Source of the DNA: Sedimentisphaera salicampi
GTDB taxonomy: Bacteria > Planctomycetota > Phycisphaerae > Sedimentisphaerales > Sedimentisphaeraceae
Assembly (NCBI RefSeq): GCF_002117005.1
Contig: NZ_CP021023.1
Coordinates: 1,302,001 to 1,366,000, forward strand
Direction: 5' to 3'
DNA: 64,000 nt
Both the position numbers and the translations under genes were made by a program. Shown piece by piece: positions 1 through 64,000 of this stretch; the stretch's first letter is position 1, and each line of letters begins with the position of its first letter. The notes under the pieces are model-generated. The model saw only the letters and a program-made list of their open reading frames with translations. It did no database searches and was not told the DNA's origin.

Positions 1-84
1 TATAAAAAAACCAAGGATAAGATATGGCGACATTTCACCAAGAATATCCCAGAAATCTTTCAAAAATGTTTTCAAAAAGCCCAT
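1..84 (-). CDS. Putative permease, N-terminus only (SO_0444-like Cu/Zn efflux family)
   Basis: Only the first 28 codons lie in the window; the gene runs off the left edge. The start is the ATG whose complement is at 82-84, preceded by AGAGGTG about five bases upstream. The peptide starts MGFLKTFLKDFWDILGEMSP and goes into a hydrophobic stretch (YLILGFFI). This resembles the amphipathic start and first membrane segment of the predicted permeases (old DUF318 group) that include SO_0444-type metal-efflux proteins. With 28 residues the family call is tentative; that a gene starts here is well supported. Confidence 0.55.
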   Translation of the reverse strand, partial: MGFLKTFLKDFWDILGEMSPYLILGFFI

Positions 85-201
85 AGATGCACCTCTTTCG
101 TTTTTTTGAGATTAAAACTTTAAACTTTTTTCGAGGAGTTAGTACGTAAATGAGTTTTGTTTGTGCATTTTTATCTAAAGGCGGTAAAAATAGGCAGGGA
201 T

Positions 202-882
202 CTATTCATCGAGTTTTTCAGGATTTTCTAAAAATTCAGCAAATTTTGCGAGATATTTTGCCGCATAAAAGGGCGAAACTGTTTTAGCGTTTACAGAAAG
301 GCAAAAATTCATCCTCTTCTGGCTAACCACCCTTCCTCCCTTCATCACCAGCTCCGCTTCAGGCCTGCCCACGGAAATAATAGCGTTGGAGTCTGCCGGA
401 GGGATTGCTACGAAAGAATTTATGCCATACATCCCAAGACTGCTCAGAGCAATAGAAGCATTGTTCATCTCCTCGGGCGAGAGCTTGTCTTCTCGGGCAC
501 GGCGGGTAAGATCTTCGCTCGTCTCGGCAATCTGGGCAAGGGAAAGAAGCTCAACCGCTCGTATTACGGGCACGAATAATATCCCAGACCTGCTTGCAAC
601 AGCAAAGCTTACATCTATCGTATCGGCTATTCTTATTTTTTCAGCCTCTACGCGTGAAAGCATAAACGGGAACTTCTCAGCACCCCGGGCAGCAGCAGCA
701 AAAAAGATGTCATTGGTAGAAACACGCACCCCGGATGCCTTTGCGTAATCACGCCTGAAACGATTCAGGGAATCTGTGCAAACGCTTTTGTTGATATAAT
801 GCGAAGGAATAGTGCGTTTTGAATGCAGCATCCGCTGGCCGATAAGATTCTGTATTCTCGTTAAAGGTGCCCTTTTCTCCAT
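202..882 (-). CDS. E2 acyltransferase catalytic-domain protein lacking the HxxxDG motif
   Basis: A 226-residue stand-alone homologue of the catalytic domain of 2-oxo acid dehydrogenase E2 (dihydrolipoyl acyltransferase). There is no lipoyl domain and no peripheral-subunit-binding domain. Family landmarks are the opening RIQNLIGQRMLHS, the SFAVASRSGILFVPVI region (about 92-108) and ALSSLGMYGINSFVAI (146-160). The active-site segment that normally reads DHRVxDG is NAKTVSP here (198-204), so the catalytic His, Asp and Gly are Ala199, Ser203 and Pro204. The ATG at 882 is chosen because GGAAAG precedes it and family similarity begins there; an upstream in-frame extension to 978 is not E2-like. It is probably not an active acyltransferase; a structural or regulatory role, or decay, are possible. 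Confidence 0.75.
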   Translation of the reverse strand: MEKRAPLTRIQNLIGQRMLHSKRTIPSHYINKSVCTDSLNRFRRDYAKASGVRVSTNDIFFAAAARGAEKFPFMLSRVEAEKIRIADTIDVSFAVASRSGILFVPVIRAVELLSLAQIAETSEDLTRRAREDKLSPEEMNNASIALSSLGMYGINSFVAIPPADSNAIISVGRPEAELVMKGGRVVSQKRMNFCLSVNAKTVSPFYAAKYLAKFAEFLENPEKLDE

Positions 883-1056
883 ATGCTTTCCGTGTAAATA
901 AAAGAGTTGAACAATTAGTAAAGATTGTACATAAAGGCCGATATATTGCAAACTGATTAAACGGTTCGGAATTTGCATTTCTGTAAACGCTCATTTAAAA
1001 AGCGCCAGAAATAAATATAATAATATGCAATTCTTAAGAAATTTATAAGGAGAAAT

Positions 1057-2202
1057 ATGATTTACAAAACATTCGGCAAGACAGGTTACAAGGTTTCTTC
1101 AGTAGGCTTCGGAGGAATGCGATTCGATTTGAACTACAGCAACTCTGATAATTCCTACCTCCTCGACTATGCTTGGGATAAAGGTATTAACTTTTTCGAC
1201 TCAGCTCCGGGTTACTGCGAAGACAAAAGCCTTGATATATTCGGCCACTTCTGCAAGAGGACTAAATCAATACGTGATCAGTATTATGTATCTTCAAAGC
1301 TTATGCCGCAGATGGTGAGCTCTGCAAAGGATACAATCGAGCAGGTTGACAAGGCCCTTAAAAGGCTAAACACAGATTATATCGATTTCTTCTATGTATG
1401 GTGCATAAGGAATCTGAATCAATACGACGAGGCTGCTAAGGCCGACGGGCTGATTGAAGGCCTTGAGAGATGCAGAGAACAGGGCAAAATCAGGCATATA
1501 AATGTCTCCTCACATCTCAGGGGCAAAAGGCTGAATAAAGTGCTTGAGAAGCGTGATTTCGCTGGGATTCTCGTGGGCGTAAACATCCTGAACTTTATGT
1601 TCCGCTGGGATGCAGTGGAAACAGCTTACAACAGCGGAGCAGGGGTAGTTGCGATGAATCCGCTTGCAGGCGGTATGATACCGCAGCACGAAGAGAGATT
1701 CAGCTTCATTTCAAGCGGAAGCGAATCTCCCACAGATGCTGCTCTTAAATTCTGCATAGGAAGCCCTGAAATCACCGTTACGCTAAACGGCTTTACAACG
1801 AAAGAGCATATCGATCAGGCGTGCCGGTGCGCAGATGAAAGCAAACCGCTCAGCAAGGAACAGAAAGAGCAGATAGCTAATATGCTCAGCGACAACTTCA
1901 ACGACCTCTGCACAGCCTGCGGCTACTGCGACAGCGAATGTCCCAAGGGCATACCCGTATCCTCATATATGCAGTTTTACAACAGAAAACTGATTGAAAA
2001 CAAAAGCGACAAAGACCTCAAAGAGGATCTCAAGTTCAGCCGAGAATGGGGCATACTCAACGACAGAGCAGCCGAAGCCGCAGACTGCATTAAATGCAAA
2101 AGGTGCGAAGAGGCCTGCACCCAGCACCTCAATATTACAGAGAGGCTTGAGCATATCGAAACGATCGAAGAAGAGCTCAAGAACGAAAATCAGAAAGCTT
2201 AA
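1057..2202 (+). CDS. Aldo/keto reductase with C-terminal 2x[4Fe-4S] ferredoxin domain
   Basis: A 381-residue oxidoreductase with an aldo/keto reductase barrel (about 1-275, opening TFGKTGYKVSSVGFGGMRF) followed by a ferredoxin-like tail. Two cysteine clusters are visible: C285, C288, C291, C295 and C344, C347, C350, C354. This fits the predicted Fe-S aldo/keto reductases. The barrel segment after DYIDFF reads YVWC where relatives usually have a Leu-Leu-His pattern, so the usual catalytic His looks replaced by Cys; this is my alignment by eye. GGAG lies just upstream of the ATG. The next gene starts directly after the TAA stop, so the two are very likely one transcript. The substrate is unknown. 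Confidence 0.9.
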   Translation: MIYKTFGKTGYKVSSVGFGGMRFDLNYSNSDNSYLLDYAWDKGINFFDSAPGYCEDKSLDIFGHFCKRTKSIRDQYYVSSKLMPQMVSSAKDTIEQVDKALKRLNTDYIDFFYVWCIRNLNQYDEAAKADGLIEGLERCREQGKIRHINVSSHLRGKRLNKVLEKRDFAGILVGVNILNFMFRWDAVETAYNSGAGVVAMNPLAGGMIPQHEERFSFISSGSESPTDAALKFCIGSPEITVTLNGFTTKEHIDQACRCADESKPLSKEQKEQIANMLSDNFNDLCTACGYCDSECPKGIPVSSYMQFYNRKLIENKSDKDLKEDLKFSREWGILNDRAAEAADCIKCKRCEEACTQHLNITERLEHIETIEEELKNENQKA

Positions 2203-3843
2203 ATGGCAAAAAAGACTCAAAGAGAAAAGAGCAGGCAGAGGAAAAAGCTAAAAATTCAGCTTCGCTTGATGCTCAAGAGCATTGACCTTCGCCCGCACAG
2301 CGTTGCGAGCAAGTGCAGGCTTCAGTTTGGGCTTGCGATTATCGTAATCCTTACTCTTGCGCTTCTTTTTCCTTACCTCTGGATGAACAAACTTGCAGAC
2401 AAAGCCGGCTACGATACCGTAGTTACAGTGTCTAAGCTGGTGATAAAAAACGAACTCGAGGGCAATTCAGACTTTTCGGAAAAGTATATTCAGCAGGAGG
2501 GACTGAGAGACACCAAAGAGAGCGAAAGCTTTATAAGATGGGTTGACCTTCGCACTGCTGAAGCGGAAAAGCAGGCCGATTTGAGCGAAAAGCAAAAGCA
2601 GATTATCCAAAAGCTAAGGGAATCCAGCGAAACAAATATGCGTTTCTGGAGGACTGAATCGAAGGACAAAGCGTACAATAATCTCCTCAGGCTCGTTACA
2701 AATGAGGAGGTTTATTCTAATGATGCAATTCAGGAGCTCAATGCTGCAAACCCGAAGCAGGTTGTTGGAGCGGTGATTGTGAAACTGCTGGATGAGAATC
2801 GCGGCAAAACGATGCTTATGAATAAGATCTGCATCATATTTGCCGGCTTCCTCGCAGGCTGCGGAGCGATAATCACGGTTTACGTTATCATTCAGCGAGT
2901 AATTTTAAGCCCCATACGACAACTCAGGGCCCTTGTGAGCAATGTGTCCGAGGGTAATATCAATGCCCGTTCTTCAATCAAAACCAACGACGAATATCAG
3001 CGTTTTGCTGAAGGCTTCAACCAAATGCTCGACGGACTCAGAGACAGCCAGCAAAAGCTGAGAAAAGCAAATAAGCAGCTTGATGAGAAAATCGTAGAGC
3101 TTTCTGAGAGAAACGTGGAGCTGTTTAAGGCCAACAAGCTGAAAAATGAATTCCTCGCCAATATGAGCCACGAATTCAGAACGCCTCTGAATGCAATCAT
3201 AGGCTTCTCAGACCTGCTCAGAGACAATACACCCCGCTCGCCTGAGAAGATATCCAGATACGCGGGGAATATCTCTGAGAGCGGGCGAAATCTTCTGAGC
3301 ATGATAAATGATCTGCTCGATCTCGCCAAGGCTGAGGCCGGCAGGCTTGAGCTCAGGATAGATAAAACAAGCGTCCCCGAGCTCTGCAGAGGGGTTGTAA
3401 GCTTCTTCTACGGTATGGTGCAGAAGAAAAATATCAGCCTTGAGCTGGAGGTGGATGATGAGATTCCAATTATCAAGACCGACGCATCAAAGGTGCAGCA
3501 GATACTCTACAACTTCATCAGCAACGCGATAAAATTCACGCCCGAAGAGGGTGAAATCAAGATGGACGTTATGATGGCCGATGAGAAAACGGTTCGCATC
3601 TCAGTAACTGACACCGGCTGCGGCATACCGAAAGACCAGCAGGAATCGATATTCGGCAAATTCCGCCAGCTCGACGGGTCTATAACGAGGATGGTTCCGG
3701 GAAGCGGGCTTGGACTTGCTATATCTAAAGAACTCGCCAACCTGCTTGCAGCCAATATAGGCGTTGAAAGCGAACCTGAGAGAGGCGCAACCTTCTATCT
3801 GGAAATCCCCGTGATACTGGAAGAGGAAAACAAGGAAGAATAA
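2203..3843 (+). CDS. Membrane sensor histidine kinase (HAMP, HisKA, HATPase)
   Basis: A 546-residue hybrid-free sensor kinase. After a basic N-terminus there is a membrane segment at about 42-62, an extracytoplasmic region of about 140 residues, a second membrane segment at about 208-231, a HAMP linker, a coiled-coil stretch, then the phospho-acceptor box NMSHEFRTPLNAIIGF with His323. The ATPase domain follows, with an N box (QILYNFISNAIKF) and G boxes (DTGCGIP, GSGLGLAIS). No receiver domain or response regulator is adjacent. The ATG directly follows the TAA of the Fe-S aldo/keto reductase gene, which suggests translational coupling. I do not recognise the sensor region. Confidence 0.92.
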   Translation: MAKKTQREKSRQRKKLKIQLRLMLKSIDLRPHSVASKCRLQFGLAIIVILTLALLFPYLWMNKLADKAGYDTVVTVSKLVIKNELEGNSDFSEKYIQQEGLRDTKESESFIRWVDLRTAEAEKQADLSEKQKQIIQKLRESSETNMRFWRTESKDKAYNNLLRLVTNEEVYSNDAIQELNAANPKQVVGAVIVKLLDENRGKTMLMNKICIIFAGFLAGCGAIITVYVIIQRVILSPIRQLRALVSNVSEGNINARSSIKTNDEYQRFAEGFNQMLDGLRDSQQKLRKANKQLDEKIVELSERNVELFKANKLKNEFLANMSHEFRTPLNAIIGFSDLLRDNTPRSPEKISRYAGNISESGRNLLSMINDLLDLAKAEAGRLELRIDKTSVPELCRGVVSFFYGMVQKKNISLELEVDDEIPIIKTDASKVQQILYNFISNAIKFTPEEGEIKMDVMMADEKTVRISVTDTGCGIPKDQQESIFGKFRQLDGSITRMVPGSGLGLAISKELANLLAANIGVESEPERGATFYLEIPVILEEENKEE

Positions 3844-3883
3844 GACCTAAAAAGCATAAATTTGCAAGCCTCAAAAAAAAATC

Positions 3884-3912
3884 TTGACAATACAGGGAGA
3901 TTGTTGTAGAAT
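3884..3912 (+). promoter_or_regulatory. Sigma-70-type promoter
   Basis: TTGACA (3884-3889) and TAGAAT (3907-3912) are separated by exactly 17 bases. The pair lies 48 bases before the ATG at 3960 and in the right orientation for the FGE-like gene. It is the best consensus promoter found in the window. Confidence 0.75.
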
Positions 3913-3959
3913 TATGGGTGTCGTTCGGAAAAAATAATTTGATTTATTCTGGAGAAGAG

Positions 3960-4949
3960 ATGAGATTTTTTTTAGCAATCGGTTTTTGTTTATGCTTCAT
4001 ATCTGGTATTATTTGGGCGGATACTTTTGGGACTGGAAGCGATCAGTTTGATATGGATTTTGTGACGATATCAGGAGAAAGCAACCCAAACAGCGGTTAC
4101 GGCATCGTCGATGGCGATTATCGCATGGGCAAATTCGAGATTACGAACGACCAGTGGAACAAATTCGTCAACATCAACGGAGCTCCTACGGGCGATCCGT
4201 CTGACGCTTACGATCAAAATGGCGGCTGGAGCGGCGCAAATGTTCCGACTAACGAGGTCAGTTGGCACGAGGCAGCTCAGTTCGTTAACTGGCTTAACAC
4301 CTCGAAGGGCTACCAGGCGGCGTACAAATTTACGGGCACTAAGGGCCAGAGCGACTACGCACTGGACACTTGGAGCGCCACCGAAGCCGATAACGGCACG
4401 AACCTCTACCGCCATAAAGATGCGTTTTACTACCTGCCGACACACGATGAGTGGATCAAGGCGGCATATTGGAATGGGACGGAACGTCAGACATACGCGA
4501 CCAAGCCCGGTGAGTCGTTACATCTGGGCAATGGTCAAAGCGGTTCGGGCTGGAATTACACCGTCAATTATCCCCAAGACCCACCACCGCCAGGCCCTTG
4601 GGACGTAGGCAGCGGCAGCGAAGAATTGAACGGCACATTCGACATGATGGGTAATGTAGCAGAGTGGATAGAAACCAGCGAATTTCTGAGTTCCGATTAT
4701 GGAGTTCAGACCAATCGACTACTGCGCGGTGGGTCCCATCTCAGTTTCTATGGCCAAAACTTTGATTACGACGGAGATAACAACATTACCAACACCTACC
4801 CGAGCAATGAACAAGACTATATTGGGTTCCGTGTTGCCTCAGAACCTGAGCCCGCTATTTCGTTAGCAGCAGACCTAAACGAAGACGGCTTGGTAAATGT
4901 TGAAGATTTGGCAATATTCTCAAGCCAATGGCTACTGACAGAAAATTAA
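3960..4949 (+). CDS. Secreted FGE/SUMF1-like domain protein with C-terminal dockerin-like repeat
   Basis: A 329-residue exported protein. The ATG at 3960 follows GGAGAAG and opens a signal peptide (MRFFLAIGFCLCFISGIIWA). The body has formylglycine-generating-enzyme fold motifs in order: YRMGKFEITNDQW, NEVSWHEAAQFVNWLN, YLPTHDEWIKAAYW, GNVAEWIE, LRGGS and the closing GFRVAS. No cysteine occurs in the C-terminal region where true FGE has its catalytic pair, so it should not activate sulfatases; such domains often act as binding modules. The last 27 residues (ADLNEDGLVNVEDLAIF...) are half of a dockerin-type calcium-binding repeat. It has its own promoter and a strong terminator, so it is probably monocistronic. 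Ligand unknown. Confidence 0.85.
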   Translation: MRFFLAIGFCLCFISGIIWADTFGTGSDQFDMDFVTISGESNPNSGYGIVDGDYRMGKFEITNDQWNKFVNINGAPTGDPSDAYDQNGGWSGANVPTNEVSWHEAAQFVNWLNTSKGYQAAYKFTGTKGQSDYALDTWSATEADNGTNLYRHKDAFYYLPTHDEWIKAAYWNGTERQTYATKPGESLHLGNGQSGSGWNYTVNYPQDPPPPGPWDVGSGSEELNGTFDMMGNVAEWIETSEFLSSDYGVQTNRLLRGGSHLSFYGQNFDYDGDNNITNTYPSNEQDYIGFRVASEPEPAISLAADLNEDGLVNVEDLAIFSSQWLLTEN

Positions 4950-4977
4950 ACACCAGTTTTTATAACGTTGCTGATTA

Positions 4978-5025
4978 AGAAAAGACCGGAATGAGAAAGT
5001 AAAATCTCTTATTCTGGTCTTTTTG
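4978..5025 (+). terminator. Rho-independent terminator after the FGE-like gene
   Basis: A long hairpin (AAAGACC-GAATGAGA pairing with TCTC-TATTC-GGTCTTT, small imperfections) followed by TTTTTG, starting about 30 bases after the stop codon. Confidence 0.8.
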
Positions 5026-5044
5026 TTTATTAGGAAGCTATTTG

Positions 5045-5088
5045 TAAGTCGGAGTGGCGAGATTCGAACTCACGACCCCTTGCTCCCA
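5045..5088 (-). repeat. tRNA-Pro 3' fragment, candidate attachment site (left)
   Basis: Identical over 44 bases to 5920-5963. Read on the minus strand it runs from the anticodon TGG through the T arm and acceptor 3' strand to the discriminator base, plus four bases beyond. It has no 5' half, so it cannot make a tRNA. Confidence 0.85.
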
Positions 5089-5156
5089 GATGAAAGAATG
5101 GCTTGGGAATTGATTTTTAAATAAAATAACATCTTGTAAAGAAGTAATACGTTAAT

Positions 5157-5184
5157 TTGACAAACAAATTTAGTTTGATATAGT
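5157..5184 (+). promoter_or_regulatory. Promoter of the element genes, likely giving a leaderless transcript
   Basis: TTGACA (5157-5162), a 16-base spacer and TATAGT (5179-5184). The ATG of the first gene is at 5195, only ten bases after the -10 box, so transcription should begin within a few bases of the start codon. No Shine-Dalgarno sequence precedes it. Confidence 0.6.
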
Positions 5185-5194
5185 ACTTATCATT

Positions 5195-5449
5195 ATGAAA
5201 AATAAGAATAATAAAAAATCATTTATACGACTTATAAGCTGCAGTTTTTCAATGTTTGGTGCTTTTATTTACCCAAACGTTATTGCTGACAAAATCCCTG
5301 AGCGTCCTCGCAAAATTCCGGCTCACAGCAAAAGCGTATGGGAGGCTATAGGCGGAGACTTTCAAAAAGTAGGCGACACACTCTGCAATGCTGCTGAGAA
5401 AAGGAATTCAAGCCATGACCCGAAGAAAGAAAAAACAAAAACCGGCTAG
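5195..5449 (+). CDS. Small protein of unknown function in the tRNA-Pro element
   Basis: An 84-residue protein I do not recognise. A basic N-terminus (MKNKNNKKSFIRL) leads into a hydrophobic stretch (about 12-30, ending before ADKIPERP) that could be a signal peptide or anchor. Then follow a proline-rich segment (KIPERPRKIPAH) and KSVWEAIGGDFQKVGDTL, which looks like an amphipathic helix, and a lysine-rich tail. The gene has its own promoter and overlaps the next gene by 35 bases in another frame. The tight two-gene arrangement suggests that the products work together. Confidence 0.6.
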   Translation: MKNKNNKKSFIRLISCSFSMFGAFIYPNVIADKIPERPRKIPAHSKSVWEAIGGDFQKVGDTLCNAAEKRNSSHDPKKEKTKTG

Positions 5450-5888
5450 TCGCAGAAATACCAACCCCTCCAGTAATCAACCAAGAAATAAAGAACAATC
5501 AACCCGTGGAATTGCTCAATTACATCACAAGCATTTCGAAGGCCCTATTCCTCCCCCTGAAGTTCTTGGAGCATATGAGCCTGAAATAGCTAAAACTATA
5601 GTACAGATGGCTCAGAATGAAAGCAAACATAGACATCAGATTGAAACTAATGAGCAGAAAAACAGAGCAGAATACATCCGGACGAAACAAAATCTTATTT
5701 ATCAAACAACCCGCAACAGTCAGGTGTTCGCCTTTATAATTCTATTTATAACAATAACAGGCAGCATATTCCTGTTGTATAAAGGGAGAAATCTCAGCGG
5801 AGCAGGCACTTTCATTGCCGGAATCGCCCCTGCTCTAAAAGTCCTATTTTCCAATCCCAACAAGAAACAGACAGACAAAAAGCCCTGA
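5415..5888 (+). CDS. DUF2335-like predicted membrane protein
   Basis: A 157-residue protein. The ATG at 5415 is chosen over 5388 because AAGGA lies upstream at good spacing. After a lysine/arginine- and asparagine-rich N-terminus comes the family signature FEGPIPPPEVLGAYE followed by IVQMAQNESKHRHQIE, matching DUF2335 proteins as I know them (a GP-PPPE-YE block, then MAE/Q...HR). A hydrophobic C-terminal region (VFAFIILFITITGSIFLLY, then a glycine-rich second hydrophobic stretch) suggests two membrane segments. Function unknown. The stop codon lies inside the terminator stem. Confidence 0.75.
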   Translation: MTRRKKKQKPASRRNTNPSSNQPRNKEQSTRGIAQLHHKHFEGPIPPPEVLGAYEPEIAKTIVQMAQNESKHRHQIETNEQKNRAEYIRTKQNLIYQTTRNSQVFAFIILFITITGSIFLLYKGRNLSGAGTFIAGIAPALKVLFSNPNKKQTDKKP

Positions 5889-5918
5889 AAACCATTTGAC
5901 GATTTCAGGGCTTTGTTT
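5879..5918 (+). terminator. Terminator of the element genes
   Basis: AAAGCCCTGAAA (5879-5890) pairs perfectly with TTTCAGGGCTTT (5903-5914) around a 12-base loop, followed by GTTT. It overlaps the stop codon of the DUF2335-like gene and lies just inside the right repeat. Confidence 0.8.
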
Positions 5919-5919
5919 A

Positions 5920-5963
5920 TAAGTCGGAGTGGCGAGATTCGAACTCACGACCCCTTGCTCCCA
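5920..5963 (-). repeat. tRNA-Pro 3' end, candidate attachment site (right)
   Basis: The second copy of the 44-bp direct repeat, identical to 5045-5088. It is part of the intact tRNA-Pro gene. Identity stops exactly in the anticodon loop. Confidence 0.85.
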
Positions 5964-5998
5964 AAGCAAGTGCTCTAGCCAAGCTGAGCTACACTCCG
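5924..5998 (-). tRNA. tRNA-Pro (anticodon TGG)
   Basis: On the minus strand the acceptor stem CGGAGTG pairs with CACTCCG. The D arm is GCTC/GAGC, the anticodon stem CTTGC/GCAAG holds the loop TTTGGGA (anticodon TGG), and the T arm GTGAG/CTCGC holds TTCGAAT. Discriminator A; CCA is not encoded. Its 3' part is duplicated at 5045-5088. Confidence 0.97.
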
Positions 5999-6118
5999 AT
6001 TTTGAATAGACGGGGTATTTTACACAGACCCTTTTTCAATTCAAGATTATAATTGAGAATTTCGATGTTTTTTCAACTCGCAGGATTAAAGTATCTTTCT
6101 GCAAGATGAAACGGGAGG

Positions 6119-6156
6119 AAGAAAAAGCCCCGCCGGCGTGAATGCAGACGGGGCTT
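6119..6156 (-). terminator. Terminator after rpsG
   Basis: On the minus strand AAGCCCCG and CGGGGCTT form a stem followed by TTTT. It marks the end of the long tuf-to-rpsG cluster; fusA does not follow. Confidence 0.8.
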
Positions 6157-6174
6157 GAATATTCATATTCAGTT

Positions 6175-6648
6175 CTACCAAGCGAAATGAGCAAATGCTT
6201 TATTCGCTTCAGCCATCCTGTGCACATTTGTGCGCATTGTCATAGCTGAGCCTTCGCCCTTGTATGCATCGCATAGCTCTGCGGCGAGTCTTTCGGCCAA
6301 AGGCCTGCCCTTCTTGCCCCTAATGCCGTCGAGAATCCAGCGGAAGGCAAGAGCCCTCTGCCTGTTTGGCTTAACCTGCATAGGCACCTGATAGCTCGCA
6401 CCGCCCACACGTTTACTGCGAACTTCAAGGGCAGGCTTTACATTTTCAATAGCCTTCTCGAAGACCTCATTAGGAGGACAATCCTTAATCCGTTTTTCAA
6501 CAATACCCATCGCATCATAGAAAACTTTGCGTGCTACGCTCTTTTTCCCATCAAGCATAAGGCAATTGATAAATTTGGCAATCAGCTTACTTCCATAGAC
6601 CGGATCAGCCTGAAGCTGAGTTGCAGATGCTGTAAATTTCTTTGCCAT
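6175..6648 (-). CDS. rpsG: 30S ribosomal protein S7
   Basis: A 157-residue S7, the primary 16S rRNA-binding protein that nucleates assembly of the 30S head. Family landmarks are [21 protein letters not shown] near the N-terminus, [15 protein letters not shown] in the middle and [14 protein letters not shown] at the end; the length is usual. It follows rpsL by a short gap. The common order rpsL-rpsG-fusA is broken after this gene by a terminator and the tRNA-Pro region. Confidence 0.98.
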
Positions 6649-6680
6649 ACTGTGCTTTATCCCTTATTCTAAAACAAAAA

Positions 6681-7046
6681 TTACTTATTCTTAGCGCCGT
6701 ACTTACTTCTTCCCTGCTTACGTCCGTCAACGCCCGCAGTATCGAGGGCGCCTCTGACAACGTGGTAACGCACACCCGGAAGGTCTCGTACACGACCGCC
6801 TCTGACAAGAACAGTACTGTGTTCCTGAAGGTTATGGTCTATGCCGGGAATATACGCTGTTACCTCTTTGCCGTTTGTAAGACGAACCCTTGTGATCTTA
6901 CGAAGGGCAGAGTTCGGCTTCTTAGGTGTCTGCGTTCTAACTATAAGGCACACACCTCTTTTCTGCGGACATCCTCGGATATCCGAAATTCTTTTGCGGG
7001 AGGGCTTTTTCCTTCCCTTCCTAATCAGCTGGTTGATTGTGGGCAT
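6681..7046 (-). CDS. rpsL: 30S ribosomal protein S12
   Basis: A 121-residue S12 of the decoding centre. It opens [15 protein letters not shown] and contains [15 protein letters not shown], the loop where streptomycin-resistance changes occur in other bacteria, and a C-terminal [17 protein letters not shown]. It lies 67 bases after rpoC with no clear terminator between, so it is probably transcribed with rpoBC. Confidence 0.98.
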
Positions 7047-7113
7047 TATTAAAAACCTTTAATAAACTGTTAATATTTCATTCTTATCAGACCGCAGTTA
7101 AGGGGCTAGAGGC

Positions 7114-11373
<4,260 letters not shown>

Positions 11374-11416
11374 TTCCCAGTAGCTCCTTTACTAAGAGGG
11401 CTCAAAGATTTCACAC

Positions 11417-14400
11417 CTAAAACGGCGAATTGTCTTTTTTGGTTCTTTCAAGTCTCATATTCAGGCCAAGACCCTTAATCTCATTACAGAGAACTTCAAA
11501 CGAAACAGGCGTACCGGCCTGAAGAGAATTATTGCCCTTCACCATAGATTCGTATATCTTGCTGCGGCCTTCAATATCATCGCTCTTAACAGTAAGAATT
11601 TCCTGCAGAAGGTATGCAGCTCCATAGCCTTCAAGCGCCCATACTTCCATCTCACCGAAACGCTGACCGCCTGCCCTGGCTTTACCGCCGAGAGGCTGCT
11701 GAGTGATGAGGCTGTATGGTCCGGTGCTCCTTGCGTGCAGCTTATCATCAACAAGGTGGTGCAGTTTGAGCATATACATATACCCAACCGTGCCTCTCTG
11801 CTCAAACGGCTCACCAGTACGGCCGTCGTAAAGCTGATTCTTTAGGGTATCAGGCACAACCGAGAGAAGCTGGTCTTTCGGAGGCGGTGTTTTTGTTTTC
11901 TCGCATTCGTCTCGAACATTTTTCACGTGCTCGTTTGCCTGCATTGTAAGCTCGAATATTTCCTCTTCGGTTGCCCCGTCAAACACAGGGGTTATGCCGT
12001 CGAATCCGAGAACTTTAGCCGCCCAGCCCAGATGCGTTTCGAGAATTTGGCCAACATTCATACGTGAAGGCACGCCGAGAGGGTTGAGCAGGATGTCAAC
12101 CGGAGTTCCGTCATCAAGGAACGGCATATCTTCTTCCGGCATAATCCTTGCGATAATCCCCTTATTACCATGGCGGCCTGCCATCTTATCACCCACAGAG
12201 AGCGGACGTTTCATAGCTACGTAGATCTTCACCTTCTCGAGCACACCGTTGGGCAACTCATCGCCCCGCTTCATATGCTCGGTAACTCTCTCGAGCTCCT
12301 GACCGATCTCAACAATCTGCGGCCAGTACATATCTACGATTTCCTGGAATTTCTTCTTTTTATTGCTCTGCTTGAGCCAGCTTGGAGAGAAACTCTCAAT
12401 CTGCTCAGCGATCACATCATCATCCTTGCTCACCCCTGCCTTCTGAAGGGTGTCCGGATCGATAACATCAACCTCGCCCAGCTCGCTGTAAACAGTTTCC
12501 ATCATATTTCTGAAAAGACGAATCTGCTTTCCGAGAGATTCTTTTCTGAGCTTTTCGATTTTTTCGTTAAGCTCTTTCTTTTCCGCTTCGTTGGTTGCTG
12601 TGTATCTGCGGAAATGCTTTGTGCCTATTATTACCCCTTCGTGGCCGCTGGGCATAACAAGCGAATCATTTTTCACATCTTCGCCAGCCCTGCCGAAAAT
12701 GGCATGCAGGAGCTTCTCTTCAGGCGTAAGCTCAGTTTTGCTCTTCGGAGACACCTTGCCCACGAGTATATCGCCCGGGCCAACCCGAGTTCCCTCGCAG
12801 ATCACGCCGCGGGCATCAAGATTCCGGAGCATCTTCTCGCCCACATTCGGGATATCTCTTGTAAACTCTTCTCGTCCAAGCTTGGTTTCGCGAACCTCTA
12901 CCTCGAACTCATCTATATGAACACTTGTGAAAGTGTCTTCCTTAACCACCTTCTGGCTTATAAGAATAGCGTCCTCGAAGTTGTATCCGTCGAAAGGCAT
13001 AAATGCAACGAGAAGGTTCTTTCCAATAGAAAGCGTACCGTTGCATGTTCCTCCGCCGTCTGCAATAATCTGCCCTTGTTCAACCTTATCGCCAAGGATT
13101 ACAGTAGGCTTCTGGTTAAGGCAGGTTCTTTCATTGAGGCCGCGGTATTTGCGAAGGTGATATTCGTCCCTGTCGTCAACTACAATCTTCGTAGCATCAA
13201 CTGCGGTAACCGTGCCGCTGCGGCGGGCTTTAACAACCATTGGGGTGTTCTTGGGAACTTCATATTCCATGCCCGTTCCCACAAATGGCGCTTCTGTTTT
13301 GAGCAGCGGAACCGCCTGCCTCATCATATTCGAGCCCATAAGAGCCCTGTTGGCATCGTCGTGATCGAGGAATGGGATAAGCGAAGCTGAAATACCCACA
13401 GTTTGCTGTGAAGAAACATCAAGATACTCAACTTCTTTGCTGTCTATCTGAGTGAGTTCGCCCTTCTCACGTGCGAGCACCGGGCCTGACCTGAGCTTCT
13501 TCTGGTCTTTCAAATCTAAAGCTGCCGGCGGCGCACATACCACATCATCTTCATTATCCGCACGCATTGTAGCAACCTCGCCGGTGAGCTTGCGGTTCTT
13601 AACCTTCATATAAGGCGTCATCAGGAAGCCGTATTCATCAAGGCTCGAGTAAACACCGAGTGAGGAAATCAGCCCGATATTGGCACCTTCAGGTGTTTCA
13701 ATAGGACAAATCCTCCCGTAGTGCGAAATGTGAACGTCTCTAACTTCAAAGCCTGCGCGTTTTCTGTTGAGCCCGCCCGGGCCGAGAGCTGAGAGCCTTC
13801 TTTCGTGCGTGAGCTGACTGAGGCAGTTTGTCTGGTCAACCACCTGACTCAGCTCGCCTCTGCCGAAGAAGGCGTCGATATGATTCGAAACGCTCTTGCT
13901 GTTTACAATATCCGAAATTTTCTTGATATCTTCGGCCTGCTTGCTGCTCATCCTGTCTGTAACAGTTCTGCGGAGCTTTAAGAGCCCCTTTCTGATCTCA
14001 TCTGAGCCCAGCTCGCCCACAGTTCTAACGCGGCGATTACCGAGATGGTCGATATCATCAATCTCACCCTGATTTGCCCTGAGCCTGAGGATGTAGCTGA
14101 CAACGTTAATATAGTCCTGCGGTCTGATGGTCTGATGTTCTTCAGAAACATCTGTCCCGAATTTCCTGTTCAGGCGGAAACGGCCAACCTTCCCGAGACG
14201 ATACCTGCTCTTGTCGTAAAAACGTTCGTTGAACAGCTGCTCAGCCTTTTCAACGTTTGCAGGGTTCCCCGGACGCAGCTTTGAATATATCTTTATAAGG
14301 GCGTGTTCGTAGGTTTCGCAGTCATCCTCAGCGAGGGTGTTGAGGATAAGCATATCGTTGAGATTTTTCACAACCTCAATTTTGTCAATGCCGCTGCCCT

Positions 14401-15172
14401 GAATCTGGCCTACTCTCTCGCCTATCTGATGGCCGGAGTCAACAATGATTTCTCCGGTTTCGGTATCTACAACCTGCCCCACTGCCCACATTGTGGGCTC
14501 AAGTTTGGCAGGTGAAATTTCTTCTGTTTCGTAAAACTGCCTTATAACTGCGGCTGTAGTTCCGTATTCTGGAGCCATAGCGCGCAATAGCACAGTTGCC
14601 GGGAGCTTATTGGACTGATCAATCTTAACAATGAGCTGGTCTTTCTTGGTTACATTTACCTCAAGCCAGCTTCCCCTTTCGGGAATAATCCTGCCTCCGT
14701 GAAGAACCCTGTCTGCCTCTTTGCTTTCGATGCCGAAGTCAACGCCAGGGCCTCTGTGAAGCTGGTTTACGATAACCCTCTCAGCTCCGTTTACGATGAA
14801 TGTACCGCCCCCGAGCATAACTGGCATCTCCCCGAGAAATACTGCCTGCTCGGTAACTTCATCAAGCTTTTTGTTTGTAAGCCGGAATGTAACACGGAGC
14901 GGATAGCCGTAGGTCAGCTTAAGCTCCTTGCATTCCAGAGGCGTGTACCTCGGTCTCTCCAGGGCGTAGTGCAGATATTCAAGGGTAAGGTCCTGCCCTT
15001 CTATCGGAAAAGACTCCCTGAAAACGGCTTCCAAGCCGAAATCTTCTCTCTCTGCAGGATTTTTGTCGAGCTGGAGGAATTTCCTGTAGCTCTCTCTCTG
15101 CACCATTGTTAAATCCGGTACAGGAATAGTTTTATTTATTTTCCCAAAATTTCGTACTGCTCTTGGCCCCAT
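11417..15172 (-). CDS. rpoB: DNA-directed RNA polymerase subunit beta
   Basis: The 1251-residue beta subunit. The rifampicin-region core (SQLTHERRLSALGPGGLNRKRAGFEVRDVH), the GKVSPKSKTELTPEE segment, the KMAGRHGNKGI motif and the C-terminal GGKARAGGQRFGEMEVWALEGYGAAY block are present in order. It is separated from rplL by 165 bases that contain two hairpins, as in the attenuation/processing region of other bacteria. Confidence 0.99.
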   Translation of the reverse strand: MGPRAVRNFGKINKTIPVPDLTMVQRESYRKFLQLDKNPAEREDFGLEAVFRESFPIEGQDLTLEYLHYALERPRYTPLECKELKLTYGYPLRVTFRLTNKKLDEVTEQAVFLGEMPVMLGGGTFIVNGAERVIVNQLHRGPGVDFGIESKEADRVLHGGRIIPERGSWLEVNVTKKDQLIVKIDQSNKLPATVLLRAMAPEYGTTAAVIRQFYETEEISPAKLEPTMWAVGQVVDTETGEIIVDSGHQIGERVGQIQGSGIDKIEVVKNLNDMLILNTLAEDDCETYEHALIKIYSKLRPGNPANVEKAEQLFNERFYDKSRYRLGKVGRFRLNRKFGTDVSEEHQTIRPQDYINVVSYILRLRANQGEIDDIDHLGNRRVRTVGELGSDEIRKGLLKLRRTVTDRMSSKQAEDIKKISDIVNSKSVSNHIDAFFGRGELSQVVDQTNCLSQLTHERRLSALGPGGLNRKRAGFEVRDVHISHYGRICPIETPEGANIGLISSLGVYSSLDEYGFLMTPYMKVKNRKLTGEVATMRADNEDDVVCAPPAALDLKDQKKLRSGPVLAREKGELTQIDSKEVEYLDVSSQQTVGISASLIPFLDHDDANRALMGSNMMRQAVPLLKTEAPFVGTGMEYEVPKNTPMVVKARRSGTVTAVDATKIVVDDRDEYHLRKYRGLNERTCLNQKPTVILGDKVEQGQIIADGGGTCNGTLSIGKNLLVAFMPFDGYNFEDAILISQKVVKEDTFTSVHIDEFEVEVRETKLGREEFTRDIPNVGEKMLRNLDARGVICEGTRVGPGDILVGKVSPKSKTELTPEEKLLHAIFGRAGEDVKNDSLVMPSGHEGVIIGTKHFRRYTATNEAEKKELNEKIEKLRKESLGKQIRLFRNMMETVYSELGEVDVIDPDTLQKAGVSKDDDVIAEQIESFSPSWLKQSNKKKKFQEIVDMYWPQIVEIGQELERVTEHMKRGDELPNGVLEKVKIYVAMKRPLSVGDKMAGRHGNKGIIARIMPEEDMPFLDDGTPVDILLNPLGVPSRMNVGQILETHLGWAAKVLGFDGITPVFDGATEEEIFELTMQANEHVKNVRDECEKTKTPPPKDQLLSVVPDTLKNQLYDGRTGEPFEQRGTVGYMYMLKLHHLVDDKLHARSTGPYSLITQQPLGGKARAGGQRFGEMEVWALEGYGAAYLLQEILTVKSDDIEGRSKIYESMVKGNNSLQAGTPVSFEVLCNEIKGLGLNMRLERTKKDNSPF

Positions 15173-15211
15173 TCAAAATCTCCGCTTAAATATGATAATG
15201 CAAGCACGAGT

Positions 15212-15288
15212 CTGCCGGTGCTAAAGCCCGGCATATATAAACGCAATAAAGGTGTACGGGAAGGAGAGCATCTCTCCTACCCGACACC
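15212..15288 (-). promoter_or_regulatory. Hairpins in the rplL-rpoB gap, possible attenuator or processing site
   Basis: A strong imperfect hairpin (15251-15288; arms GGTGT-GGG-GGAGAG) is followed on the minus strand by a second GC stem (15212-15231). Only a short T run follows, so it looks more like a partial attenuator or an RNase III-type processing site than a full terminator. The role is inferred from the position, which matches the known rplL-rpoB regulatory gap of E. coli. Confidence 0.5.
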
Positions 15289-15337
15289 ACTATAAATTCA
15301 AAGATATCAGGCCGCCTCGGCAGCCGTTGGAAAGTTT

Positions 15338-15748
15338 TTAGTCGAGCTTGATTGTAGCGCCTGCTTCTTCAAGCTGCTTTTTCATTTCTTCTGCCTCTTC
15401 TTTAGAAGCGCCTTCTTTTATCGGCTTAGGTGCATTATCAACCAGCTCTTTTGCTTCCTTCAGTCCGAGGCCTGTAATTCCGCGAACTTCCTTGATAACA
15501 CCAATCTTCTTGTCGCCTGCAGCTTCGAGGATAACATCGAAAGAGGTCTTTTCCTCCTCTTCTTCGTCTCCGCCTTCGCCGCCTGCTGCAGGTCCTGCCA
15601 TCATTACTGCGCCGCCGGCTGCAGGTTCGATTCCATACTCTTCCTTGAGGTAATCAGCAAGCTCTTTAGCCTGCATCAGAGTAAGGTTTACAATGCTGTC
15701 GCCGATCGATTTAATATCGTCGCTGAATGTTTTTGCTTCTTCGCTCAT
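15338..15748 (-). CDS. rplL: 50S ribosomal protein L7/L12
   Basis: A 136-residue stalk protein. The N-terminal dimerisation helix region ([22 protein letters not shown]) is followed by an alanine/glycine hinge with an acidic run (EEEEE), then the C-terminal factor-binding domain (TSFDVIL...[24 protein letters not shown]). It recruits elongation factors to the ribosome through L10. The 137-base gap to rplJ is longer than usual in this cluster. Confidence 0.98.
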
Positions 15749-15885
15749 ATTATTAATCTCCTTTTATTACCCGCTTATGCCGACTGCCGCAGCTACGCCG
15801 CCGCGTTTAACCCTTTCGGGACGACCGACAAATGCCGTAATAATTGAATAGATTGTCTTCTGTTTATTATCCTTTTGAAGGCAGA

Positions 15886-16416
15886 CTAAGCAGCCTGCTC
15901 TTCCTTTTGCTCGATAAGAGTTTTCAGGCAGCCCGCAATATTTGATGCAGGACTTTCCACCGCACCTGCAACATTTGAAGCCGGTGTCTGAGAAATCTGC
16001 ACAATCTGAGCCTGCAGCTCTGCACGGTTCGGCATCTTGGCAAGGTCGCTTACGCCTTCGGCGCCAACTACACTGCCTTCTACGAAAGCCCCTTTCAGAT
16101 CCAGAACCTTCAGCTTCTTCTTGAGATCTACCATCTCTTTGGCAACATCTACAATGCTGTCGCCGCCGTAAGCTACAGTGCACTGCCCTGACTTGAAAAG
16201 CTCTGTCGCCTGCTCTTTATCAGCAGAATTGAGAACCTTCCTCATAAGGCTGTTGCGGACAACCTTAATCGTGATGCCCTTTTCGCTGAGGTCTGCACGC
16301 ATCTGGTTGTTCTGGTTTCCGCCGATTCCATCAATACCGATTACGAGAAAATTCTCAACATCCTTAAACTGGGCCTCAAGTTCTCTCTGAAGTAATTGTT
16401 TTACAAACTTACTCAT
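15886..16416 (-). CDS. rplJ: 50S ribosomal protein L10
   Basis: A 176-residue stalk base protein that anchors L7/L12 dimers on 23S rRNA. It has the typical VVRNSLMRKVL and C-terminal helix (ASNIAGCLKTLIEQKEEQAA). The start codon overlaps the stop of rplA by four bases, so the two are translationally coupled. In other bacteria L10 represses its own operon by binding the leader; no such leader was identified here. Confidence 0.96.
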   Translation of the reverse strand: MSKFVKQLLQRELEAQFKDVENFLVIGIDGIGGNQNNQMRADLSEKGITIKVVRNSLMRKVLNSADKEQATELFKSGQCTVAYGGDSIVDVAKEMVDLKKKLKVLDLKGAFVEGSVVGAEGVSDLAKMPNRAELQAQIVQISQTPASNVAGAVESPASNIAGCLKTLIEQKEEQAA

Positions 16417-17102
16417 TTTTCTTCACCTTTCAGCTCAATCTCAACACCAGGGCTCATTGTTGAACTGATGCATACCTTCTTAATATATGTGCCCTTAACT
16501 GATTCGGGCTTCATTTTATCTATCTGGTCGATAAAATACTTTATATTCTCAACGAGTTTCTTGTCGCTGAAGCTGAGCTTCCCGACCACTGCATGCACGT
16601 TTCCGCCGCTGTCGTTTCTGAATTCAACCTTGCCGGCAGAAAACTCTTTAACAGCAGTAACCACATCAGGGGTAACCGTACCGTTTTTAGGAGAAGGCAT
16701 CTTTCCCTGCGGGCCGAGTACTCGGCCGAGCTTGCCGACCTTGCTCATAAGCTTTGGCGAAGCTATGGCAACATCAAAATCAAGCCATCCGCCTGAAACC
16801 TTTTCTACGAGTTCATCTGCGCCTGCATCAACAGCACCGGCAGCTTTTGCATCTTCGGCTTCTGTATCTTCACAGAACGCAATTACCTTTTTTGTTTTCC
16901 CGATTCCGTTTGGAAGGGAAAGGGCTCCTCTGATAAGCTGATCAGACTGGCGAGGGTCGATCCCCAGATGCATCACTACATCCACCGACTGGTCAAACTT
17001 CGTCGCAGAGAAACCTTTTAATACCTCTACAGCATCCTTCACAGAAAGAGGCTGTTTGGGGGCTTTTTCTGCTGCCTCCCGGTATCTTCTGCTTTTATTC
17101 AT
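16413..17102 (-). CDS. rplA: 50S ribosomal protein L1
   Basis: A 229-residue protein of the L1 stalk involved in tRNA exit. The conserved block GRVLGPQGKMPSPKNGTVTPDV and the rRNA-binding N-terminus (KFDQSVDVVMHLGIDPRQSDQ) are present. It ends in the start of rplJ (four-base overlap). It follows rplK as in most bacteria, where L1 acts as translational repressor of the pair. Confidence 0.98.
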   Translation of the reverse strand: MNKSRRYREAAEKAPKQPLSVKDAVEVLKGFSATKFDQSVDVVMHLGIDPRQSDQLIRGALSLPNGIGKTKKVIAFCEDTEAEDAKAAGAVDAGADELVEKVSGGWLDFDVAIASPKLMSKVGKLGRVLGPQGKMPSPKNGTVTPDVVTAVKEFSAGKVEFRNDSGGNVHAVVGKLSFSDKKLVENIKYFIDQIDKMKPESVKGTYIKKVCISSTMSPGVEIELKGEEK

Positions 17103-17167
17103 TCAATTTTCCTTTCGCGTTAAATCTCAGTCAACGCTCCCACTGAAGCCGTGGTAAGCAAACAATA

Positions 17168-17593
17168 TTATCCTGAAACCTCAATGCCCATGCTGCGCGC
17201 CGTACCTTCAATGATGCGGTCTGCTGATTCTACCTTATAGGCGTTCAGGTCTTTCATTTTCATCTCAGAGATTTCACGTATTTGAGCCTTGGTAACAGTG
17301 CCCACTTTGTTTGTGTTTGGCTCGCCGCTGCCCTTGTCCAGCCCCGCTGCCTTCATAAGAAGAACTGCCGCTGGAGGGCTCTTTACGATAAAATCAAAGC
17401 TTCTGTCGCTGTAAACATTAATTACAACGGGAACAGTCATTCCGTTAAGCTCAGCTGTCTGATCGTTAAACTGCTGGACGAACTGACCAATATTCACACC
17501 ATGCTGACCAAGCGCAGGGCCAATCGGAGGTGCTGGCGTTGCCTTCCCGCCCGATGCCTGAAGCTTAATCTGTCCGGTTAGTTCTTTTGCCAT
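17168..17593 (-). CDS. rplK: 50S ribosomal protein L11
   Basis: A 141-residue L11 of the GTPase-associated centre. Landmarks are [34 protein letters not shown] and the C-terminal rRNA-binding domain with [22 protein letters not shown]. The order nusG-rplK-rplA is the common one. Confidence 0.98.
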
Positions 17594-17689
17594 TTTTTAT
17601 AAACCTCTTGAACTCGTAAAAAAGTATTTTTATCAAATCCCGCCGGCAACAGAAATTTCACGCTGCCCACGGCAAATATCAGAAACAGG

Positions 17690-18241
17690 CTAGCCCTTTT
17701 CGAGCTGCCAGTATTCAATCTCTATTGGTGTGCTTCTTCCAAAGACGTTAGCTATCACCCTTACCACACCCCTCTCGGTGTCAACCGAATCAACCACACC
17801 TTCTGTATTTTCAAAAGCGCCGTCTATTATTTTAACCGGATCGCCAACATTAAATTCAAGCTTGAAAACAGGTTCCTCTTCAGTTTCCTGTTTTTCAACT
17901 TCCTGAAGCATCTTGGCCACCTCCGTATCCCGCATTGGAGTAGGCACGCCTTCAGTGCCGATGAAATCGCCAACACCGCCGGTTTCTTTAATCAAGAACC
18001 ACGGCTTCTCAGGAATCCTGCCGTTTTCATCCGTCTCAAGCTCCATAAACACATAACCGGGATAGAGCTTCTGGTTTTTAATTCGGTCTTTTCCTTCTTT
18101 GGTGCGTTCTCTTTTTCTCTCAGTAGGAACTACCACCCTTCCGACATACTCCTCAAGATGTTCAAGCTTAACCTTTTTCTCGATCGTATCACGGACGTAA
18201 TTTTCCTTGTTTGAGGCCACCCTCAGCACATACCACTGCAT
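17690..18241 (-). CDS. nusG: Transcription termination/antitermination protein NusG
   Basis: A 183-residue NusG. The N-terminal NGN domain opens with MQWYVLRVASNKENYV and contains KLYPGYVFMELE; the C-terminal KOW domain begins FNVGDPVKIIDGAFENTEGVVDSV. An acidic linker separates the domains. It binds the RNA polymerase clamp and links to Rho and S10. It follows secE by about 15 bases, the usual pairing. Confidence 0.97.
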   Translation of the reverse strand: MQWYVLRVASNKENYVRDTIEKKVKLEHLEEYVGRVVVPTERKRERTKEGKDRIKNQKLYPGYVFMELETDENGRIPEKPWFLIKETGGVGDFIGTEGVPTPMRDTEVAKMLQEVEKQETEEEPVFKLEFNVGDPVKIIDGAFENTEGVVDSVDTERGVVRVIANVFGRSTPIEIEYWQLEKG

Positions 18242-18256
18242 AAAACAGACCTCACC

Positions 18257-18646
18257 TTACGAGTAAATCTTGAACACATACTCAAACATAGAACGGAAAC
18301 CGATATCTACAGCCCCCAGAAGCAGGGAGATTATCACAACCACAGATATCACAATCATCGTAGAAGCTATAATCTGGGCTCTGGAAGACCAGCTCACCTT
18401 CTTGAGCTCTCCCTCTGATTCGATGAGGAAATCTGCAAAATTTGGCTTATTCTGGACAGAATAAATAAGCCAGCTGAGCCCCGCCAAAACTGCTGCTGGA
18501 ACCATATACTCAATCCACGGGTTTCCAGTCATGGTGAGCATCTCGCTGAGTCTGTAGCAGCCCCAGCATGCCAGCGCAAAACACGCAAGACTTGTCCATA
18601 AACGAGTATGATATCCCTGTCCTCTTTTGTATATATATAGCTGCAT
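18257..18646 (-). CDS. secE: Preprotein translocase subunit SecE
   Basis: A 129-residue translocon subunit. Two hydrophobic segments in the N-terminal half (about 17-38 and 46-62) precede the conserved amphipathic helix (ADFLIESEGELKKVSWSSR) and the last membrane helix. The three-helix layout resembles the E. coli type rather than the single-helix form of many bacteria. It lies between tRNA-Trp and nusG. Confidence 0.93.
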   Translation of the reverse strand: MQLYIYKRGQGYHTRLWTSLACFALACWGCYRLSEMLTMTGNPWIEYMVPAAVLAGLSWLIYSVQNKPNFADFLIESEGELKKVSWSSRAQIIASTMIVISVVVIISLLLGAVDIGFRSMFEYVFKIYS

Positions 18647-18687
18647 GGATTACCTCTGCCAAATATTATGCGCATTTATACTATTAA

Positions 18688-18760
18688 CAGGACACGAGGG
18701 AATCGAACCCCCAACCTTTGGTTTTGGAAACCAATGCTCTGCCAATTGAGCTAGTGTCCT
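18688..18760 (-). tRNA. tRNA-Trp (anticodon CCA)
   Basis: On the minus strand AGGACAC pairs with GTGTCCT, the anticodon stem TTGGT/ACCAA encloses TTCCAAA (anticodon CCA), and the T loop is TTCGATT. Discriminator G; CCA not encoded. It lies between rpmG and secE, a common bacterial order. Confidence 0.97.
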
Positions 18761-18769
18761 AAGCGCGTT

Positions 18770-18937
18770 TTATTTTCGTCTGATCTTATGAACAGTATGC
18801 TTTCGTTCATTTTTGCAGTACTTCTTCAGCTCAATTTTTGGAACACCGCCTACCACATTAACGGGAGTACGGTAATTCCTTGAGCCGCAATCTTTGCATT
18901 CAAACCAAACGTGTTCTCTTTTGAGTGATTTTGCCAT
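18770..18937 (-). CDS. rpmG: 50S ribosomal protein L33
   Basis: A 55-residue L33, opening MAKSLKREHVWFECKDCGSRN and ending KHTVHKIRRK. A first zinc knuckle C14-x-x-C17 is present; the second is incomplete, C41-K-N-E44, so one of the four ligand positions is Glu. The position between tuf and tRNA-Trp/secE is typical for this gene. Confidence 0.93.
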   Translation of the reverse strand: MAKSLKREHVWFECKDCGSRNYRTPVNVVGGVPKIELKKYCKNERKHTVHKIRRK

Positions 18938-19052
18938 TTTTTTACCTCTTACTGGCCTCTAAAATAGAGCTGGCTGCAAACAATTCCGCCGTATATCTAA
19001 AGAGAAAACGTTCCCGCAGCGGCAGAAAAGATACTAATTAAAAATTTGAGAT

Positions 19053-19087
19053 AAAAAAAGCCGGACGGCCGGTCTGACCGCCCGACT
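19053..19087 (-). terminator. Terminator downstream of tuf
   Basis: On the minus strand GTCGGGCGG pairs with CCGTCCGGC (nine pairs with G-T wobbles) and is followed by a run of seven T. It may end part of the tuf transcripts before rpmG. Confidence 0.75.
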
Positions 19088-19105
19088 GATATTTACTTAA
19101 GCTGG

Positions 19106-20314
19106 TTACTCGATAATTTCGGTAACAACGCCGGCACCTACAGTATGTCCGCCTTCACGAATAGCGAAGCGGAGGCCATCTTCCATAGCGATTGGTGCAA
19201 TGATTTCTACTTCCATAGCGATGTTATCGCCCGGCATACACATCTCAGCTTCGTTTCCTTCACGGCTCATAATCTTGTTCACAGAGCCGGTTACATCAGT
19301 TGTACGGAAATAGAACTGAGGACGGTATCCAGCGAAGAACGGGCTGTGACGTCCGCCTTCTTCCTTAGTAAGTACATATACCTCACACTTGAACTTGGTG
19401 TGCGGTGTAATAGACTTAGGAGTTGCGAGCACCTGACCGCGTACGAGGTCTTTCTTTTCAACGCCGCGGAGCAGAAGCCCAACGTTATCACCAGCCTGAC
19501 CTTCGTTAAGAGTTTTGTTGAACATCTCAACGCCTGTACAGGTGGTCTTGCGTGTCTCGCCGAGACCAACGATCTCAACTTCATCGTTCACGTGGATCAC
19601 GCCGCGTTCTACACGACCGGTTCCTACAGTACCACGCCCCTTGATGGAGAACACGTCTTCAACTGGCATCAGGAATGTCTGATCTACAGCACGCTCAGGT
19701 ACCGGGATGTAGTCATCAACTGCACCCATAAGATCATCGATGCACTTGCATGCCTCGTCGTCCTTACCGTTTGATTCCATAGCCTTCAGAGCTGAACCCT
19801 GAATAATCGGAACCTCATCACCCGGGAATTCGTACTTGCTGAGAAGCTCACGAATTTCCATTTCTACCAGTTCGAGCAGTTCAGGATCATCAACCTGATC
19901 TACCTTGTTCATAAACACAACAATTCTGGGAACGTTTACCTGACGTGCGAGCAGGAGGTGCTCACGTGTCTGAGGCATCGGGCCGTCTGAGGCCGCTACC
20001 ACCATAATAGCACCGTCCATCTGAGCAGCACCAGTAATCATGTTCTTTACATAGTCGGCGTGTCCAGGACAGTCAACGTGTGCATAGTGCCTTTTGTCTG
20101 TTTCATACTCTACGTGAGCGGTATTAATAGTAATACCACGCTCTTTCTCTTCGGGAGCATTGTCGATTTCATCAAATCTTTTGCCCTCTTCGCCGCGATT
20201 GTTCGCCATGCGCATTGTGATTGCCGCTGTAAGAGTTGTCTTACCGTGGTCAATGTGACCAACTGTACCAATGTTCAGGTGCGGCTTGGTCCTTTCGAAT
20301 ACTGCTTTTGCCAT
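19106..20314 (-). CDS. tuf: Elongation factor Tu
   Basis: A 402-residue EF-Tu delivering aminoacyl-tRNA to the ribosome. The GTPase motifs GHIDHGKT (P loop), the switch I region [21 protein letters not shown] and NKVD are present, followed by beta-barrel domains 2 and 3 and a C-terminal GRTVGAG-like motif ([15 protein letters not shown]). tRNA-Thr lies directly upstream, a common tRNA-tuf arrangement. The gene is at the head of the cluster and is not next to rpsG/fusA. Confidence 0.99.
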
Positions 20315-20410
20315 TTCAGGTTTACTCCCTAAAATTCAGATTACATAAATTCTCTTTAATTTTCGCCGATTTATTTTACGCTTATTTCAAGCTTAGCAAG
20401 GCTGGGCAAG

Positions 20411-20483
20411 TGCTGCTGATGGGACTTGAACCCATGACCCCATCCTTACCAAGGATGTACTCTACCAACTGAGCTACAGCAGC
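20411..20483 (-). tRNA. tRNA-Thr (anticodon GGT)
   Basis: On the minus strand GCTGCTG pairs with CAGCAGC, the D arm is GCTC/GAGT, the anticodon stem CATCC/GGATG encloses TTGGTAA (anticodon GGT), and the T loop is TTCAAGT. Discriminator A, no encoded CCA. It precedes tuf on the same strand. Confidence 0.97.
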
Positions 20484-21074
20484 GGAACTCAACGCCTTTA
20501 TCAAGCACGGAGTAGCTCAGACCAATACTCACACCGTCCCCGCTAAAGCTCAAAATAGAGCGAACATAGTAATAAAATTTGACAAGGATGCAAATAAAAA
20601 ACAAAAAATTTTAAAACTTTTTTTGATATTTTGCCAAAAAAGTTATCTCTGTTATCGCGCACCCCGCAAATCAAGCCATACCAGAACACCAGCAAGCAAA
20701 AAAAAGAAGACTTGCAAAAACTTTTAACAACCCCCTTTCGAAAGGTTTAAAGAACTCCTCAAAGAGCAAGTCCAACCAAATCGAGTTATCAGTTAAAAGC
20801 AGTGATTGACCACTTCCGAGATGCTCTGAGCGGCTGCTTTTTTGGGGAAAAAGACGGCGAGCGAACAATTGAGCTTTCCGGAGTGGCTCATTGTCCACCG
20901 CTTTCGTGTATATTCGGCAGGCCGGAGCAAAGGCGACGTTTCATAGCCGCAGACATTTAATTTGCCCGAAATCAGGACGAATGCGACAAATTGGACAACG
21001 AACTTTTGCAAGGACAGCCCGTCTGAGATAAGGCATAATCAGTTTCCTCGGAACTCCTTTTGATCCTTCCAAAA
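20484..21074. other. Intergenic stretch without a confident gene
   Basis: About 590 bases. The part next to tRNA-Thr is very AT-rich and should hold the promoter of the tRNA-Thr/tuf cluster; TTGCAT and TATGTT boxes are visible on the minus strand, but with a poor 19-base spacing. Farther right, 20650-21060 has short open frames on the minus strand that look like no family I know and could be decayed coding sequence. An A/T-flanked hairpin (AAAGCAG...CTGCTTT) lies near 20797-20843. Confidence 0.4.
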
Positions 21075-21665
21075 TCATTTCAGAGGCCATGCGTCTGGGC
21101 AGTAGTCCAGCCAGTAGTCTGCTAAAATTGCGCAATCTATCATATCGACATTAAAATCGTTGTTCAGATCTGCTTGAGCTGCTCCGCTCAGCCAGTTATC
21201 TGCCATATTCAGCAGATCTTCATTACACACTCTGCAGGCCTGCACGGCATCGAGCACAGAGAAATTTATCCAGCCGATATTTTCTCCCCAAGCCCAGCCG
21301 GCAAACTCACCTTCCGCATCAATGGTTACTCCGCCGTGGGTTGGTGCAAAATTGATCCAGCCTGCGTTCTCAGCCCAAGCGAAGCCTGAAAGGTTCCCGC
21401 TGCCGTCATTTTCAATGCCTCCATAGCTTGAGGGCGAGAGGTTGATCCAGCCGATATTCTCTGCCCAAACAAACCCTTCAACCGAATCAGAAGACACGTG
21501 AACACCGCTGCCCTGAGCGGGCTGGAAATTCAGCCAGCCTGCGTTTTCGCTCCATGCATACTGATTGCCGTCGTCGTATGGGTCTATATTTTCAGCAGAA
21601 ACAGGCAGCCCAGCAGAGAAAATCAGAAAGGCAATCACAGAAAAACTTTTTATATAAGTATTCAT
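21075..21665 (-). CDS. Secreted WxENxGWIN-repeat protein with dockerin-like C-terminus
   Basis: A 196-residue exported protein with a signal peptide (about 1-24). The body has four tandem units, each with an aromatic core: YAWSENAGWLNF, FVWAENIGWINL, FAWAENAGWINF and WAWGENIGWINF, separated by about 25 residues of Gly/Asp/Ser-rich sequence. The C-terminal 50 residues hold two halves of a dockerin-like module (LLNMADNWL and ADLNNDFNVDMIDCAILADYWL) with cysteines nearby. No enzymatic motif is seen. The repeated Trp-rich units suggest a beta-rich binding surface. Function unknown. Confidence 0.75.
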   Translation of the reverse strand: MNTYIKSFSVIAFLIFSAGLPVSAENIDPYDDGNQYAWSENAGWLNFQPAQGSGVHVSSDSVEGFVWAENIGWINLSPSSYGGIENDGSGNLSGFAWAENAGWINFAPTHGGVTIDAEGEFAGWAWGENIGWINFSVLDAVQACRVCNEDLLNMADNWLSGAAQADLNNDFNVDMIDCAILADYWLDYCPDAWPLK

Positions 21666-21699
21666 TTAAGCCCCTTTCTATCGAATTAGCTTTGCGGTA

Positions 21700-22752
21700 T
21701 TACGGTGCATGATTACTCCCAAGTGTGCTGCCGGCAGAATAAATATTCGAGTTTCCGTTATCCACGGCAGTATTGCTGTCTATGTACCCGTCTGAGCTGG
21801 CGTGAATTCCGTAGGTTGAATTCTCGCAGGCCACATTATCAACAAAGAGGCAGTTGTAAGTCCCGTGAATGCCTCCGCTGCCGTTACTGTTAGCAGTATT
21901 GCCTTTTATGCAGCAATTATCACCAGCATAGATGCCGTAATTATAGTTTGAAGAAACAAGATTGCCTATTATCCTGCATCCGTCCTGCGTTTGAATACCC
22001 TTTTCCTCGTTGCTGATGCAAACATTATCCTTAATTATGCTAGGCCCATTGCTGTTTATTCCTGAATCACCGTTCCAGCAGCACCTGTTGCCTTCAACAT
22101 TATTTCTACGGTAAACAACTATGCCGTTAGAGCCATTGTTACTGACATCATTATTCCTTACTGTTCCTCCGCCGCTGCTGAGTACAATACCATCGTTGCT
22201 GTTGTCTCTGATTATGCAGTTTTCGATTATATGCTTGCCGCCTGAGAGAGATATCGCATCGAAAGAAGTATGAGCGGCTCCTGTTCCAGCAACAGTAACC
22301 CCAAATATTCTATGCCCTTTTGCATTTCCATAGCTGTTGTATTCGGCTATTCCACAGTTTGCGAAGCCTTCAACAGTTCCGTTCAAGATGCTCACATTCC
22401 GGCAGCTCTGCATTAGGATTCCAGTGCCTGTAGAACCTTCCACAGCTGATAGCGTGCAGCCGCTGAGATCAATTGTAACGTTGTTTACGCCTGAACCAAT
22501 ATAGATGCCGGTTGAGGAGCATACTCTGCTGCCGGTGAGGTAGTAGGAGCCTGATTCCTCAATCTCGAATGTGCTAACTGGAGTCTCTGAGCCAGGGATT
22601 GGGATTCGCGGCTCAACCTCATCAAGGGTTTTCATTGTACCCGAGGATGGAGGAGCTGAGGGCTCAAGCTCGCCCGCTGACAAAGCTGCCGAGAAGCTCA
22701 ATACAAAAAGAAAGGCGATAGAAATGCATACTGATTTTTTTGTGAATTTCAT
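21700..22752 (-). CDS. Secreted right-handed beta-helix (NosD/pectate lyase-fold) protein
   Basis: A 350-residue protein with a signal peptide (about 1-26), AAAGGA before the start, and a proline-rich linker. From about residue 60 the sequence has many roughly 22-residue coils with the pattern N-x-x-G-I (for example NNGSNGIVVY, NGDSGINS, NYNYGIYAG, GGIHGTYN, STYGIHAS), typical of parallel beta-helix proteins. Cysteines recur in the coils. No lyase catalytic residues could be assigned, so the substrate is unknown. It lies between the galactan enzymes and the WxENxGWIN protein, both on the same strand. Confidence 0.8.
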   Translation of the reverse strand: MKFTKKSVCISIAFLFVLSFSAALSAGELEPSAPPSSGTMKTLDEVEPRIPIPGSETPVSTFEIEESGSYYLTGSRVCSSTGIYIGSGVNNVTIDLSGCTLSAVEGSTGTGILMQSCRNVSILNGTVEGFANCGIAEYNSYGNAKGHRIFGVTVAGTGAAHTSFDAISLSGGKHIIENCIIRDNSNDGIVLSSGGGTVRNNDVSNNGSNGIVVYRRNNVEGNRCCWNGDSGINSNGPSIIKDNVCISNEEKGIQTQDGCRIIGNLVSSNYNYGIYAGDNCCIKGNTANSNGSGGIHGTYNCLFVDNVACENSTYGIHASSDGYIDSNTAVDNGNSNIYSAGSTLGSNHAP

Positions 22753-22941
22753 TTTGAAATCCTTTCATTAAAAACAACTCTTAAACTTTGCAGAAATACA
22801 AAAACTGCAAACTATCTATTTCAAAGAAAGATTTCGCAGACAATAAACATCTGCAAAATTGTCGAAAATCAGTGTGCTGTGTTTATGGTGAAAAATAAAA
22901 ATGCGAAACAACAAACAAGTACGAGATTAGATTAGCATAAT

Positions 22942-22979
22942 AAAAAACGGTTTCAAGTTAAATCGCACTGAAACGGTTG
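22942..22979 (-). terminator. Terminator after the GH53 gene
   Basis: On the minus strand AACCGTTTCA and TGAAACCGTT pair with one mismatch and are followed by TTTTTT. It lies about 55 bases after the GH53 stop codon. Confidence 0.65.
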
Positions 22980-23034
22980 GATTTACGGGAAAACTGGAAC
23001 AAATACGAGTTGCATAAGCCGGTTTGAATATAGC

Positions 23035-24138
23035 TCATTTCTGTTTCATCGGTGCTTTGAGAGCCTTGAGCGGTAAGCCGTCTTTATCGAACAGAGCCAT
23101 CGCCCCGTTCATCCACGTATGCATACCTTTTACATTGATGGATTCGGGATACCAATAGAATATACCGATGCATTTGCCGTTCGGGGTGGATTTTGCGGTT
23201 TTTGTGAGCTCTTTGAGGAATTGGGCCTGCCCTTTTTCGTTCATAGGCCAAGCCATACGTTCTTCTGTCCAATCGCCTTTACCCTGCGAGAATTTTTCTT
23301 TGTGCGGGTAGGCTGTTTCAGCGATTATGATTTCCTTATCGTATCTGTCCGCCATAAACTCAAGATTTTTCCCAATCTCCTCAAGCGTTCCATGCCACCA
23401 GGGATAGCAGCTCTGGGCAATAACATCGTAATCAACTCTGTACTTTTCCATATGATCGAAGAAGGTTTTTGTGGCAGAGACATTCCCGCCAAGTGCTGTA
23501 TGGATAACGGTTTTGATTCTCTTACCCTCGGGCGAAGCCTTACGAACGCCTCGGATTCCCGCCTTGATCAGATGCGCAAACCTCAGCCAGCTCTTTTCAT
23601 TCTTCCATTCTATCTTTCCCTCAGGCCAAAGGAAACCCGGATTGATTTCGTTGCCGATTTGCACCATCTCTGGACAGATCCCCTTATCGCAGAAGCTTTT
23701 GATAACCCTTGCGGTATAGCTCTCCACCTTCTCTCTGAGGCGGTAGAAATCAAGGTTTTTCCATTCTGCCGGTTTACGCTGATGCCCTGGGTCTGCCCAT
23801 GTGTCTGAATAATGCAGATCCAGCAGGAGATCCATACCAGCGGTTTTCGCCCTTTCTGCGAGCTTCAGCGTGTATTCAAGGTCGTTTACAACAGCCCCCT
23901 TGTGGTTTGGATTTACAAAAAGCCTAAGCCTTGCGCAGTTCCATCCGTTTTGGGTAAAAAGCTCTATAGGGTCTGCTGGCTGGCCGTCAGATTTGAATTC
24001 ACCGCCCATTTGCTCAATCTTGGCAAGAGCTGAGATATCAGCGCCATAGTAAAATTCGCCTTCAACCTTCTCTTCCGCAGGGCAGAGAACTGATAGAAAC
24101 ACACTCGTTAGAAAAATTGCTGCTTTGCTGAACATCAA
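23035..24138 (-). CDS. Arabinogalactan endo-beta-1,4-galactanase (GH53)
   Basis: A 367-residue secreted enzyme expected to cut beta-1,4-galactan internally. A signal peptide (about 1-21) is followed by the GH53 barrel: GADISALAKIEQMGG, LRLFVNP, LLLDLHYSDTWADPGHQRKP, then QIGNEIN with the likely acid/base Glu164 and IIAETAYPHK with the likely nucleophile Glu274. The C-terminal GIFYWYPE segment is also typical. It lies downstream of the GH2 gene on the same strand with a 158-base gap, so the two probably form a galactan module: GH53 releases oligosaccharides and GH2 trims them. Confidence 0.93.
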   Translation of the reverse strand: MMFSKAAIFLTSVFLSVLCPAEEKVEGEFYYGADISALAKIEQMGGEFKSDGQPADPIELFTQNGWNCARLRLFVNPNHKGAVVNDLEYTLKLAERAKTAGMDLLLDLHYSDTWADPGHQRKPAEWKNLDFYRLREKVESYTARVIKSFCDKGICPEMVQIGNEINPGFLWPEGKIEWKNEKSWLRFAHLIKAGIRGVRKASPEGKRIKTVIHTALGGNVSATKTFFDHMEKYRVDYDVIAQSCYPWWHGTLEEIGKNLEFMADRYDKEIIIAETAYPHKEKFSQGKGDWTEERMAWPMNEKGQAQFLKELTKTAKSTPNGKCIGIFYWYPESINVKGMHTWMNGAMALFDKDGLPLKALKAPMKQK

Positions 24139-24296
24139 GAAATTCCCTGAATTTTAATACAAAATTATATTTCTTAACATTAGATGTTTGAAAGGCGGAA
24201 AAATTTTCCAAAAAATCAGAGAATCTCAGCAACTTTTAAAGAATCTCAAACAAATTCTATAAAACAGATGCCGCAGCCGGACTTCCTGCCTGCGTT

Positions 24297-27200
24297 TTAC
24301 CGAATCGCTCTAACTTCAAGTTTGTCGATATTCATTCCACTTTGGCCGGCAGTATTGAGCTTAATGATATTCGATCCGAGCCTCATCTTTCGCTTTACCT
24401 TCAGGCTGCGCCAGTCATTCTGCCAGTTGGAGGTGCTTTCGAATCGCAGCTTTTCAGGGCTATGATCGTTGAAAATCAGCTCCATATCTCGGCCGCCGTC
24501 GGGGTCGCTGCCGGCATAATGGAATATAAGCCACACTGACTCCCCGCCGCCGTCTGTGGTTACAGACCATTCAATCCCGCCTTCACTGCCCTTGAAATCG
24601 AGATACCCGGTTCCTGTGTATCCCCTGCCGGCTTTTGCGAAATTTGCTCCATCAAAATCTGCCGATTCGGCCTCGTAGTAAACGCCTTTTTCCTCGAGCT
24701 TTGCCTGCTGCCATACAAGGCCTTCATCGCCGAAGCTTTCCTCACATTCAAGCACAAGCTCGTCATCAGCGTAAATCCAAGCCTTTACAACGCATTTTTC
24801 CGGAATACTGAAAGGTGCATAATACTGCTTGGCATCGCTGATCCCCGCCTGCTCGCCAACTGCATATTTCACCTTTGTTTCCAGCCTTTCAGGCGAGCCT
24901 GCAAGAGCAATCTGTGCAACATCAATAGCGGCTTTATTTGAAGTAATCTGCCTTTTCTCGCCGAGGATTGATGCGGCTAAAAGAAGAGCGTCTCCGGTTT
25001 CCTGTCCGCTTCGAACGTATGCCTTTGCCAGCCCCATAAAGGCCTTCCTGTCCGGCTTGTTGTGCGTTTCCACATCAATTGGACTGCCGCTGCCTGTGGC
25101 CTTGATCTCACCTGCCCCGAAGAGCCTGAAGTAAACGCGGTTTTCACCGTAGGGGTAGAAATTGCCGCTTTCATCGGTAATACTTGCAGCAACCTGCGCG
25201 TAATCTCTGCCCCCTGCCTTCAGTGAGGAATTGTCGGTTTCAAGTTTGATTCCCGCAGGGGATGAAGCTGTTCGAACAGTTTCGCTGCAAACAAGCTTGC
25301 CGTCAATATACCCTTCAGCCTTAATTTCGCCCGGCTCCCAGGGAACGAGCCATTCGCCGTTCATCTTATCCCAGCGGCTCACATCAAGCTCCTGCAAGCC
25401 GAGATTTTCGCCATTGCAGTACAGCTTTACCTCCTGACAGTTGGAATAAACGTGAACGGGTATTTCTGTACCTTCGGGCATTTTCGGGTGTGTCCAGTGC
25501 GGGAGGATATGCACCATAGGCTCCTTCGCACCGTCTTTCCAGAGGCTCTTGTAGAGGTAGTAGGCATCTTTTGGGAAGTTGGCCATATCTATCACGCCGC
25601 TGTTGAAGAGCTTGAACGGCCAGCCGCCGGAGATATACCCCGCCTCGCCTATATAATCGAAGGCCGTCCAGCGGTACGAACCGCTGAGCCAGTCGTTATT
25701 CTGCGTTTTCAACTCAAAATGACGCACATTATCCCGCACGGTGCTGTTATCGTAAGAAGAATTGAAGCAGCGTTTGTATGAGTGGGAGTCTGTCCAGTCG
25801 TAATGAAAGATTTCCCGTTCGGTTAAGTCGGGGATATCAAGAGTCCTGCCCTTTTTGAAGCCGTCGCGATACCAAGTTTGAGTTCTGTAACTTCCACGTA
25901 CGTGCCATGTATGAACACATTCTGTGCCTATAAACGGCTTATCCGAAGGGTTTTTGTAGCTCACGGCCTCCGTTCTTCCGTTTTCGCCGAAAACCGGCAT
26001 CATCTTCGAGCTTGAGCTCCCGCTTGTAACCTTGCGTGTTGGATCGAGCTGGCCGCAAATCCGCACCATCTTCTCTGCAATCTCATTGCCGTGGGTTTCG
26101 TTCCCGAGACTCCAAATAATGACGCTGGGATGGTTTCTGTCTCGCCGAAGCCAGTCGGTAAGGTCTGTTTTCCACCAACGGTCGAAATCAAGGGCTCCGT
26201 AGTCCTGAGCGGCTTTCCGCTTCCACCCGTCGAATATTTCATCCATCACCATAAGGCCTATCCTGTCGCATATATCATAGAATACCGGCGGCCTTGGGTA
26301 ATGCGATGTTCGAACCGAATTGCAGCCCATATCCTTAACCATCTCCAGCCTCTGCTCAAGAATCTTATCCGGAACAGCCGCCCCCAGCGGTCCTGCATCA
26401 ATGTGCATACACATCCCGCGGATCTTGATATTATTTCCGTTGAGAAAGAAGCCTTTATCTGCGTCCCAGCGGGTAGTTCTTATGCCGAAATTCTCGGTAT
26501 ATGTATCTATTGTATTGCCGCCCTCCAAAAGCTCTATATTGAGTCTGTAGAGCGAGGGAGAATCAGGAGACCAGAGCTTAGGGGATTTAATATTGAAAGC
26601 CGGAGAATATTTGAATTCCCCGCAAGCGGGCACAACAAACTCATCAGACACCTCTTCCGCTGCTTTTTTGCCTGAAGGGGCGGCTACTGCTGTCCTGCAT
26701 ACAATCTTCCGGGCAGAATCAGAAGTATTTCGGATTTTTATGCCTGCATCAACGCGTGCAGAATCGCCTTTGAGCTCCGAGATAATCTGAGCTCCCCACT
26801 TGGCCACTCTAACCTTTTCAGCAGCGGTAATCCAAGTATGGGCGTAGATTCCAGAGCCTGTGTACCATCTGGCGGCAGGCTGTTTTGTGTTGTCCACACG
26901 CACAGCTATCAGCACCTTATCCCTGCCCTGAATATGGGGCGTTAGGTCGTATGAAAACGAGATCCAGCCGTAGGGTCGGTGGCCGAGCTTTTTCCCGTCA
27001 ACGAATACTGTTGACTTTCGGAATACACCGTCGAAATCTATACGGACATCTTTGCCTTCCCAGCGTGCAGGGATTTCCAGCTCTTTTCTGTACCAGCCTA
27101 TGCCCGTGGGCAAATAGCCGCATCTCGGGCCTGAAGGGTTGGATTTATCATAATCGCCTTCAATGCTCCAGTCGTGAGGTACATCTATAACGCTCCAGCC

Positions 27201-27335
27201 ATCATCATCAAAGCCAGTCTTCTCTGCACCGGAGAAATCGCCGCGTGAGAATTTCCAGTCGAAATCAAAGCTTACCCTTTCCCTTGCAAAAACAGAGATG
27301 CACAGAACAAACAGCAAAAACGTTAATCTTTTCAT
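24297..27335 (-). CDS. GH2 beta-galactosidase with C-terminal carbohydrate-binding-type domain
   Basis: A 1012-residue secreted glycosidase. After a signal peptide (about 1-17) come the GH2 sugar-binding domain (DWSIEGDYD, GIGWYRKELEIP), an immunoglobulin-like domain and the TIM barrel with SVIIWSLGNETHGNE (acid/base Glu413) and PFIGTECVHTWH (nucleophile Glu472). Domains after about residue 640 include a DUF4982-like region and, at the end, a CBM6/35- or malectin-type beta-sandwich (YYEAESADFDGANF to the C-terminus). Beta-galactosidase is the most likely activity in view of the GH53 neighbour; other GH2 activities cannot be excluded from sequence alone. Confidence 0.9.
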   Translation of the reverse strand: MKRLTFLLFVLCISVFARERVSFDFDWKFSRGDFSGAEKTGFDDDGWSVIDVPHDWSIEGDYDKSNPSGPRCGYLPTGIGWYRKELEIPARWEGKDVRIDFDGVFRKSTVFVDGKKLGHRPYGWISFSYDLTPHIQGRDKVLIAVRVDNTKQPAARWYTGSGIYAHTWITAAEKVRVAKWGAQIISELKGDSARVDAGIKIRNTSDSARKIVCRTAVAAPSGKKAAEEVSDEFVVPACGEFKYSPAFNIKSPKLWSPDSPSLYRLNIELLEGGNTIDTYTENFGIRTTRWDADKGFFLNGNNIKIRGMCMHIDAGPLGAAVPDKILEQRLEMVKDMGCNSVRTSHYPRPPVFYDICDRIGLMVMDEIFDGWKRKAAQDYGALDFDRWWKTDLTDWLRRDRNHPSVIIWSLGNETHGNEIAEKMVRICGQLDPTRKVTSGSSSSKMMPVFGENGRTEAVSYKNPSDKPFIGTECVHTWHVRGSYRTQTWYRDGFKKGRTLDIPDLTEREIFHYDWTDSHSYKRCFNSSYDNSTVRDNVRHFELKTQNNDWLSGSYRWTAFDYIGEAGYISGGWPFKLFNSGVIDMANFPKDAYYLYKSLWKDGAKEPMVHILPHWTHPKMPEGTEIPVHVYSNCQEVKLYCNGENLGLQELDVSRWDKMNGEWLVPWEPGEIKAEGYIDGKLVCSETVRTASSPAGIKLETDNSSLKAGGRDYAQVAASITDESGNFYPYGENRVYFRLFGAGEIKATGSGSPIDVETHNKPDRKAFMGLAKAYVRSGQETGDALLLAASILGEKRQITSNKAAIDVAQIALAGSPERLETKVKYAVGEQAGISDAKQYYAPFSIPEKCVVKAWIYADDELVLECEESFGDEGLVWQQAKLEEKGVYYEAESADFDGANFAKAGRGYTGTGYLDFKGSEGGIEWSVTTDGGGESVWLIFHYAGSDPDGGRDMELIFNDHSPEKLRFESTSNWQNDWRSLKVKRKMRLGSNIIKLNTAGQSGMNIDKLEVRAIR

Positions 27336-27432
27336 TGGAGAATCCTTTATTTAACCCTTCAGTCTTTATTAATTCGTCTTTAACAGATATATTGCGTGAG
27401 AGGGAGAGAATTTACGCAAAAAATAAAAAAAA

Positions 27433-27796
27433 CTGAGCAGGCCTGTAAGCCGGGTTCTGTTCCGCTGGTGCGGAGCCGATCATTTAACTGGACTGAATGT
27501 TGCCATTCAGCTCTGCACTTATGCAAGCAACCTACCCGCCGGTATTTGCCGGGCCGGCACCGGCATACTTGGTCTTGCAGGCGGAGGGGTTTGCCGTGCC
27601 GGAAACGTCGCCGCTTCCGCGGTGCGCTCTTACCGCACCATTTCACCATTACCTGCGGCATAATGCCCATCGGCTGTATGTTTTCTGCTGCACTTTCCCT
27701 CGGATCGCTCCGGGTGGCCGTTAGCCACCTCCGTGCCCTTTCCTGCCCGGACTTTCCTCCGGCATATCTCAGCCGGCGATCGGCCGGTCTGCTCAG
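27433..27796 (-). ncRNA. rnpB: RNase P RNA, bacterial type A
   Basis: Read on the minus strand, the 364-base segment begins CTGAGCAGACCGGCC and ends with the pairing 3' strand GGCCTGCTCAG. Conserved blocks are GGAGGAAAGTCCGGGC (P4 5' side), AGAGCGCACCGCGG, GGCGGGTAGGTTG and near the 3' end AGAACCCGGCTTACAGGCC. This RNA is the catalytic part of the enzyme that matures tRNA 5' ends. It starts 13 bases after the stop codon of the upstream lipoprotein gene, so its promoter probably lies within that gene's end. Confidence 0.97.
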
Positions 27797-27809
27797 TTCA
27801 GATTTGCTT

Positions 27810-28880
27810 TTACTCTATCGGAGGGTTCTTTGTTCCCTGCTGAATCGACTTGAGGGTTTTATCGGAAGGATTGAAGATTGAAGCGAGCTGGCCTGTAAGA
27901 TCCTTCATTTCAGCGGTTTCAAGATTAGAATCCCATTTGCTGACAAGCCTATCCGCCCCTGATTTCGCAAGGATCTTATCCACCCTGCCGCTAACCTTCT
28001 CGAGAATCATATCCGCTGGTTCGCCGCTGAAAGCCATTGTGTGGAACTTTTTCTGAAGCTCGTTCATCTGCTCTTCTATCGCATCAGCGACTTTTGTTTT
28101 TCCGGCGGCATCAGCTTTTTCATGTTCCGATCGCTTATCCTTGAGAAAACTATTAAACATCTCGGAATTTGCGTAGGCTATTGCAACTGCCCTCGGATCG
28201 TAACAGGCTATTTCGATACTTTCTTTTTTAAAAGTTTCGGTGTTCCATAAGTCGCTTTTCTCAGCTGCCTTGACATAGAAATCCCTCAGCTCTTCAGAGC
28301 TGCCGGTAAGGAAGAGATATTCAGGTGATTTTTCTTTCATAACGTAAGGCGTTCCGGAATCCGGAATATACTCTTTCGCCTTCTGATATTCAATGAAAGC
28401 GAGTTTGATCTTTTGAGAACTTACATCTTTCACCAGCAGGGTATTATAAAACGGCAGAAGCTGGTTGTAATAGAAAACGCTGATATCCTTACCGCCAAAT
28501 TTCAGGTCTTTTGTTTTCGGGATAATCTCAGCAAAAAGCAGACCATCGGCCTTCAGGAGCTTTAAATTGAATACCCCAATTTTTGAGTCGGGGCCTTCTC
28601 CTTCATCCTGATTTTCGATAGTAAGTTCATAATCTTTCTTGCCGGGATTGATGAAATGGGCACCTATATTGCTGTCATCAACTTTCGCATCCAGGTCATT
28701 GGAGCGTTTGATCTCAGCATAAAATTTGCCGTCTTCACTAACCCACCGCCCTTCAATATTCTCATCTGTTACCTGAGAGGTGGCATCGGCCATACTGTTA
28801 ATCGAAACGACTCCACAACCGGAGAGGAAGGCAGAGGCAAAGAGCCCTAAAACTGCAATGACAAATACTTTAATTTTCAT
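27810..28880 (-). CDS. Predicted lipoprotein of unknown function
   Basis: A 356-residue protein. The ATG at 28880 has AAGGAG six bases upstream; a TTG two codons earlier is less likely. The signal peptide ends in a lipobox LSGC with Cys22, so it should be lipid-anchored. The first half has an extracellular-type beta-rich region (EGRWVSEDGKFYAEIKR...); the second half is helical and charged. I do not recognise a family. It ends just before rnpB. Confidence 0.8.
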   Translation of the reverse strand: MKIKVFVIAVLGLFASAFLSGCGVVSINSMADATSQVTDENIEGRWVSEDGKFYAEIKRSNDLDAKVDDSNIGAHFINPGKKDYELTIENQDEGEGPDSKIGVFNLKLLKADGLLFAEIIPKTKDLKFGGKDISVFYYNQLLPFYNTLLVKDVSSQKIKLAFIEYQKAKEYIPDSGTPYVMKEKSPEYLFLTGSSEELRDFYVKAAEKSDLWNTETFKKESIEIACYDPRAVAIAYANSEMFNSFLKDKRSEHEKADAAGKTKVADAIEEQMNELQKKFHTMAFSGEPADMILEKVSGRVDKILAKSGADRLVSKWDSNLETAEMKDLTGQLASIFNPSDKTLKSIQQGTKNPPIE

Positions 28881-28917
28881 AATCAACTCCTTTAAAAATA
28901 TCAGTTATTAACAGACA

Positions 28918-30540
28918 CTATTCTAACAAATCATCGGAGGAAACCGAAATATGTTTTTCAAAATTTTCGGCCGGCTCGGGAAAATCCTCCCTGAAATGCA
29001 CCCCCCTGCTCTCTTTTCTCTCGAGAGCTGAATTTGCCATCAGAAGAGCGGTTGTAAGCATATTCTGGCATTCCCAGCCCTCTGCGGCATCAAACACCTT
29101 ATCCATAACGTATCTCTGCCAGAACTGGATTATTTCGATCGTTTCGCGGAGAGTCTGCTCTTTCCTTGAAATACCTACATTCCTCCACATAAGAGCACGA
29201 AGAGAATTGCGGATATCGGCAGTATCAAGCATACTGCGGTCTGAAACTTCAATATCGTACTTGATTTTGCTGAATTCATTTTCAGAGCCGTTTTCCTGCA
29301 GGCCGCCGGCGGCGTTTCTGCCCGCCTCTCTGCCAAACACAAGCCCTTCGGCTAGCGAGTTGCTTGCGAGCCTGTTGGCCCCGTGCAGGCCTGTAGCTGC
29401 GCACTCCCCGCAGGCAAAGAGCCCTGGGATGCTTGCAGCAGCGTTCTGGTCTGTCTGGATACCGCCAATCATATAATGCGCACTTGGGCGAACGGGAATC
29501 AGATCCTTCTCGGGGTCTATATCGAATTCTTTCAGAAAGCTGAAGATATACGGAAATCGCCGCTGGAAGAAGCCCTTCTCAAAATGCCTTACATCAAGGA
29601 AAACGTGTGTAGTGTTTGTCTTTCTGATCTGCTTTATTATAGACCTGCTCACGATGTCCCTCGGGGCAAGCTCCGCACGTTCATCGTAATCGAACATAAA
29701 GCGGGAGTTGTTCGAATCCACCAGCACTCCGCCCTCGCCACGAAGAGCCTCAGATACAAGGGCTCTGGTAGCCCCTGCAACGTAAAGCGTGGTAGGGTGA
29801 AACTGTATGAATTCCATATCCGCAAGCTCCGCTCCCGCGCGGAACGCCATCGCAATCCCATCGCCCGTGGCTACGGATGGATTGGTCGTTTCGCGGTAGA
29901 GCCGGCCTGCCCCTCCCGTTGCGAGGATTACCGAATTAGCCCAAATAAGCTCCAAATCGTTCCTGCTGTTGAGCCCGTATATACCGGAACATTTGCCGTT
30001 TTCTCCGGTAACAATATCGATAGTGAAGAAATCCTCCATGAGTGTTATCCGCGGATGCTCGGAGGCCTTCTTCAGAAGCGTTTGGGAAATGGCTTTTCCT
30101 GTGGAGTCTCCGAAGGCGTGCGCAACTCTGCTAGCGCTGTGTCCTGCTTCGAGGGTGGCAGCGATTTCGCCCGAATCGTTCAGGTCGAATTCTGTGCCCC
30201 ATTTATGGAGCTCGTCAATCAGCTCGGGGGTTTCTGCTACAACCTTCTGCACAGAAGCCTCCCTGCACAGCCCGCAGCCTGCATCAAGGGTGTCTTTGGT
30301 GTGCTTTTCAGGACTGTCGCCCTCCTTCATAACAGCAGCTATTCCGCCCTGCGCTGCCCAAGTGTTGCTTTTGGTGAGCGAGCGTTTGGACACCACCGTT
30401 ACATTGCAGCTCTTTGCAGCCTCCAGAGCCGCCCTGAGCCCGGAAATACCGCTTCCCACAACAATCACATCTGTAAACAGATGCTTGGCCGTGCGGGTGC
30501 TTATATTTGTAAGGTATCTTCTAAAAAAGGGAATCTTCAT
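28918..30540 (-). CDS. nadB: L-aspartate oxidase
   Basis: A 540-residue flavoenzyme that oxidises aspartate to iminoaspartate, the first step of de novo NAD synthesis. The FAD-binding VVGSGISGLRAALEAA, the region THVFLDVRHFEKGFFQRRFP, HYMIGGIQTDQNAAASIPGLFACGE and GLHGANRLASNSLAEGLVFGR are present. NadB is preferred over fumarate reductase/succinate dehydrogenase flavoproteins because of the length and these motifs. It starts 9 bases after der, so the two are co-transcribed. nadA and nadC are not in the window. Confidence 0.94.
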   Translation of the reverse strand: MKIPFFRRYLTNISTRTAKHLFTDVIVVGSGISGLRAALEAAKSCNVTVVSKRSLTKSNTWAAQGGIAAVMKEGDSPEKHTKDTLDAGCGLCREASVQKVVAETPELIDELHKWGTEFDLNDSGEIAATLEAGHSASRVAHAFGDSTGKAISQTLLKKASEHPRITLMEDFFTIDIVTGENGKCSGIYGLNSRNDLELIWANSVILATGGAGRLYRETTNPSVATGDGIAMAFRAGAELADMEFIQFHPTTLYVAGATRALVSEALRGEGGVLVDSNNSRFMFDYDERAELAPRDIVSRSIIKQIRKTNTTHVFLDVRHFEKGFFQRRFPYIFSFLKEFDIDPEKDLIPVRPSAHYMIGGIQTDQNAAASIPGLFACGECAATGLHGANRLASNSLAEGLVFGREAGRNAAGGLQENGSENEFSKIKYDIEVSDRSMLDTADIRNSLRALMWRNVGISRKEQTLRETIEIIQFWQRYVMDKVFDAAEGWECQNMLTTALLMANSALERKESRGVHFREDFPEPAENFEKHISVSSDDLLE

Positions 30541-30549
30541 TTTTAAGCC

Positions 30550-31920
30550 TTACTCTCTTCTGTTTTTGATTTTCTTTTCCCTTCCCATTTGCCTTCTCTC
30601 TGAATGGTGCTGACGGAACATCAGCTTTATCGGCACCTCGCTTACAGGAAGAAGGTCTCTTAGGCGATTCAGCATAAACCGCTGGTAGTTTTCATCGAAG
30701 AGGTCTGGGCGGTTTACGAATACGAGCAGCGAAATCGGCTGCACCGCCACCTGCGTTGCGTAGTATATCTTCGGGAAAACGCCCTTATCGCTTTTGCCGG
30801 TTCTTTGGGCCTTGATAATCTCCATAGCCTCATTCACCTTGCTTGTGGGCAGTTCCATAGTGCTCTGCTTGAACAGCTCTTTCGCAAGATCGAGGGTGCT
30901 GGAGATGTTCCTGCCTTCTGTGGCTGTGGTAAAGGCTATCGGTGCATACCTGAGACCCGGGAAGGTTTCAGTGAGGTAATCGGAAAAGTCTTCCGGCTCG
31001 GCGTCGTAGCCCTCTTCAAGGATCTTGTCCCACTTGTTTATCACGAAGATGCAGGGCTTCATATAGTCTGTTACCATCCTTGCGAGCTTCTTATCCACCT
31101 GCGAGGACGGCAAAACCGCATCGATCAGAAACAGCACCACATCCGCCCGCCTGATAGATTTCTCCGCACGCGTGTAGCTGTAATATTCGATGCTGTCGGC
31201 CATCTTGCCCTTCTTGCGAACGCCTGCTGTATCGATAAGCGTCATGGGTTGGCCGTCCTTGAGGAAACGAACATCAACCGCATCGCGGGTTGTACCTTCA
31301 ACCTCGCTTACAATCATCCGCTCTTCGCCGAGAACAGAATTAACAAAGCTTGATTTGCCTGCATTCCGCTTGCCCACAACAGCAATTTTCATAAAAGCCT
31401 CTTCGGGCTTCTCGGAGGGTATATCTGCCACCTTCTCGCTGATCTTCTCAAGCAGATACGATTTATTGAGATTGTTAGCCGCAGATACACATACGGCCTC
31501 ACCGAAACCGAGCCTCATAAATTCTACAGCCCTTGAGAACATTCCGGCATCATCAGCTTTATTCGCTGCAAGCAGAACATTCGACCCATTTTTCCTGAGC
31601 AGCCTCGCTATCTGCTCATCTGAAGGTGTGAGCCCCTCTCTGATGTCTACGAGAAACACCACAAGGTCCGCCTCTTTAACGGCGCGCTCGATCTGGGAAT
31701 TGATATCGCTGCTGAGCTCGCGGCTGTCGAATATACCGTACCCGCCGGTATCAACAAGCTCAAAGTATATGTCCTCGTATTCAAGCAGAATGCTGATTCT
31801 GTCTCTGGTTACTCCCGGGGTCGCCTCTACGATGCTTATCATAGAGCCTGCCAGAGAATTCAAAAGAGAGCTCTTGCCCACATTCGGCCTGCCTACTATT
31901 GCTATTTTGGGAAGCGGCAT
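30550..31920 (-). CDS. der: Ribosome biogenesis GTPase Der (EngA)
   Basis: A 456-residue protein with two tandem GTPase domains and a C-terminal KH-like domain. Domain 1 shows GRPNVGKSS, DTGG and NKAD; domain 2 (from about 178) shows GKRNAGKSS, DTAGVRKKGK and NKWD. The tail (PISLLVFVNRPDLFDENYQRFMLNRLRD) matches the Der C-terminus. It is needed for 50S assembly in bacteria. Operon with nadB. Confidence 0.97.
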   Translation of the reverse strand: MPLPKIAIVGRPNVGKSSLLNSLAGSMISIVEATPGVTRDRISILLEYEDIYFELVDTGGYGIFDSRELSSDINSQIERAVKEADLVVFLVDIREGLTPSDEQIARLLRKNGSNVLLAANKADDAGMFSRAVEFMRLGFGEAVCVSAANNLNKSYLLEKISEKVADIPSEKPEEAFMKIAVVGKRNAGKSSFVNSVLGEERMIVSEVEGTTRDAVDVRFLKDGQPMTLIDTAGVRKKGKMADSIEYYSYTRAEKSIRRADVVLFLIDAVLPSSQVDKKLARMVTDYMKPCIFVINKWDKILEEGYDAEPEDFSDYLTETFPGLRYAPIAFTTATEGRNISSTLDLAKELFKQSTMELPTSKVNEAMEIIKAQRTGKSDKGVFPKIYYATQVAVQPISLLVFVNRPDLFDENYQRFMLNRLRDLLPVSEVPIKLMFRQHHSERRQMGREKKIKNRRE

Positions 31921-32367
31921 TAATTAACCTTAAAATAGAGTTATTAACAAAAATTCTATATGTTTACCAAACACTAATTATACAGCCTATATACATAAAA
32001 ACAATTCCAACTGGAATAACTGCGTGAGTTTGCTCGAGTTTTTTTGGGCATTTCTAAAAACCCGACAATCATAAGATTCGATACTCTTCTCAACTACGAT
32101 GAGCAAGGAGGATTTTGAGATATTTTTTTGGCGAAGCTTTGGCTTTGTGCCGGGACGTATTGGCGAATCAGTGCGGACGCGGTTGATCTTAAGAGAATCA
32201 GCTGAAATTTCGGTTAATCAGCGTTGAGCAAAGACCTCTGCCAAAAAATATTATCTCACACTTTGTGAAAGTTTTGGGGGGATGGACTTTTAAAATTTTG
32301 CCTGATAGGTATAATCCATCTTCCGGCAAGTTTCAAAAATGCTAACATTATTACAGGAATTTATTTT
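31921..32367. other. Divergent der/pgi intergenic region
   Basis: A 447-base gap between the divergent genes der and pgi. It contains the 145-base inverted-repeat unit described separately and a TATAAT box at 32310-32315, 53 bases before the pgi start, without a good -35 box. No open frame worth calling was seen. Confidence 0.5.
32115..32259. repeat. 145-bp unit with imperfect terminal inverted repeats, MITE-like
   Basis: The left end TGAGATATTTTTTTGGC (32116-32132) matches the complement of the right end (32240-32258) with a two-base gap and one substitution; weaker matching extends about 15 bases further inward on both sides. There is no coding potential inside and no clear target-site duplication. 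It may be a small non-autonomous transposon relic or a long structured leader for pgi. Confidence 0.4.
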
Positions 32368-34014
32368 ATGCTTGAAAAGATTAACCCTGCACAGACTACA
32401 GCTTGGGAGAAACTCAGCGAACATTTTGCTGAGATGGGAAACGCTCATATGAGAGATTTATTCAGCGAAGACTCCGAGAGATTTGAAAAGTTTTCTCTGA
32501 AATTTGAAGATATCCTTCTGGATTTTTCGAAAAACAGAATCGCCGAAAAAACCCTCTTTCTCCTTTTTAACCTCGCAGAAGAGACAAAGCTCAAAGAGTC
32601 AGCCGAGAAGGAGTTTGCCGGCGAGAAAATAAACGAAACTGAAGGCAGGGCTGTTTTGCATACTGCCCTTAGAAAAAGCTCTGATGGGCCGGTTTACGTT
32701 GACGGCGAGGACGTAATGCCGAAGGTGAAGGCGGTTCGCTCGCAGATGAAAGAGTTCTGCGATAAGCTCCTCAGCGGTCAGTGGAAAGGCTGCACCGGCC
32801 GGAAGATTACCGATGTTGTGAATATCGGCATAGGCGGCTCTGATTTAGGCCCCGTGATGGTTACTGAAGCCCTGAAGCCGTACTGGAAGGGTATTACACC
32901 TCATTTTGTTTCCAACGTTGACGGCTCGCATATATGCGAGACGCTCAAGAAAATCGATCCGGAAACAACGCTCTTTATCGTTGCCTCCAAAACCTTCACC
33001 ACTCAGGAAACAATGACAAACGCCCATACTGCCCGCCGGTGGTTTATAGAGAAAGCTGGCAGTGAAGAGGCAGTAGCAAAACATTTTGTCGCTGTTTCAA
33101 CCAATCAGAATGAAGTGGAAAAATTCGGCATAGACCCTGAAAATATGTTCGTATTCTGGGACTGGGTTGGCGGAAGGTATTCGTTGTGGTCCGCAATCGG
33201 GCTTTCAATCGCCTGCACCATCGGTTACGAGAATTTTTCATCGCTGCTTGAAGGTGCGGAAGCTATGGACATCCATTTCAGAAATGAGCCTTTCGAGAAG
33301 AATATGCCCGTTATCCTCGCCCTAATCGGCATCTGGTACAACAATTTCTTCCAAGCGGAAACTGAGGCAATCCTGCCATACGATCAGTATATGCACAGAT
33401 TCAGCGCATATTTCCAGCAGGGTAATATGGAGAGCAACGGCAAATCAGTTGACCGCTCAGGCGAGCCTGTGGATTATCAGACTGGCCCGATTGTGTGGGG
33501 CGAGCCCGGAACTAACGGCCAGCACGCATTCTATCAGCTTATTCATCAGGGAACAAAGCTTATTCCCTGCGACTTTATTGCCCCGGCTCAAACACACAAC
33601 CCTGAATCAGACCACCACAGCAAACTGCTCTCAAACTTCTTCGCCCAAACCGAAGCGCTGATGATGGGCAAGACAGAACAGCAGGTTAGAGCAGAGCTGA
33701 AAGACGCCGGCAAAACAGAAGAGCAGATCGAAATCCTCCTTCCGTTCAAGGTGTTTGAAGGCAATAAACCCACAAATTCGATTCTCGTTAAGAAAATAAC
33801 CCCCAGAACCCTCGGCAGCCTGATTGCAATGTATGAACACAAGATCTTCGCTCAGGGAGTTATCTGGAATATATTCAGCTTCGATCAGTGGGGCGTGGAG
33901 CTGGGTAAGCAGCTTGCTAAATCCATCCTCCCGGAACTCAAAGATACAGGCAGCGTTGATTCCCACGACGCCTCGACAAACGGCCTGATAAACGCATATA
34001 AATCAATGAGATGA
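32368..34014 (+). CDS. pgi: Glucose-6-phosphate isomerase
   Basis: A 548-residue enzyme interconverting glucose-6-phosphate and fructose-6-phosphate. Typical motifs are [15 protein letters not shown], the phosphate-binding [15 protein letters not shown], the signature [34 protein letters not shown] and [18 protein letters not shown]. It is the long E. coli-type form. It would link fructose-6-phosphate from the fructan locus to the hexose pool. Confidence 0.98.
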
Positions 34015-34077
34015 TATGCCGCTTTTGGTCTTCGTGAATTTGACTCTTTGTTAAGCGATTCATTTGTGATAGAATAA

Positions 34078-34329
34078 TTGGGCGGGACAGGATCTTTCTA
34101 TTATGTGCCTAAGGAAGTTCAAAAAAGTGTTTTTGCTTTATTAGGCCATTCTGAATATCTGAAGCTCCCTAAAAGAGGAACAAACCCAAGAGGAGTTCAA
34201 ATATCTGCTATGGCCTTTAGTGAAATATTAGAGCATAAAGATACTTTTCAAATTCAGGTACAATGGGATAAAAGCGATTTAGAATTTGATGCATATAAAT
34301 GCTGGCTTGATATGTGGGAGGAGCAGTAA
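34078..34329 (+). CDS. Small ORF before the DNA methyltransferase, partner or truncated remnant
   Basis: An open frame of 83 codons with an uncertain start: TTG at 34078 sits directly after an in-frame TAA and overlaps the predicted transcription start (TAGAAT box at 34070-34075, TTGTTA 16 bases earlier), and GTG at 34105 is the next option. The first residues GGTGSFYYVP already look like the interior of a folded protein, which suggests that an N-terminal part has been lost. The C-terminus FDAYKCWLDMWEEQ ends one base before the methyltransferase ATG, with that gene's ribosome-binding site inside it. I do not recognise the family; a restriction-enzyme fragment is a guess based only on position. 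Confidence 0.5.
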   Translation: MGGTGSFYYVPKEVQKSVFALLGHSEYLKLPKRGTNPRGVQISAMAFSEILEHKDTFQIQVQWDKSDLEFDAYKCWLDMWEEQ

Positions 34330-34330
34330 G

Positions 34331-35230
34331 ATGGGCTCAGGTACAAAAACATCGTCTTTCGGAACGAGCAAGAGAATAAATCACGATTCTAGCGGATTTT
34401 ATAATTCCAAGATTTATTCTAATTTGGGCGGAGGCTCTGAATCCAAACCCGATAATGAGCTCCCCGAAGAGCTTTTGGACACAGTAATAAAGGCTGATGC
34501 TCAAAATATGAAGGAGATTCCTGATAATTCGCTTCATCTGATGATAACTTCTCCTCCTTACAATGTTTCTAAAGATTACGATGACAATCTTGATCTTGAT
34601 GAGTATCTTGATTTGCTGAAAAACGTTTACTCTGAAACCTACAGAGTTTTGGTAAACGGCGGGAGGGTGTGCGTTAATATTGCAAATATTGGCCGGAAAC
34701 CCTACATCCCGCTCTCAGATTTCATATCTCGGATAATGCTTGATATTGGCTTCAAAATGCGGGGTGAGGTTATTTGGAATAAAGGCTCTGGTGCAGGCGT
34801 CTCGATGGCTTGGGGGAGCTGGAAATCAGCTTCTAATCCTGTTTTGAGGGATGTTCATGAGTATATATTGATTTTTTCAAAGGGTGATTTCAAGAGGCCG
34901 AGGAAAGACAAAGAAAACACCATAAGCAAGGAAAATTTTATGGAATGGACTAAGTCTGTGTGGAATATGAACACCGAGTCTGCAAAACGGGTTGGACATC
35001 CCGCTCCATTCCCTGAAGAGCTTCCAAGAAGGCTTATAGAGCTGTATTCTTATAAGGATGATGTGATATTGGATCCCTTTATGGGCAGCGGGACAACCGC
35101 ATTAGCAGCGATGAAAACGGATCGCAAATATGTGGGATACGAGATAGATCATGGCTATTTGGATGTGTGCAGAAAGAGGATCGATAAATACATTCAGCAG
35201 AAGAAGCAGGAAGATTCTTGTTTGTTTTGA
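34331..35230 (+). CDS. Site-specific DNA methyltransferase (N4-cytosine/N6-adenine type)
   Basis: A 299-residue amino-methyltransferase. The ATG at 34331 has GGAGGAG eight bases upstream. Catalytic motif IV TSPPYN (about 74-79) precedes the AdoMet-binding motif DPFMGSGTT (about 255-263), the beta-class order. The target-recognition part lies between them (SMAWGSWKSASNPVLRDVHEYILIFSK). The gene and its small upstream neighbour are more AT-rich and use more A/T-ending codons than pgi, and they sit alone between housekeeping and regulatory genes, consistent with horizontal gain. No recognisable restriction endonuclease is adjacent, so it may be solitary. Confidence 0.9.
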   Translation: MGSGTKTSSFGTSKRINHDSSGFYNSKIYSNLGGGSESKPDNELPEELLDTVIKADAQNMKEIPDNSLHLMITSPPYNVSKDYDDNLDLDEYLDLLKNVYSETYRVLVNGGRVCVNIANIGRKPYIPLSDFISRIMLDIGFKMRGEVIWNKGSGAGVSMAWGSWKSASNPVLRDVHEYILIFSKGDFKRPRKDKENTISKENFMEWTKSVWNMNTESAKRVGHPAPFPEELPRRLIELYSYKDDVILDPFMGSGTTALAAMKTDRKYVGYEIDHGYLDVCRKRIDKYIQQKKQEDSCLF

Positions 35231-35264
35231 AAGCTGAGTTTTCTGAAGCCATTAAAAGGGCCGG

Positions 35265-35291
35265 TATGAATTTCCTGCCCTTTCTTTTTTG
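35265..35291 (+). terminator. Terminator after the methyltransferase gene
   Basis: AAAGGGC and GCCCTTT pair with an additional CGG/CC part in the arms, followed by CTTTTTT. It starts about 35 bases after the stop codon. Confidence 0.75.
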
Positions 35292-35395
35292 GTTTTTCAG
35301 TTAAAGAAGATTTCAAATTACATTGCATTATTAGTGAAATTTTTTATTTTTTCCCGTAAAATAAGCTTTCTCAGGGTATAAAAGGCTGAGAGATT

Positions 35396-35917
35396 ATGCT
35401 TGATAAAGTAAGAAATATAGAGTTTGTAAACCTGCTTACTTCAAACTATCACAGGATATACAATTTTATCCTCTCGATGGTTCCAAATCGTACTGAGGCC
35501 GATGATATTATGCAGGAGGCCTCGATTGTGATGATGGAGAAGTTTGAAGAGCTCAAAAGCAGTGATGAGTTTCTGCCTTGGGCATTTACGATTGCCAAAT
35601 TTCAGGTACTCAAATACCTGAAGAAAAAAGGCGACAGGGCTGTGCTTAACGAAAAGCTCATCCGTCTTCTTTCCGAGCAGAGCAGGAAGAGATCAGAAAA
35701 TCTGGACGACTGGATTGATGCCCTTCAGGAGTGCGTGGGCAAGCTCCCGAATTTCGACAGAGAGCTGGTTGATATGAAATACAATCAGCAGTGCACTGCC
35801 AATGAAATTTCGGGGCATACAGGCCTTCCGGCTCCAAAAGTTTACAGGCGGATATATAAAATTCATGAACTGCTCCAGCGATGCGTGAGATTCGTGATGG
35901 GGGAGACAAATAAATGA
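35396..35917 (+). CDS. ECF-type RNA polymerase sigma factor
   Basis: A 173-residue sigma-70-family factor. Region 2 reads LTSNYHRIYNFILSMVPNRTEADDIMQEASIVMMEKF and includes FLPWAFTIAKFQVLKYLKKK; region 4 (about 115-165) has LPNFDRELVDMKYNQQCTANEISGHTGLPAPKVYRRIYKI. This pattern is typical of the ECF groups expanded in planctomycetes and Verrucomicrobia. Its last codons overlap the start of the FecR gene by four bases, so it and its presumed anti-sigma/sensor partner are made together. Confidence 0.92.
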   Translation: MLDKVRNIEFVNLLTSNYHRIYNFILSMVPNRTEADDIMQEASIVMMEKFEELKSSDEFLPWAFTIAKFQVLKYLKKKGDRAVLNEKLIRLLSEQSRKRSENLDDWIDALQECVGKLPNFDRELVDMKYNQQCTANEISGHTGLPAPKVYRRIYKIHELLQRCVRFVMGETNK

Positions 35918-37581
35918 CGGAAAAAGATAAAATAAGGTTAAGAATGCTTACGGTGGGCTCTGTGGAAACGGGGCTTTCGCCTAAAGAAAAGGCAGAGCTG
36001 GAAAGTATGCTTGAAAGCTCGGAGGATGCCCGAAGCTTCTACTTGGACCTGATCGCAATAAATACGGCTCTTGGGAAAGTCGGCGGGGAGGCTGTGAGCT
36101 TTCAAGGCAAAGACTTCGATAAGATATGCCGTCAGATTGAACAAATGGAGCTTACTGCGCCCTGCGCATGCAGGCCGAAGCAGCAGGAGGATAATCCTAT
36201 TCCCTCTGCTGAAAATAAAAGCCAAGGCTGGAAAGCACGGTTTACTGCCGTAAGATGGATTGAGAGGTCTGCACTGGCTGCTGCAGTGCTCTGCGTAATT
36301 TTCCTGCTGTATCAGCTTTATTATGTTAATGTGTATGTCCCGAGCAGGCCTCATCAGGTGGCTCAGATAGCTGATTCTTCAGAAGCTCTCTGGCAGGGAA
36401 GCAAGCCTGTAGAGAATGAAAACGGAGTTTATCTTCGCAGTTCAAAGGAATATCAGCTTAAGGGGGGGGTTGCAAAGATCCTTCTCTCTAACGGTGTGGA
36501 GTTTCTGCTTGAAGAAGAAGCCAAGTTTGAGATTGAGAACGCCGAAAGGGTAAATGTCCTTGAAGGGAGTGCCTATTTTAAGGTTCCCTCCACATGCATC
36601 GGCTTTATCGCTGACACTCCAACCTCCAGAATTATAGATTTAGGCACAGAATTTGGGGTTTCTGTTCTCTCAGGAGGCTCTTCAGAGCTTCATATGTTCA
36701 GGGGCAGGTGTTCTATGGCGCCCCGCATCGAAAACAGAACAAAGAGCGCAAAACTGTTTGAGGAGGGTGATGCTGTGAAGATCTCCGAAAAAGGCGAAAC
36801 CGGCGAGATACCTCAAAGCTCCACCGGTTTCCTGAGGCTAATGGACTCCTCCAAAAACTTCTACTGGCACGGGGAAAACATCAGCCTCGCCGATATCCTC
36901 GGCGGGGGCTCAGGAACGGGGACAGGTGTAATAGGCAAAGCCGTGGACATCGCTTCCGGCAGGTATGTAGAAAGGATTACAAGGCTTCAGTCCCGCAAGG
37001 CAGGTTACAGACTTGTTCCTTCAAGCGAGATTGTTGACGGGGTTTTTATTCCGGACGGCGAGGATGCCTCGCAGGTTACTTCTAAAAATCATATCTACGA
37101 CGGTTTTGAGGATACAAGCGGTACCTGCTGGGCTCCGATCTCAAACGGTCCTGATCTAAATGGTACTCATAATTATTACAATCAAAGAGTCGTTATAAAT
37201 GGCCAGTTATACGGAACTAAAGAAAATCCTGCTTTGTATATGCATTCTAACTCCGCCGTTACATTCGACCTCAGAGCCGTGCGGGCAATGCTTCCCGGCC
37301 AGAGAATAGCGGAATTCAGAACCATGTACGGCGTACCTCGATATGAAAAACGCGGAGGCGCAGATAGCCATAAGAGCACAAATGCAGATTTCACTGTGCT
37401 TATAGACGGGGCTGAGATCCTGAAAAAAGAGCAGGTGAAATACGGCCAGGCCTTCGATTTCCGCAAACAAATACCCGAAGATGCAGAATTCCTTACCCTC
37501 GCATGCACAGATGCAAACGGCTCGCCTCATCAGGATTGGGGCGTTTTCGCAAGGCCTGAGCTGGTTATAGAACAGGATTGA
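35914..37581 (+). CDS. FecR-domain membrane protein with C-terminal NPCBM-like domain
   Basis: A 555-residue putative anti-sigma/sensor protein. A cytoplasmic N-terminal part (about 1-115) with helical zinc-finger-like or ASD-like character is followed by one membrane helix (about 119-137). A FecR domain comes next (about 175-285; LLSNGVEFLLEEEAKFEIENAERVNVLEG and TPTSRIIDLGTEFGVSV). The last 160 residues (HNYYNQRVVINGQLYG to EQD) look like a novel-putative-carbohydrate-binding module. The layout suggests that glycan binding outside the cytoplasmic membrane controls the ECF factor encoded just upstream. The targets are unknown. Confidence 0.85.
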   Translation: MTEKDKIRLRMLTVGSVETGLSPKEKAELESMLESSEDARSFYLDLIAINTALGKVGGEAVSFQGKDFDKICRQIEQMELTAPCACRPKQQEDNPIPSAENKSQGWKARFTAVRWIERSALAAAVLCVIFLLYQLYYVNVYVPSRPHQVAQIADSSEALWQGSKPVENENGVYLRSSKEYQLKGGVAKILLSNGVEFLLEEEAKFEIENAERVNVLEGSAYFKVPSTCIGFIADTPTSRIIDLGTEFGVSVLSGGSSELHMFRGRCSMAPRIENRTKSAKLFEEGDAVKISEKGETGEIPQSSTGFLRLMDSSKNFYWHGENISLADILGGGSGTGTGVIGKAVDIASGRYVERITRLQSRKAGYRLVPSSEIVDGVFIPDGEDASQVTSKNHIYDGFEDTSGTCWAPISNGPDLNGTHNYYNQRVVINGQLYGTKENPALYMHSNSAVTFDLRAVRAMLPGQRIAEFRTMYGVPRYEKRGGADSHKSTNADFTVLIDGAEILKKEQVKYGQAFDFRKQIPEDAEFLTLACTDANGSPHQDWGVFARPELVIEQD

Positions 37582-37593
37582 CAAGAATTTGCA

Positions 37594-37620
37594 GGCGCGA
37601 ACCTTTCTGTTCGCCCTTTT
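37594..37620 (+). terminator. Terminator of the ECF/FecR operon
   Basis: GGCG(C)GAAC pairs with GTTCGCC around CTTTCT and is followed by CTTTT, starting 12 bases after the stop codon. Confidence 0.65.
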
Positions 37621-37652
37621 ATCCGCTGCAAAAAATGCTTAATACTACAGCC

Positions 37653-37683
37653 AAGCGGCATCCGCCTAAGACGTATGCCGCTT
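37653..37683 (-). terminator. Hairpin at the 3' side of the phosphohexomutase gene
   Basis: AAGCGGCAT pairs perfectly with ATGCCGCTT around a 13-base loop. It lies in the convergent gap between the FecR and mutase genes. It lacks a long T run on the minus strand, so it may serve as a weak terminator or an RNA-stabilising stem. Confidence 0.45.
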
Positions 37684-37710
37684 TCAGAATCTGATTATAA
37701 GCTTATGGGT

Positions 37711-39093
37711 TTAATGTCCAGCCGGTTCGCCGAGAATGGTTTTGAGCTCCGAGAGCTTCTCATTGAGCACCTCCTCGCTCTTAGCTTCCATATTTAGCCT
37801 GAGGAAGGGCTCGGTGTTGCTAGGCCTAACATTCACCCACCAGTCCTTGAACTGGATTGTAATTCCGTCAAGGTCGTCTATCTTGCCGTCGCCAAATTTA
37901 TGTTTGAGCTCTTTTAGCATCGCCTCTTTGTCTTCCACTTCGAAATTCAGCTCGCCTGAAGCGAAATATCTTCTCAGCGGGGCAATCAATTCTGATACAG
38001 TTTTCTCAGAGCGGCTGAGGATATTGAGCATATGAACGAATGTGATCATTCCCGAATCGGTATTGAAACTGTCTCGATAGTAGAAGTGTCCGGAGAGCTC
38101 GCCGCCGAATACGGCATGGCTGTCTCTGAGCGTCTTTTTCATAAATGAATGACCAACCCGCTCGCGTCTGGGCGTTCCGCCGGCCTTAATTATCTCTTCC
38201 TGCACTACCCAGCTGCTGCGGAGATCGTAAACCACTGTCCCGCTGTTATTCTCCTGTTCGAGGAAATAGGGCACCATCAGAGCTGTCAGAATATCGCATC
38301 CGATGCTTCTGCCCGTCTCATCTATCATAAGCAGCCGGTCAGCGTCGCCGTCGAAACATACACCTACATCGGCTTTTTCAGCTTTGATAAGCTCCTTGAG
38401 CTCAGCAAGGTTCTCTTCTACAAGCGGATTCGGTTCGTGCTTGAATGTTCCGTCAGTGGTTTCGTTGAGGATTTCCAGCTCTATCGGCAAATCGCCAAAG
38501 ATAAGCGGCACCATCTTCCCCGCCATACCGTTGGAAGCATCCACTGCCACCTTCAGAGGCTTTATGCTGCTGTCGAGAAATTTGAGTATGTGCTTTTTAT
38601 ATTCCTCTGTAAGGTCCACCTCAGTAACCTCTCCTGTGGGGTTGCCTTTGGTATGCAGAAGAGATGTGGCGATATGTTTGATATCAGCAAGGCCGGTAGC
38701 CTGCCCAACGGGCTTGGCCTCAAGACCGCTGATTTTGAACCCGTTGTATGCTGCGGGATTGTGGCTCGCTGTAACCTGCACGCCTCCGCAAGTGCCGAAG
38801 TGATTGATTGCGAAGTACATCTGCGGAGTATCAATAACGCCGATATCAATAACGTTAGTGCCGGCACATCTCATTCCCTCGATTAGAGCCTTTGAGAGCG
38901 AGGGGCTGTGCTTTCGCATATCCCTGCCCACACAAACCGCCTGAGCGTTTTCCTGCCCGCGGTCGTAGCCGCGAAGGTGAGAGCGGAGGAACTGCGCCGA
39001 GGCGTAGCCTATTTTCCAAGCCGCTTCTTCATCAAACTGCTCTTTGTAAATGCCGCGAATATCGTATGCTTTGAATATCTTTTCGTCGATCAT
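37711..39093 (-). CDS. Phosphomannomutase/phosphoglucomutase
   Basis: A 460-residue alpha-D-phosphohexomutase. The phosphoserine loop reads TASHNPAAYNGFK, the Mg-binding loop CFDGDADRLLM, the sugar-binding loop GGELSGHFYY, and the phosphate-binding C-terminal loop VRPSNTEPFLR. It interconverts 1- and 6-phosphates of mannose or glucose for glycan and nucleotide-sugar synthesis. The family is certain; the preferred sugar is not. Confidence 0.93.
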   Translation of the reverse strand: MIDEKIFKAYDIRGIYKEQFDEEAAWKIGYASAQFLRSHLRGYDRGQENAQAVCVGRDMRKHSPSLSKALIEGMRCAGTNVIDIGVIDTPQMYFAINHFGTCGGVQVTASHNPAAYNGFKISGLEAKPVGQATGLADIKHIATSLLHTKGNPTGEVTEVDLTEEYKKHILKFLDSSIKPLKVAVDASNGMAGKMVPLIFGDLPIELEILNETTDGTFKHEPNPLVEENLAELKELIKAEKADVGVCFDGDADRLLMIDETGRSIGCDILTALMVPYFLEQENNSGTVVYDLRSSWVVQEEIIKAGGTPRRERVGHSFMKKTLRDSHAVFGGELSGHFYYRDSFNTDSGMITFVHMLNILSRSEKTVSELIAPLRRYFASGELNFEVEDKEAMLKELKHKFGDGKIDDLDGITIQFKDWWVNVRPSNTEPFLRLNMEAKSEEVLNEKLSELKTILGEPAGH

Positions 39094-39259
39094 AAAAATA
39101 TCTCCTGTTTCATTTTGAAGTCAAGTTTGGCGTATTGTATTTTTTACTCAGCTTATTTCCAGTGAAATAACAGTGAAATTATTGAAGAATGAAGATTTAT
39201 ACAGAATATTCAGGGCAAATTTGCAAGAGAAACATTTTTTAAGACACTTTAGTGTTTTC

Positions 39260-39288
39260 TGTACAGCTTTAATAAGTTTTAGTAAAAT
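39260..39288 (+). promoter_or_regulatory. Candidate promoter of pyrK-pyrD
   Basis: TGTACA (39260-39265) and TAAAAT (39283-39288) are separated by 17 bases, 40 bases before the pyrK start. A short inverted repeat (AAGACACT/AGTGTTTT) lies immediately upstream and could be an operator. Confidence 0.45.
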
Positions 39289-39327
39289 ACAGCTTTATAA
39301 ATTAGCCTACTTTGGAGATATTTCGCT

Positions 39328-40245
39328 ATGAGCCAAAATAATAATCGCTCTGGGGTTTTCGAGGCTTCTGCTGCCCGAATCACTCATTACGGAGAAAAGA
39401 TATGCAGGCTTGCATTCACCCTCAGCGGCGAGGGTGCAAAGGCATTCGAGCTCGCCTCGCCCGGTCAGTTTGCTCAGTTTCAGGTGGAAGGGCTGGCTCT
39501 GCCTTCCGAGCTTCCGGAAGGGCTTGAGGATAAGGCAGTCCGCCAGCCGATTCTCAGAAGACCTTTCAGCTTTCTGGATGTTTATCGAGACGGTGAGGAT
39601 ATGATAGTTGAGATAATGTGCGATATTATCGGCACGGGCACTGCCCGGCTAAGCGCACTAAACACCGGCGATAAGGTAAGCATCCTAGGCCCCTTGGGCA
39701 GAGGTTTCGAGAAGCCTGCCGAAGGCAGGAAGGTTATTGGGGTTGCAGGCGGAATAGGCATACCGCCAGTGGAGCATTTTCTCCGCCAGCTCTGCAGGGA
39801 TAACCCGAGGCAGGAATGTTTTGCTTTTGCCGGAGCGCGGTGTAAGGCAGATATGCCAATAGCGAGCGTTCAGCAGGGCAAAGACCCTGCAAAAGAAGAA
39901 TACAGCTTCTGCAGGCATTTTGCCGCAGCCACAGACGACGGGTCTTTCGGTAAAAATGGGCTTGTAACCGAGGCGTTTGAAAGCTGGTTTGCAGATTCTG
40001 GGCTCGCCGGCGAAGAATGCGAGATAGCGGTCTGCGGGCCTGAACCTATGCTGAAAGCAATAGCAAAAACTGCCCATAAGCTCGGAATCAGGACTCAGGT
40101 AAGTCTTGAGAAAATGATGGCCTGCGGAATCGGCGTATGCCAGAGCTGCGTTGTGCCGGTAAAAAAAGGTGATGGCAGCGAGGAAAATAAACTCTGCTGC
40201 AAAGACGGGCCAGTCTTTGACAGCCGCGAGGTGTTTCCTGAATAA
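39328..40245 (+). CDS. pyrK: Dihydroorotate dehydrogenase B electron-transfer subunit
   Basis: A 305-residue iron-sulfur flavoprotein that passes electrons from PyrD to NAD. An N-terminal FAD-binding barrel (RRPFSFLDVY) and an NAD-binding part (GVAGGIGIPPVEHFLRQL, CGPEPMLKAIAK) precede the [2Fe-2S] segment CGIGVCQSCV...CC near the C-terminus. GGAG precedes the start. pyrD begins 23 bases downstream. Confidence 0.93.
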   Translation: MSQNNNRSGVFEASAARITHYGEKICRLAFTLSGEGAKAFELASPGQFAQFQVEGLALPSELPEGLEDKAVRQPILRRPFSFLDVYRDGEDMIVEIMCDIIGTGTARLSALNTGDKVSILGPLGRGFEKPAEGRKVIGVAGGIGIPPVEHFLRQLCRDNPRQECFAFAGARCKADMPIASVQQGKDPAKEEYSFCRHFAAATDDGSFGKNGLVTEAFESWFADSGLAGEECEIAVCGPEPMLKAIAKTAHKLGIRTQVSLEKMMACGIGVCQSCVVPVKKGDGSEENKLCCKDGPVFDSREVFPE

Positions 40246-40268
40246 ACAACATAGAAACGGATAAATGT

Positions 40269-41198
40269 ATGTCAAAAGTGAATGAAATAATTAAATTTGC
40301 AGGGCTGAATCTGAAAAATCCAGTGTTTACAGCTTCTGGCACCTGCGGCTATATAGACGAACTTGATGACTATATGGATATTGAACAGCTTGGCGGCTGG
40401 ATAACAAAGAGCATTACGCTCAAACCCCGCAAGGGCAATCCCGCACCTCGTGTTGTCGAAACGAACGGAGGTATGCTCAATGCGATAGGTCTTGCGAATA
40501 TTGGAGTAGAGAAATTTATCGCTGAGAAGCTTCCGCTAATAAGGCAGAAGGATACTGCTGTTTTTGTGAATGTTGCCGGCCAGAAGATTGATGAGTATGT
40601 TGAGCTGGCCTCAAAACTTTCTGATAAAGACGGAATATCAGGATTAGAGCTGAATATAAGCTGCCCGAATGTCAAAGAAGGCGGCATATCCTTCGGCACA
40701 GACCCAGCCCAGATAAAAGAGATTACAAGCGAAGTTAAGCCGGCTTGCGGGGATAAGCCCCTTATGGTAAAGCTTACTCCTTCTGTAACAGATATAAGTA
40801 AAACCGCAGAAGCTGCAGTTATAGGCGGGGCAGACGCTCTGAGCCTCGTAAACACATTCACAGCAATGGTGATAGATGTTCGTTCCAGAACTCCCGTACT
40901 GGCAAACCGGACTGGGGGGCTCTCCGGCCCGGCAATAAAACCGATGGCAGTTTACCTTGTAAGCAGGGTTTATCAGGACGTGGCAAAATACGCAGAGATT
41001 CCGATTATGGGGCTTGGAGGCATAAGAAACGGCTCAGACGCTGCTGAGTTTATGATTGCAGGAGCGTCTGCTGTGAGCGTGGGCACTTCAACATTCGCAA
41101 GTCCTGATGCTTCTTTGAGAGTTGCAGATGGTTTGAGGCGTTTTTGCGAATCTGAGGGTATAAAAAAAATAAGCGAGCTTACCGGCTCACTTAATTGA
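40269..41198 (+). CDS. pyrD: Dihydroorotate dehydrogenase, class 1B catalytic subunit
   Basis: A 309-residue FMN enzyme for the fourth step of UMP synthesis. It shows LKNPVFTASGTCGY, NAIGLANIGVE, the active-site cysteine loop LELNISCPNVKEGG, LVNTFTAMVIDV and the FMN phosphate loop GLGGIRNGSDAAEFMIAGASAVSVGT. The class 1B assignment follows from the adjacent PyrK. No other pyr gene is in the window. Confidence 0.95.
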   Translation: MSKVNEIIKFAGLNLKNPVFTASGTCGYIDELDDYMDIEQLGGWITKSITLKPRKGNPAPRVVETNGGMLNAIGLANIGVEKFIAEKLPLIRQKDTAVFVNVAGQKIDEYVELASKLSDKDGISGLELNISCPNVKEGGISFGTDPAQIKEITSEVKPACGDKPLMVKLTPSVTDISKTAEAAVIGGADALSLVNTFTAMVIDVRSRTPVLANRTGGLSGPAIKPMAVYLVSRVYQDVAKYAEIPIMGLGGIRNGSDAAEFMIAGASAVSVGTSTFASPDASLRVADGLRRFCESEGIKKISELTGSLN

Positions 41199-41247
41199 GA
41201 TCTTCTACAAATATATACGCTTTGAAAATAAAACTGTTTAAAAAGAG

Positions 41248-41276
41248 CGAGCGGCGCCAGGAGGGAAGCGCCGCTC
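41248..41276 (-). terminator. Strong hairpin between pyrD and the Cys-rich gene
   Basis: GAGCGGCGC pairs perfectly with GCGCCGCTC. On the minus strand GCTCTTTTT follows, so it can terminate leftward transcription from the Cys-rich gene; it could also stabilise the pyrD 3' end. The 130 bases between it and that gene are C/A-rich and G-poor on the minus strand, like a Rho-loading region. Confidence 0.6.
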
Positions 41277-41410
41277 TGTGTGTTGTAAGTTATTGGTTGG
41301 AGTTGTTGTTAGTGTACTGTCTGGTTGCGTTGGTTGTAGCGTTTATTGGTTATTAACTTATTACTTAATACTTTTTACTTTTCAATTTGTTCGAGCAAAG
41401 TTAAGATTTT

Positions 41411-41662
41411 TTAATCTTTTTCACATTTACTTCCACATTTACCTTTACTCTCATCGCCGCAGGATTGTTCGACTTTTTCGCATTTCTGCTTGTTTTTATT
41501 GCATCCGTCTTCTGAGCAACCGCATCCGCCGCAAGATAAAGAAGCCTCTTGTGAGACTGAGCTTGCCGGCATTGATTCTGAGCCTGCAAGAGCGGGGAGC
41601 GTGAGAGCTGATGCAGCCAGTAAGGCCGCTACTGCCATCGCTGTTAAGTATTTAGTTTTCAT
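41411..41662 (-). CDS. Small exported Cys-rich protein, possibly metal-binding
   Basis: An 83-residue protein. A clear signal peptide (MKTKYLTAMAVAALLAASA... cleaved near ALAG) is followed by a 55-residue mature part with eight cysteines: a CGGCGC cluster, then single cysteines spaced by Lys/Glu/Gly, ending SKGKCGSKCEKD. The composition fits a metal-binding or disulfide-rich secreted peptide. The KGKCGSKC tail resembles the EGKCG repeats of HvfA-type copper-binding peptide precursors, but the DUF692/DUF2063 partner genes of those systems are not adjacent. Function unproven. Confidence 0.75.
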   Translation of the reverse strand: MKTKYLTAMAVAALLAASALTLPALAGSESMPASSVSQEASLSCGGCGCSEDGCNKNKQKCEKVEQSCGDESKGKCGSKCEKD

Positions 41663-41800
41663 TTTGAGCCCCTTTCAGTAAAGTTTAATTTCTTTCAAGA
41701 AGATTTTACTTTCGCCTTCAAGGCTTGTTCGAAGAAAAGGGCTTAAATTTTTGAAAAAATGAAAACTGTTTAATATTCAATTCATAAAGAGCAAACAAAA

Positions 41801-41838
41801 TGGGAGAAGACAAACTTATTAATCGCTGATTTCTCCCA
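41801..41838 (-). terminator. Terminator of the AI-2E family gene
   Basis: TGGGAGAA and TTCTCCCA pair perfectly; on the minus strand TTTTGTTT follows. It lies about 100 bases after the stop codon. Confidence 0.65.
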
Positions 41839-41940
41839 CTGGGAAGCATTTTATTTTACTATTATGAAAATGCAACGAAAAAATAAAAAAAATTTAATTT
41901 TTTTGCCTCCCCGGTTCGAAAAAATACGTTCCTGTTAGTT

Positions 41941-42969
41941 TCAGTTTTCTGAATTGTTTATTTTTTCGGGCAAATGTCCTGCCAGGAGCATACCAGCCGG
42001 GCGGAGCGTTTCAAACTGCATCAGAATTATTCTTATAATTGCGGTGATCGGTGCAGCAAGGAACATCCCGGGTATCCCCCAGAGCAGCCCCCAGAATGTA
42101 AGACTGAACAGTACGGTTACAGGGTGCAGATTCAGGCCTTTTCCGAGTATTCTAGGCTCTATTACGTTCCCAATCGTAAATTCCACAACCGCTGGGGATG
42201 CGATAACAGCCGCTGCCATCCAGGGATTCCCGAATTGAGCTAAAACCACCGGCACTGGCAGGAGACTCGCTATAATTGAACCAAGAGAGGGGATATAGTT
42301 GAGCAGGAATGCGAGGGTGCCGAATACCACAGCAAGCTTTAGATTGAAAGCGCTGAGGATTGCCCATACAAGAAGGCCGGTCAGAACGGACATTATTGTC
42401 TTGATTATGAGGTATTTACGCACCTGATGGTCGATTTCGGCATATATACCCTTCTGGATAACGTAGGGATTACGACCAACCAGCAGGAACATAACAAAGA
42501 TTGATACGAGTGTAAATTTGGAGAGAAAGCTCATAATCGTCCCGAAAGTTCCCGAAACGATTCTCGGGATATAGCTTCGTATCTGAGAGGTGAGCTGGGC
42601 ACGGTCCAGTTCGATGCCGAAAAGATCGCTCTTCCAAAGGTATTTTTCAATAAACCCCACGTAAGTGTCTGTATAGCTGTTGGCTGTTCGAAGGAGTATG
42701 CTGATTGTATTGACAAGCAGAATGCATATAACCGCCAGTATAACAATCACCAAGAGCATTGAGGTGGCGATGGCGATTTTGCGTGATACGTTGAGCTTGA
42801 TTACCTGATAGTCCAGTATCGGCGAGACAAGCTGCACTATGAAAACCGCAAACGTGAAGGGTATCATAATGGAGCTGGAATATTGCAGCACAAAACCTAT
42901 CGCAACTGAAGCGAGTATCAGAAGCGAGGCAGTAACTAAGTAACTCTGCTCTTTGTTTAATTCCTCCAT
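41941..42969 (-). CDS. AI-2E family transporter (PerM/TqsA-like permease)
   Basis: A 342-residue inner-membrane protein with about eight hydrophobic segments. The family pattern includes a first pair of helices (YLVTASLLILASVAIGFVLQ and SIMIPFTFAVFIVQLVSPILD), LAFLLNYIPSLGSIIASLLPVPVVL and the C-terminal NVIEPRILGKGLNLHPVTVLFSLTFWGLLWGIPGMFLAAPI. The substrate is unknown; despite the family name many members do not move AI-2. Confidence 0.9.
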   Translation of the reverse strand: MEELNKEQSYLVTASLLILASVAIGFVLQYSSSIMIPFTFAVFIVQLVSPILDYQVIKLNVSRKIAIATSMLLVIVILAVICILLVNTISILLRTANSYTDTYVGFIEKYLWKSDLFGIELDRAQLTSQIRSYIPRIVSGTFGTIMSFLSKFTLVSIFVMFLLVGRNPYVIQKGIYAEIDHQVRKYLIIKTIMSVLTGLLVWAILSAFNLKLAVVFGTLAFLLNYIPSLGSIIASLLPVPVVLAQFGNPWMAAAVIASPAVVEFTIGNVIEPRILGKGLNLHPVTVLFSLTFWGLLWGIPGMFLAAPITAIIRIILMQFETLRPAGMLLAGHLPEKINNSEN

Positions 42970-43207
42970 ATGGATATGCTTATAGTTATTTGGGGCGGAA
43001 AGTCAACCTTCAGGAAATTTTCATTTTCATATCTCCGGTGTTTGAAAGCCTAATACTCCTGTAAGCTTATACCTCCCAATCCGCTGGCGGCAATAGTCTT
43101 CCGCCGCAAAAAATTACCCGTAACCTCTCAAAACTCCTTTCTTTGATTTTTTCGCAATTAAGATGCCTAAGTCAGGAGAAACTTGCCTTCGGAATTCTGC
43201 CTACCCG

Positions 43208-44860
43208 CTAAAACTTCCTCGAACGCTCAAGCGTATCGGCTAATTTAGCCACAACATCCTCTGTCTCTGGGTCTGAGAGTTCCAGTATGTCCTTCAGCGC
43301 GTCGCCGATATGGGGGAGGTAGGTTTTGATGTAGCTTCGTTTTGCCAGTTCCTGTTTGATTTTTTTCTGCCGCCTGAGATACACCCCGAGTTTTCTGCCG
43401 CACTCCTGAACAGCGAGCTTAATCTCCTTGATTATCTCGGGGTAATGGGCGATCGCTTCCTTGCTTTCGCTGGTAAACGGCACCCACACCGAGGCCACAT
43501 GCACCATCAGAATAAGCGGGCCTGCGGGCAAGGCCCCTTTGCTCTGGCTCAGAGCGTAGTTGCGCCAGTTAATATCCAGCACTGCCTTGTGTATCGCACC
43601 GGCAGACTGCTGATAAAGCAGGGGCACACGGTTTGCAATGCGTTTTAGCTGCATAAGCTGCTTAGTATCCTCGTCGCTGCTGTCTTTATCACTTCCGTTC
43701 TGGAACCCGTATGCAAGAGCTGCTTCCACAAGGAAAGGATTTCCCCTGTAAACACTGGGCTTTCGCGTGCAGGTTGCATAGAAATCTGCTTCCACAACCC
43801 GCCTTATCCCCTCTTCGAGCCGCTCTTCCCCGATTGGTCCGATGCAGCTTGTGGAGGGTGCCATAATCTTTGTTTCGTTTACAACTTTATGGAGCTGATC
43901 TATCTCGGGCAGGCTCGCCTTCGAGGGCTTGAGCGAAAGGCTCAGACCTGCATCTTTTGTAATCTTTTTTGCAAGATTAACGCTAACCCTTGAAAACTCC
44001 TTGTTGAGAAATTCGGGCAGTTTTTTTGTTTTGCTGTCCTGAGCCATCTGATAGAGCATCCCAACCTCCACGCCGTAGGGATGGGGCTTTATCTCGATTG
44101 GGATAAACGGCATCTCACTGCTCTGCCGCTGGTATTCGTAGTGTTCGCCGTCGGGGGAATCGTAAGTGATTATTGCATGCGGGTTTGCCATAGCTGTCTG
44201 CACGATATACTCATCCACAGACTGCCTGCCTTTGTTGTACCTGCCCTCAAGGATTATCTTAACGGCTGTCCCCGTGGAATGGGGAAAATCTTCCTCCTGA
44301 CCCTCTTCCACTATCACGGGTCTGTTCTTGGCTGTATCGATCTTCAGCTTGCAGTAGTAGCCGTGGTGTTTTGAGCTCGTCCTCGATACCACCTCCACAG
44401 GCTCGCCGGTAGTGATAAGGCCGTACATACCAGCAGCGCTTATACCAATGCCCTGCTGCCCGCGGCTCATTTTGAGCGAGTGGAATTTACTGCCGTACAG
44501 GAGGCGGGCAAAGATATTCGGCACCTGCCTTTTCACGATCCCAGGTCCGTTATCCCGTATTACAACCTGATATTTGTTTTCGGTAATCTGCTTGATTGAT
44601 ATATAAATCTCAGGCAGGATATGCGCCTCCTCGCACGCATCCAAGGCGTTGTCAACGGCCTCTTTTATTGTAGTTAGCAGCGCCTTTTTCGGATTGTCAA
44701 AACCGAGGAGGTGGCGGTTTTTGGCAAAAAATTCACTTATGCTTATGTCCCGCTGCTTGCCGGCCATCGTTTCGGCTGTTGCACCGGTTTTCTTCTTCCC
44801 AGACGCTGTATTCCTGTTTTTCGGCTGATCTAAAAGTGTATTAGATGTTTTATCACTCAT
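43208..44860 (-). CDS. top6B: DNA topoisomerase VI subunit B
   Basis: A 550-residue GHKL ATPase subunit of a type IIB topoisomerase. The ATP-binding motifs EAVDNALDACEE (about 67-78), RDNGPGI (102-108) and RGQQGIGISAAGMYG (about 133-147) are followed by a transducer domain with the conserved QSAGAIHKAVLDINWRNYALSQS. The length is usual and nothing is missing, so it looks functional. The DNA-cleaving A subunit, normally adjacent in archaea, is not encoded on either side; the neighbours are a permease gene and divergent mnmG. Topo VI is chiefly archaeal and plant, and scattered in bacteria. Confidence 0.93.
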   Translation of the reverse strand: MSDKTSNTLLDQPKNRNTASGKKKTGATAETMAGKQRDISISEFFAKNRHLLGFDNPKKALLTTIKEAVDNALDACEEAHILPEIYISIKQITENKYQVVIRDNGPGIVKRQVPNIFARLLYGSKFHSLKMSRGQQGIGISAAGMYGLITTGEPVEVVSRTSSKHHGYYCKLKIDTAKNRPVIVEEGQEEDFPHSTGTAVKIILEGRYNKGRQSVDEYIVQTAMANPHAIITYDSPDGEHYEYQRQSSEMPFIPIEIKPHPYGVEVGMLYQMAQDSKTKKLPEFLNKEFSRVSVNLAKKITKDAGLSLSLKPSKASLPEIDQLHKVVNETKIMAPSTSCIGPIGEERLEEGIRRVVEADFYATCTRKPSVYRGNPFLVEAALAYGFQNGSDKDSSDEDTKQLMQLKRIANRVPLLYQQSAGAIHKAVLDINWRNYALSQSKGALPAGPLILMVHVASVWVPFTSESKEAIAHYPEIIKEIKLAVQECGRKLGVYLRRQKKIKQELAKRSYIKTYLPHIGDALKDILELSDPETEDVVAKLADTLERSRKF

Positions 44861-45266
44861 CCCTGAATTCCTAAGAAAAACAATTCCTGCTTAATGCTAA
44901 ATTCTGAAAGCGGGATTATACTCATTTTCGCCTGCTTTTACAGACCATTTTGCTTGAATCTGCCCTGAGTATGCAACAATATTTTCCTGCAGAAGTAAAA
45001 TAAAAAGTTTTAATGATACTATTGAAGATAAGAAGAGAGTTATAATACTTTATGCAGTGAACCTGAACCTAAAAACTTTCCCCCAATTCCCCCAAACCGT
45101 TCAAAGCGGGGGAAATGGGGGAATCTTTTAAGGGCGGATAATTCCGCAAGAAGTGGGAAATCTTCTCGAAGCGAATGCTTAGCGGTTCTTCAAAACGTAT
45201 AGAAATAATTTTGCTTCTGTGTTAAAATTAATGCTTAATCATTAAAAATCTGGAAAAAAGCATTCT
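44861..45266. other. Divergent top6B/mnmG intergenic region
   Basis: A 406-base gap with AT-rich flanks and, in the middle, the G/C-run inverted repeat listed separately. A TAAAAT box lies about 45 bases before mnmG. No open frame or RNA gene was recognised. Confidence 0.5.
45078..45123. repeat. 16-bp inverted repeat made of C5/G5 runs
   Basis: TTCCCCCAATTCCCCC (45078-45093) and GGGGGAAATGGGGGAA (45108-45123) are complementary except for one position, with a 14-base loop. As RNA this is a very stable hairpin. It has no T run, so it does not look like a standard terminator. Confidence 0.7.
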
Positions 45267-47090
45267 ATGGCAAAACACAAAAAATACGACTGCATAATAA
45301 TCGGCGGCGGGCATGCCGGCATTGAGGCGGCGGGTGTCTGCGCAAATATGGGAGCAGATACCCTTCTAGTAACGATCCGCTTCGATTCAATCGGCGAGAT
45401 GAGCTGCAATCCTTCGATTGGCGGTATCGGCAAGGGGCAGCTCACCCGTGAGATAGACGCCCTCGGCGGGGTGATGGCTCTGGCGATAGACCACGCGGGT
45501 ATTCAGTTCCGCCTTTTGAACCGCTCGAAAGGGCCTGCTGTGCAGTCTCCCAGAGCCCAAGCAGACAAAACCGCATACAAAAGGTTTACGCAGGATTATC
45601 TCGCCTCGCTGGATAATCTTGAGATAGCAGAAGGCAATGCCGCAGAGATTCTAACTGAAGACGGGAAAGCTGCCGGCATACGCACCACAGACGGACGTGT
45701 TTACAGCGGCAAGGCGGTAATAGTTACTGCGGGGACATTCCTCCGCGGCCTTATGCACATCGGCGAGGAACGCATCCCGGGCGGCCGGCGGGGCGAAGAA
45801 CCTGCCAACGAGCTCAGCGAAAGCCTCCGTGGCCTCGGGCTCTCAATCGAGCGGCTCAAAACCGGCACTCCAGTTCGTCTCGACTCCTCAACAATAGACT
45901 ACAGCAAAACAGAGCGGCAGGACGGCGATGAAAATCCGAGACCGTTTTCGTTTATGAACGAGCGGATAGAGCAAAAGCAGGTCTGCTGCTGGATAACATA
46001 CACAAACCCGGCAGTTCACGAGCTGCTTCGGGAAAATATGGAACGCGCGCCGCTCTATTCAGGCCAGATTAATTCCACCGGTCCTCGATACTGCCCGAGC
46101 ATTGAAACCAAGATTATGCGTTTTCCGGACAAGCAAAATCATCAGATTTTCATTGAGCCGGAAACGGCCGAAGAGCTTACGATGTATCCAAACGGAATCA
46201 GCACATCTGTGCCGCGAGATGTGCAGGAAAGTATGCTCAGGCAGATTCCGGGCTTTGAGAATGCAAGGGTAGTTCATTACGGATATGCGATTGAATACGA
46301 CTACTGCCCCGCCACTCAGCTGAAAATCACCTTCGAAACCAAAAACGTATCCGGCCTTTATCTTGCAGGTCAGGTATGCGGAACCTCCGGCTACGAAGAG
46401 GCAGCGGCGCAGGGGCTTTATGCCGGCGTGAATGCCGTAAGGCAGATGCGGGGCGAGGAGCCTTTCATAATAAGGCGGGATCAGGCCTATATCGGGGTGA
46501 TGGTGGATGATCTGCTCACAAAACACATTACCGAGCCTTACAGGATGTTCACCTCCCGAGCCGAATACCGGCTCACCCTCCGCGCAGACAATGCAGACCG
46601 CCGGCTAACACCTTTAGCACGCGAGGCCGGCCTCATCAGCGAGCAGAGATGGCAGAGGTATCAGAAGAAGATTGCTGATATTCAGGCCGTTGAGAAATAT
46701 CTCAAAACCACAAGAACCGCAGGGCGTTCTCTCTGGCAGCAGCTTCAGCAGCCGGATAACCCGCTCAGGCAAAACCTCAAAAGCGATGAGGTGATAGCGG
46801 CTATGAACCCGCCTGAGGAGGTTTTGGAGGCAGTGATGATTGATGCCAAATACGAAGGCTATCTCAGCAGGCAGGAAAGGCTCGTGAAGGGGCTAAGCAG
46901 CCTTGAGAAGGTTCTTCTGCCTGCAGATATTGATTATTTCAGCGTTCCGCACCTGCGAAGCGAAGCGAAGGAAAGGCTAACGGAAATAAAGCCGCACAAC
47001 CTCGGACAGGCAAGCAGAATTGGCGGAATAACTCCGGCAGACATAACCGTTCTGCAGGTGTATATGAAAGCAGCAGGCAAAACTGCTTGA
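45267..47090 (+). CDS. mnmG: tRNA uridine-5-carboxymethylaminomethyl modification enzyme MnmG
   Basis: A 607-residue FAD protein which, with MnmE, modifies the wobble uridine of several tRNAs. It has the FAD-binding GGGHAGIEAA at the start, the signatures GPRYCPSIETKIMRFPDK and GLYLAGQVCGTSGYEEAAAQG, and the C-terminal EPYRMFTSRAEYRLTLRADNADRRLTP block. The length is normal. mnmE is not in the window. Confidence 0.98.
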   Translation: MAKHKKYDCIIIGGGHAGIEAAGVCANMGADTLLVTIRFDSIGEMSCNPSIGGIGKGQLTREIDALGGVMALAIDHAGIQFRLLNRSKGPAVQSPRAQADKTAYKRFTQDYLASLDNLEIAEGNAAEILTEDGKAAGIRTTDGRVYSGKAVIVTAGTFLRGLMHIGEERIPGGRRGEEPANELSESLRGLGLSIERLKTGTPVRLDSSTIDYSKTERQDGDENPRPFSFMNERIEQKQVCCWITYTNPAVHELLRENMERAPLYSGQINSTGPRYCPSIETKIMRFPDKQNHQIFIEPETAEELTMYPNGISTSVPRDVQESMLRQIPGFENARVVHYGYAIEYDYCPATQLKITFETKNVSGLYLAGQVCGTSGYEEAAAQGLYAGVNAVRQMRGEEPFIIRRDQAYIGVMVDDLLTKHITEPYRMFTSRAEYRLTLRADNADRRLTPLAREAGLISEQRWQRYQKKIADIQAVEKYLKTTRTAGRSLWQQLQQPDNPLRQNLKSDEVIAAMNPPEEVLEAVMIDAKYEGYLSRQERLVKGLSSLEKVLLPADIDYFSVPHLRSEAKERLTEIKPHNLGQASRIGGITPADITVLQVYMKAAGKTA

Positions 47091-47123
47091 CTCTAAGTTA
47101 ACAGCCGAAAGGAGAAGGTAGAA

Positions 47124-47876
47124 ATGCTTGAAGAGAAGGCAGAAATATTTATTGATAAGCTTAAAAAGGCAGATAACGCAGTTGTCCTTACAGGTGCGGG
47201 AGTTTCAACGAGTTCAGGGATCCCCGATTTCCGCTCTAAAAACGGGCTCTATTCCAAGATCTCTGAAGACACCTTCAATCTCGACAACTTCCTCACAAAC
47301 CCGATGGAATATTACAAAACCGCCCTTGAATACATCCACCCGCTTGCGGATTCAGAGCCGAATGTGGCCCATAAGATGCTCGCAGAGCTTGAAAGCAGAG
47401 GCCTTATCGAGGCGGTGATAACCCAAAACATAGACAACCTCCATCAGAAGGCCGGCTCGAAAAATGTTATTGAGTTCCACGGGAATATAAACAGCTTCTT
47501 CTGCACCGGCTGCGGGAAGCAGTACACTCGTGAGGCGGTGGAGGAATCTGCGGCTGCCGGCAAGCTGCCTGAATGCACCGAATGCGGCAGGATGATACGC
47601 CCGGGTGTGGTGTTTTTCGGAGACCCAATCCCCGAAGAAGCCCTCACCTATTCATACCGCCTTGCCTCTGAGTGCGGGGCATTTGCTGCGATCGGCTCCT
47701 CGCTTTGCGTTATGCCGGCATCCAACCTGCCGCTTATTGCAATGCAGGGCGGAGCGGACGTGTTTGTCATAAACCGCGAGCAGGTGTATCCTGATCATAT
47801 GACCAAATACAATTTCACTGTGGATATAACGGAATTTTCCGAAGCGGTTTTAGATTTTCTCGGCCAATCGAGCTGA
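47124..47876 (+). CDS. cobB: NAD-dependent protein deacylase of the SIR2 family
   Basis: A 250-residue sirtuin. The NAD-binding motifs GAGVSTSSGIPDFRS and QNIDNLHQKAGS, the catalytic His in EFHGN and the zinc tetrad CTGC...CTEC are present, followed by GVVFFGDPIPEEAL. It removes acyl groups from lysines using NAD. AGGAG precedes the ATG. It lies 33 bases after mnmG, probably co-transcribed. Its stop codon directly abuts the stop codon of the convergent next gene. Confidence 0.93.
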   Translation: MLEEKAEIFIDKLKKADNAVVLTGAGVSTSSGIPDFRSKNGLYSKISEDTFNLDNFLTNPMEYYKTALEYIHPLADSEPNVAHKMLAELESRGLIEAVITQNIDNLHQKAGSKNVIEFHGNINSFFCTGCGKQYTREAVEESAAAGKLPECTECGRMIRPGVVFFGDPIPEEALTYSYRLASECGAFAAIGSSLCVMPASNLPLIAMQGGADVFVINREQVYPDHMTKYNFTVDITEFSEAVLDFLGQSS

Positions 47877-49055
47877 TTATTCGCCTGTCAGCCAGCTTTC
47901 GGCGAAATCAATGAGATCGGATAAGTTCAGCAGGCCGTCAAAATTTCCGTCGCAGGGAACTGCAAGCCCAGTTTGGCTCTGGTGATTTATCGGGAAGTAT
48001 TGGGCAAGTATTGCAAAGTCTTTGATATCCACTGCCCCGTCTTTGTTGAAATCCTCGAATATCCCCGAGTGGTATAGCTTCGCTCCCTGCGGGGTGATTC
48101 GCCAAATCTCGCTTACACCATTCACGCTCTCTCTGAGGATATCCCAGCCGGCATAGCTCGCCCTAATACCAAGCTCAGACTCTTCAAGCATAAAGGTATT
48201 CTGCGGGTTTGTGCTATGCGATTCGCCCGTGTAGCTTTGGCAGCCGGCCGACTCGCTCCAGCGGCAGCCTGTTATAGACGCATCATTTGCCTTTCCGGTG
48301 ATGCTGCCGAATTTATCTGCGTGAGCTGAATTCTGAAAGCTCCCGTTGTAGAATGAATTTGAAATGTCTGAAAAGCAGTATCCGGAAATTCCGCCAACAT
48401 AATTGGGGTTGCCTGAAAGATCAAATACCGCCCTGCTCAGGCAGTCTGCGAATGCTGCGTCCGAAGTGGAGTAGCCGGCTATTCCCCCGATATTCTGCAT
48501 CCCGCCGAGGCAGCTCCCCTCGCTTCTGCATCGCATTATACTGCCTTCGTTAGAGCCTGTTATAAAACCCGTATAGCTTGTCTGAGTTGAAAGGCTTAAA
48601 TCTGCGTTTACAGAGCAGCCTGATATAACGCCTTTGTTTCTCCCTGCGATGAGCGCTGCATAGCCGACTGTTCCGGAAGCGGTTAAGCTTCCTCTCACTC
48701 TGAGATTAAGCACCTGCCCGCCTTCTTCAATAAAGCCGAAAAGTCCGCAGTAGTATTGGCTGTCTGCTGAAATATCCGCTCCGCTTATGGTATGGCCTGA
48801 GCCGAAAATTATCCCTGTGAACGCTTCGCCTGTAAAACTCGAATCTTCCGGGGCAGTATCTGGGGCGAGTATTGCAGGGGAGGCTTCTGATAGAGATAAA
48901 TCTGTACTAAGCTTATAACAGGCGGAGAGGTCGCTGTTTACTTCAAGCAGTTCCTCTGCATTAGAGATGATATAAGGATCTTCCGATGTACCGCTGCCGG
49001 ACTGAAAACCGAAAGCCAATCCTGCGGCACATACAATCAACACAACGTATTTCAT
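47877..49055 (-). CDS. Secreted GLUG-like repeat protein with C-terminal dockerin-like module
   Basis: A 392-residue exported protein. The ATG at 49055 is chosen because AAGGAG precedes it and a signal peptide (MKYVVLIVCAAGLAFG) begins there. The N-terminus GSGTSEDPYIISNAEEL is typical of GLUG/beta-helix adhesion-like proteins. Repeats such as AALIAGRNKGVISGCSV, FITGSNEGSIMRC and GGIAGYSTSDAAFADC follow. The C-terminus has two dockerin-type halves (DFNKDGAVDIKDFAILAQYF and GNFDGLLNLSDLIDFAESWL) with calcium-loop Asp/Asn patterns. No enzymatic motif. It probably binds or attaches at the cell surface. Confidence 0.8.
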   Translation of the reverse strand: MKYVVLIVCAAGLAFGFQSGSGTSEDPYIISNAEELLEVNSDLSACYKLSTDLSLSEASPAILAPDTAPEDSSFTGEAFTGIIFGSGHTISGADISADSQYYCGLFGFIEEGGQVLNLRVRGSLTASGTVGYAALIAGRNKGVISGCSVNADLSLSTQTSYTGFITGSNEGSIMRCRSEGSCLGGMQNIGGIAGYSTSDAAFADCLSRAVFDLSGNPNYVGGISGYCFSDISNSFYNGSFQNSAHADKFGSITGKANDASITGCRWSESAGCQSYTGESHSTNPQNTFMLEESELGIRASYAGWDILRESVNGVSEIWRITPQGAKLYHSGIFEDFNKDGAVDIKDFAILAQYFPINHQSQTGLAVPCDGNFDGLLNLSDLIDFAESWLTGE

Positions 49056-49174
49056 ATAAACTCCTTTAGCTGAAACAAGCACGAATCAGCAATCAGTGTA
49101 TCAGGATTTATCTGAAATTCAAGTGTTATCTGCTCCCTGCTTTTCAATCATTTGGTTTCAAGTATTCAAGTATT

Positions 49175-50293
49175 TCAGTAAGTTGATTCCCGCACTACAA
49201 GCTCCCCGCTCAAAACCACCTTTCTCGCAGACTGGTTGGGCTTCTGAACTCGGCTGAGCATCAGCTCCACTGCCTCCTTTGCAATCTCCTTTACAGGCTG
49301 TCGGTATGTTGTAAGGGGCACTCTCAAAAACTTGGCATACCGAACATCATCCACCCCCGCAACCTTTACATCCTGAGGGATTTTCCAGCCGCCTCTTTCT
49401 AAAACATGCATCAATTCCGAGGCAGTTGTATCGTTTGCACATAGAATCCCAGGCTTCTCAGTTCCTCCCAGAAGCCGTTCGGCAAAGCCTTCGCTGCTTA
49501 TATTTTCAATTATGATGTTTTCATCGCCTGCGCTTATGCCTTCCTCCAGCAAAGCCTGCCTGAAGCCGTAGATTCGCATCTTCACCGAGGGAGCAGAGTA
49601 CGGCCGTGCGAGGAATCGAAGCGTTCTGCAGCCCTGATTGAGCATATGCTTGGCAAGCACAAAAGCGAGCCGGAAATTATCCACGCTCACAAGGTCGTAG
49701 CTGCTTCTTTCCGGAAAGGCCGAAATATCTCTGTCCATAAGTACGATGGGGATATTCGCATTCTCGAAAAGATCTGCGATCTCCTGATTAACCAGATCTT
49801 TCTCGCTTATAAGCTCAAGCGGACAGAAAAACACCCCGTCAATATGCTGCTGAGTGATATATCTCTGAGCGAGAGATTTGATATGCTCCCGCCGCATACG
49901 GGCATCTTCCTGCATTGAGCCTGTCCATATCAAATTGAAATTCTCCACCTCTGCAAGATGAGACATATGCCCGCATATCGATTCGAATATCTCTGTTTCA
50001 CCAAGCCCGGGTATCAAAAGTGCGAAGTTTTTGGTGTCCTTCTTTGCGTTGTACCGCACAAAGGTGCCCGTACCGCTTACGCGCTCTATATACCCCGAAG
50101 ACCGGAGAAGATCAAGAGCCTTCGCAACAGTAGGCCTCGAAACATCATAAATCTCGGCAAGCTCAACCTCAGTGGGCAGCTTGTTTGTCTTGCCGAAAGA
50201 GTTGTTTTCAATCTTCTCCTTTAAGGACTTGTAAACCCTGTAGAACTTCTGCCTTGAGCTTACATGAAGATCCGCTTCTTTATCAATTTCCAT
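49175..50293 (-). CDS. GntR-type transcriptional regulator with LacI-like sugar-sensing domain
   Basis: A 372-residue regulator. The N-terminal winged helix (LPTEVELAEIYDVSRPTVAKALDLLRSSGYIERVSGTGTFV) is GntR-like; the C-terminal part (about 90-370) is a periplasmic-binding-protein-like effector domain (FALLIPGLGETEIFESI, CANDTTASELMHVLERGGWKIPQDVKVAGVDD), as in AraR-type regulators. It is next to the sugar porter and fructokinase and close to two GH32-type enzymes, so it probably controls the fructan/sucrose locus; the effector is inferred only from this context. Confidence 0.88.
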   Translation of the reverse strand: MEIDKEADLHVSSRQKFYRVYKSLKEKIENNSFGKTNKLPTEVELAEIYDVSRPTVAKALDLLRSSGYIERVSGTGTFVRYNAKKDTKNFALLIPGLGETEIFESICGHMSHLAEVENFNLIWTGSMQEDARMRREHIKSLAQRYITQQHIDGVFFCPLELISEKDLVNQEIADLFENANIPIVLMDRDISAFPERSSYDLVSVDNFRLAFVLAKHMLNQGCRTLRFLARPYSAPSVKMRIYGFRQALLEEGISAGDENIIIENISSEGFAERLLGGTEKPGILCANDTTASELMHVLERGGWKIPQDVKVAGVDDVRYAKFLRVPLTTYRQPVKEIAKEAVELMLSRVQKPNQSARKVVLSGELVVRESTY

Positions 50294-50311
50294 CCATCGG
50301 TCCGTTTTGAT

Positions 50312-51673
50312 TTACTGAATTCCCAATTTTTTCTGCATTTCCTCAAGCGAAACGCCTTTTGTTTCCGGCACCATAGTTTTAACCCAGACAAGCTGGAGAA
50401 TCATCATAAAGCAGAAGAATCCGAATATTGCTGCCGGCTCGAGGGCCTCGGCCATCTTCGGGAACACAAGCGTAAGCGAGGCGGCGAAGAACCAGTGGGT
50501 AAAGCTGCCCAGAGACTGCCCCGCAGACCTGAAGCGGTTCGGGAAGATCTCGCTTATCAGAACCCAGATTACTGCACCCTGCCCTACTGCGTGAGCAGCG
50601 ATAAACGCAAATATGCATGCCGGAACGATTGCATAATTCTCAACGGAAAACGCCCACGAGCACAAACCGAGAGATGCGATATATCCGAATGAGCCGATAT
50701 ACAGAAGCGTTCTTCTGCCGAATTTGTCTATCAGATACAGCCCTACATACGTAAATATGAGATTTGTTATTCCAATGCCTACGGACTTCAGCAGAGCTGC
50801 GCTTTCGCCAAGGCCTGTCCATTCGAAAATCCTCGGGGCAAAGTAGAGTATTGCGTTGATTCCAGAGAGCTGGTTGAAAAACGCAACGAGAAAAGCGAGC
50901 ATAATCGGGATCTTTAGCTTTGAGGTGAAAAACTTAGCCTTTTGCTGTTTCTGACCGAGCAGGGAAGGCTTTGTTTCAATCTCGGAGCTTTCTTCCACTG
51001 AATCAGCGAGCGAATTGAGCTCCTGCTCAGACATATCGGGGTTAATCTCGCTGAACACCCTGATGCCCTCTTGTCGTTTGCCTCCGTGAACGATAAGCCA
51101 CCGGGGGCTCTCACAAATCATAAGACACATCAGACTGTAAATAAGAGCGGGCAGCGCTTCAATCCCCAGCATCCACCTCCAGGCGATTGATTCATCCATA
51201 TATTTGCCGATAAGGTAATTCGAGAGGAAGGCCACCAATATCCCGAATACAATGTTGAACTGGAACATACCAGCAAGCCGGCCTCGAAGCCCGGCAGGGG
51301 CAATTTCAGAGATATACATAGGTGAGGCTATCGTAGCTATGCCTACACCTATTCCGCCGATAAACCGCGAGATTATGAAGAAGTATTTATCCGGGGCCAT
51401 TCCCGAACCGATTGCAGAAAGAAGATACAGCACACCAATCCATATCAGTGTCTTCCTGCGCCCGAATTTCTCGGCGGGCATACCGCCTACAAGAGCCCCG
51501 AGCACAGTGCCCCATAAAGCAGCACTCATGCAAATACCGTGCATCCCGGAGCCCAAATTCCATACCTCTTCGATTTTCTGCTCGGCGCCGGAGATAACAA
51601 TCGTATCGAAACCGAATAAAAAACCGGCCAAAGATGCCGTTACAGACCATAGAAACAAACGTTTGTGTTGCAT
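50312..51673 (-). CDS. Sugar porter family MFS transporter
   Basis: A 453-residue, 12-helix transporter. Sugar-porter signatures are present: FGRRKTLIW after helix 2, RFIGGIGVGIATIASPMYISEIAPAGLRGRL, the helix-7 motif QLSGINAILYFAPRIF, and the C-terminal PETKGVSLEEMQ. It is a proton-coupled or facilitative importer; by context the substrate may be fructose or sucrose. It lies 18 bases upstream of the regulator gene and downstream of the fructokinase gene on the same strand. Confidence 0.92.
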   Translation of the reverse strand: MQHKRLFLWSVTASLAGFLFGFDTIVISGAEQKIEEVWNLGSGMHGICMSAALWGTVLGALVGGMPAEKFGRRKTLIWIGVLYLLSAIGSGMAPDKYFFIISRFIGGIGVGIATIASPMYISEIAPAGLRGRLAGMFQFNIVFGILVAFLSNYLIGKYMDESIAWRWMLGIEALPALIYSLMCLMICESPRWLIVHGGKRQEGIRVFSEINPDMSEQELNSLADSVEESSEIETKPSLLGQKQQKAKFFTSKLKIPIMLAFLVAFFNQLSGINAILYFAPRIFEWTGLGESAALLKSVGIGITNLIFTYVGLYLIDKFGRRTLLYIGSFGYIASLGLCSWAFSVENYAIVPACIFAFIAAHAVGQGAVIWVLISEIFPNRFRSAGQSLGSFTHWFFAASLTLVFPKMAEALEPAAIFGFFCFMMILQLVWVKTMVPETKGVSLEEMQKKLGIQ

Positions 51674-51734
51674 AAAATGCTCCTTATCAGCGAATATCTC
51701 AGTACATTTAGATTTTGATTATATATATGTGTAA

Positions 51735-52661
51735 TTATTTTTGTAGAGTATTTTTTTGGCGATTTTTCATTTCAGCCAAAATATTTTCCGGAAGACGGGG
51801 TGTTGCTCCGTCCTGCGAACATACAAAACTCGCTGCCCTCGAGGCAAACTCATTTGCCTCTTCAATGCTTAGCCTGCAAAGCAGGCTGTACACCATAACA
51901 GCAGTGAAGCAGTCCCCCGCCCCAACGGTATCCTTAACTTCTGCCGGCTCAGCTTTAATCAGAGATATATCATCCTTACTGACCATAACGCTTCCTTTAT
52001 CACCTAAAGTCAAAGCGACTAGTTCGAGATCGAATGTATCAAGCAGATAATCTATGGCCTTCAGTTTTTTATCCTTAAGGGCGAACATCTGCTGGAATAA
52101 ATTGAGCTCTTCGTCGTTGAGCTTGAGTATATTGGCAAGTTTGAGCGAATTTTCTATGATTTCTTTGCTGTAGTAATGCTGGCGCACATTCACATCAAAC
52201 ACCTTAAAGCAATTTTTGCCGGCCGCATCCAAGAATTGAAGAATAGACTTTCTCGAAGTCTCGTTTCTCTGGGCAAGGCTGCCGAAACATACTGCATCGC
52301 AGTTTTCCGCTACCTCTAATGTTTGCCGGTTGAGTGAGATATAATCCCATGCTGCGTTTTCATTTATTATGTATTCAGGGTGCCCTTCTGGAGAGAGCTT
52401 CACCTCAACGCTGCCGGTGGGGTGTTCATTTACCGATATGCAGCTTGTATTGAGCCCTTTGGCTTTAAGCTGCTCTATTATTTCCCTGCCGCAAGCGTCT
52501 TTCCCTACAGAGCTTACAACTTTGCTCTCAGCCCCAAGAAGCGAGCAGTGTATTGCGAAATTCGCTGGCGCTCCCCCGAGCCGCCTGCCGCTCGGGAGGT
52601 TGTCAAACAATATTTCCCCGATACCAACTATACTGAAAGGGGTTTTGAAGCTGTTTTCCAT
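51735..52661 (-). CDS. PfkB-family fructokinase
   Basis: A 308-residue sugar kinase. The N-terminal GGAPANFAIHCSLLG and the C-terminal signature DTVGAGDCFTAVMV with the catalytic Asp are present. The N-terminal GEILFDNLPSGRRLGGAPAN pattern is typical of bacterial fructokinases. It would phosphorylate fructose released by the GH32 enzymes, feeding Pgi. First gene of the minus-strand sugar operon. Confidence 0.88.
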   Translation of the reverse strand: MENSFKTPFSIVGIGEILFDNLPSGRRLGGAPANFAIHCSLLGAESKVVSSVGKDACGREIIEQLKAKGLNTSCISVNEHPTGSVEVKLSPEGHPEYIINENAAWDYISLNRQTLEVAENCDAVCFGSLAQRNETSRKSILQFLDAAGKNCFKVFDVNVRQHYYSKEIIENSLKLANILKLNDEELNLFQQMFALKDKKLKAIDYLLDTFDLELVALTLGDKGSVMVSKDDISLIKAEPAEVKDTVGAGDCFTAVMVYSLLCRLSIEEANEFASRAASFVCSQDGATPRLPENILAEMKNRQKNTLQK

Positions 52662-53035
52662 TTTTTCGATTCCTATACTTAACTCAGTCTGCCGTCTTGA
52701 TTGTTTAATTTCACAACCGCATCAAGAAACAAAAGTGAACTTAACTTAAAGTAACCGCTCCGTCGGTGTATGTCAATATAAAATTAACATTTTATTGACT
52801 AAACCTTATATTTCAAAAAAGTTATAAAGCATTCGCTTAGTGTACTCAGCACTGAGATTAAGCTACAAATTTCGTAAAACAGCACCTTACTCAGCCTTAG
52901 CACTTGAGTATGCAAAATGAAAGTTCAATAATGGCAAAGAAAAAAAACATTTTTTTCTTGATGAATGTTTTTTTGTATGTTATTTTATGATTATTGAATT
53001 CGCAGGATTTTATTTTTTATGATGAAGCTTCAATA
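52662..53035. other. Divergent regulatory region of the fructan locus
   Basis: A 374-base AT-rich gap between the fructokinase operon and the plus-strand genes. It holds the candidate kinase promoter, a short palindrome CTCAGCACTGAG, a spaced TACTCA/TGAGTA pair near 52890-52912 that could be operator sites, and a perfect A/T hairpin (AAAAAAACATT with AATGTTTTTTT, 52942-52975). The ten-base TTCAATAATG occurs twice (near 52924 and 53029). Operator roles are guesses. Confidence 0.4.
52748..52776 (-). promoter_or_regulatory. Candidate promoter of the fructokinase operon
   Basis: On the minus strand a perfect TTGACA (52776-52771) and a weak -10 box TACTTT (52753-52748) are separated by 17 bases, about 85 bases before the fructokinase start. 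Confidence 0.35.
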
Positions 53036-53191
53036 ATGAAGAGTCTAAAAAACGGCTTCACATTAATTGAATTACTGGTTGTTATCGCAATCATAGCATT
53101 TCTTATGTCAGTGCTTATTCCGCCTGCTTACGACCTAACAGGAGTCTGCCGCGTGAATATTGAAGATTTCAGCCAAATAGCAATGAGCTGA
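53036..53191 (+). pseudogene. Truncated type II/IV pseudopilin (prepilin-type N-terminal domain only)
   Basis: A 51-codon frame encoding a prepilin N-terminus: basic start, then GFTLIELLVVIAIIAFLMSV, the cleavage/methylation motif with Gly before Phe and Glu+5. It stops after about 25 further residues, whereas planctomycete pseudopilins usually run to about 200-300 residues. The rest of the gene is gone, so it is called a remnant. Short functional use cannot be excluded. Such genes are common next to secreted hydrolases in this group. Confidence 0.7.
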
Positions 53192-53270
53192 CTTGAATGC
53201 GGCTTAGTACCAACATGCATAAGTGAAGAATAAATCTGAAAATGTTTAATAATCGGTATTAATTATATAG

Positions 53271-53297
53271 CCTCCGGCATGTTTTAAGCCGGGGGTT
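53271..53297 (+). terminator. Hairpin between the pseudopilin remnant and the first GH32-type gene
   Basis: CCTCCGGC pairs with GCCGGGGG (one wobble) around a nine-base loop; the following bases (TTGTGTT) are only moderately T-rich. It lies about 50 bases before the first GH32-type gene and may act as a terminator or attenuator. Confidence 0.5.
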
Positions 53298-53321
53298 GTG
53301 TTATGCAGTTTTATAATCAGT

Positions 53322-53442
53322 AATCCTAAAAGAAAGGAATAATTATGCTCAAATGCTCAACGCTCAAATTATTTCCGTGCATAGCTTTGGCTTTCCTTTT
53401 AGCCGTATTTTCAGTAAGAGGGAAGGTGCTTGCTTATGAATC
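53322..53442 (+). repeat. Shared 5' cassette, copy 1 (leader, RBS and signal peptide)
   Basis: 121 bases that match 55738-55858 at all but seven positions. The cassette covers the leader with AGAAAGGA, the start codon and about 33 codons including the signal peptide. Similarity ends sharply after the codons for AYES. Confidence 0.85.
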
Positions 53443-55663
53443 TTCTGAGAGCGAAGGTAAGATAACTGACAAAACACTTGTGGTTTGGTCTTCTCCGTCA
53501 ACTCTCTCTCAACGGGGTGGTTCTGCTCTCACAATTAATGATATCACTATTGATAGATTTGACGGGATCGTCTTTGCCGAACTAAACCCCAAAGTTTGGA
53601 TGCCTGGCAGTAATAATCACTCAAGAACTCATCAGGAGCAGCAAGGGTGGAAAAAAGAAACTGCCGATCCTAATGAATTTGTTCAAATAGCAATTGTTTA
53701 CGAAGGTAAAGAAGTTACTGTTTACCGAAACAGTGAACATTATGCCAGCTATACCATGTCAGGCGAACCTTATACCTTCACTGACAATAATACCGCAATT
53801 TTAATGGGTCCAAGACATATTGGAATAGATGATTATTTCAAGGGACGTATAAAGGATGCGCGAATTTATGATAAACCCCTTAATAAGGCCACAATCGCCT
53901 CAATGAAACCGGGTAAGTCAACTGATATCAAGCCTTGGGCTTGGTGGGATTTTTCAAATACTGGTACTTATGAAAAAACAGGGCGATTCAATTCAGTTCA
54001 ATTGCTGGGTGGAGCAAAAGTCAAAGATGGGGCATTAGTACTTTTAGATGACGGCGCCAAGATGTTCGCTACGATAGAAAATGATTCTTTTGTACCCATT
54101 CCATCTAATTGGTCAAAAGAGGATCCGATGGTTCCGGAGCCTGTAGTTAGATCAAGCAGATTGTTGAGAGAAAAATTGCTGAGTGATCCATATCGCCCAG
54201 GGTACCACTTCTGCCCCCCTGAAGGCAATGGTATGCCAGGGGATGCAAATGGCTGTTTTTTTGCTAATGGACGATATCATTTAATGTATTTGTATGAACG
54301 CGCAGGTGTGGGATTCTCATGGGGACATATCTCCAGCCTTGATCTCGTGCACTGGAGACATCATCCCGATTCAATCGGACCTGGTAATGGAGATCTTGGA
54401 TGTTTCAGTGGTGGTGGTTTCGTTGATGACAATGGGGTTGCTTACCTTTCTTACTGGATGTTGTGGGGGGCAAAAGGAATCGGTATCGCAAAAAGCGATG
54501 ACCGTCATTACAGCAATTGGGAAAAACTTAAATCGAACCCGGTTATTCAATCCACGGAGTGGGGAATTACTGAAAAAACTAAAAATAGCGGTGATAAGAT
54601 AATTTATGGTTCTGCCGATCCGTCTAATATCTGGAAAAAGGACGGTAAGTACTATATGGTTACAGGTAATTTACTGGTGCTGAAAAAATATGGTCTTAAG
54701 CCTGATTCTCCGGAGGACATGAAAGGTGACCGTGTTTATCTGTTTGAATCAGAAGATCTTAAGGATTGGAAGTATAAAGGTATTTTCTACGAACGTAATC
54801 CTGAGTGGACCTGTGATGATGAAGATAATATGTGTCCCAGTTTTTTACCTCTACCATCCAGTCCAGTGGGTGGAAAACCCAGTGGTAAATATCTATTGTT
54901 ATTCATAAGCCATAACAAAGGGTGTCAGTATTACATAGGAGATTATGATAAAAAGAACGATCAATTTATCCCGACTAATCATGGCCGCATGACCTGGGTT
55001 GATAATGATTACTTTGCCCCTGAAGCATTGATAGACGATCAAGGAAGGCAAATTATGTGGGCATGGTTGAAGGACAACCCTGAGGATGAATATAAAAGAA
55101 AGGGCTGGTCTGGTGTTTACGGCTTGCCGCGTTCTTTATGGGTGAGTGATGATGGTACATTGCGAATGCGCCCCGTAAAAGAACTCCAAAAGCTTCGTTA
55201 TAACGAGAAAAAATGGAGTAACATCTCGCTTAGCAGTGGTAAAACTAAAAAACTCAAAGGCGTAGTGGGTGATTCATGTGAATTGGAAATAGTCTTTAAT
55301 AATATAACTTCTGATCAAATTGGAGTAAAAGTGCGAAAGTCCCCTAATGGTGAAGAAGAAACGTTGTTATATTATGATCGCAATAAAAAAGAACTCGTAT
55401 TTGACCCAACAGAAAGCGGTATTGATGGTTGGCTTAACATTGAACGAGCACCTCTGGAGTTAAAACGGGATGAGAAGTTGAAACTGCGTGTGTTCGTTGA
55501 TAAATCGGTAATTGAAATATATGCAAATGACCGTCAGGCCATCTGTCGGAGGGTATATCCCGGCCGCAGCGACAGTCTTGGAGTAGAACTGTTTAGTAAA
55601 GGCGGTAAGGCAAAAATTGAAAGTGTGAAGGCTTGGGAAATGATGCCTTCTAATCCATATTGA
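53345..55663 (+). CDS. Secreted GH32-related (clan GH-J) protein with LamG-like N-terminal domain
   Basis: A 772-residue exported protein: signal peptide (about 1-30), a LamG-type beta-sandwich (about 45-235; GRIKDARIYDKPLNKATI) and a five-bladed propeller plus C-terminal sandwich of the GH32 family. The motifs are atypical. The nucleophile region reads MPGDANG (Asp300) instead of WMNDPNG, the RDP motif is SADPSN (Asp425, Arg missing), and the EC motif is NMCPSF (Cys497 without the preceding Glu). Other blocks (WGHISSLDLVHW, FISHNKGCQYYIG, PEALIDDQGRQIMWAWL, SGVYGLPRSLW) are clear. The gene is visibly more AT-rich than its neighbours apart from the signal-peptide cassette. The substrate is probably a fructan-type or related glycan, but the activity is uncertain. 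Confidence 0.82.
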   Translation: MLKCSTLKLFPCIALAFLLAVFSVRGKVLAYESSESEGKITDKTLVVWSSPSTLSQRGGSALTINDITIDRFDGIVFAELNPKVWMPGSNNHSRTHQEQQGWKKETADPNEFVQIAIVYEGKEVTVYRNSEHYASYTMSGEPYTFTDNNTAILMGPRHIGIDDYFKGRIKDARIYDKPLNKATIASMKPGKSTDIKPWAWWDFSNTGTYEKTGRFNSVQLLGGAKVKDGALVLLDDGAKMFATIENDSFVPIPSNWSKEDPMVPEPVVRSSRLLREKLLSDPYRPGYHFCPPEGNGMPGDANGCFFANGRYHLMYLYERAGVGFSWGHISSLDLVHWRHHPDSIGPGNGDLGCFSGGGFVDDNGVAYLSYWMLWGAKGIGIAKSDDRHYSNWEKLKSNPVIQSTEWGITEKTKNSGDKIIYGSADPSNIWKKDGKYYMVTGNLLVLKKYGLKPDSPEDMKGDRVYLFESEDLKDWKYKGIFYERNPEWTCDDEDNMCPSFLPLPSSPVGGKPSGKYLLLFISHNKGCQYYIGDYDKKNDQFIPTNHGRMTWVDNDYFAPEALIDDQGRQIMWAWLKDNPEDEYKRKGWSGVYGLPRSLWVSDDGTLRMRPVKELQKLRYNEKKWSNISLSSGKTKKLKGVVGDSCELEIVFNNITSDQIGVKVRKSPNGEEETLLYYDRNKKELVFDPTESGIDGWLNIERAPLELKRDEKLKLRVFVDKSVIEIYANDRQAICRRVYPGRSDSLGVELFSKGGKAKIESVKAWEMMPSNPY

Positions 55664-55737
55664 AAATTAAGGGTTTAATGAACGTTTAAACAATGAAAGA
55701 TACCATTATGAGAAATAACGCAAAGTTTTTTTATTCA

Positions 55738-55858
55738 AATCCTAAGAGAAAGGAACAATTATGTTCAAATGCTCAACGCTCAAATTATTTCCGTGCATAG
55801 CCTTGGCTTTCCTTTTAGCCGTTTTTTCAGTAAGAGGGAATGTGCTTGCTTATGAGTC
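55738..55858 (+). repeat. Shared 5' cassette, copy 2 (leader, RBS and signal peptide)
   Basis: The second copy of the 121-base cassette, seven differences from 53322-53442. It precedes a gene body that shows no nucleotide similarity to the body of the first gene. Confidence 0.85.
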
Positions 55859-57971
55859 GTTCAATCTGAATTCTAATCAAGACATTCTCATTGAAGATTT
55901 CGAAAGCGAAGATTACGGGGAATGGCAGGTTGAAGGGGAGGCCTTCGGCTCCGGTCCTGCACAGGGAGCTCTGCCCGGGCAGATGGAAGTTGGCGGCTTC
56001 AGAGGCGATCGCCTTGCCAATAGTTACCACGGCGGAGACGATTCTAAAGGAACTTTGACATCGGCAAAATTTGAAGTGAAACGCCCGTATATCAGCTTCC
56101 TGATTGGCGGAGGCGGATATGAAGGCGAAACTTGCATCAACCTGCTCTCCGGCGGCGAGGTTGTGAGAACAGCCGAAGGCACAAACACTCAATCCGGCGG
56201 CTCAGAGCAGCTTATGTGGGACTCATGGAACGTAAAGAAACTGCATGGAAAAATGGTTCAGATCCAAATTGTTGACAGCCGTACCGGCGGCTGGGGGCAT
56301 ATAAATATAGACCATATTATCCAAAGCACGAAAGCCAGAAGAGTGGTTCATGATAAACAGCGTGAGTTTGAGTTCAGCAGCAAGTATTTGAATTTCCCCG
56401 TGAAAAACGGCGCTGCAAAACGATGGATTAGCCTTTTTATTGATGGCGAAAAGGTGCGGGAATTCGACATCGAAATTGCACCCGAAGACCCTGATTTCTG
56501 GGTTTATCTGGATGTCAGCGAGTTTGCGGGCAAAACAGGCTCACTCCAGATAGACCGCTGCTCAACTGAATGGGAAATGGGTTTTGATGCGGTTTATCAG
56601 GCCGACAGCTTCCCCGGGCAGGATAATCTCTATCAGGAAAAACGCCGCCCGCAGTTTCACTTCACCTCCCGCAGGGGCTGGATGAATGACACAAACGGGA
56701 TGGTATATCACGACGGAAAATACCACCTTTTCTACCAGCACAATCCCTACGGCTGGAAATGGGGCAATATGACATGGGGACACGCCGTGAGCACCGACCT
56801 CCTCCACTGGGATGAATGGGGCGATGCGATCCATCCAGACCAGATGGGTACAATCTTTTCCGGCTCTGCTGTTGTAGATCACAACAACACCTCCGGATTC
56901 CAAACAGGCAGCGGGGAGCCTCTCGTTGCTTTCTACACCTCTGCAGGCAATAATGGCCAATGGTCTCGGGGCGAGCCGTTTACCCAGTCTGCCGCCTACA
57001 GCTACGACGGCGGCCGCTCATTCACCAAGTATGAAGGCAATCCGATAATTGGTGAAATCGCAGGCGGCACGCGCGACCCGAAGGTTTTTTGGCACGATCC
57101 AACCAATAAATGGGTTATGGTGCTTTGGATAAAGGAGGATATATTTTCTCTATTCACATCTGATGATTTGAAAAACTGGCAGAGACGCAGCGATATTCCC
57201 GGCTTTTTTGAGTGTCCTGAGATGTTTGAACTGCCCGTTGACGGAGACCCCGCTCGCAGCAAATGGGTGGTTTACGGCGCATCAGGCGATTACAAGCTCG
57301 GCGATTTCAACGGCACTGAGTTTGCAGCGGAAACAGAAAAGATCAAGTACGAATACGGCAACTGCTTCTACGCCTCTCAGACGTTCAATAATGTGCCCAA
57401 ATCCGACGGCAGACGGATACAGATGGGCTGGGGCAGAGGAATAAAAATGACTGATATGCCGTTCAATCAGATGATTCTTTTCCCTGTAAGATTAACGCTT
57501 CACTCCACTGATGACGGCGTGCGTATGTTTGCAAATCCGGTTAGAGAAATTGCAAACCTGCACAACCAGCATTGGAGAAGCTCTGAAAAGCTTGTGCGGC
57601 CGGGAGAAAATCCTCTTTCAGATATAAGCGGCGAGCTGTTTCACATTAAGGCAGTGATAGAGCCTCGCGGGGCGGACAAGATTGAGTTTATCATTCGTGA
57701 TACTGCAGTAAGCTACGACTCATCTGCTCAGCAGCTTAGCTGCAATGGGAAATCTGCTCCGGCAGACCTTGAGAACGGCAAACTCACATTGGAGCTGCTC
57801 GTTGACCGGATGAGCATTGAGATCTTCGCTCAGAACGGCAGGATATATATGCCGATGGGCGTTGATTTAACTGGAGGCCCGAAATCGTTGGGCTTCAGCA
57901 GCGAAGGCGGAAACGCATTTATTGAATCATTGGATGTGTACAGCCTGAATTCAATCTGGCTCTCAGAATAA
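55761..57971 (+). CDS. Secreted GH32 fructan beta-fructosidase (levanase/inulinase type)
   Basis: A 736-residue exported enzyme with canonical GH32 motifs: GWMNDTNG with nucleophile Asp310, TRDPKVFWHD with Asp439, and FECPEMFELP with acid/base Glu484. A signal peptide (about 1-30) is followed by an N-terminal beta-rich domain (about 40-290; FESEDYGEWQVEGEAFGSGP...) resembling the extra module of bacterial levanases, then the propeller and a C-terminal sandwich. It should release fructose from levan, inulin or sucrose. It lies 97 bases after the first GH32-type gene, probably in one operon, and supplies the substrate of the fructokinase. Confidence 0.92.
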   Translation: MFKCSTLKLFPCIALAFLLAVFSVRGNVLAYESFNLNSNQDILIEDFESEDYGEWQVEGEAFGSGPAQGALPGQMEVGGFRGDRLANSYHGGDDSKGTLTSAKFEVKRPYISFLIGGGGYEGETCINLLSGGEVVRTAEGTNTQSGGSEQLMWDSWNVKKLHGKMVQIQIVDSRTGGWGHINIDHIIQSTKARRVVHDKQREFEFSSKYLNFPVKNGAAKRWISLFIDGEKVREFDIEIAPEDPDFWVYLDVSEFAGKTGSLQIDRCSTEWEMGFDAVYQADSFPGQDNLYQEKRRPQFHFTSRRGWMNDTNGMVYHDGKYHLFYQHNPYGWKWGNMTWGHAVSTDLLHWDEWGDAIHPDQMGTIFSGSAVVDHNNTSGFQTGSGEPLVAFYTSAGNNGQWSRGEPFTQSAAYSYDGGRSFTKYEGNPIIGEIAGGTRDPKVFWHDPTNKWVMVLWIKEDIFSLFTSDDLKNWQRRSDIPGFFECPEMFELPVDGDPARSKWVVYGASGDYKLGDFNGTEFAAETEKIKYEYGNCFYASQTFNNVPKSDGRRIQMGWGRGIKMTDMPFNQMILFPVRLTLHSTDDGVRMFANPVREIANLHNQHWRSSEKLVRPGENPLSDISGELFHIKAVIEPRGADKIEFIIRDTAVSYDSSAQQLSCNGKSAPADLENGKLTLELLVDRMSIEIFAQNGRIYMPMGVDLTGGPKSLGFSSEGGNAFIESLDVYSLNSIWLSE

Positions 57972-58011
57972 CACTCGTGTAAAAACTTTCAAAGCATTTA
58001 GCGAAACAACC

Positions 58012-58050
58012 AAAGCCGGCCTTGGGGAATTTCTCAAGACCGGCTTTTTA
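58012..58050 (+). terminator. Terminator of the GH32 operon
   Basis: AAAGCCGG-CTTGGG pairs with CTCAAG-CCGGCTTT, followed by TTAA. It begins about 40 bases after the stop codon. Confidence 0.8.
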
Positions 58051-58087
58051 ATTGCACACTATTATCAAGCTCACGGGAAATACTCAA

Positions 58088-59725
58088 TTAAATATCTGCC
58101 TGCCACTGCGGCTTATAAGGCCAAGGCAGAACGCTTGCCCTCTTTGCCCACTTGTGCCATTTTTCCGCAAGCTCTTTTGCCTTATCAGGGTACTTGTCTA
58201 TAAGGTTATTCAGCTCTGTTCTGTCTTTCTCTAAATCATAGAGCTCAGCGGGGCCTTTCGGCCCGTCGCAAACGAGCTTCCATTTGCCCTCACGGATCGC
58301 CCAGTTGCCTTCGTGCTCCCAGAAGAGGGGATTATCACGTTTTATCTCTCTGCCTTCAAATACCGGCTTCAGGCTCACCCCTTCCATAGGCTTTATTTTG
58401 TTGCCGCCGAATTTTTTGGGATAAAAGCCTCGGCCAACATCAATCGCCGTTGCCATTATATCCACGACGTGCCCGGGCGCATGATTTAGCCTGCCGCCGT
58501 TTTTGATTTTTTCAGGCCAGTGGGCTATAAGCGGCGTCGCTATGCCGCCTTCGTGAGTCCATTTCTTGTATTTCCTGAACGGAGTATTCGAAACATTCGC
58601 CCAAGCCATCCCCTGGCTTGAAGACCTCCCGGAATCCTTCCTCCACTGCCTGAAATTTTCAATGCGGTTCTCTTTGAAGCGGTACCCGAACATCTGTCTT
58701 TCCGGCTCTGCGCTGCAGCCGTTATCGGAGAGGAAAAGCACGAGCGTATTATCAAGCTCGCCCTTGTCTTCAAGCTTTTTTATCAGCCTTCCAATATTCT
58801 GATCCATATTGTCAATCTGAGCGGCATATATCGCACGCCTGAAATCGAGGTTCTTACGGTCGTTCTCTGAGAGGTTCTCCCATTTGGGCGCATCGCTTTC
58901 GGAGAGCTGCCAATCTTCTTTTATTATCCCCAGCCTCTTCATCCTCTCGATCTTCTGCCTGCGAAGCTTTTCCCAGCCCTGCATATATTTTCCGCGGTAT
59001 TTTTCAATAGTCTTATCCGGCGCTTCCAGCGGCCAGTGCGGGGAGTTATAGGCTGCATACATAAAGAAAGGTTTGTCTTGTTTCGCCTCATCAAGGAATT
59101 TCAGGGCGTGGTCGGTGAACACGTTCGTTGTGTACCATTCCTGATCGGGATGAAGCCTGTTGGGCGGGTTGTCAGTTGCTTTGATAACCTTTCTGCCGTT
59201 TTCATACACGTCGCAGCCCTTGAGCACCTTGAAGTAGCTGTCCACATGCAGGTGAATGCCGTAGAATTTATCAAACCCCCTGTTCGACGGCCACACATCC
59301 TCGGAATGGCCAACGTGCCATTTGCCTGCCATCAAGGTTTGATAGCCGGAATTCTTCATCGCCTCGCCCAGAGTTACGCATTGCTCGTTGAGCTTGCCGT
59401 GGTAGCCTTTGCCCTCGTCTCTGTACACCATATGTCCTACATCGGCCTGATGCGGATAGAGGCCTGTAAGAAGGCTCGCCCGCGTGGGGCAGCACCGGGC
59501 GGCATTGTAAAACTGCGTAAATCTCAGCCCGTTATCAGCGAGCCTGTCGAGATTGGGTGTTTCTATCTCGCCCCCATAGCAGCCTATATCGCTGTAGCCC
59601 ATGTCATCCGCCATAATCAGAAGGATGTTGGGTCTTTTGCTCTTTGCATTAGTTAATGGCAGCCCTGCGCCCAAACTGATTGAAGATAATGCGCAGCCCG
59701 CTAAAAATGTCCTTCTTTTCATCAA
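58088..59725 (-). CDS. Secreted sulfatase, type I (Cys-type)
   Basis: A 545-residue arylsulfatase-family hydrolase. The N-terminus MMKRRTFLAGCALSS is a twin-arginine-like signal that also has a lipobox-like LAGC. The metal-site motif PNILLIMADDMGYSD is followed by the active-site signature C78-C-P-T-R (C-x-P-x-R), where Cys78 would be converted to formylglycine, and GLYPHQADVGHM. DNGCSAEPE and the C-terminal GKWKLVCDGPKGPAELYDLEKDRTE are typical. It probably removes sulfate from algal or host glycans. The Cys-type site needs a maturase, which is not encoded in the window. Confidence 0.92.
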   Translation of the reverse strand: MMKRRTFLAGCALSSISLGAGLPLTNAKSKRPNILLIMADDMGYSDIGCYGGEIETPNLDRLADNGLRFTQFYNAARCCPTRASLLTGLYPHQADVGHMVYRDEGKGYHGKLNEQCVTLGEAMKNSGYQTLMAGKWHVGHSEDVWPSNRGFDKFYGIHLHVDSYFKVLKGCDVYENGRKVIKATDNPPNRLHPDQEWYTTNVFTDHALKFLDEAKQDKPFFMYAAYNSPHWPLEAPDKTIEKYRGKYMQGWEKLRRQKIERMKRLGIIKEDWQLSESDAPKWENLSENDRKNLDFRRAIYAAQIDNMDQNIGRLIKKLEDKGELDNTLVLFLSDNGCSAEPERQMFGYRFKENRIENFRQWRKDSGRSSSQGMAWANVSNTPFRKYKKWTHEGGIATPLIAHWPEKIKNGGRLNHAPGHVVDIMATAIDVGRGFYPKKFGGNKIKPMEGVSLKPVFEGREIKRDNPLFWEHEGNWAIREGKWKLVCDGPKGPAELYDLEKDRTELNNLIDKYPDKAKELAEKWHKWAKRASVLPWPYKPQWQADI

Positions 59726-59818
59726 AACCTCAAATTAAAATTGATGTTAATCTTAAAATCAATGGAAAACCAGCTCGTCGGCTCGTATATACAATATCAT
59801 TCAAATCTGATATTTTAC

Positions 59819-59857
59819 AAAAAAAATGAGCCCTCCGGAAATAAATCCGAAAGGCTC
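59819..59857 (-). terminator. Terminator after the PEP-CTERM gene
   Basis: On the minus strand GAGCC and GGCTC close a stem that continues with TCCG/CGGA, followed by A and a run of eight T. Confidence 0.75.
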
Positions 59858-59882
59858 TTATTGTGAAGATTTGCAGTGATTA

Positions 59883-60818
59883 TCAGAACTTTCTTCTCAG
59901 ACCGATTGCACCTAAGCCGATTAGAGCTATTGTTGCCGGCTCGGGCACATTATGGAACACTGAGACATCGCTGTCGGCAAGGGCAATTCCGTCGTTATCG
60001 CTCGGATAAGCGGTGCCGTCGTCTTCTCCAATATTATCCATCCAGTTGCTTATTTTCAGCGAAGTGGTTCGATTGAGAAGAAGATCGCTTGATGTTTCAA
60101 GAGCTATGGCCCTTGCGTCGCTTGGAAGAAGGCCTCCACCGTCAACAGTGAAACTGAGCACCTTAGTTACAGACGCCCCCTGGGCGATATCGCCAAAATC
60201 AAACGTTGGGACAAGGTAATCTCCCCAAGGTTGCTTATCTTGATCGGGATTGTCCGGCGTCCAGCAGAACCATGCGAGCTGGTCGTGGTTTTCTGCAATG
60301 ATATGCGGCGATTTATCCTCATAAACCCCGCTTGCAGACCCGCCGTCCAGCCAGGCATTGTATGCAGTTAGATCAACTGCAAATTCTGCTGTGAGCTTGG
60401 TGTCGTAGAGCTTGCCTGAATACTGCTGGGCTGCAGTTAGAGATTCGCCGTGGGTGTTGCTTCCGTCCCGCCAGCCGCCTGTCCCGGGCGTATCGTTTTT
60501 GATGGTAGCCACGATATCAAAGCTTGTGATGTTATCCCCGTCATACTGGAGATTTTCAGCGTAGCCTTTGATTGCAAGAAAACTTTCAGTTCCGCCGCCT
60601 GAGCCCTCAACGTTATCGTAAAACTCATGCGTACGCGCCTCTTCGTCCTGCGTTGTATTGTCCTTGAACCATTGACCCTCCTGGGCGTGAGGGTCATCTG
60701 TTGGGCCGGTATAGCTCGGGTCCGGCTCAACAGGGGGCTTGGTGATCAGAAACGAAGGTGCCGCCGCCACCGCCCCAGCTAAAGTGAACAAGATTAGTGA
60801 AAATAGTGCTTTCTTCAT
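59883..60818 (-). CDS. PEP-CTERM sorting-domain protein
   Basis: A 311-residue exported protein. The ATG at 60818 is preceded by AAAGGTG and begins a signal peptide (MKKALFSLILFTLAGAVAAA). The C-terminus has the PEP-CTERM signal: VPEPATIALIGLGAIGLRRK, that is, the VPEP motif, a hydrophobic helix and a basic end. This directs sorting by an exosortase-type system in planctomycetes and others. The body is beta-rich and Asp/Gly-rich without a recognised domain. No exosortase gene is in the window. Confidence 0.88.
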   Translation of the reverse strand: MKKALFSLILFTLAGAVAAAPSFLITKPPVEPDPSYTGPTDDPHAQEGQWFKDNTTQDEEARTHEFYDNVEGSGGGTESFLAIKGYAENLQYDGDNITSFDIVATIKNDTPGTGGWRDGSNTHGESLTAAQQYSGKLYDTKLTAEFAVDLTAYNAWLDGGSASGVYEDKSPHIIAENHDQLAWFCWTPDNPDQDKQPWGDYLVPTFDFGDIAQGASVTKVLSFTVDGGGLLPSDARAIALETSSDLLLNRTTSLKISNWMDNIGEDDGTAYPSDNDGIALADSDVSVFHNVPEPATIALIGLGAIGLRRKF

Positions 60819-61221
60819 ACTTACACCTTTCAACAAAAAGTAACACTTAAAAGCATCCGCAACGCACGAACGCTTATGTCCCTGCTTTGCAGCGCGTTTT
60901 GCTGAAGGAGGTTAAGGAAAGCCGATGAACGAAACTCAAAGAATTCTCAACCTTTGAACAACAAAGATGCCAGCCTTTATTTGCCGCTAACAGAAAACTT
61001 ACATCTCAATAACGAAACCCATTATAAACCTATTTGTAAAGAGTCAAAGAAGAAATTATGAATTTTACGAAAATTTTTAAATAAAGAGCCGCAAATACAT
61101 TAACATTTTTAACGAGCTGAAACCTTGTTAACTTCTATCCGCCATCCGAATCTGCTTGATTAAAGCCTCAAAGATTGTAATATATCTCAGGCTGAATACT
61201 GTTAAAACAGGAGAATACGTT
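60819..61221. other. Divergent PEP-CTERM/thyX intergenic region
   Basis: About 400 bases of mostly AT-rich sequence. A GGAGG-preceded ten-codon frame (60925-60957) is the only translation-like signal seen and is probably chance. No RNA gene or repeat was recognised. Confidence 0.4.
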
Positions 61222-61818
61222 TTGGAAATATCATTGCTTGCAATAACTCCAAACTCCCAGAAGATTATAGAAGAGGCGGGCAGAACCTGCTATCTCAGCT
61301 TTGACAAGATGGGAGCGGATTCATCGGAAGATTTTATTAGAAAGATTGTCCGTGCCGGACATGAGAGCGTTTTGGAACACGCCTCGGCCACATTCCGCAT
61401 AAAGGGCTGTTCGCGGGCGATGACCCACCAGCTCGTAAGGCACAGGATTATGTCTTTCTCGCAGCAGTCTCAGAGATATGTAGATGAAGATGCCTTTGAT
61501 TACGTTGTCCCTGAAAGCCTGCCGGAGGAGTATATCGAAGATTTCCGCAGCGATATGGAAACCATAAACGCGATGTACGCCAAATGGCGAGAGCGGGGCC
61601 TCAGGAAAGAGGATGCCAGGTTCGTATTGCCGAATGCGTGCTGCTCTGAGATTGTGGTTTCCGGCAATTTCAGGCAGTGGAGGCATGTTATCCAGCTCCG
61701 AATAAGCCCGAAGGCTCAATGGGAGATCAGACAGGCCGCTTCGCATATACTAAATACGCTCAGCAAAGAAGCCCCCGCATGCTTTTGCGACCTGCAGGCA
61801 GAACTGAAAAATAATTGA
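61222..61818 (+). CDS. thyX: Flavin-dependent thymidylate synthase
   Basis: A 198-residue enzyme making dTMP from dUMP with FAD and methylenetetrahydrofolate. The ThyX signature R73-H-R followed by S83 is present (LVRHRIMSFSQQSQR). AGHESVLEHASATFRI and the C-terminal FRQWRHVIQLRISPKAQWEIR also match the family. TTG at 61222 is taken as start because AGGAG lies eight bases upstream and the family N-terminus starts here; an in-frame TTG at 61156 would add 22 atypical residues. The next gene is in the same reading frame after the TGA. Confidence 0.95.
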   Translation: MEISLLAITPNSQKIIEEAGRTCYLSFDKMGADSSEDFIRKIVRAGHESVLEHASATFRIKGCSRAMTHQLVRHRIMSFSQQSQRYVDEDAFDYVVPESLPEEYIEDFRSDMETINAMYAKWRERGLRKEDARFVLPNACCSEIVVSGNFRQWRHVIQLRISPKAQWEIRQAASHILNTLSKEAPACFCDLQAELKNN

Positions 61819-61890
61819 ATCCGCAGTAAAAAAATCAAAACACAATCAGTTTACAAAAGAAAAAATTTTCTTCCGGTAAGCAGGAAGGAT

Positions 61891-63651
61891 TTGATAGAAA
61901 GAGGCTGGGATCAGCCGGATATAATCGTCGTTACAGGCGATGCATACGTAGATCATCCATCCTTCGGAGCAGCCGTAATAGGCAGATGGCTCGAGAGCCT
62001 TGGTTTTAAGGTTGCTGTCTTATCGCAGCCCGGATGGAAAAGCGCAGAAGACTTCAAGGCTATAGGCAGGCCCCGCCTTTTCTGGGCAATTACTTCTGGC
62101 TCTATAGACAGCAGACTCAATAATTACACCTCTTTCGGGCACAAACGAAAGAACGATGTTTATTCCCCTGCAGGTAAGACCGGCCGGCGGCCTGACAAAC
62201 CCGTCCTCACCTATTGCGCACGAGCCAGAGAGGCCTATAAAGATGCTGCAATTGTGATTGGCGGGCTCGAGGCCTCGCTCAGGCGGATGGTTCATTACGA
62301 TTATGTGGAAGACAAAATCAAAAAAAGCATCCTCACCGATGCCAAGGCGGATATACTTGTGCACGGCATGGGAGAGCTTGCCGTGGGCGAGATTGCAGAA
62401 AAAATCAATGCAGGCTGCTCGAAAGAAGAGCTCGCAGGCATTCAAGGCACAGCATACAATCTGAAAAAAAACGTTCCTTACCCCGAAAAGTTTTTTGAGC
62501 TACCATCTTATGAACAGATTCTATCGGACAGCAGTCTTTTTATGCAGGCTCATCTGGAATACCAGAAACGCTGCTGCCCGGATGGGGATGCTGTTGTTCA
62601 GGATCAGGGAGCTGGGAAGATAGCAATTATGCCGCCTTCGAGACCGCTCAGCGAGGCTGAGATGGACAGGCTCTACTCGCTTCCCTTTACTAGGCAAACC
62701 CACCCTGATTTCAGAAAAGAAGGTGAGGTACCCGCGCTGGAGCCGGTGAAATTTTCGCTTACAACCCACAGAGGCTGCTTTGGGGGCTGTTCATTCTGCT
62801 CGATTTACTTTCATCAGGGCAAGCAGATTTCATCTAGATCTCAAAACAGCATCATCAAAGAGCTTGAAGAGCTATCAAAACGCAAAGACTTCAAAGGCAC
62901 TGTTCAGGATATCGGCGGGCCAACAGCAAATATGTATGCTATGAAATGCCTCAAGAAAACCCCTTGCAGCAGGCAGAGCTGCATATATCCAAATATCTGC
63001 AAACATCTCGATCACAGCCATGACAAACTCATCTCGCTGATGAAGTCTATCGTAAAATGGAAGAAAGCCGTAAAGGGGAGAAACGCCTTTGTCGCCTCCG
63101 GTGTGCGGTACGATCTGGCAGTAAAATCAGATGAGTACATACGCCTTCTGTGCAGGGAATTTGTAGGCGGGCATCTCAAGGTGGCTCCGGAGCATTTTTC
63201 AAACAACACCCTGAAATATATGGGCAAGCCTAAATTCGGCCTGTTTGAAAAGTTTGAGAATAAATTCAATGAAGAGAGCAGAAAAGCAGGCAGAGAACAG
63301 TATCTTGTGCCGTATTTTATCAGCTCTCATCCGGGCTGCACCAATCAGGACGCTGAGGAGCTCACTGAATACCTCGTTTCAAAGAATATTATGCCGAGGC
63401 AGGTGCAGGATTTCACCCCCTCCCCGCTTTCGCTTTCTACTGCCATGTATGTTTCTGGAGTGGATAAAAATTTCAACCAAATATACACAGCCAGAGGAAT
63501 CTCTGCCAAGAAGATTCAGTTTGCCCTTCTGAGATACTATGAACCGAAAAATTTCAGCCTCCTTTCAAAACACCTTTCCAAGAAGCAGAAATTCAGGCTT
63601 TTAGAGCAAATTAGAAAAAAAGTGAATTATCAAAAGAAAAGGAAACGATAA
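61891..63651 (+). CDS. YgiQ-family radical SAM protein (start uncertain)
   Basis: A protein of at least 586 residues. It has the YgiQ N-terminal domain (VVTGDAYVDHPSFGAAVIGRWL, GGLEASLRRMVHYDY), the radical SAM motif CFGGCSFC (C-x3-C-x2-C) after TTHRG, and FKGTVQDIGGPTANMY. The only standard start codon is TTG at 61891, with AGGA five bases upstream. However, the conserved family opening FLPVSRKD is encoded in the same frame directly before it (61867-61890), and no ATG, GTG or TTG occurs between there and the thyX stop. The true start may therefore be a rare codon such as ATC at 61834. Function of the family unknown; the last base overlaps the next start. Confidence 0.9.
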   Translation: MIERGWDQPDIIVVTGDAYVDHPSFGAAVIGRWLESLGFKVAVLSQPGWKSAEDFKAIGRPRLFWAITSGSIDSRLNNYTSFGHKRKNDVYSPAGKTGRRPDKPVLTYCARAREAYKDAAIVIGGLEASLRRMVHYDYVEDKIKKSILTDAKADILVHGMGELAVGEIAEKINAGCSKEELAGIQGTAYNLKKNVPYPEKFFELPSYEQILSDSSLFMQAHLEYQKRCCPDGDAVVQDQGAGKIAIMPPSRPLSEAEMDRLYSLPFTRQTHPDFRKEGEVPALEPVKFSLTTHRGCFGGCSFCSIYFHQGKQISSRSQNSIIKELEELSKRKDFKGTVQDIGGPTANMYAMKCLKKTPCSRQSCIYPNICKHLDHSHDKLISLMKSIVKWKKAVKGRNAFVASGVRYDLAVKSDEYIRLLCREFVGGHLKVAPEHFSNNTLKYMGKPKFGLFEKFENKFNEESRKAGREQYLVPYFISSHPGCTNQDAEELTEYLVSKNIMPRQVQDFTPSPLSLSTAMYVSGVDKNFNQIYTARGISAKKIQFALLRYYEPKNFSLLSKHLSKKQKFRLLEQIRKKVNYQKKRKR

Positions 63652-64000
63652 TGAACTGGTTAGAGATAGTAAAAGAGCTTAAAACGATATCTCAGGCAGG
63701 CAAGAAATTTGCTAAGGATAATTACGAACTCCAAAGACACAAGGACATAGAGAGGATAGCTGCCCAGATCGGCTCTGAATTTACAGGTAATACAACAGAG
63801 CATATTCTTGATATGTTTCAGAGCGATACAGGCTACCCCACCCCGAAAGTTGACAGCAGAGGCGTTATAATTGAAGACGACAAGGTGCTCCTTGTTAAGG
63901 AAATTGAAGACGGCGGCTGGACTCTCCCGGGCGGCTGGTGCGAAAATGGTATGAAGCCTTCTGAGAATGTTGTTCGGGAGGTCTGGGAGGAATCAGGTTA
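63651..64000 (+). CDS. Nudix hydrolase, 5' part (cut by the window edge)
   Basis: The first 116 codons of a Nudix protein; the rest lies beyond the window. The ATG overlaps the TAA of the YgiQ gene by one base (TAATG), indicating coupling. An N-terminal helical part (KDIERIAAQIGSEFTGNTTEHILDMFQSD) resembles the extra domain of YjhB-type ADP-ribose/nucleotide hydrolases. The Nudix box begins at GGWCENGMKPSENVVREVWEE, matching G-x5-E-x7-R-E-x2-E-E. The substrate cannot be told from this. Confidence 0.9.
   Translation, partial: MNWLEIVKELKTISQAGKKFAKDNYELQRHKDIERIAAQIGSEFTGNTTEHILDMFQSDTGYPTPKVDSRGVIIEDDKVLLVKEIEDGGWTLPGGWCENGMKPSENVVREVWEESG

Follow-up and report, generated by a model that had tools for sequence, protein, structure and literature searches.

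The window analysed here, a stretch of 64,000 nucleotides from Sedimentisphaera salicampi (positions 1302001-1366000 of the complete 3.19-Mb genome), contains an 875-bp unit that lies at a tRNA-Pro gene, is bounded by two copies of the 3' half of that gene and holds a single operon of two small genes. On balance, we consider this unit to be a minimal, att-bounded, CIME-like element that was put in place by a tyrosine recombinase acting in trans. Its content would be that of a self-contained expression cassette, made up of a promoter, a small partner gene, a gene for a DUF2335 membrane protein and a bidirectional terminator. In the mechanism that we propose, a circular form carrying a tRNA-Pro 3' half would recombine with the chromosomal tRNA gene at the anticodon region by means of a tyrosine recombinase encoded outside the element; the element's own 3' half and terminator would rebuild a working tRNA-Pro gene, and the original 3' half would end up displaced 875 bp away. 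Mobilisation in trans had been offered as one reading in the earlier note on this stretch; for this unit we infer it, together with the class of the recombinase and the present-day mobility of the unit. The features of the locus, in window coordinates, are as follows.

3918-4949, plus strand: outside neighbour, an FGE-sulfatase-domain (sulfatase-modifying-factor-like) protein with a weak C-terminal dockerin match (Pfam)
4982-5028: hairpin terminator beyond the distal copy (fold z -5.6, sequence)
5041-5088 (44 bp perfect at 5045-5088), minus strand: displaced tRNA-Pro 3' half, the distal att copy (repeat search; same-strand fragment, tRNA positions 36-79)
5157-5184, plus strand: sigma-70-like promoter, TTGACA-16-TATAGT with an extended -10 (consensus scan, 11/12 matches)
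5195-5449, plus strand: 84-aa small partner ORF (weak partner-profile match; position and overlap as in other partners)
5388-5888, probable conserved start at 5415, plus strand: 166-aa DUF2335 membrane-protein ORF (PF10097, phrog_3996)
about 5879-5915, both strands: bidirectional terminator hairpin common to the operon and the tRNA (RNA fold z -6.1 on the plus strand, -5.6 on the minus strand)
5916-5963 (44 perfect at 5920-5963), minus strand: proximal att copy, within the intact tRNA gene and its 3' flank (repeat search)
5923-5998, minus strand: intact tRNA-Pro(UGG), the target gene (ARAGORN, anticodon TGG)

The two att copies form a direct repeat of 48 nt with one mismatch and a spacing of 875, which is perfect over 44 nt; it starts at tRNA position 36, in the anticodon, and reaches 3 nt beyond the end of the tRNA, with a few further matching bases after that. 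No other direct repeat of 18 bp or more occurs in positions 1-12000 of the window, and chance cannot account for this one. The earlier note had described a perfect 44-bp repeat linking tRNA-Pro to a 3' fragment broken at the anticodon, and both ARAGORN and the repeat search confirmed it; the coordinates, ORFs, promoter and terminator given there also proved correct by scan and folds. When 5089-5963 (875 bp) is removed and the outer flanks are joined, one intact tRNA-Pro gene followed by a terminator is restored. The hairpin at 4982-5028 is presumably this pre-insertion terminator, situated between the convergent sulfatase-modifying-factor-like gene and tRNA-Pro, while the hairpin inside the unit overlaps the stop codon of the DUF2335 gene. 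The GC content inside the unit is 38.2%, compared with 46.4% in sampled stretches of the same genome, which places it in the lowest 3.6% of same-size windows. The 875 bp encode two small ORFs only, with no integration or transfer genes, and the boundaries show no inverted repeats of at least 18 nt of the kind that mark an insertion sequence or MITE, nor attC sites of the kind that mark an integron cassette, the ends being tRNA sequence. A third copy of the tRNA-Pro fragment or att core is absent from this genome, and the core had no match in the viral and genome collections searched, from which records close to this genome may be missing.

In a search for tyrosine recombinases, neither the 875-bp unit nor the window was found to encode a recombinase such as an IME, prophage or tycheposon would bring with it. 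The genome has six matches to PF00589, of which the nearest is ~100 kb from the unit, and the description of the unit as an att-bounded, integrase-less tRNA-Pro element in the earlier note is supported. Four of the six lie beside other tRNA genes, namely tRNA-Gly(ccc), tRNA-Met, tRNA-Leu(gag) and tRNA-Lys(ttt), none lies at tRNA-Pro, and two of the six look like Xer-type recombinases. The element at tRNA-Met (G000 943225-949172, L039) is 5.8 kb long and carries its own tyrosine recombinase and a Rep-like ORF; it is bounded by a perfect 63-bp repeat that starts at the anticodon, like the tRNA-Pro repeat. The tRNA-Leu element has a 25-bp repeat with a spacing of 5.5 kb. The unit has no sequence in common with the resident tRNA elements that were sampled, their ends included. 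A tyrosine recombinase with the same attachment core, for which the earlier note had proposed to search this genome, was not found there; the core occurs at a single locus, and a helper integrase using the tRNA-Pro core was rejected on the grounds that there is no second core copy and that no ends are common with the other tRNA elements.

We compared the locus with that of a same-genus genome (G001), whose identity to the window by blastn is 90.6% for the ribosomal/rpoC side and 87.5% for the histidine kinase gene. G001 differs at one base within the tRNA-Pro half, and the two copies in the window agree at 44/44 positions. The displaced half, which has no known function, would be expected to have accumulated changes had it predated the split from G001, so that the insertion is, as judged from these alignments, recent. 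In G001, tRNA-Pro is followed by a terminator and, ~80 bp on, by the histidine kinase gene; the region corresponding to 3844-5915 (2.07 kb), which includes both the 875-bp unit and the sulfatase-modifying-factor-like gene, is missing. We therefore rejected G001 as a clean empty site, because the neighbouring gene is gone too, and the terminators are ambiguous. The terminator of tRNA-Pro in G001 aligned with the terminator beside the intact tRNA of the window at a score of 33, on a scale where the 99th percentile for unrelated tRNA flanks is 31 and orthologous flanks of the species pair mostly lie far higher, with a median of ~67. The likeness could reflect convergence or att mimicry, or else some of what we count as the element side could be ancestral, and it is this ambiguity that most weakens the case for insertion at the tRNA-Pro locus. 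The empty site in relatives that the earlier note had hoped for was accordingly not obtained from the sister, in which the neighbour gene is lacking and a weakly similar tRNA terminator is shared. The same note had named divergence between the repeats and a larger tandem duplication as arguments against insertion; the repeats are identical over 44/44 positions, and a larger tandem duplication is excluded, since the adjoining 875-bp stretches have nothing in common except the 48-bp repeat.

The 166-aa protein is a member of PF10097 (DUF2335; 28 bits, gathering cut-off 25) and of phrog_3996, annotated as a "moron" membrane protein (E 9e-23). Its AF2 model (pLDDT 80, pTM 0.51) predicts a disordered N-terminus, one long helix and a two-helix transmembrane hairpin, with no significant resemblance to PDB folds; the structure model of the partner is of low confidence. 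No PADLOC anti-phage defence model matched either protein, NCBIfam gave no useful match, and among the papers searched two mention DUF2335, each once and in passing. A DUF2335 homologue was found in 26 of the 397 genomes of the class. We read the gene order at the loci of this 26-genome set, at 18 viral loci and at 80 loci from the species-genome collection, and a short ORF overlapped or directly preceded DUF2335 at 100/106 cellular loci (duplicate fetches included) and at 17/18 viral loci. The partner is thus present at ~95% of ~100 DUF2335 loci from many phyla, with the motif A(I/L)..DW..VG.DI..A or, allowing for more variation, A(I/L)..D(W/F)..VG.(D)(I/L)..A, and DUF2335 and its partner form a conserved operon. 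The partner family has no Pfam model; PHROGs 26284 and 27385 match some partners weakly, and neither PF10097 nor PHROG 3996, to which the 166-aa protein belongs, mentions a conserved small partner. The 84-aa protein of the window scored 16.9 bits (single-sequence E 1.9e-7) against an HMM of 18 other partners from which it had been left out, and 14.4 bits against a 59-sequence partner profile omitting it. These scores are weak on their own, and together with the gene order and the overlap they support its assignment as a divergent member of the partner family. As to function, the cargo probably acts as an accessory module associated with the membrane, in the manner of phage morons; from its distribution and topology only, one might guess at a role in superinfection exclusion, in defence or as a toxin-antitoxin-like pair.

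The earlier note had called this pair worth following as sole cargo, which proved right: it recurs alone in small repeat-bounded units without a recombinase elsewhere, and at other tRNA genes as well. In an acidobacterial locus (L260) the pair lies between tRNA-Ala and a perfect 29-bp fragment of the tRNA-Ala 3' end, at a spacing of 744 bp, and in a Bacteroidetes locus (L235) it lies between tRNA-His and a decayed fragment with 19 exact bp, at a spacing of 1371 bp. In Chloroflexi (L240, L246) the pair lies between two copies, spaced 1039 bp, of the 3' end of a 90-aa gene; judged by eye, this target gene looks ThiS/MoaD-like, coding for a small ubiquitin-like protein. Among 19 genomes of the family, two are filled at this site and nine close relatives are precisely empty: in these nine the gene runs straight into the flank found past the second copy where the site is filled, and one of the nine matches L240 at all but one of the 60 bases that follow the gene. 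This filled/empty comparison shows precise insertion of a unit that contains the pair only. In a Nitrosomonadales MAG (L244, 772-6410), six near-identical attC sites (ends GCCCAAC...GTTGGGC, fold z -3.6) occur in 12 kb, and one of the cassettes, 786 bp long, is the DUF2335 pair. The pair is also bounded by repeats of 16-39 exact bp in Bacteroidaceae (L264), Streptococcus (L242), Acidobacteria (L217) and Bacteroidales (L193); most of these repeats sit inside longer imperfect ones, as does the 27-bp exact core in L264.

Most DUF2335 pairs are found outside repeat-bounded units, and several candidates were set aside. The repeat in L242, ~90 bp at 93% and present in just two copies in that genome, was considered as a prophage att site, which was not established. 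The Ignavibacteria locus L237, with a tRNA-Lys/tRNA-Met cluster and a tRNA-Met fragment, was rejected as a second tRNA case, the pair there not being placed between a tRNA 3' end and the fragment of that same tRNA. The 77-bp repeat flanking the pair in L175 (956, 2185) codes for the REP-associated-transposase-like motif FMPNHAHLIL and was dropped. We found no tRNA 3' fragment at the tRNA-adjacent pairs of L162, L186, L223, L234, L248 and L255, and neither a tRNA nor a repeat at six extra planctomycete loci from the search of the phylum.

We applied identical rules to other positions of the same loci as a control (3258 matched positions). Flanking repeats of at least 22 bp were found at 9 of 85 pairs versus 40/3258 control positions, and a tRNA within 350 bp at 9 of 85 pairs versus 39/3258, an enrichment of about 7- to 9-fold in both cases. 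With the window left out, repeats of at least 19 bp remained at 9/84 (p ~4e-6) and a nearby tRNA at 8/84 (p ~8e-6), and strict filtering to six independent repeat-bounded loci gave p 0.001, all of these p-values being optimistic because the pattern was found and tested on one set. It is conceivable, if somewhat short of probable, that the pair is a dedicated minimal passenger, a recombinase-free cassette of 0.7-1.7 kb from promoter to terminator that would repeatedly gain the att sites of whichever recombinase is at hand (tRNA- or gene-end-targeting tyrosine integrases, integron integrases) and would spread across phyla both as such and as a phage moron.

The main rival of the trans-moved unit is decay: an integrase-bearing prophage or integrative element at tRNA-Pro would have been deleted down to a terminal moron pair and both att sites. 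The two explanations draw on one att chemistry; they part on the question whether it was the minimal unit that moved. In favour of decay, DUF2335 is a family of phage morons, and CIMEs are classically held to arise as elements decay until their att-bounded remains are left (PMC5704250). An integrase adjoins the pair in a prophage (L168), a small tRNA-Asn element (L177) and two viral contigs (L120, L123), and in two further viral contigs (L126, L128) the pair stands at the very end; L177 (3824-6727, ~3 kb), which consists of tRNA-Asn, integrase, a small ORF and the DUF2335 pair, is possibly a small autonomous relative of the unit in the window. However, the first ORF begins only ~106 bp of non-coding sequence after the distal repeat copy, remains of other genes are not seen, and operon, promoter and terminator are all intact. 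Units with the same two genes that are just as minimal are present at unrelated sites, and for one of them relatives have clean empty sites. A larger ancestor element at the tRNA-Pro site was seen in none of the 59 genomes searched, the sister site being uninformative. We regard decay as the less likely course.

That the block 3844-5915, including the sulfatase-modifying-factor-like gene, arrived as one composite or tandem insertion would agree with the sister, which is without the entire 2.07 kb and has its histidine kinase gene close behind tRNA-Pro. Yet there is no att-like copy at the far end near 3844, the GC content of the extra part (46.6%) is genome-like, and the reconstructed tRNA with the terminator at 4982-5028 makes an ordinary convergent gene end, so that this explanation seems improbable. 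We give still less credit to a local rearrangement, in which duplication, gene conversion or illegitimate recombination would have copied the tRNA 3' half beside unrelated native genes, the unit never having been mobile. The terminator score of 33 slightly exceeds the 99th percentile of unrelated flanks, as such a history would lead one to expect, but it falls far below most true orthologous flanks of the species pair. The neighbouring 875-bp stretches, alike in the repeat alone, likewise speak against tandem duplication; moreover, the break is at the anticodon, the same as in the integrase-bearing resident tRNA-Met element, and the cargo is repeat-bounded again and again elsewhere.

The preferred reading, a minimal unit moved in trans, has likenesses to several known systems. 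CIMEs are att-bounded and without integration or transfer genes, and have been described as decayed ICEs or IMEs beside a helper (PMC5704250). The unit in the window resembles them in its attL/attR-like repeats at a tRNA gene and in lacking a tyrosine integrase and transfer genes, but it consists of one intact operon of two genes, and no helper turned up nearby. Among the ssrA islands of Dehalococcoides, 15 are without integration modules (PMC3146451), and here too a short duplication of an RNA-gene 3' end bounds recombinase-less units; they differ in forming tandem arrays with recombinase-bearing islands of a single family, and are confined to one site and one genus. Integron cassettes are likewise minimal recombinase-free units moved in trans, and the same pair is a cassette in L244, but cassettes have attC sites and the boundaries in the window are tRNA 3' halves. 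The dif (pdif) modules of Acinetobacter plasmids are likewise small, with recombination sites at their ends, and their movement is ascribed to the host XerCD acting in trans (PMC13141974, PMC7399989); they differ in their dif-like sites and their location on plasmids. Tycheposons, for which a size of 4-200 kb is stated, encode a tyrosine recombinase, and additive tRNA-targeted genomic islands are known too (PMC4119200, PMC10872708); like the dif modules, the additive islands count as functional analogues of the unit. Tycheposons and additive islands both use tRNA genes as targets for gene cassettes and have tRNA-end copies that mark the units, but they are much larger than the unit in the window. 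The statement of the earlier note that the unit is far smaller than known elements is consequently valid for integrated islands and does not extend to integron cassettes or dif modules. New features are that the unit is so extremely small, that its partner gene had not been described, and that one and the same two-gene cargo recurs in units free of a recombinase, with several kinds of att site and in several phyla.

The locus is an actual example of an att-bounded insertion as small as can be expected, holding one two-gene operon, and the operon, with its undescribed partner gene, is repeatedly packaged as a small bounded unit across phyla. Since a related unit has both filled and empty sites in close relatives, two questions can now be put to a direct test: whether, outside integrons, units without a recombinase are moved in trans at tRNA genes and gene ends, and what a widespread phage-moron pair does for its carrier.

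Other arrangements at tRNA genes were noted in the course of this survey. The sister genome has a ~2.1-kb islet at tRNA-Leu(caa) (G001 2940294-2942465, L103), with a 27-bp repeat and a Fic-like protein and without an integrase. At G000 2637607-2638353 (L050), a tRNA-Asn gene is preceded by a broken copy and followed by a split 3' half, and the region holds the palindrome AGTCCGCCGCAGGCGGA and a GIY-YIG-like ORF, which suggests a separate, endonuclease-linked duplication of a tRNA gene. Two genomes of the same family (L023, L024, at ~1600-1770) have scrambled and inverted tRNA-Pro-like pieces downstream of tRNA-Pro.
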